DNA of 20,736 nucleotides, from positions 1 to 20,736 of IMG/VR virus record IMGVR_UViG_3300028197_000456; one strand, 5' to 3'. A program made the position numbers and the translations under genes. Positions 1-20,736 of the stretch are shown here, piece by piece. This stretch comes from a virus. The notes under the pieces were generated by a model. That model was not told the DNA's origin. It made no database searches and worked only from the letters and a program-made list of their open reading frames with translations. The stretch's first letter is position 1. Each line of letters begins with the position of its first letter.

Positions 1-456
1 TATTTCAATAACGTTTTCTAGATTTGCTGTATCTTTTCTATTAATAATTATACTTCTAATAAAGTTTCTGGATTCAGGAGTTTTAATTCCTTTTGGATCA
101 TTTAAAAATGAATTATAATCATCGTTGTTAAGAGGACCATCAACATAATGAGCTGTATAGTCTTTTAAAAATTTTTCAAAAACTGCATCTTTGGTATCGT
201 ATGCTGTAAGAGTTATAGGAGTATAATCAATACCTGTAAGAACAGTTTTCTTTGCGTTATATGCATTCAGTGTTTGCGACCTATAAATGTAGGTCGGTAT
301 TTGCACGTTTGCAATTCTAACAAGACTCAACGGAGTTGGGCTGTCTATATAGTTTAATGAAACAGTAAAAGAATATTTATTTCTTGGTACTGCGTCAATT
401 TCGCCTACTCGGGAATCTTGACTATAGACTTTATATGCTGAGTCGCCGATTGCCAT
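1..456 (-). CDS. Tail-tube-like virion protein, partial (C-terminus outside window)
   Basis: I translated this open frame by hand from the ATG at 454-456; it runs 152 codons without a stop and leaves the window. An AGGAA ribosome site lies just upstream, and the start follows the tail tube stop by 16 bases, so the two are probably co-transcribed. The protein begins MAIGDSAYKVYSQ. It then shows a pattern like the gp19 neighbour: an R-x-K-Y-x-F strand near residue 25, a 'RIANVQIP' segment matching gp19's 'VISAGRPS', then 'LNAYNAKK' matching 'VDSYNSKM', and 'YTPITLTAYD' matching 'WEPISIVFRD'. I infer a tail-tube fold, that is, a gp19 paralogue or a tube-terminating or baseplate-tube protein of the gp54 kind. 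No direct database match was available, so the exact role is open. Confidence 0.6.
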   Translation of the reverse strand, partial: MAIGDSAYKVYSQDSRVGEIDAVPRNKYSFTVSLNYIDSPTPLSLVRIANVQIPTYIYRSQTLNAYNAKKTVLTGIDYTPITLTAYDTKDAVFEKFLKDYTAHYVDGPLNNDDYNSFLNDPKGIKTPESRNFIRSIIINRKDTANLENVIEI

Positions 457-472
457 CAGTGGTTCCTATCTG

Positions 473-1081
473 TTATCTAGTAGCGCCAGATTGTGCTGAG
501 TCGCTAGATGCAGATTTTTCACTTAATGCGTCTGAACCATCGATTGAATGAACCGCACTATCATATCTTAATTGGATAGTTACTTGGATCATTGTAGAAT
601 CTGCATAGTTTAGATCACCATACTGAACGTTAGCAATATAACAACCTTGCAATTCCCACTTATCAAATACAGTTGGTGATGTACTACCATTTGCACCATC
701 TAGTGTTTCTAATGTTACACCAAACTTATATGCATTACCTGAAATTGAACTGTGTTGATCTGCATGGTCAACTTGTCTATTTAATTGGTTACCAATTTTC
801 TTAATAACATTTGATTTCATGTCATCTCTGAATACGATTGAAATTGGTTCCCAGGCGTGTTTACCTGCAAGATACATTTTTGAGTTGTAAGAATCTACTA
901 CAACTTCTTCATGTGTCATTGACGGTCTGCCTGCACTAATAACGTTCTGAGTTACTTCATCTGTCGCTGTTGCACCACCAAGGTCTTCAAAGGTAACTCT
1001 GAACCTATAACTTAATTTAGGCATTAAAGTTGTTCCTGCTGAAGAGTCTGTTGGTACTCCAAAATTTGTAATTACAGCCAT
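473..1081 (-). CDS. gp19: Tail tube protein (T4 gp19-like)
   Basis: This 202-residue protein polymerises into the inner tube of the contractile tail, through which DNA passes. It fits the marine T4-like gp19 pattern: N-terminal 'MPKLSYRFRVTFEDLG', a VISAGRPS segment, 'YNSKMYLAGKHAWEPI', and a C-terminal half with 'GCYIANVQYGDLNYADSTMIQVTIQLRYD'-type beta strands (key residues near 145-173). T4 gp19 is about 163 residues; here a polar Ser/Ala-rich tail of about 25 residues is added. The ATG has an excellent AGGAGA site 8 bases away. It has its own late promoter (1126-1134) and a palindrome in the leader. In T4 the tube gene follows the sheath directly; here an oxygenase gene and a 112-residue gene lie between them. 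Confidence 0.85.
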   Translation of the reverse strand: MAVITNFGVPTDSSAGTTLMPKLSYRFRVTFEDLGGATATDEVTQNVISAGRPSMTHEEVVVDSYNSKMYLAGKHAWEPISIVFRDDMKSNVIKKIGNQLNRQVDHADQHSSISGNAYKFGVTLETLDGANGSTSPTVFDKWELQGCYIANVQYGDLNYADSTMIQVTIQLRYDSAVHSIDGSDALSEKSASSDSAQSGATR

Positions 1082-1095
1082 TTTATTTCTCCTAT

Positions 1096-1110
1096 ATACT
1101 ACTGTAGTAT
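1096..1110 (-). repeat. Palindrome in the gp19 leader
   Basis: ATACTAC-T-GTAGTAT is a perfect 7-base inverted repeat with a one-base centre. It lies between the late promoter and the ribosome site of the tail tube gene. In RNA the loop must be larger, giving about 5 or 6 pairs next to the Shine-Dalgarno sequence. It could be a 5' stabilising hairpin or an operator; the sequence cannot tell which. Confidence 0.55.
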
Positions 1111-1125
1111 TGTTTATCTTATATT

Positions 1126-1134
1126 GTATTTATC
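1126..1134 (-). promoter_or_regulatory. T4-type late promoter for the tail tube gene
   Basis: On the minus strand this reads GATAAATAC, matching the T4 late -10 element TATAAATA (NATAAATA in cyanophages) read by the gp55-type sigma factor. It sits 45 bases upstream of the gp19 start in a non-coding gap. The same element recurs at 2327, 4897, 9287, 14017 and 14050. Confidence 0.75.
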
Positions 1135-1146
1135 AAATCAGTGTTC

Positions 1147-1174
1147 AAAAAGATAGGCTTCTGTAAAAGAAGCC
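1147..1174 (-). terminator. Probable intrinsic terminator after the 112-residue gene
   Basis: On the minus strand a 7-base-pair GC-containing stem (GGCTTCT/AGAAGCC, loop TTTAC) is followed by TATCTTTTTG. It lies between the stop of the 112-residue gene and the gp19 promoter, so it would separate the two transcripts. The U-tract is interrupted, so termination may be partial. Confidence 0.6.
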
Positions 1175-1186
1175 CATTTTAAGGTA

Positions 1187-1219
1187 ATTTGACAGGTTAC
1201 TAGTTGTAACCTGTCAAAT
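1187..1219 (-). repeat. Perfect 14-bp inverted repeat in the 3' untranslated region
   Basis: ATTTGACAGGTTAC at 1187-1200 is exactly complementary to 1206-1219 with a 5-base loop (TAGTT). It starts 12 bases after the stop of the 112-residue gene and has no U-tract of its own; the second hairpin at 1147-1174 follows. It is most likely part of a double-hairpin 3' end (RNA stability or termination). As DNA it also presents TTGACA on both strands, but no -10 box is correctly spaced on either. Confidence 0.75.
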
Positions 1220-1231
1220 CGTGTAATAATA

Positions 1232-1570
1232 TTATGCTAAGAATCCGTATGAAGGGAAAGTTTCTGAATCCATTCCCAATCTGCCCGGAGTTTCGCCAAG
1301 ATCAATGTTGCTATCTAGAATGTATTGCCTAAATGCTAATCTTGAGTTTTCGTCATCAAAGTCATATCTTACCCATACTGAACCTTCATATAATTTATAT
1401 GAAACGTGTACAGTACCTACTGTTTCAGGCTTTCCTGCTACTGCATTTGTAACTGTAGCAAAGCCAGGTGATGCTTTAAAAGCTTCAACTGATGCGTGAG
1501 GAGCACCTGGGGCTTTTCTTACTCTAAATCTAAAACCACTTGCGTCTGTTGGATTATTGTTTAATGCCAT
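1232..1570 (-). CDS. Uncharacterised 112-residue protein, likely virion-associated
   Basis: I do not recognise the family. The ATG at 1568-1570 has a strong AGGAGA ribosome site, of the same quality as the tail tube gene, and starts 11 bases after the stop of the oxygenase upstream, so the two form one late unit. The protein has no membrane segment or signal peptide. It has a basic start (FRFRVRKAPG), a central 'VHVSYKLYEGSVWVRYDFDDENSRL' strand-turn pattern (about residues 53-78) and an acidic C-terminus. Its position between sheath and tube genes and the strong ribosome site suggest an abundant late product, either a small virion protein or a partner or substrate of the oxygenase. Both are inference. 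Confidence 0.75.
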   Translation of the reverse strand: MALNNNPTDASGFRFRVRKAPGAPHASVEAFKASPGFATVTNAVAGKPETVGTVHVSYKLYEGSVWVRYDFDDENSRLAFRQYILDSNIDLGETPGRLGMDSETFPSYGFLA

Positions 1571-1581
1571 TTTAGTTCTCC

Positions 1582-2250
1582 TTAGTTTCTCGCACAGTCC
1601 ACACCTTTACGGTCTGTTGCTGGGTGAGCATATGGTAACTTTTCAATTAACCATTTTACTGTATCTGCACGTAAATCGTCATCGAGACTCAGTGCCGCAC
1701 TTAAATGATATACATCATTAACAAATGAAAATCCATAATGAACTTTTCTTGTGTTAATTGCGTACCATCTACGTGCTTCTGGTTTAAATATTTTACCGTC
1801 AACTACAAAATGAAATTCTGCAGAATTAGTATGATTTAAATGGCAAATCATTCTAAATGAATCGCCTGTTATTCCGTCTGGAGTTACTTGTCTCCATTTG
1901 TCTCTGTGTGGTGCAAGGTAATCACCTTTGTTGTAAATTAAACAACCTAGTGATTCTGTATGTGCTGGTAGATTCCAATCTTGAGGAATTACGCTATATT
2001 CATGACCTTCTTTAGGGCCATTGTAATCACCACTTACACGTGAACGAAGAATTTTTGATGGGTCAGCATTCATAGCGTCAATTTGTTCAATTGCGTTATG
2101 TGGTACCCAAGCATCTAATTCAATGATGTCACCTGCCGCTCCAAAAAGGAAGTTTGTATCAAACGCCATATTAGTAGTTTTTTCAGCATTAAACTTTAAG
2201 CCTTCTGAAACTGGTGTAGCGATGATTTTGTTTTGTTCTATTTTTACCAT
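1582..2250 (-). CDS. Aspartyl/asparaginyl beta-hydroxylase-like Fe(II)/2OG oxygenase
   Basis: A 222-residue protein with the double-stranded beta-helix signature of the aspartyl/asparaginyl beta-hydroxylase type. It has H115-R-D117 ('YLAPHRDKW'), then 'FRMICHLNH' with R133, then 'WYAINTRKVHYGFSFVNDVYHL' with H171 as the second histidine iron ligand. The position usually written R-x-H-L after the distal histidine reads Y-H-L here, as in the oxygenase at 19430-20017. Family knowledge: such enzymes hydroxylate Asp, Asn or Pro side chains or small molecules using 2OG and O2. The substrate is unknown. The gene lies between sheath and tube, has its own late promoter (2327-2335), and its leader contains a terminator-like hairpin. 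The ATG at 2250 has AAGGA upstream. Confidence 0.8.
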   Translation of the reverse strand: MVKIEQNKIIATPVSEGLKFNAEKTTNMAFDTNFLFGAAGDIIELDAWVPHNAIEQIDAMNADPSKILRSRVSGDYNGPKEGHEYSVIPQDWNLPAHTESLGCLIYNKGDYLAPHRDKWRQVTPDGITGDSFRMICHLNHTNSAEFHFVVDGKIFKPEARRWYAINTRKVHYGFSFVNDVYHLSAALSLDDDLRADTVKWLIEKLPYAHPATDRKGVDCARN

Positions 2251-2272
2251 GGTATTGTCCTTTTTAAATTTT

Positions 2273-2301
2273 AAAAAAAACTGTAGCTCATCTGAACTAC
2301 A
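2273..2301 (-). terminator. Terminator-shaped hairpin in the oxygenase leader (possible attenuator)
   Basis: On the minus strand TGTAGTTC pairs with GAGCTACA (8 pairs, one G-U, loop AGAT), followed after one G by eight T residues. This is a canonical intrinsic terminator. It lies downstream of the late promoter at 2327-2335 and only 22 bases upstream of the oxygenase ATG. Transcripts from that promoter must read through it. Confidence 0.7.
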
Positions 2302-2326
2302 ATATATTGCATTGCAATTTGCATAA

Positions 2327-2335
2327 GTATTTATC
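2327..2335 (-). promoter_or_regulatory. T4-type late promoter for the oxygenase/112-residue unit
   Basis: The minus strand reads GATAAATAC, identical to the elements at 1126 and 9287. It lies between the sheath terminator and the leader hairpin of the oxygenase gene, 77 bases from the start codon. Confidence 0.7.
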
Positions 2336-2341
2336 TGAAAA

Positions 2342-2380
2342 CCCCAAAAAGAAAAAGGCTACTATAAAAAAATAGTAGCC
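2342..2380 (-). terminator. Strong intrinsic terminator after the tail sheath gene
   Basis: On the minus strand GGCTACTAT pairs perfectly with ATAGTAGCC (9 pairs, loop of six T), followed by TTTTTCTTTTT. It begins 28 bases after the sheath stop codon and ends the sheath transcript. Confidence 0.9.
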
Positions 2381-2408
2381 CTTATTCTTGTATTATTTTA
2401 GTGTCTTA

Positions 2409-4838
2409 TTAACTTAATTCGCCAGTGTTTACAATTCTAATTGGAATGTAAATAAACTCTGCCGCTTTAGTTGGCTCAATAGCAACATCAATGTAAAATT
2501 CATTGGCGTCTATTCTAGCCGCTGTATTGTTTGTTGTATCACAAACTACTGCAAAGTCGTATATTCCACGTTGTTGTAAAATGTTTGCTAGGAAACCGTC
2601 AAATACTTGTTTAGCATTTGCTCTAGTACTAGAATCATTTGGCTCAAATAAGAACGGTCTTGAAATAACTGCAAAACGTTCTCTTAGGTAAGCTGTTAAT
2701 CTAGCAACATTAACTCTGTCTAATGCCGAAGCACTCGCGTGTAATGATTTTTGTCCAAATACTACAACACCTTCTGCAGGAAATTTAGCTATTGGGTTTA
2801 ATTTTTTATCATACATTGAGTCTCTTTGACCTTGAGTTACTGCTAGTGACACAAACTCGTTTTCGCTGTTTAGGTATCCAACGTTTGATGCATTTTGTAC
2901 AACACCACGTGTTAGACCAGCTGGTGCAAACCATTGAAATGATACATTGTCACTATACGCATAAGTGTATAATGCAATGTGTGATGCTGGTGCTACAACG
3001 TTATCGCCTGTTACAGGGTTAGTTGTGTATGCGTGTGGATAATAAACTGCTGAGTAAGTATTCTTTGTTACTAGGCCGCCTTCACCGTTTGTAGTTGCGC
3101 CTGTTCCTTGAATCCAAGATACTGCTTCTGTTGGATTTAAACGGAATGGTGCATCAACAATGATAAATGCAGTTTCATCTCTATTACTGTTTAATGAAAC
3201 CATTTCATCATATAGTTCAGGATAACCTGGTGCCGCAAGTAAACGGAATTGAATTGTGTCTTGTTGTAGGTCGCTTACACTTGCCGAAGCCTGCATAGCT
3301 GTTACTACTACTTTTCTTTGTGCAATTCTACCAAATGAACCACTGCCATCTGCTTGATTACCTGCTTCAACTCTCCATTTCCAAGTTGTAGTTAGAGCTG
3401 AATTATATTTTCTAACTGTTCCACCTGATCTACACATATTAATTCCAGTAATTCCTACCGGGTGTGTTAATGGATCTGGTGCACCTGTTAATAGTGTTGC
3501 TTCAAATGCGCCTGCTGATGTATCATTTGCAGTAATGTCTCCAAATACTACACCTGCCGCAGTTGATTGATCTGCTTTATCTTTTAGAACCCATGCAGTA
3601 CCATTGTGTCTGTAAATTACAGGATACCCTGAAGCATCTGTATCTACCCAATAGTCACCTGCTGATAAAGAACCACCTGCACTATCTGTTGTTGGTGCAG
3701 TTGTAACGTACTGTACGTCTGAAGCTCTTTGCCATTTTTGTGTTCCTGAATCGCTTACTACTTCGTAGACTGCTAATTCATTTACATCTGGATCAAACCA
3801 AATTGTACCATTAGCTGGGTTACCAATTGGAGTAGTTGCTTTTACTTCCATTACATAACCGCCAGTTGCTACTGAAGCGTCTGTTGCAACCTGATCAAAA
3901 CCATTTCCAATGCTATCGTATCTGTTAAAGATTAATGATGCATCACTTGCAGAAATGTCCATCCAGACATCGCCGTCAATTAATGTTCTTGCAGTTGCTG
4001 AAGTACCGTCTGCAAATACATCCGAAGTTGTACCTGCTGGTGCTGTGTCTTGTACGTAAACTACACTTTGTTTAACAAAGTTACCTGCTGATGTTGTAAA
4101 TAATTGAACGTCTAAGTCCAATCCACCACCTGGTTTTGTAGTTTTAATCCAAACATCACCATCTGAAGGTGAACTTGGTGCTGAATAGTGTGGTGCCATT
4201 GTTGGGCCAAAGTTATCAACCCATGCTCCGCCACTAGCCGCGAAATATTTTACTGTTGTTCCAGCTGAACCATTTTCTAATACAACGTGATATCCACCTG
4301 TTACTACTGACGCAGTAGGTGCACCACTTGATGTAATTTCAACTGTTGGAGTTTGTTCAGTCCACTCAGTATTTGCAGTACTATACTTCCAAATACCAAA
4401 TGATGAAGTTGAAGGTTTAATCCAGTATGTTAAATTTGCTGGATTTCCAGTTGGCTCTAATGAAACCGGTCTTAATGCATTTAAGTCAACGTCTGAACGT
4501 ACAATGTACGCAGATGAACTTTGACCTAAAAATGAGTATGCCGCTAATAAACCGTATTCGTTAGTTTCATCACCTTGTTGTACTGTTCCACTTACCTTAC
4601 GGAAGTCAACATTACCAAAGTATTGAGTTAATTCTCTCTGTGATGTAACTAAAATTGGTTTGTTTGCATTAGCAGACTTTGTAAATTTTGCTATGCCGTC
4701 TGACTCAGTAAGGGTTGGATCAACCTTGTCCTGACCAGTGGCAATAAACAACATTGGAACCGTACCAGCGCCTGCTGGGCCGTATACTGATTCGTCTGTT
4801 ACTGTTACCTGTACGCCAGGTGAAACAAGATTTGCCAT
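2409..4838 (-). CDS. gp18: Contractile tail sheath protein (T4 gp18-like) with a large repeat insertion
   Basis: This 809-residue protein forms the sheath around the tail tube and contracts to drive infection. The N-terminus ('LVSPGVQVTVTDESVYG', then 'PMLFIATGQDK') and the C-terminus ('VAIEPTKAAEFIYIPIRIVNTGE') are typical of T4-like sheath proteins. T4 gp18 has 659 residues. The excess is explained by an insertion at about residues 131-424, made of about five copies of a 33-residue motif: G-(D/N)-x-W-x-D/K, a spacer, a hydrophobic strand with Y or F, then G-x-x-W/F. Sheath insertions face outward on the particle. The C-terminal domain ('VFGQKSLHASASALDRVNVARL') is intact. The ATG has a strong AAGGAG site; a late promoter and a leader hairpin lie upstream, and a strong terminator follows. 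Confidence 0.93.
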   Translation of the reverse strand: MANLVSPGVQVTVTDESVYGPAGAGTVPMLFIATGQDKVDPTLTESDGIAKFTKSANANKPILVTSQRELTQYFGNVDFRKVSGTVQQGDETNEYGLLAAYSFLGQSSSAYIVRSDVDLNALRPVSLEPTGNPANLTYWIKPSTSSFGIWKYSTANTEWTEQTPTVEITSSGAPTASVVTGGYHVVLENGSAGTTVKYFAASGGAWVDNFGPTMAPHYSAPSSPSDGDVWIKTTKPGGGLDLDVQLFTTSAGNFVKQSVVYVQDTAPAGTTSDVFADGTSATARTLIDGDVWMDISASDASLIFNRYDSIGNGFDQVATDASVATGGYVMEVKATTPIGNPANGTIWFDPDVNELAVYEVVSDSGTQKWQRASDVQYVTTAPTTDSAGGSLSAGDYWVDTDASGYPVIYRHNGTAWVLKDKADQSTAAGVVFGDITANDTSAGAFEATLLTGAPDPLTHPVGITGINMCRSGGTVRKYNSALTTTWKWRVEAGNQADGSGSFGRIAQRKVVVTAMQASASVSDLQQDTIQFRLLAAPGYPELYDEMVSLNSNRDETAFIIVDAPFRLNPTEAVSWIQGTGATTNGEGGLVTKNTYSAVYYPHAYTTNPVTGDNVVAPASHIALYTYAYSDNVSFQWFAPAGLTRGVVQNASNVGYLNSENEFVSLAVTQGQRDSMYDKKLNPIAKFPAEGVVVFGQKSLHASASALDRVNVARLTAYLRERFAVISRPFLFEPNDSSTRANAKQVFDGFLANILQQRGIYDFAVVCDTTNNTAARIDANEFYIDVAIEPTKAAEFIYIPIRIVNTGELS
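3567..4448 (-). repeat. Five degenerate ~33-residue repeats inside the sheath gene
   Basis: The encoded repeats start near residues 131, 227, 289, 339 and 393 of the sheath. Their anchor words are YWIKPST, DVWIKTT, DVWMDIS, TIWFDPD and DYWVDTD, each followed about 10-20 residues later by a second aromatic strand and an aromatic residue (EW, NF, GF, KW, AW). Two copies share the exact lead-in GNPAN. Divergence at residue level shows they are old duplications rather than assembly errors. A related motif occurs in the gp14-like protein (residues 274-307), and a looser one at the C-terminus of the gp15-like protein. Confidence 0.75.
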
Positions 4839-4860
4839 GATATGCTCCTTTTTAATTATT

Positions 4861-4886
4861 AGATTATTCTAATTGTTTAGTAATCT
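4861..4886 (-). repeat. Hairpin in the sheath mRNA leader
   Basis: AGATTA/TAATCT (outer six pairs) and CTAA/TTAG (inner four pairs) fold into one 10-pair hairpin with a two-base bulge and a four-base loop. It lies between the late promoter at 4897-4905 and the sheath ribosome site. It has no U-tract, so it is not a terminator. A 5' stabilising or translational role is plausible. Confidence 0.6.
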
Positions 4887-4896
4887 CTTATATGTA

Positions 4897-4905
4897 GTAT
4901 TTATT
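4897..4905 (-). promoter_or_regulatory. T4-type late promoter for the tail sheath gene
   Basis: The minus strand reads AATAAATAC, 59 bases upstream of the sheath ATG in the gap after the oxygenase stop at 4941. It fits the NATAAATAC consensus seen elsewhere in the window. Confidence 0.7.
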
Positions 4906-4940
4906 TAAAATCTTGTAAAACCACCGGTTACAGAGTTAAA

Positions 4941-5723
4941 TTATGTTTTAATTGTGTCTAAAAGACGGTCAAAACTGCGACAAATCAATTCTTCAAAGCC
5001 TTCGCCCCATTTGCCATGTACTATCATATGAATTCTGTTTTCTGTTCCTCCGTGCCATACACAATGCTTTCTACCTATGTCAATAGCACGAGCTTCACCT
5101 GGTTCCCAAGGTATTAAACCTGCATCTTCTTGTGCAAATTCTACGCCAGGAGGATTACTTAAAGATATGTTAAATGCGGCCATGTTTCTTCTATCAAAAT
5201 CTTGGTGTGGTTGAATAAAACCACCTGGTTCCAATAGCATATATCGTACTCTTTGGAATTCTTTAATTGGAAAACTTTTTAGCCAGTCAACTGTAGCAGG
5301 ACAATCTTTTGCAATTTCTGTCCAAGTATAAGGAGGTATATTATCTGGAGTATCTATTCCTTCTTCTACATAATAATTTGAAGGTTGTGTTCTTTGTGCA
5401 GATTGTCCGTGTACTGCAATACTACTCCAACCAGGATGCATATCTCCTCTATGTTTAACAAATCTATTAAGAAACTTTTCTGCTTCTATTGTCATTTCTT
5501 TATAAGGAAGTGGCATATCTAAAAGTAAACTAGGACAATTACTTTCTTGTATAATCCATTTTGAATACTTCATTTTGGCACGATCATTAGTTTTCCAGTC
5601 ATTGAACTCATCACTAGGCATTTTTAAATCTTGATAATGTTCTTTTTGTTTACACCCAGTAATAAACTCTTTTACTTTTGTTAATTTACGTGAATACATT
5701 TCATCTTTTTTTATTTGTTCCAT
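4941..5723 (-). CDS. Aspartyl/asparaginyl beta-hydroxylase-like Fe(II)/2OG oxygenase
   Basis: A 260-residue protein whose C-terminal half carries the beta-hydroxylase signature: 'YMLLEPGGFIQPHQDFD' with H173-x-D175, 'FNISLSNPPG', 'WEPGEARAIDIGRKH' with H220, and then R230 in 'NRIHMIVHG'. That is the full H-x-D...H set plus the arginine expected to hold 2OG. The N-terminal 90 residues are charged and helical-looking, with no recognised domain. The ATG at 5721-5723 lies 13 bases inside the end of the 484-residue gene, so translation is probably coupled; the ribosome site is weak (AGG). The tight overlap suggests a shared pathway with that protein. The substrate is unknown. Confidence 0.8.
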   Translation of the reverse strand: MEQIKKDEMYSRKLTKVKEFITGCKQKEHYQDLKMPSDEFNDWKTNDRAKMKYSKWIIQESNCPSLLLDMPLPYKEMTIEAEKFLNRFVKHRGDMHPGWSSIAVHGQSAQRTQPSNYYVEEGIDTPDNIPPYTWTEIAKDCPATVDWLKSFPIKEFQRVRYMLLEPGGFIQPHQDFDRRNMAAFNISLSNPPGVEFAQEDAGLIPWEPGEARAIDIGRKHCVWHGGTENRIHMIVHGKWGEGFEELICRSFDRLLDTIKT

Positions 5724-7165
5724 TTTAATAACCTAAATATATTATCTCCTGATATTTCAGAAAATTCTCTCGTATCTGCATCATCTATCCAAAATGCTGA
5801 AGAGAATGTTCTGCTATTACAATATGTTCCTCTGTATAAATTTATTAATGCATTATTGTTGTTACTGTATTTATTTTTTATTTTACCAATTAAGTCGTTA
5901 GATAATTGCCATTTTTGCCTTAGGCTATAATAAAATGATAAAGGCATATAATGAAATATATTAGTAAAATGAAAGTATGTCATTAATTTAGGATCAACAG
6001 CTCTAAGAAAGTTATTATGTTCAGGTTGATTGTATAGATCAGTTTCCATTGTTGCAATACTCATTTCTTTAAGATCATTATTAACCCATTCAGAAAATCC
6101 TTCTTTGTTTAATTCATTTATTAATTCTTCAGTATGACTTAACTGTTGTATACCTTTATAATTGCCAGGTTTATTCTTTTTTTGATCTAATACAAATTCC
6201 GTATAACTAGTATTAGCATTCCATTCTTTGATTAATTTATCTGTATATTCAATAGCAAATTTAGATATATCGTATATTACAATCCTATCACCTGCTTTTA
6301 AACCTAATTTAAACGCATATACAAGTGTACTAATACCAGATGCAGGAGTTACTACTTGTTGAAACTTTCCATTCCAATCTGGCATTTGATGCATACGTGG
6401 TTTGATAAACTCATCAAGATTTTGAACATTCTCAGTATTAGCAACAAAACACGATTTTTCTTGATTAACTTCTTCTAAAAGATCTGCTCTGTGTCTAGGA
6501 GCATCTACTTCAACTTCTGCATAAGCATATTGTTTTGATATTCTACAATCTTTATCCCATGATACTATCTTTTGTTTAGATTCTATCAAAGCCTTTACCA
6601 TATTCCAACCTTCACCTAGTGGCCCTTGATATGTTTTTAAATTTTTTGTTATTGGTGGACAAATCCATAATGGAGTATATTGATCATGATGATTTTCTTC
6701 ACTGCGTACTGGCTCTAATGTTTCAAGTGGCAAATCCACATCTCTTTCTCCCCATTCAGGAAAACCTGCTTCTGCCCACCACGTAAGATTTATAAAAAAT
6801 GTTTGTGGATGTATTTCGTAGTAAGCTTCTTCTCTATCTAATATATGTCCAATAAAATTAACACCAGCATTTTTATTAAGAAACTTTTTAAAATTTAATA
6901 AAAAATCAGGTCCACGCAAAGTACAGCCTTGCTTAAGAACAAGTATACTTGAAAACCCATTATTGTATGCTTTTTTTAATAAATCATTTACAGTTTCATC
7001 AGCAAACTGAGTCGGAAAAAAATGAGCAAGTTCTACACTCCAATAATCAGTTAGATTTTTTGTATAGCCTTTTGCAAAGTCATCTTTAATATTATTATTA
7101 TATAACCAGCCAACTGTTATTTCTTTGTTGTGGTTTTTTATTTGCCAGAAATCATGCTCAAACAT
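5711..7165 (-). CDS. Unassigned 484-residue two-part protein
   Basis: I cannot name this family. The N-terminal part (about residues 15-210) has 'ILVLKQGCTLRGPDFLLNF', 'NFIGHILDREEAYYEIHPQ' and 'INLTWWAEAGFPEWGE'. This looks like a globular enzyme domain, reminiscent of glycosyltransferase-type sugar-binding folds, but I see no decisive motif. The C-terminal part (about residues 265-480) has 'VVTPASGISTLVYAFKLGLKAGDRIVIYDIS', resembling strand 1, helix and strand 2 of a Rossmann or SAM-binding fold ending in an acidic residue. The ATG at 7165 has GAGGT upstream, and a late-promoter-like CATAAATA overlaps the preceding stop codon. Its 3' end overlaps the oxygenase at 4941-5723. A modifying enzyme is likely; the reaction is not known. 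Confidence 0.7.
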   Translation of the reverse strand: MFEHDFWQIKNHNKEITVGWLYNNNIKDDFAKGYTKNLTDYWSVELAHFFPTQFADETVNDLLKKAYNNGFSSILVLKQGCTLRGPDFLLNFKKFLNKNAGVNFIGHILDREEAYYEIHPQTFFINLTWWAEAGFPEWGERDVDLPLETLEPVRSEENHHDQYTPLWICPPITKNLKTYQGPLGEGWNMVKALIESKQKIVSWDKDCRISKQYAYAEVEVDAPRHRADLLEEVNQEKSCFVANTENVQNLDEFIKPRMHQMPDWNGKFQQVVTPASGISTLVYAFKLGLKAGDRIVIYDISKFAIEYTDKLIKEWNANTSYTEFVLDQKKNKPGNYKGIQQLSHTEELINELNKEGFSEWVNNDLKEMSIATMETDLYNQPEHNNFLRAVDPKLMTYFHFTNIFHYMPLSFYYSLRQKWQLSNDLIGKIKNKYSNNNNALINLYRGTYCNSRTFSSAFWIDDADTREFSEISGDNIFRLLKWNK

Positions 7166-7183
7166 ATGTTACCTCTATATAAC

Positions 7184-7192
7184 ATATTTATG
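7184..7192 (-). promoter_or_regulatory. Possible late promoter overlapping the dNMP kinase stop
   Basis: The minus strand reads CATAAATAT, 18 bases upstream of the 484-residue gene's ATG and partly inside the last codons of the dNMP kinase gene. It matches NATAAATA but lacks the trailing C and is partly coding. In such AT-rich DNA it is less certain than the intergenic copies. Confidence 0.45.
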
Positions 7193-7826
7193 CTATGATT
7201 TTATTGATTGTTTGTGTTTTAAATGATTCTAACGTTGAATTGTTATCTAATTGTAAATCAAAATCCCAACCTGCCCAACTCCATTCGCTTTTATGCACAT
7301 CTGGGTAATGTGCTTTCATACTGTCTACCATATTTGATTTCTTTTTATAATTAGCATGATTTAACTGTGAAGCATTATTCCACCAGTCTGGTTTTTCTTC
7401 TCTCCATACTACTACAGTTCGGCCGCCCATGTTTTGAATTGCTTCAAGTTCATTAAAGAATCTACAATCACTTATAACTACGTTTTTTTCTGTCTGTTGT
7501 ACTTGTCTTTCACAAGCCGCTACCCATATGTCTGGATGAAAATGTGTTCTTAACACATCTGTACCAACATACTGAAGTGCATAACGTGGTGTAAAATTAG
7601 GTATATCTAAACGTTTACTCCACCACTCATCTGGTTGTTCTCTAAATGCTCTACTTTCAGATGTGTTACCTTCTAGTAGTATTCTATCCCAACCAAATAT
7701 ATTTGCACAGGCATCTTTTAATACTCCAGCAAAACTTACCCTTTGAAATCCTTCTTCAATTAGAAATCCTGCGGCTGTATCTTTTCCGTGACCAATAAGG
7801 CCACATATACCTATTACTTTTTTCAT
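7188..7826 (-). CDS. Deoxynucleoside monophosphate kinase (T4 gp1-like)
   Basis: A 212-residue P-loop kinase that phosphorylates dNMPs to dNDPs, supplying precursors for phage DNA synthesis. It has the Walker A loop 'GLIGHGKDTAA' at residues 9-19, 'RVSFAGVLKDA' at 29-39, 'YALQYVGTDVLR...W' around 85-101, and 'VISDCRFFNELEAI' at 117-130. These are the order and spacing of the T4 gene 1 family (241 residues in T4, so this is somewhat shorter). The ATG is at 7824-7826; the gene follows the oxygenase at 7851-8495 by 24 bases in the same transcript. It is the only clear nucleotide-metabolism gene inside the minus-strand structural stretch. Confidence 0.85.
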   Translation of the reverse strand: MKKVIGICGLIGHGKDTAAGFLIEEGFQRVSFAGVLKDACANIFGWDRILLEGNTSESRAFREQPDEWWSKRLDIPNFTPRYALQYVGTDVLRTHFHPDIWVAACERQVQQTEKNVVISDCRFFNELEAIQNMGGRTVVVWREEKPDWWNNASQLNHANYKKKSNMVDSMKAHYPDVHKSEWSWAGWDFDLQLDNNSTLESFKTQTINKIIA

Positions 7827-7850
7827 ACTGTTATTATAATGAGTTTTTGG

Positions 7851-8495
7851 TTAATTGTCAATCACAAAGTTATTATTTTTTAGTTTTTCTACTACGTCTT
7901 CAAACTTTTCTCCTAAGACTTTAATTCTTAGGTATATTCTCTCTTTGGATATCTTTGGAACACCATGTACAATCATTCCATTGAAAAGTGTAGGGTGTTT
8001 ATTACTATAGTAATGGTTGTATTCTATATCTTCGTCAGTCCAACCTCTTTTTTCATAGTTCACATTACGTTCTGGTTCTTGACCTTCTCTACTATAAAAA
8101 CTAATTGGCTCACCTGCGTCTTCTGGCTCAATGGGAAACATTATACCACACCACATATAATGATCAGTATGTGGATGAAACGAATATCCTGGATCATAAT
8201 GTAATAAATCAATATCACGTGGATTAATTGGTGATTTAAAATTAAACATATCTACATATTTTTTTACTATAGGATATTCTAATAAATCTTTGCCTTCAGT
8301 TTTTTGAACTGCAATAGCATTCATGCCTTCGCGTCCTTTTCGTTTGGGATTAAATTCTCTTTTTTCTGGAGACAGATATTCCATATAATCACCAAATTGC
8401 ATTATGTTATGTTTGTGTTGATTGGTAAAATCTAGTAATTCAAGTCGGTCATAAGTAACCTCATCTATTGTACAATGATATTTTCCTAATTGCAT
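7851..8495 (-). CDS. Fe(II)/2OG-dependent oxygenase (prolyl hydroxylase-like)
   Basis: A 214-residue protein with 'HYDPGYSFHPHTDHYMWCGIMFP' providing H109-x-D111, 'GEPISFYSREGQ' strands, and 'FNGMIVHGVPKISKERIYLRI' providing H177 and R186. This is the complete H-x-D...H...R pattern of 2OG-Fe(II) oxygenases. It differs from the beta-hydroxylase-like proteins nearby in having the ordinary V-H-G-V distal strand. The ATG at 8495 has AAGGAA upstream. It lies 25 bases downstream of gp13 and upstream of dNMP kinase in one transcript. Many marine T4-like phages carry oxygenases of this general type; the substrate is not known. Confidence 0.82.
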   Translation of the reverse strand: MQLGKYHCTIDEVTYDRLELLDFTNQHKHNIMQFGDYMEYLSPEKREFNPKRKGREGMNAIAVQKTEGKDLLEYPIVKKYVDMFNFKSPINPRDIDLLHYDPGYSFHPHTDHYMWCGIMFPIEPEDAGEPISFYSREGQEPERNVNYEKRGWTDEDIEYNHYYSNKHPTLFNGMIVHGVPKISKERIYLRIKVLGEKFEDVVEKLKNNNFVIDN

Positions 8496-8520
8496 TTAGT
8501 AAGTTCCTTGTTTTGAGTTA

Positions 8521-9261
8521 TTAGCCAATAACAAAACCTAAACCAGTACTTCCATCACTATATAATGTTAGTTCCATCTCAAGTTTGTCAATTTCGGCTT
8601 GTGCATCTGCTCTTAACTGATCTGCGTTCATTGTAGTTCCACCTTGTGGGCCTGCTATTTGAGTAAATTTACCTCTTGCTTCTGATAGTATTAGTTTAGC
8701 ATGAGCGAAAGCATAATCTTTTAGCCAAGGACCTGCATAAGTGTCATCTAATAAACTTTCTGTTGGTCTGTGGTTATAACAATGTAGAACTGCATTGTCG
8801 TCTGCTTTAATTTTTCTATGTAGTATTAGTTTTTTATCTTGAGGTCTCCAAGTAAACAATAACTCTGCACCAAACAGTCTACCCATTGTTTCTCTATTTT
8901 GTTGTAAAAAATCAAAACTAGATAATCCACCATTACGTGTACTACCCAATAGGTATGTATTTAGATACGCCGCTTGGAAAGGTTCTATATCATTACCTGT
9001 ACCACTGCTTACGCCTGTTGTACGTCTGTAAATATCCTTAACTTCCATTACTTCTTCTGGTAACGTATATTCTGCTTGTCCTTCAATCATCTCAAGAATC
9101 ATTAGACTCTCTTCAACTGAATTTTCAGCACGTTGACGATATTTTTGTAATGACTTGTTTATTGCTAGTTCATAATGTTCAGGATCTAGCTCAACGTCGA
9201 TCATTCCTCCACCCATACGGAGTTCTATTTCTTTTTGAAGTTTGTTAAATGCTGATGCCAT
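8521..9261 (-). CDS. gp13: Neck (head completion) protein, T4 gp13-like
   Basis: A 246-residue head-completion/neck protein that joins the DNA-filled head to the tail. It matches what I remember of the cyanophage gp13 pattern throughout: 'LDPEHYELAINKSLQKYRQR', 'EESLMILEMIEG', 'LPEEVMEVKDIYRR', 'AGPWLKDYAFAHAKLILSEARGKF', a Gly-rich 'AGPQGGTTMNADQLR', and the C-terminal 'GLGFVIG'. The ATG has AGGAGA 9 bases upstream, and a late promoter ends just 26 bases before the start. In T4, gp13 is next to gp14; here they are about 4.8 kb apart on opposite strands with the transporter/halogenase operon between. Confidence 0.85.
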   Translation of the reverse strand: MASAFNKLQKEIELRMGGGMIDVELDPEHYELAINKSLQKYRQRAENSVEESLMILEMIEGQAEYTLPEEVMEVKDIYRRTTGVSSGTGNDIEPFQAAYLNTYLLGSTRNGGLSSFDFLQQNRETMGRLFGAELLFTWRPQDKKLILHRKIKADDNAVLHCYNHRPTESLLDDTYAGPWLKDYAFAHAKLILSEARGKFTQIAGPQGGTTMNADQLRADAQAEIDKLEMELTLYSDGSTGLGFVIG

Positions 9262-9286
9262 ATGTTAGTTTCTCCTACTACGTATT

Positions 9287-9295
9287 GTATTTATC
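9287..9295 (-). promoter_or_regulatory. T4-type late promoter for gp13
   Basis: The minus strand reads GATAAATAC in the 39-base gap between the 435-residue gene and gp13, 26 bases upstream of the gp13 ATG. It is identical to the copies at 1126 and 2327. Confidence 0.75.
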
Positions 9296-9300
9296 AGATT

Positions 9301-10608
9301 TTACTTATCGTAGCAGGCTAATAGGATGGTCTCATTGTTAATTCTACCGTTTAGTTTGGTTTGAGTTGTTTTAAGAGTCTCAAATTGCTTCTCAAACTTA
9401 TGTCTAGTAGCTTTTTTAATTTCTGGCAAAAATTCACTTGGTTTTCTTAGTGTCATTTGTATGCTTTTTGTTTCATCATACTCAATTATTGTAGTACCTT
9501 TAACACTTAACCCTGTTCCAGGTCGTTTAGCATTTAGTGGGTCTATATTTTTAGCATAATAGACACCTAGCTTACGATTCTTTGTGTTAAACACTACTAA
9601 GATACGTGCATATGGTATATTAGTTGGTTCTACACTAGCTAAACCGTGAGTAGTATCACTTTGTTTAAATTTAAGCTTCTTAACTATATCTTCTGGACTC
9701 TTTAGTCTAACTTTACGAGTTTTACGATTAGCTTTACCTTCAGCTTCTAGTATATCACAAGCATCTACAATTTTTCTAAAGCATTGAAGAACTAATTTTT
9801 TCTGTTTGTTGTCTAGATGCTCATATCCTTCATGAAGTTGTTCTACAAGGTCTCTTTCTTTTTCATCCATCTTATCAAGTTGAGCTTTTGTAGGAGGACT
9901 ATTTAAATCTTCCATTTCTTGTAGTCCTGGAAGGTAGTAATTTCTTATAATTCTAGCATGAGCTTGTTTTACACCTAGCCTACGAAACAGTTTAGATGGA
10001 TCAAATTCTTCTAATATCTTTTTATCATATTCAGCATACCAACTATCTAAAAATTCTTCAATAGGTAGTGTCATTTCAAGAGAAGCATGGCGAAGTCGGT
10101 CTTGTATACTAGGCTGTTTCTTTATAGCCAATATACGTTCTTCTTCTTTTTTCTTGTTTTCTGCTTCTGTTACTTTATCTGCACCATCTGCTATTGCTAT
10201 TTTAATTTGTTTATGTAAAAAATCTGATGTAGGGTTTTGTTTACCAAGTGTGCCTGGTAGACTTTCCCAATATTCAGCTTCTTTAGGATTGTAATCTGGT
10301 TTACCCAATGCAAGTTGCCTACAGTTATAACCTACTACTGCTGACAAATGAACTGAACCTGCTTTTGCTTTACGAATATCTTCTTTAACATATTCGTTAG
10401 CTAACATCCAAGGCCAAATATGCTCTTGTAGTTCAGTAACTTTGAAATACTCATAGTACCAACTGCCGGCGGCGACTGATGCTCTGTGAAATTTCTCACC
10501 AGACCATTCTTCCCAACCTTCCCAAGAAGGCTCTTTAAGTTTAGACTTAGGTGTGCGATATACGGAAGCTCTTGGCTTCTTTCTTTTAGTGGCCTTTGGT
10601 AGCCCCAT
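9301..10608 (-). CDS. Uncharacterised basic 435-residue protein
   Basis: I do not recognise the family. The N-terminus is strongly basic ('MGLPKATKRKKPRASVYR'), followed by a Trp/Tyr-rich block ('SWYYEYFKVTELQEHIWPWM', about residues 48-67), a charged helical region with likely coiled coil (about 140-280), and a C-terminal alpha/beta part ('NIPYARILVVFNTKNRKLGVYYAKN', 'GTTIIEYDETKSIQMTLRKP'). There is no signal peptide or membrane segment. The ATG has an AAAGGAG site. It is the last gene of the unit started by the sigma70-type promoter at 11198-11226. That suggests early or middle expression rather than a virion role, and the basic N-terminus would fit nucleic-acid contact. Both points are inference. 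Confidence 0.75.
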   Translation of the reverse strand: MGLPKATKRKKPRASVYRTPKSKLKEPSWEGWEEWSGEKFHRASVAAGSWYYEYFKVTELQEHIWPWMLANEYVKEDIRKAKAGSVHLSAVVGYNCRQLALGKPDYNPKEAEYWESLPGTLGKQNPTSDFLHKQIKIAIADGADKVTEAENKKKEEERILAIKKQPSIQDRLRHASLEMTLPIEEFLDSWYAEYDKKILEEFDPSKLFRRLGVKQAHARIIRNYYLPGLQEMEDLNSPPTKAQLDKMDEKERDLVEQLHEGYEHLDNKQKKLVLQCFRKIVDACDILEAEGKANRKTRKVRLKSPEDIVKKLKFKQSDTTHGLASVEPTNIPYARILVVFNTKNRKLGVYYAKNIDPLNAKRPGTGLSVKGTTIIEYDETKSIQMTLRKPSEFLPEIKKATRHKFEKQFETLKTTQTKLNGRINNETILLACYDK

Positions 10609-10625
10609 TTGAAATTCTCCTTTAG

Positions 10626-10820
10626 TTACTTTTTGTATATATCATCTTTGGCAGAAAAATCACTGTTTACATCTAAATCTTGCAATTCTGCATAAATCAT
10701 AGATGATACATGGCCTGCTAGGGTGGGCCATTTAGTTACCAAAGTGTTTGCGAATTTTAGTTTATCCTCGTGACTTAGACGAGCAATAGATTCAACTACT
10801 TGATCGGCTTGGAGTTTCAT
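10626..10820 (-). CDS. Small conserved-looking phage protein, 64 residues
   Basis: It begins MKLQADQVVESIARLSHEDKL, which resembles short proteins I remember from marine T4-like phages ('M-K-L-x-A-D-Q' then 'S-I-A-R-x-S-H-E'), but no function is attached to them. The ATG overlaps the upstream stop as TAATG, and GAGGT lies in the upstream gene's last codons, so translation is coupled to the 115-residue gene. It is predicted largely helical and cytosolic, with no motif to act on. Confidence 0.7.
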   Translation of the reverse strand: MKLQADQVVESIARLSHEDKLKFANTLVTKWPTLAGHVSSMIYAELQDLDVNSDFSAKDDIYKK

Positions 10821-11167
10821 TACACTACCTCTTGGAAACCTACATCAGCAACAACGTGTTTGTTACCTGCTGGATCAACAACAATATCACCTACTGATGT
10901 TGAATACATTCTATGAAGTCTTTCAATATTTTCTTCTGGTCCAATATTGCCTACTTCAAACACACCTTCAAGTCCTTTATCAGTTTCAATGTTTGAAACG
11001 TGAGTATAGTAACCTTTGTCAAATGCTGATTTTGCAATAGTACCTGCATCTTCTGAGAAAGACATATCTAATTTCATTTTATGCTTTTCTACAGAGTTAT
11101 GACCGTCTGTATTAATTTTTTTTATTTCTGCATCCGTAACGTGGATTTGATAAAGTTGATATTTCAT
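10820..11167 (-). CDS. Uncharacterised 115-residue protein, first gene of an early-type unit
   Basis: The first gene behind the sigma70-type promoter, with a strong AAGGAG site 8 bases before the ATG at 11165-11167. The protein is acidic and cytosolic. Its C-terminal segment 'YSTSVGDIVVDPAGNKHVVADVGFQEV' (about residues 88-114) resembles the end of YodL/antirestriction-like domains ('S-V-x-D-V-V... G-F-x-E'). The resemblance is short and remembered rather than computed, so I do not assign a function. Its stop overlaps the start of the next gene (TAATG). Confidence 0.7.
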   Translation of the reverse strand: MKYQLYQIHVTDAEIKKINTDGHNSVEKHKMKLDMSFSEDAGTIAKSAFDKGYYTHVSNIETDKGLEGVFEVGNIGPEENIERLHRMYSTSVGDIVVDPAGNKHVVADVGFQEVV

Positions 11168-11197
11168 ATATTACTCCTTATTTCTAACTATACTTAC

Positions 11198-11226
11198 AGT
11201 TTACAGTAAGACATCTTATATGTCAA
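11198..11226 (-). promoter_or_regulatory. Sigma70-type (early) promoter
   Basis: On the minus strand a perfect -35 TTGACA (11221-11226) is followed by exactly 17 bases and a -10 TAAACT (11198-11203, 4 of 6 matches to TATAAT). The 115-residue gene starts about 30 bases further on. Two overlapping direct copies of TTACAGT (11195-11208) cover the -10, and a GACAT/ATGTC inverted repeat (11210-11224) covers the -35; either could be a binding site. This is the only host-sigma-type promoter I can see in the window. Confidence 0.65.
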
Positions 11227-11239
11227 CCTTATTCAGCAG

Positions 11240-11263
11240 AAAAAAACCCTTAAAAATCAAGGA
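11240..11263 (-). terminator. Weak intrinsic terminator after the halogenase-like gene
   Basis: On the minus strand CCTT pairs with AAGG (extendable by one wobble pair, 7-base loop) and is followed by seven T residues. The stem is short, but the position is right: between the halogenase-like stop at 11291 and the sigma70-type promoter. Confidence 0.45.
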
Positions 11264-11290
11264 CTTATATCTTTTTTTATTTTTTGTTGA

Positions 11291-12493
11291 TTATTTTCCG
11301 GAAAAATGTTTGAAATTATCGTAATAAAGAGCTAGTGTTGCCCATATAGCATCAGGATAAAGATTAGTATATTTGTTTCCAGTCTTTTTATAGTATTCCC
11401 ATATAGTTTCACTCATGTCCATATCTGTATATTCTTTCCAAAAACTTGTATCGTCTCTACTAGATAATGCATAGTGATGTAATATATAATCACTGTTTTC
11501 TTTCCAAACTCTATTGACCATTCTGTTGTAAGTTTTGGCGTCATAGTCGCGTTTTAAGCACTCTACAAGCGTCGTAATACTATATTGTATCATAAACAAA
11601 GCATTTGATTCTAATGGGTCTATAAAGCCCTGACTGAGCCCTATAGCAACCGTATTGCCTGCCCATGGATTTTTTAACCAATTAGGATTCCATTTGATAT
11701 TACGTGGTTTTTTATCCATCCATGGAGTTAAATCTTTTGTATACTCTTTAAAACTTTCTAATGCATTTTCATCATTTAAGTGCTTATCGCTATAAACGTA
11801 ACCAGTACCAATACGTGACGTTAACCCAATTTTAAATTGCCAACCGTAATCACGTGCTATACTTCTAGTGTATGGAATATGTTCATCTAATTCAAATGGG
11901 CATACCCAAGCACTATTAACCAAATGTTTGTCATGTACTTTTACTTCAGTTTTATCGTTAACAAATTGTCTACGAAAACCTGTACAATCAATGTATAAGT
12001 CATAACCTTCTGGTCGTTCATCAAGTGTTTGAACAATGTGTTTTACATTCTTGCAATTTTCTTTTACTATACGTCCTGCATCTTCTGCGTGTAAGTGATA
12101 TGCTACTGCTCTCCAACCTTTAGCATCATATAGCTCATCGTTGATTTGATGTTTTGTAACTTCACCGGCTTTATATTTTTTATACCAATCTTCAAATACA
12201 TTATCATCATTAAACCAAAATGTAAATTTAAATTCTTCACCATCTGGCTTATCCCAACCTTGCTTTATGTTGCCATGTTTATATATAGCATCGCATTTTG
12301 ACATCCATGCGTCTTCTTGCATACCAAAACTATCAAAAAAAGTTTTGATCATAGGAAGTGTACTTTCACCTACGCCAACTATTGGTATATCACTACTTTC
12401 AATTAGTGTTATATCATAATCTGGAAAGTTATGTTCCATATATCCTGCGGCCCACCATCCTGTAGTTCCGCCTCCTATGATGCAAATCTTCAT
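11291..12493 (-). CDS. Tryptophan-halogenase-like FAD-dependent protein
   Basis: A 400-residue member of the flavin-dependent tryptophan halogenase family. It has the FAD-binding 'IIGGGTTGWWAA' (5-16), 'VGVGESTLP' (39-47), 'IYKHGNIKQGW' with K72 at the place of the catalytic lysine, 'LYIDCTGFRRQF' (166-177), 'RIGTGYVYSD' (227-236) and 'GFIDPLESNALF' (289-300). Two departures matter: the halogenase signature W-x-W-x-I-P reads W-Q-F-K-I-G (218-223), and the protein is about 100 residues shorter than PrnA or RebH. It may therefore halogenate an unusual substrate, perhaps peptide or indole, or act as a plain flavin monooxygenase. It also needs a flavin reductase, not seen here. It is the last gene of the transporter/rpiB operon, starting one base after the rpiB stop, with AGGAAA upstream. 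Confidence 0.82.
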   Translation of the reverse strand: MKICIIGGGTTGWWAAGYMEHNFPDYDITLIESSDIPIVGVGESTLPMIKTFFDSFGMQEDAWMSKCDAIYKHGNIKQGWDKPDGEEFKFTFWFNDDNVFEDWYKKYKAGEVTKHQINDELYDAKGWRAVAYHLHAEDAGRIVKENCKNVKHIVQTLDERPEGYDLYIDCTGFRRQFVNDKTEVKVHDKHLVNSAWVCPFELDEHIPYTRSIARDYGWQFKIGLTSRIGTGYVYSDKHLNDENALESFKEYTKDLTPWMDKKPRNIKWNPNWLKNPWAGNTVAIGLSQGFIDPLESNALFMIQYSITTLVECLKRDYDAKTYNRMVNRVWKENSDYILHHYALSSRDDTSFWKEYTDMDMSETIWEYYKKTGNKYTNLYPDAIWATLALYYDNFKHFSGK

Positions 12494-12494
12494 A

Positions 12495-12989
12495 TTAATA
12501 ATTTCCTATACTTTTTATTCTTGTTAGGTGTCTACCGCCTTCAAATTTAGTAGTAAAAAATGCTTCGCATATTTTCTTTGCTTGAGCAAGACTTGTAAAG
12601 TCTGCACCTAAACATAACACGTTAGCGTCATTATGTTTACGAGCCATTTCTGCTTCTTTAGCACTTCTACAAACTACAGATCTTATTAACGGATGCCTAT
12701 TAGTTGCTATTGACATCCCAAAACCAGATCCACATATAAGTATACCACTATTGTATACTTGCCATCCTGCTTTTACTTTATCTGGCGTTGCATAATCTTT
12801 TAAAAAAATTTCAACTACTCTAGGATAGTTAACTTTCTTTTTATCGTCATATGGTCCAATATCATGAAATAGATCTATATTAAATCTAGTTCCAATATCG
12901 CTATCAATTGGTATTAACCAATTTGATAATTGGTCTTTTAGTTTCATTCCTCTATGGTCTGATCCTATAGATAGACTAATTTGTTTCAT
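12495..12989 (-). CDS. rpiB: Ribose-5-phosphate isomerase B (RpiB/LacAB family)
   Basis: A 164-residue isomerase interconverting ribulose 5-phosphate and ribose 5-phosphate in the pentose phosphate pathway. It has 'IGSDHRGMKLKDQL' (8-21), 'YNSGILICGSGFGMSIATNR' (79-98) with the catalytic cysteine C86, 'KHNDANVLCLGAD' (118-130), and the C-terminal 'KFEGGRHLTRI'. All active-site motifs are intact. The frame can be opened at a GTG at 13052, but the ATG at 12987-12989 is preceded by AGGAGA at the right distance and matches the family start, so I use it. It lies 16 bases after the transporter stop. RpiB could feed ribose phosphate into nucleotides during infection, as other phage pentose-phosphate genes are thought to do. 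LacA/LacB-type substrates remain possible. Confidence 0.88.
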   Translation of the reverse strand: MKQISLSIGSDHRGMKLKDQLSNWLIPIDSDIGTRFNIDLFHDIGPYDDKKKVNYPRVVEIFLKDYATPDKVKAGWQVYNSGILICGSGFGMSIATNRHPLIRSVVCRSAKEAEMARKHNDANVLCLGADFTSLAQAKKICEAFFTTKFEGGRHLTRIKSIGNY

Positions 12990-13005
12990 AAAATCTCCTG
13001 TACGA

Positions 13006-13974
13006 TTATTTAGTAATTTGTCTTTCAAATTCCTGTAAACGTTTGTAAACACTAGCTAACTCAATAATTGTTGGCCATGCTTTTAGTATATATTGCATTG
13101 ATCCTTCTACTCTACCAAATGCTCTAATTATTTGTTGCATAACACCAAGTGTTACTACACCTGCTACAATAGCTGGTGCTAAAAATACATAAGCTGATAA
13201 AACATTTGCTTGTAAGTATGCTAATCTACCAATATTAAAATATAGATATCTTATATAACTTAAAAAGTGAATAGAACGAACATCTGTAAATAGTTCATCT
13301 ATTGTTTTAGGTCTTATAGTATTATCATCTTCTGCTATAACTAGTATTTTTCTGTAGGCCGCTTCTTTCTTTTGTAAGTCATATTCAACTCCTACTAAAC
13401 GTAGTAGCCATCCTAATCCTATTAAGAATATAGTTCCACCTAATGTCCATACTAGAGCACCTGTTACTAGTCCGTATTGCCAATCACCAAAAAAGAAAAT
13501 TGGTATACCAACTGATAATCCAAGTAGTATTGGAATGAATTGTATTAGTACCATAATAGCCTCTATAAGGCTTGTACCAAGACTTTCCATAATTCTTGTA
13601 AATTTAATCGTGTCTTCTTGAACACGTTGGGCCGCTCCTTCTATTTCACTAGCTTTATCATAAACACTATGGTACCATTCTACCATTGCACTTCTCCATC
13701 TAAATAAGAAGTGAGCTGTAAAGAAACTTACTGCTACTGCTAGAGCAACATAAATTCCTGCTAGTGTAATAAATGAGGCTAAACTAGCCCAATATTCTCC
13801 CATGGTTATTGCATTAGGAGTGGCTAGTGCTTTTTGTATCATATCATAGAATGTACCAAACCATTCGTTAATCTTAACATCAATTTTGACTTGAATCCAC
13901 AATGATGATAGAATGATTGTTGAACCTAGCCAAGCCCAAATCAACCATTTTCTAGTTGTAAAAAATCTAAACAT
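13006..13974 (-). CDS. SbmA/BacA-type inner-membrane peptide transporter
   Basis: A 322-residue membrane protein of the SbmA/BacA family, proton-driven importers of antimicrobial peptides and related compounds (microcins, proline-rich peptides, bleomycin; ABC-linked relatives take up cobalamin). Diagnostic words are 'IDVKINEWFGTFYDMIQKAL' (31-50), 'IEGAAQRVQEDT' (111-122), 'EAAYRK' (204-209), 'YLYFNIGRLAYLQANV' (243-258), 'LGVMQQIIRAFGRVEGSMQYIL' (276-297) and 'IIELASVYKRLQEFE' (303-317). Hydrophobic segments lie near 10-28, 64-88, 135-160, 168-193 and 262-280. E. coli SbmA has 406 residues; the phage protein begins about 80 residues in, so it lacks the first membrane helices. No ATPase domain is attached. 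The ATG has AAGGAA, and a late promoter lies 44 bases upstream. Confidence 0.88.
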   Translation of the reverse strand: MFRFFTTRKWLIWAWLGSTIILSSLWIQVKIDVKINEWFGTFYDMIQKALATPNAITMGEYWASLASFITLAGIYVALAVAVSFFTAHFLFRWRSAMVEWYHSVYDKASEIEGAAQRVQEDTIKFTRIMESLGTSLIEAIMVLIQFIPILLGLSVGIPIFFFGDWQYGLVTGALVWTLGGTIFLIGLGWLLRLVGVEYDLQKKEAAYRKILVIAEDDNTIRPKTIDELFTDVRSIHFLSYIRYLYFNIGRLAYLQANVLSAYVFLAPAIVAGVVTLGVMQQIIRAFGRVEGSMQYILKAWPTIIELASVYKRLQEFERQITK

Positions 13975-13991
13975 ATTTTTTCCTTATATTA

Positions 13992-14009
13992 GTACATCAC
14001 ATTATGTAC
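13992..14009 (-). repeat. Inverted repeat in the transporter operon leader
   Basis: GTACAT and ATGTAC pair over a six-base spacer (CACATT) between the late promoter at 14017-14025 and the transporter ATG at 13974. There is no U-tract. It is short, so it could be chance, but its position matches the leader hairpins of the sheath and tube genes. Confidence 0.45.
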
Positions 14010-14016
14010 ATATATA

Positions 14017-14025
14017 ATATTTATC
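14017..14025 (-). promoter_or_regulatory. Late promoter for the transporter/rpiB/halogenase operon
   Basis: The minus strand reads GATAAATAT, matching NATAAATA, 44 bases upstream of the transporter ATG in a 106-base divergent non-coding gap. The final base is T rather than the C seen in most other copies. Confidence 0.65.
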
Positions 14026-14049
14026 TATAATCACATTAGGTTCAAAAGG

Positions 14050-14058
14050 CATAAATAC
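14050..14058 (+). promoter_or_regulatory. T4-type late promoter for gp14-gp15
   Basis: The plus strand reads CATAAATAC, 22 bases upstream of the gp14 ATG, with AAGGAAAA as ribosome site between. It is back to back with the minus-strand late promoter at 14017-14025. Confidence 0.75.
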
Positions 14059-14080
14059 AACATAACAAGGAAAACCACAT

Positions 14081-15151
14081 ATGCCACGTTTTACACTATA
14101 CAAGCCTTATAAAGGTAACGATTACAAATTCATGGACAGAACTATTCGAGAACAGTTCGATATAGGCGGTACAGCTATACACGTTCACAAGTATTTGGGT
14201 CCACAACCTCAACAAGGCAACAATGATCCTAGTGAGCCAAACTACGGCAGTGGTATGGAAGTAGATAATATAACAAACGAAGAAATAAATCCAGAAGGTA
14301 TGATTGATGAAACAAATATTCAAGACTTACTGTTTATGGAAAATAGGGATCGTAAATATGATCCTGATATTTTTGATCTTCGTGGAGTATATAATGTTAG
14401 TGACAATGACTTTGATTTAACTCAATTTGGACTATTCTTAACCAACGATACTTTGTTTATAAGTTTTCATATCAATGATATGGTAGAAAAACTAGGTAGA
14501 AGATTAATGCCCGGTGATGTTATTGAATTACCTCATTTAAGAGATGAACTTTTATTAAGCAACGACAGAGATGCTATTAATAAATTTTATGTAGTTCAAG
14601 ATGCCGCTAGGGGCAGTGAAGGATTCTCACAAACTTGGTATCCACACATTTGGAGAATCAAAGTAGCACCATTAACAGATACACAAGAATACAAAGATAT
14701 ACTTGGTAGTGCTAACGACCCAGATAGCCTTAAAAATAAAGTAAGTGCTTATAAAACAGAACTTAATATTAGTAATGCTATTGTAAAAAGTGCTGAAGAA
14801 GCAGATCCATTAGGTTTACCACTTGCTGAACATTTGTTTGGGCAAGAAGAAACTAACAATGAGTACAATCACGGAGAAGCTTTACAACAAGGTGACCAGT
14901 TTCCAGGAAATCCTAAAGAGGGAGAATATTTTATTAGAACAGACTTTACTCCTAATAGACTATTTGTAAGACGTGGAAGCAAATGGCATAGATTATATGA
15001 CAATGTTACTGAACAAACTTGGAGTGATAGAACTTATAATGCTAGTAGCTTTATTAACAATCAGGCTACAACAATTATTGACGATCAGGAGTTTCCAGAA
15101 CGTCAGCCTCTCAGCCAAGTTATTAAACCAAAAAGTGATTTCAAAAAATGA
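14081..15151 (+). CDS. gp14: Neck protein (T4 gp14-like)
   Basis: A 356-residue head-completion/neck protein. It shows the marine T4-like gp14 pattern: 'KFMDRTIREQFDIGGTAIHVHKYLGP' (key residues 17-41), 'IQDLLFMENRDRKYDPDIFDLRGVY' (80-104), 'FGLFLTNDTLFISFHINDMVEKLGRRLMPGDVIELPHLRDE' across 116-156, and 'FYVVQDAARGSEGFSQTWYPHIWRIK' (169-194). T4 gp14 has 256 residues; here residues 274-307 form a small extra motif ('FPGNPKEGEYFIRTD' then 'RLFVRRGSKWHRLYD') that resembles the repeats of the sheath insertion. The stop overlaps the gp15 start as ATGA, giving coupled translation. Confidence 0.85.
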   Translation: MPRFTLYKPYKGNDYKFMDRTIREQFDIGGTAIHVHKYLGPQPQQGNNDPSEPNYGSGMEVDNITNEEINPEGMIDETNIQDLLFMENRDRKYDPDIFDLRGVYNVSDNDFDLTQFGLFLTNDTLFISFHINDMVEKLGRRLMPGDVIELPHLRDELLLSNDRDAINKFYVVQDAARGSEGFSQTWYPHIWRIKVAPLTDTQEYKDILGSANDPDSLKNKVSAYKTELNISNAIVKSAEEADPLGLPLAEHLFGQEETNNEYNHGEALQQGDQFPGNPKEGEYFIRTDFTPNRLFVRRGSKWHRLYDNVTEQTWSDRTYNASSFINNQATTIIDDQEFPERQPLSQVIKPKSDFKK

Positions 15152-16509
15152 GCCAACAATACTTTTATGATAAACAAATAAGAAGATACATTCAACAATT
15201 TATAAGATTGTTTAGTGGCTTCAGTGTACAAATGGGTAAGAACGAAGAAAGTGGTCTTCCAGTATTCCATAAAGTTCCGGTACGTTATGGTGATATAAAC
15301 AGAATGGCGGCTCACATAACAAGAGAAAACAGTGAAAACATTATGAATACTGTTCCATTTATAAGTTGTTATGTAACAAATTTAAATCTAGTACCAGAAA
15401 GACGTACATATCAAGATCATGTAGATAAAGTTCAAGTATACGAAAAAAAGTATGACCAAACTACTGGAGAATATAAAAACGAAAAAGGCAATAGTTATAC
15501 TGTAGAGCGTCATGCTCCAGTTCCTTACATAATGCAAATGAACGCAGATGTATGGTCATCAAATACAGATCAAAAATTACAATTATTAGAACAAATGCTT
15601 GTTTTATTTAATCCTACATTAGACATTAGAACAAATGCTAGTCCACTAGACTGGACTGCGTTATCTCACGTAGAACTTACTAATACTACATGGAGTACAA
15701 GAAGTGTTGGATCAAGTATTGACGATATTATTGATGTAGCTACAATGTCATTTGATATACCAGTTTATATAAATCCTCCTGCAAAGGTAAAACAACAAAA
15801 ACTAATTCATACAATTATAAGTGAACTTTATAACTTAGATGATGAAAACTTAGATCTATTTAAAGCTGAACAACCATTTAACAATGAAACTTTACAATAT
15901 ACAGTTGTAACATATGAAAACAGAAAAGTAAAATATGAGAACAACGACCTTCAGCTATTAAATACCAACGGAAGTAATTTAGATGATGACGGAAACGTTT
16001 TAGAATGGACTAAAGAACTTACTCCATTTGGTGTATTAAGGCCTGGAATAAGTCAGTTAAGACTTAGAAAATCAAAAGACCCAGGAGAAAAAGATGAAGA
16101 TATTATTGGACGTTTAGATGAACACCCAAATAATCCTAACTTATTAACTGTAGACATTGATCCTTCAACTTTACCTACAAATACATTATCAGCAGTAAAT
16201 GCTATTTTAGATCCATCAATTAATTACCCAGGAGACGGGACAGTTCCTAGTTCAGCCACTGGGCAACGTTATATACTAATTAATCCTATTCCATCTACAC
16301 CAATTTGGAGTGGATTAGTTGCTAACAAATATGATGTTATTGAATATAACGGTTCAAGTTGGAATGTTAGCTTTGACAGTAGTAATGTAAGTGATACACA
16401 ATACGTTACGAACTTATCAAGTAGCGACCAATTAGAATGGAATGGCACAGAATGGGTTAATAGCTATGAAGGAATTTATAATGCAGGTTTCTGGAGACTA
16501 TACTTATAA
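15148..16509 (+). CDS. gp15: Tail sheath stabiliser and completion protein (T4 gp15-like)
   Basis: A 453-residue protein expected to cap the tail and link it to the neck. The N-terminal domain fits gp15: 'YFYDKQIRRYIQQFIRLFSGFSVQMG' (5-30), 'FHKVPVRYGDINRMAAHI' (40-57), 'IPFIS'-type region near 70 and 'VPYIMQMNADVWSSNTDQKLQLLEQMLVLFNPTLDI' (about 125-160). T4 gp15 has 272 residues; the extra part is a polar C-terminal region. Its last 80 residues contain a strand/turn pattern ('YDVIEYNGSSWNVSFD', 'LEWNGTEWVNSYEG') like the Y-x-G-x-x-W half of the sheath repeats. The start overlaps the gp14 stop. Confidence 0.83.
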   Translation: MSQQYFYDKQIRRYIQQFIRLFSGFSVQMGKNEESGLPVFHKVPVRYGDINRMAAHITRENSENIMNTVPFISCYVTNLNLVPERRTYQDHVDKVQVYEKKYDQTTGEYKNEKGNSYTVERHAPVPYIMQMNADVWSSNTDQKLQLLEQMLVLFNPTLDIRTNASPLDWTALSHVELTNTTWSTRSVGSSIDDIIDVATMSFDIPVYINPPAKVKQQKLIHTIISELYNLDDENLDLFKAEQPFNNETLQYTVVTYENRKVKYENNDLQLLNTNGSNLDDDGNVLEWTKELTPFGVLRPGISQLRLRKSKDPGEKDEDIIGRLDEHPNNPNLLTVDIDPSTLPTNTLSAVNAILDPSINYPGDGTVPSSATGQRYILINPIPSTPIWSGLVANKYDVIEYNGSSWNVSFDSSNVSDTQYVTNLSSSDQLEWNGTEWVNSYEGIYNAGFWRLYL

Positions 16510-16554
16510 TTGTGATGACCCACACGACGATTGTTCACATTGGATAACAAAAAT

Positions 16555-16986
16555 ATGATAACAGCCGCAGGATGTATATTCTTAAGCACCGATACTGGAA
16601 GAGTTATGCTCCAACACCGTAGTGGTGAAGTTAATCACCCTAGAACGTGGGGCTTCTTTGGAGGCAAATCAGATAATAACGAAAAGCCAATAGATACGTT
16701 GTATAGAGAAATAGAAGAAGAACTAGGATTAGTTCCTGATATTAAAAAAGTTATTCCTATTAATAAATTTACAAGTCCCAATAAAAAATTTATATACCAT
16801 AGTTTTGTTGTTACAGTAGATGAAGAATTTATTCCTATACTGAATAATGAAAGTGATGGTTATTGTTGGGTTAAAATAGGAAATTGGCCGAGACCGTTAC
16901 ACCCGGGTGCTAAAATACAATGTAATTCAAAACAGTTTGTAAAAAAAATAAAAACTGTATACGAGCAACACTCTAGGAAGTTATAA
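16555..16986 (+). CDS. Nudix hydrolase
   Basis: A 143-residue hydrolase acting on nucleoside diphosphates linked to another group (for example NDP-sugars, oxidised nucleotides, ADP-ribose or RNA caps). The Nudix box is exact: G37-x5-E43-x7-R51-E-I-x-E-E-x-G-L59, preceded by 'HPRTWGFFGG'. The frame also opens at a TTG at 16531, but the ATG at 16555 fits the family start better ('MITAAGCIFLS'); no strong ribosome site distinguishes them. It is third in the plus-strand gp14-gp15 transcript, 45 bases after gp15. Its last 14 bases overlap the end of the convergent sulfotransferase-like gene. The substrate cannot be told from the sequence. Confidence 0.88.
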   Translation: MITAAGCIFLSTDTGRVMLQHRSGEVNHPRTWGFFGGKSDNNEKPIDTLYREIEEELGLVPDIKKVIPINKFTSPNKKFIYHSFVVTVDEEFIPILNNESDGYCWVKIGNWPRPLHPGAKIQCNSKQFVKKIKTVYEQHSRKL

Positions 16987-17686
16987 CACCCATTTCTTTT
17001 CTAGTAAACATTTCATCTAAAAAAGCATTATAAACTTCTTCATTATCATTTTTGTGTATTTTATCAAAATCTGGATCAAGTTCTAGTATTTCTGATATAG
17101 TTCTTATATCAGTTGATAAGCCTAAACTTTCAACTGCTTCTTTCCAGCCTGAAAACCTTTTTAGATTAAAGAAATCTTTTATATTAGAATTTTCTATATT
17201 AATCTGTTGCATCATTCTATCATCATTTACGTACCATGTATAATTTGGAAAGTATATGTCCCAACCACCTACATGATGCCACCAATCAAAACATTCTTTA
17301 TCTTTTTCATAAAATGACCACATAGTAGCTTTTGGGAACATTTGTCTTAGTTGAGGTAAGTGATATGCAAACCAATGACTCTTAATAATTTTCTTTCCTG
17401 TATCCCAATCAGCAAACGGTTCTTTAAATTCTTTTAATACTTCTTCTTTAGAAAGTGTGTTAAGCATATCAAATTTATGTCCGTATTGATTATGTGGACC
17501 CCAATAGGCACCTCTATGCCAACCAATTACTTTACCTTCTGCATCTCTTTTTTCATAAACACGCCTAGGTGTATTATCGGTCATATTAATGTCTTTACAT
17601 ATAAGACTTAATAAACGTATGACTCCACTCCATCTAGAACCTGGAGCTCCTGTTACTATAATTAAATCTTCACCTTGATAATTCAT
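16973..17686 (-). CDS. Sulfotransferase-like P-loop protein
   Basis: A 237-residue protein with 'LIIVTGAPGSRWSGVIRLL' at residues 8-26, the position and form of the sulfotransferase loop that binds the 5'-phosphosulfate of PAPS. A later 'KIIKSHWFAYHLPQLRQMFPKATMWSFYEKDKECFDWW' (99-136) fits the family's 'K-S-H... L... F-P-x-A... R-D-P' arrangement, though the usual arginine at 'R-D-P' reads E-K-D here. It could transfer sulfate to a glycan or small molecule; a kinase-like or binding role is possible given the change. It starts 17 bases inside the end of the SGNH gene, so translation is coupled. Trp is abundant (about 12 residues). Confidence 0.6.
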   Translation of the reverse strand: MNYQGEDLIIVTGAPGSRWSGVIRLLSLICKDINMTDNTPRRVYEKRDAEGKVIGWHRGAYWGPHNQYGHKFDMLNTLSKEEVLKEFKEPFADWDTGKKIIKSHWFAYHLPQLRQMFPKATMWSFYEKDKECFDWWHHVGGWDIYFPNYTWYVNDDRMMQQINIENSNIKDFFNLKRFSGWKEAVESLGLSTDIRTISEILELDPDFDKIHKNDNEEVYNAFLDEMFTRKEMGVITS

Positions 17687-18479
17687 TGATAATTTTCTCT
17701 GTTAAATATTTGTGTGTTTTTGGTCCAGGATGTGTTTGATCTCTAGCCAAGTCTATCATTTCTTCTTGTGTGTAATATATTGATTTAATATCTTTTGGCT
17801 CGTAATCATAAAACCAATGTTTTCGTCTTTCATTAGGTTGTAGTATAAAATACTTTGAATTTGGAAATGTTTGTTTTAATGCTAGTTCGAACATCTTAAA
17901 TATTTTACCATTACTGTTTTTAAAAGTTTCTCTTACCTCTTTTATTATTTTCTTATCTTTTTCTTTTGGTATCCAATAACGCATAAGCCAATTAGTATCA
18001 TTTATACCCCAGAAGTCATTTAATATAATATACTTTGGATCTAAATCTGTCAAGTCAAATAACTTATCTGCCATATCGGTAAGAGTATCAAAGTCACTTA
18101 AATTAAAATGATCTAAACCAAGTTCTTTTGAAACTAAATGTGGTATTGATTGTTCATATGGTAATCCTGTACCTAGTAATAAACTTGATCCTGCAAATAA
18201 TATTCCTACATTGGTTAAATCATCTGGACCTCTATATCCATGTTTATTCCATGTATATTCAAAGTCTAATTTTGGATCGTTATCCCAATCAAGTTCTTGT
18301 ATAGCATCATGTGTAAAATGATCTAATCCACCTTTACCTACATTACACTTGTTTCCTGTATCATGCCTTCCATAATACTTTATACTAGTATTTGGTTCTT
18401 TTATTTGCTTTTCAGGTCTTAGTGTTTGTTTATAATAATATCGTGGATCTTGTTTATCTGGAAAGTCTTTTTCTATCAT
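17670..18479 (-). CDS. SGNH/GDSL hydrolase-like protein
   Basis: A 269-residue protein with the block order of SGNH hydrolases: 'NKHGYRGPDDL' (78-88), block I 'ILFAGSSLLLGTGLPYEQSIPHL' with the nucleophile candidate S98/S99, a central 'YIILNDFWGINDTNW' (150-164), and block V 'DQTHPGPKTH' with the D247/H250 pair. Family knowledge: these remove or transfer acyl or acetyl groups, often on polysaccharides or lipids. There is no signal peptide, so it acts in the cytoplasm or on a phage product. It overlaps the upstream oxygenase by ATGA and the downstream sulfotransferase-like gene by 17 bases. That is one tightly coupled unit that suggests surface-glycan or small-molecule tailoring. Confidence 0.68.
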   Translation of the reverse strand: MIEKDFPDKQDPRYYYKQTLRPEKQIKEPNTSIKYYGRHDTGNKCNVGKGGLDHFTHDAIQELDWDNDPKLDFEYTWNKHGYRGPDDLTNVGILFAGSSLLLGTGLPYEQSIPHLVSKELGLDHFNLSDFDTLTDMADKLFDLTDLDPKYIILNDFWGINDTNWLMRYWIPKEKDKKIIKEVRETFKNSNGKIFKMFELALKQTFPNSKYFILQPNERRKHWFYDYEPKDIKSIYYTQEEMIDLARDQTHPGPKTHKYLTEKIINELSR

Positions 18480-19429
18480 ACTTTTATAATTCTGTTAGGA
18501 TCTGGGTTATCAATCATATGTTGTACTTTATCACTTACAAAGCCTGTAAATTGAAATGTTACTCTTGGAGTAAATCCAAAGTTGGCTGTACCATGTGGCA
18601 TATTACACCAATCGTAAGTTATACAAGTACCTGCTTTATATCCTTGATGGTAAGTGTTACCAAACTGCCATACATGACCATAATCCCAATCTTGTAAATG
18701 AACTAGGAATCTTCTTAATTTTAAAGGATTCTTATCTGCACCTGCATCAGTCCATATTTTACGCCAACCTGGTCTTGCATATCTCATTTGTTGATCAATG
18801 TGTATAGGAGTAACTTGTCCTAATTTTTGTATATGCATTCTTGACTGATGTACTTCTACTTCTAATGAGTCAATCATTCGTAATAATATTTCATACTCTG
18901 GTGCAGGATTACGTTGAGCATAATAATTCTCTTCACCTTCTTTAAATCTACTTCTTACAATCATATCATGATACATACTACTTACATCTTCTTTACCAGA
19001 TGCATTTAGAACGTCTTGTATCTCTCCGTCATGTAAGTCTTTGTCTTGTTTGCTTAAATTTCTATTTCTATAGTTTCCTATAGTCATTTCTTTTGAATGT
19101 TCTACTGCATAGTTAACTGCTGGTTGAAAATCTCCTTCAAATCTACAAGGTATTACAAAGGTTTCTTCATTAGGATCGCCAAATGGATCAAAGTGCCAAT
19201 TAGCACGTAATTTATTATGTTCCCATCTACTTGGAACACCATCTACTTTAAAGATGTTATCCATCTTTTTATGTTCTTCCATTTGTTGATCGCTATACAT
19301 TACTTTTTCGTATGACTCGTCTTGTTGAGTTACACCTTCTTGTTTTGTATGATCTGCTTTTTTAACTGCATCAACTAAATCGTCAATTTTTTCACCACTA
19401 TAATAATTTTTATCTGTCTTTTCTTTCAT
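18476..19429 (-). CDS. Fe(II)/2OG-type oxygenase with N-terminal extension
   Basis: A 317-residue protein. The C-terminal half holds the iron-binding fold: 'IHIDQQMRY' (H210-x-D212), 'LRRFLVHLQDWDYGHVWQFGNTYHQGYKAGTC' strands, 'DWCNMPHGTANFGFTPRVTFQFTG' with H279 and R289, the usual ten-residue spacing. The N-terminal 190 residues are charged and poorly recognisable ('KVMYSDQQMEEHKKMDN', 'GVPSRWEHNKLRANWHFDPFGDP'). It lies directly after the oxygenase at 19430-20017 with no gap, so the two are made together. The substrate is unknown. Confidence 0.75.
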   Translation of the reverse strand: MKEKTDKNYYSGEKIDDLVDAVKKADHTKQEGVTQQDESYEKVMYSDQQMEEHKKMDNIFKVDGVPSRWEHNKLRANWHFDPFGDPNEETFVIPCRFEGDFQPAVNYAVEHSKEMTIGNYRNRNLSKQDKDLHDGEIQDVLNASGKEDVSSMYHDMIVRSRFKEGEENYYAQRNPAPEYEILLRMIDSLEVEVHQSRMHIQKLGQVTPIHIDQQMRYARPGWRKIWTDAGADKNPLKLRRFLVHLQDWDYGHVWQFGNTYHQGYKAGTCITYDWCNMPHGTANFGFTPRVTFQFTGFVSDKVQHMIDNPDPNRIIKV

Positions 19430-20017
19430 TTATCTTTCCTTACAGTTTGGTAATGAATTTATAATTGTTTTAAGATTATCTTCTGTTAAATATAAACTCA
19501 TTAGTATGTGATATATTCCACCTTCCATAGCAAAACTGCCATGTTGCTTACGAGTATTTAATACATACGGAACACCTGGCTTAAATTCTACACGTTTGGT
19601 ATCGTATAAAAAATTCCATTGATGTATTTCTGTTTTGTTAAGTGGTATAAAAATTCTAATTTGTGGATTAAATCTAAATGCGTCTCTGTGCATAGTAAAA
19701 AAGCTACCAGATTCCAATTTTACTGCTCTACATCTAGCTAGGTTTGACCATTGTTTAAAAAAACTATATAAAGATGGACATTTAAGTAAATTTTCGTTTA
19801 CAGGTTGATCTGCATCATGTTTATTTTTATCATCAAGCCCAAGTCCTTTTTCTGGTCCTGTAAGGTTAATTCCTTGTTTACCATTTGGTCCTTGTTCCCA
19901 ATCTAATTTTTCTAATTCGCTGATAACCTCATTGCTGTCTAGTTTTTGTGATAACTCAATTACATCACCGTAACTATTCAACAGGGTCAATAGGTTTATT
20001 GGATTTGTATCTTTCAT
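19430..20017 (-). CDS. Aspartyl/asparaginyl beta-hydroxylase-like Fe(II)/2OG oxygenase
   Basis: A 195-residue protein with 'ESGSFFTMHRDAFRF' giving H110-x-D112, 'QIRIFIPLNK', 'FKPGVPYVLNTRKQHGSFA' giving H159, and 'GGIYHILMSLYL' at 167-178. As in the oxygenase at 1582-2250, the strand after the distal histidine has Y-H where many homologues have R-x-H. These two proteins also share the 'NTRK-x-H' word and are likely closer relatives of each other than of the other three oxygenases. The start codon at 20017 lies 44 bases inside the end of the 97-residue gene. Confidence 0.75.
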   Translation of the reverse strand: MKDTNPINLLTLLNSYGDVIELSQKLDSNEVISELEKLDWEQGPNGKQGINLTGPEKGLGLDDKNKHDADQPVNENLLKCPSLYSFFKQWSNLARCRAVKLESGSFFTMHRDAFRFNPQIRIFIPLNKTEIHQWNFLYDTKRVEFKPGVPYVLNTRKQHGSFAMEGGIYHILMSLYLTEDNLKTIINSLPNCKER

Positions 20018-20267
20018 TTTTTGGTAACTTTCTTAATTTGTCCATCTTTTCTATATGTTCTATTCTCATAATTTGATGGTACATTCTTATAACGCCTTTT
20101 GGTGCGTCTGCTTTCCAAACTGATGGAATTAATCCGTGTACTGTACTTTTAAATGCTATAACTAGTAATGTCCAGCTATTCTTTAAACTATGCCATAGAT
20201 GATAGAAGTAGCCCCATCCTGTTTCTACTTTTAAATGATGAATTGATTTCTGAAACCATTGTAGCAT
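19974..20267 (-). CDS. Small protein resembling DUF6356
   Basis: A 97-residue protein. Its middle 'YFYHLWHSLKNSWTLLVIAFKSTVHGLIPSVW' (21-52) with an amphipathic-to-hydrophobic helix and the H-G-L-x-P turn, followed by 'GVIRMYHQIM', resembles the DUF6356 family as I remember it, some members of which are labelled capsule-related. The assignment is from memory. A membrane-associated helix at about 28-48 is possible. The ATG follows the upstream stop directly (TAAATG), and the C-terminus, rich in Lys, overlaps the next gene. It fits with an envelope- or glycan-related cassette. Confidence 0.65.
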   Translation of the reverse strand: MLQWFQKSIHHLKVETGWGYFYHLWHSLKNSWTLLVIAFKSTVHGLIPSVWKADAPKGVIRMYHQIMRIEHIEKMDKLRKLPKNERYKSNKPIDPVE

Positions 20268-20736
20268 TTAACTATCAGTAACCCTTTTCTTCATACTAGC
20301 AACAAATTGTTCACGTAACCATTCAAAATCATTAATTTTGACCAATGCTTCGTTATCGTCTTTGTTTGCTATGCCATATTCTTTACCTTCTAATGCACCT
20401 TTTAAACAGTAACGACCAAAACGAGCACCTACATCTGTAGTACACCATGTTTCTAATCTTTCATCTGTTTCTTTTTGTTTTTGATTAGGGTTAACAGAAC
20501 TTGCTAGTTTAACACATTCACGGAATGCACTTCTCCAAGTTCTATATGGATCTTTATTAAATCTTGTAATATTTGATACGTCTGATATTGGTTGATAAAA
20601 TGACGCACCAGTTGTATAATCTGGTAATTCATGTCCTAGATCTAATAACTGAACTTTTGGAAATAACTTAACACCACCATATCCATACTCTAATCCATTT
20701 ACTGGATTTCTAGCACTCCATACATATGTTGTATTT
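20268..20736 (-). CDS. Unassigned protein, partial (N-terminus outside window)
   Basis: Hand translation of the minus strand from the window edge to the TAA at 20268-20270 gives 155 residues without a stop. Recognisable words are 'YVWSARNPVNGLEYGYGGVK', 'LPDYTTGASFYQPISDVSNITRFN', 'DPYRTWRSAFRECVKLA', 'RLETWCTT' and the C-terminal 'INDFEWLREQF'. They look like a conserved cytosolic enzyme domain I have seen in marine phage and bacterial proteins of glycosyltransferase type, but I cannot name it. Its stop abuts the start of the 97-residue gene, making it the first visible gene of the oxygenase/SGNH/sulfotransferase-like cassette. Confidence 0.7.
   Translation of the reverse strand, partial: NTTYVWSARNPVNGLEYGYGGVKLFPKVQLLDLGHELPDYTTGASFYQPISDVSNITRFNKDPYRTWRSAFRECVKLASSVNPNQKQKETDERLETWCTTDVGARFGRYCLKGALEGKEYGIANKDDNEALVKINDFEWLREQFVASMKKRVTDS

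Follow-up and report, generated by a model that had tools for sequence, protein, structure and literature searches.

Ocean phages carry a host-like gene for a short, putative SbmA/BacA-family transporter behind a T4-type late-promoter box

Results

A late-type transporter gene in a phage structural region

The window, that is the whole 20,736-nt stretch of viral DNA that was analysed, encodes an apparently functional SbmA/BacA-family transporter, whose gene is preceded by a late-promoter box. We place about even confidence in the reading that this sbmA is an auxiliary gene from marine alphaproteobacteria, that its product would be made late as a proton-coupled importer maintaining or raising peptide uptake for virion protein synthesis, and that the neighbouring rpiB and hal are independent cargo. 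The case is built from sequence features: the family, intactness and ladder residues of the transporter, its late box, its closeness to host proteins, purifying selection, its usual site and repeated transfer between cells and phages. The arrangement proposed in an earlier note, sbmA, rpiB and hal closely spaced behind a T4-type late promoter, was confirmed, with an intact sbmA and all three genes on the minus strand, by Pfam and PHROG matches, by the gaps of 16 bases between sbmA and rpiB (12990–13005) and 1 base between rpiB and hal (12494), and by the position of the box (Table 1). For RpiB the ORF list has an earlier GTG start that overlaps sbmA, and the alignment of close relatives begins at the ATG.

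Table 1. Features of the sbmA region in the window
Feature	Position	Strand	Remarks
sbmA, SbmA/BacA-family (SLiPT) inner-membrane peptide transporter (putative), short form without TM0	13006..13974	-	322 aa; PF05992
rpiB, ribose-5-phosphate isomerase B family, accessory cargo	12495..12989	-	164 aa from ATG; PF02502
hal, flavin-dependent (tryptophan) halogenase family, accessory cargo	11291..12493	-	400 aa, short; PF04820, PHROG 2928
late-promoter box ATAAATA (GATAAATAT) of sbmA	14018..14024	-	begins 50 nt upstream of sbmA
late-promoter box ATAAATA (CATAAATAC) of divergent neck gene neck14	14051..14057	+	exact in 25/25 distinct relatives
neck14-like virion structural gene (label of this analysis), usual sbmA neighbour	14081..15151	+	PHROG 11591 virion structural protein
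neck13-like head-tail adaptor (label of this analysis), other border of variable sbmA segment	8521..9261	-	PHROG 211

The sbmA product matches PF05992 (E = 1.6e-134, 448.8 bits, model positions 2–314 of 315) and E. coli SbmA (7p34; phmmer E = 7.1e-85, phage residues 4–320 on 77–393). PMC13316013 describes the E. coli ladder glutamates E193, E203, E269, E276, E287 and E378, which the transporter cannot lose without inactivation or severe impairment, and the gate residue Y368. Their equivalents in the phmmer alignment are E120, E130, E197, E204, E215, E305 and Y295, and neither the six glutamates nor the tyrosine vary across 20 phage SbmA sequences. The two TM0 helices of E. coli SbmA and BacA, described as a feature of the characterised members, are missing from phage SbmA, as the alignment begins at E. 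coli residue 77; the marine host SbmA proteins examined are as short and likewise lack TM0. By alignment the phage protein is thus a short SLiPT-like member of the SbmA/BacA Pfam family, a name we use because TM0 is absent. The 322-aa protein has no nucleotide-binding domain, its matches being SbmA_BacA and ABC_membrane_2 alone.

A relative of the window SbmA is encoded by 189 of the 190 pattern-matching stretches in IMG/VR. In all of the best 80 of these 189 (83–88% identical to the window SbmA), which form our set of phage loci, the sbmA frame is open (321–331 aa), with one stopping at a contig end and three having a non-ATG start. An inactive, decaying transporter in relatives, which the earlier note held would speak against a joint system, was therefore not the case in the 80 read.

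The window (20.7 kb) contains nine copies of the motif ATAAATA, one on the plus strand and eight on the minus strand, and seven of these boxes lie 26–84 nt upstream of ORF starts (23 starts examined), namely those of tail tube, sheath, neck13, neck14, SbmA and ORFs 5711–7165 and 1582–2250. In 25 distinct sequences related to the intergenic region the neck14 box is exact in every one versus 3.7 expected from shuffles, and the SbmA box in 13 versus 2.6 expected and no more than 8 in any of 200 shuffles. The looser form [AC]TAA[AG]TA is found near the corresponding place in the window and in 18 of these relatives, as judged by eye from sequences stacked without formal alignment. No exact ATAAATA was found within 120 nt upstream of RpiB or Hal. 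Through the box that it has in common with structural genes, sbmA fits a T4-type late gene, and its expression would probably be late.

Both downstream products are members of known enzyme families. RpiB matches PF02502 (E = 4.5e-37) and the solved RpiB structures 4em8 and 3ph3 (phmmer), with which its stretches ICGSGFGMS, ARKHNDAN and GGRHLTR line up; we take these conserved Cys, His and Arg stretches to be the active site. Hal matches PF04820 (E = 1e-76) and PHROG 2928 (E = 1.5e-86), and its solved relatives include RebH, PrnA and VirX1. It carries GGGTTG in the place of GxGxxG, presumably the FAD motif, and K72 and E295, presumably the catalytic Lys and Glu, are invariant in 9 aligned sequences. 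Flavin-dependent halogenases have a WxWxIP motif, and at this place the window Hal reads WQFKIG. The hal product is a halogenase-family protein and a putative enzyme.

Relationship to host SbmA

Phage SbmA has 524 cellular relatives, of which the best 80 are 82–88% identical to it and come from SAR11, SAR116 and other marine bacteria. No hit to any other protein of the window turned up in these 80 cellular sbmA loci, and the loci therefore do not look like phage pieces. Among 99 Pelagibacter-family genomes, 84 encode PF05992. The SbmA tree forces at least three changes between cell and phage labels at strongly supported branches, and this number is all that we claim from our two trees, which were quick, carried SH-aLRT support only and left many forks open; the place of the window in them is unsure, and the later one left out every second host row. 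Three forced changes can also fit one gain plus two losses, so that the direction of transfer is not proven. In a second phage group sbmA occupies another site and SbmA falls among the Pelagibacteraceae in the tree. Selection on sbmA is purifying (dN/dS 0.04–0.11 in 10 comparisons), and between the window and locus L022 SbmA is 87% identical versus 73% for neck13, 75% for neck14 and 66% for gp15. Viral auxiliary genes are expected to have a close homologue in the host, hallmark phage genes as neighbours and signs of purifying selection; phage sbmA shows all three and looks host-derived, host to phage being the presumed direction.

Within phages, sbmA adjoins neck14 in 66 of the 73 usable loci found with the neck14 gene (the best 80 of 488 relatives, of which 7 were dropped as their upstream sequence was too short), which is not an unbiased frequency as the query was taken from sbmA-bearing phages. 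Of the 80 SbmA loci, eight (L023, L024, L026, L028, L031, L078, L080 and L081) show no sign of either the neck site or the site with ClpS and the module described below.

A membrane module near sbmA in other phages

Among 14 records with SbmA, several being fragments, 9 have ClpP and 8 have ClpS; some phages of the annotated collection that lack SbmA, e.g. Pseudomonas phage PA5oct, have ClpS as well. The second group are jumbo phages, and in 8/8 of their loci clpS lies directly upstream of sbmA, between it and a module of MotA/TolQ/ExbB-like and TolR-like genes. In L022/L029 and L079 the module separates neck14 from sbmA; it precedes sbmA with no clpS in L421–L423 and L428, and has the reversed order in L437, where SbmA is 34% identical. 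A third membrane protein accompanies it, and relatives of the module occur in cultured Rhizobium phages such as RHph_N3_13 and 16-3.

The TolR/ExbD assignment rests on a membrane aspartate invariant in 13 sequences and on the ExbB-like neighbour, because the best PDB match of the TolR-like AlphaFold model (mean pLDDT 72) is 2qng, whose own function is not known (E = 2.2e-4, TM-score 0.39). Profile searches of the PDB with the ExbB-like and TolR-like proteins returned nothing significant for either, no Pfam family was significant for the TolR-like proteins tested, and no PHROGs family was found for 10 module proteins (8 marine, 2 of phage 16-3). A search of 99 Pelagibacter-family genomes, run without a positive control, found no TolR-like gene. 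This phage membrane module is undescribed.

Two wider readings take the module as their starting point. It is doubtful, though worth stating, that marine phages have assembled, in several arrangements, an envelope line for peptide uptake and recycling, consisting of the proton-driven module with its third membrane protein, SbmA for inner-membrane passage and ClpS/ClpP for handling inside, of which the window phage would be a reduced form with sbmA alone at the neck site. Also unlikely is a proton-driven envelope machine in which SbmA and the MotA/TolQ/ExbB-like and TolR-like proteins would serve energised trans-envelope uptake, phage exclusion or control of membrane energy, with food secondary. 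The arrangements above and the invariant aspartate argue for such a machine, as do SbmA genes within 3 kb in 12, and at 5–7 kb in 7 more, of the best 80 of 234 TolR-like loci (some near-copies), and somewhere in 9 of 16 larger module-bearing records. However, 61 of the 80 TolR-like loci have no SbmA in the available stretch, 7 of the 16 larger records have no SbmA, and the adjacency figures are raw counts. Moreover, G005 (221 kb) carries sbmA but not the module, its close relative G006 likewise lacks the module, and in G012 the two are ~155 kb apart (G005, G006, G008, G009 and G012 were examined without their last bases).

Other roles for the transporter

SbmA could instead rid the periplasm of peptides that are toxic or act as signals, drawing in cationic peptides before they damage the envelope ahead of lysis. 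We consider this quite unlikely, as import by SbmA is what sensitises cells to peptides with cytoplasmic targets, and the near-universal presence of the gene in free-living SAR11 (the Pelagibacter-family genomes above) suggests housekeeping uptake; in its favour, PMC10128002 reports import of antimicrobial peptides by SbmA/BacA proteins.

Import of a cofactor such as cobalamin would follow the related mycobacterial ABC protein Rv1819c, a cobalamin transporter that is reported to overlap functionally with SbmA. This is improbable and is weakened by the ribonucleotide reductases of SbmA-bearing phages, which have large and small subunits, a class that needs no B12: Pfam finds both subunits in G005 and G009 and the large one in G010, and blastp finds subunit pairs in G007, G010, G011 and G012.

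The variable cargo next to sbmA

The earlier note had proposed that SbmA, RpiB and the halogenase are functionally linked, for instance in handling a halogenated peptide or indole. A single late box does stand ahead of the three genes, and they recur in the order of the window in L004–L009 and L015, while L002 and L003 have this order plus one further gene. In a census of 16 clusters (52 loci) that span the neck13–neck14 site and contain sbmA by selection (12 of 64 neck-linked SbmA loci, which have no right-hand border, are left out), however, 7 clusters (24 loci) have Hal and 2 (8 loci) have RpiB. Twenty-five of 35 RpiB relatives have no SbmA in the available stretch, and one contig has sbmA and rpiB ~41 kb apart. 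When the window is compared with its closest relative, the synonymous distance is 0.95 for sbmA, far above the 0.18 of rpiB and 0.36 of hal, so the three genes do not always travel together; sbmA alone looks to have been exchanged relative to this phage. In these phages sbmA lies beside structural genes without regular company of rpiB and hal. The earlier note took genes that are scattered and never together as a sign against a joint system, and this holds in part, the genes being sometimes joined. The functional link was not borne out, rpiB and hal look like optional cargo, and synteny and synonymous distance lead us to reject a joint system as the main reading, leaving it highly improbable.

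Four records in the annotated phage collection have an SbmA match, including two contigs of Acinetobacter phage MD-2021a, and surroundings were inspected for one of the latter. Host contamination or misassembly, suggested by the host-like sbmA and by the bacterial genes around it in that record, is rejected for the neck-linked group with near certainty, as structural genes flank sbmA in the window and many contigs and PHROGs identify portal, major head protein and terminase in G005, G009 (242 kb) and G010 (328 kb).

Discussion

Late import of peptides is still our best reading. Acquired, as we presume, from marine alphaproteobacteria, sbmA would be expressed from its own T4-type late promoter and SbmA made alongside the virion proteins. 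Like E. coli SbmA, a dimer would open to the periplasm and capture a peptide, and protons passing along the glutamate ladder would help to turn it inward. If host gene expression is shut down, phage SbmA could keep up or raise peptide uptake, and peptides from the medium and periplasm might yield amino acids for making virion proteins. A link to proteolysis is suggested by the genes for ClpP, ClpX and ClpS that several of these phages carry. The halogenase and RpiB, the latter presumably for pentose phosphates that go into nucleotides, would be independent cargo, probably on the same late transcript.

We infer the transport activity and substrate of phage SbmA from sequence, and because SbmA is promiscuous a detoxifying or other role fits the sequence equally well. 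Of the earlier note, the functional-looking transporter with a late box is upheld, and nutrient or peptide import during virion production stays the preferred of its suggestions, with substrate, timing and benefit presumptive. Our literature searches found no paper linking SbmA with SAR11 and, in open-licence full texts, none describing a phage SbmA, in agreement with the earlier statement that no phage role is described for these proteins.

With sbmA, kept at one site across a broad group of ocean phages, inner-membrane peptide import joins the list of what such phages may bring into SAR11/SAR116-type cells. It becomes testable whether lytic infection is fed by imported peptides besides recycled host material, and whether infection alters marine peptide uptake. 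The module's relatives in cultured Rhizobium phages open it to laboratory study.

Comparison with known systems

With E. coli SbmA (SLiPT; PDB 7p34, 9g3d, 9rqj) the phage protein has in common the full-length Pfam family, the six ladder glutamates and the gate tyrosine, whereas the phage proteins (321–331 aa) and the marine host proteins examined lack the N-terminal ~73 residues carrying TM0, and phage transport is putative. Hal belongs to the flavin-halogenase family with VirX1 (PDB 6qgm, E = 2.3e-36) and other phage halogenases of PHROG 2928, but has 400 aa compared with 531 in VirX1, and its WQFKIG aligns with WTWKIP in RebH. The T4-like pelagimyophages of SAR11 with a curli-secretion operon (PMC7029224) resemble these phages in being T4-like, in their SAR11 host and in having envelope-related genes, and differ in that no SbmA, BacA or halogenase was found in the main text of that paper. 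The genomic SbmA of SAR11 and SAR116 has the high identity given above and an equally short form, whereas the phage copy is set among structural genes and preceded by a T4-type late box. Finally, cyanophage psbA is an example of a host-derived auxiliary gene; it belongs to the photosystem whereas sbmA encodes a transporter, and both are genes for a conserved host membrane protein with single-gene exchange between lineages.

Probable late transcription of sbmA and its neighbours

The window, a virus record of 20,736 bases, contains T4-like structural genes (for tail tube, sheath, a head-tail adaptor, a virion protein and a member of a sheath/sheath-stabiliser family) and had no megablast match among 50,697 phage records. 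Within it SbmA, RpiB and a halogenase-family protein are encoded by three minus-strand genes with the spacing that the earlier note had claimed, and the T4-type late box that the note placed before sbmA is present as well. Of nine ATAAATA motifs in the window, seven start 26–84 nt 5′ of ORF starts; four of the ORFs behind them are structural and one is sbmA. Among 25 distinct intergenic relatives, the exact box of the divergent neck gene (neck14) is present in all 25 (3.7 expected) and the exact box on the sbmA side in 13 (2.6 expected). By eye, [AC]TAA[AG]TA lies close to the place of the sbmA box in the window and 18 relatives. As no exact ATAAATA box precedes rpiB or the halogenase gene, a single late transcript carrying all three genes would be the natural reading.

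Features of the window and of related loci (L, stretches of related DNA)
Feature	Location	Strand	Remarks
SbmA, RpiB, halogenase-family protein	window 11291-13974	minus	gaps of 16 and 1 bases
Aspartyl/asparaginyl beta-hydroxylase family protein (PF05118)	window 4941-5723		inside the structural region
ORFs resembling such oxygenases by eye	window 1582-2250, 7851-8495, 18476-19429, 19430-20017		nothing found in Pfam
Three-gene membrane module	L037:7807-9650; L022:8353-9909; L079:5972-7588; L421:7547-9124; L437:7562-9100		often adjoins clpS or sbmA
TolR-like protein with a preceding PF01618 protein	L442:5518-6564		Rhizobium phage RHph_N3_13
TolR-like p040	L441:7034-7570		Rhizobium phage 16-3; trypsin-like protease p036 just upstream
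Full cytochrome b gene (PF00033, PF00032)	L010:12285-13574		1.3 kb 3′ of phage sbmA; 65-kb contig, may be a misassembly
Protein of 113-123 aa adjoining the halogenase gene	L002:4730-5101; L021:10978-11325; L055:2869-3216; L071:10980-11327; L079:11766-12107		five clusters; membrane-type by eye; one tested, no Pfam family
Two halogenase-family genes and FAD-dependent oxidoreductase (PF01266)	L079:9539-13315		one cassette after sbmA

Phage SbmA and its probable exchange with marine bacteria

Judged by its residues, the window SbmA looks like a working transporter. Phage SbmA can be aligned to E. coli SbmA from residue 77 of the latter, for which a 2026 study (PMC13316013) describes a gate tyrosine along with six ladder glutamates whose loss inactivates the protein or impairs it severely. 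These seven residues are all present in the window SbmA and invariant in 20 phage sequences. Unlike E. coli SbmA, the phage protein lacks the N-terminal TM0 pair, and the host proteins examined are just as short. Across ten comparisons, in several of which synonymous sites approach saturation, the dN/dS of sbmA is 0.04–0.11. A literature search over open-licence texts brought up no paper describing a phage SbmA.

The best 80 of 524 cellular relatives in the genome collection, 82–88% identical, come from SAR11, SAR116 and further marine bacteria; almost all carry an alphaproteobacterial label, and one is a Litoricola. No other window protein had a match at any of these 80 loci. The Pfam family of SbmA occurs in 84 of 99 genomes (0.7–1.6 Mb) of the Ca. 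Pelagibacter ubique HTCC9565 family. A tree built from 49 phage and 80 cell proteins requires six changes of the phage/cell label, of which strongly supported branches force at least three; three changes may represent a single gain plus two losses. A second group of phages, with sbmA at another genome site (L010, L011, L012, L014, L016, L027, L037 and L048), is grouped with Pelagibacteraceae, the branch uniting it with 27 cell rows having a support of 97. Given this placement and the different site, separate acquisition is likely but not proven.

sbmA appears to have been exchanged on its own. Between the window and its closest relative, L005, the synonymous distance is 0.95 for sbmA and 0.22, 0.18, 0.36 and 0.45 for neck14, rpiB, the halogenase gene and neck13 (the other bordering structural gene), respectively. 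Identity to the distant relative L022 is 87% for SbmA and 73%, 75% and 66% for neck13, neck14 and gp15.

Distribution of phage sbmA

The earlier note had proposed searching viral metagenomes for SbmA homologues beside T4-like structural genes, and such loci were indeed found. SbmA relatives made up 189 of 190 pattern matches in the IMG/VR protein search; the best 80 of the 189 are 83–88% identical and all open, 64 of them lying with neck14, 8 at the second site and 8 at neither. Conversely, sbmA adjoins the neck gene in 66 of the best 80 of 488 neck-gene loci, a count that may be biased toward sbmA, as the query alignment was built from sbmA-bearing phages; 7 loci were too short and 7 had no adjoining sbmA. 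In one of these seven (L357) three membrane genes separate neck14 from sbmA. The other six (L346, L348, L349, L350, L352 and L355) share unrelated ~390-aa ORFs at the sbmA place, two in each of five loci and, in L350, one plus a cut one. These ORFs have a GSTLLQRY motif, which by eye appears sulfotransferase-like; the one tested had no significant Pfam family. A separate record named Acinetobacter phage MD-2021a (CAKLQH020000002.1, L450) appears mislabelled as phage, since the bacterial genes gatB, tdcB and pepO surround its sbmA in the 13 kb viewed.

A possible nutritional role

SAR11-type cells make their living from dilute organic matter. The phage would make a proton-coupled importer late in infection, in a likely host that has its own importer of that kind; virion synthesis requires amino acids, and imported peptides would feed translation. 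Several sbmA-bearing phages carry ClpP, ClpX and ClpS. One virus record, G010, also encodes a trypsin-like/PDZ protease, Glu/Leu/Phe/Val-type (ELFV) and saccharopine-type dehydrogenases, elongation factor G, IF3 and ribosomal protein L11. Peptide import that supplies translation suits this setting better than would detoxification, the uptake of a cofactor or halogen chemistry, and we give the nutritional reading, with a putative peptide substrate, about an even chance of being right. G010 (328 kb; L234-L250) is a T4-like jumbo phage contig that also encodes DnaK, ClpX, ClpP and a ClpA-like protein.

A membrane module near sbmA and clpS

All eight second-group loci have the order three membrane genes, clpS, sbmA. 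The module encodes a MotA/TolQ/ExbB-like protein (PF01618 at 28–35 bits in 6 of 14 records), a TolR-like protein whose predicted membrane helix holds an invariant aspartate and whose structural model has a beta-rich C-terminal domain, and a third membrane protein; the module proteins tested had no PHROG family. It sits between neck14 and sbmA in L022, L029 and L079 and immediately precedes sbmA in L421-L423. In L428 small extra ORFs come between the module and sbmA, and in L437 the module immediately follows an SbmA of just 34% identity. Among the best 80 of 234 TolR-like loci, some of them near-copies, SbmA is in the available stretch of 19 and absent there from 61, and ClpS follows within 2 kb downstream in 20. 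SbmA occurs somewhere in 9 of 16 larger module-bearing records, and the second-group records G009 (242 kb) and G010 encode portal, major head protein and terminase (PHROGs). Because the TolR-like gene is absent from the window's relatives G005 and G006, and none was recognised in the window, the association is for the window a lead rather than a finding. TolR-like relatives also occur in 27 annotated rhizobial phage records.

The rpiB and halogenase neighbours

The rpiB and halogenase genes look like cargo. In 52 site-spanning loci, which carry sbmA by selection and form 16 clusters at 90% nucleotide identity, 7 clusters (24 loci) hold a halogenase gene and 2 clusters (8 loci) rpiB; outside this count rpiB also follows sbmA in the fragments L013, L015 and L017. 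Together with the apparent separate exchange of sbmA, this speaks against the joint three-gene system that the earlier note had proposed. The co-occurrence it asked about is partial: 10 of 35 RpiB relatives adjoin SbmA and 25 have none in the available stretch, and 7 of 12 halogenase relatives adjoin it, 4 do not and 1 is cut.

The window RpiB keeps the stretches CGSG, HNDAN and GGRHLTR of solved RpiB enzymes. The published literature mentions tryptophan halogenase together with phages and auxiliary metabolic genes. Phage halogenases are already known, as PHROG 2928 and VirX1, a cyanophage enzyme, also attest. The window halogenase keeps the FAD motif and a lysine and a glutamate that we take to be catalytic; it is ~100–150 residues shorter than most solved relatives and has WQFKIG at the place where RebH has WTWKIP.
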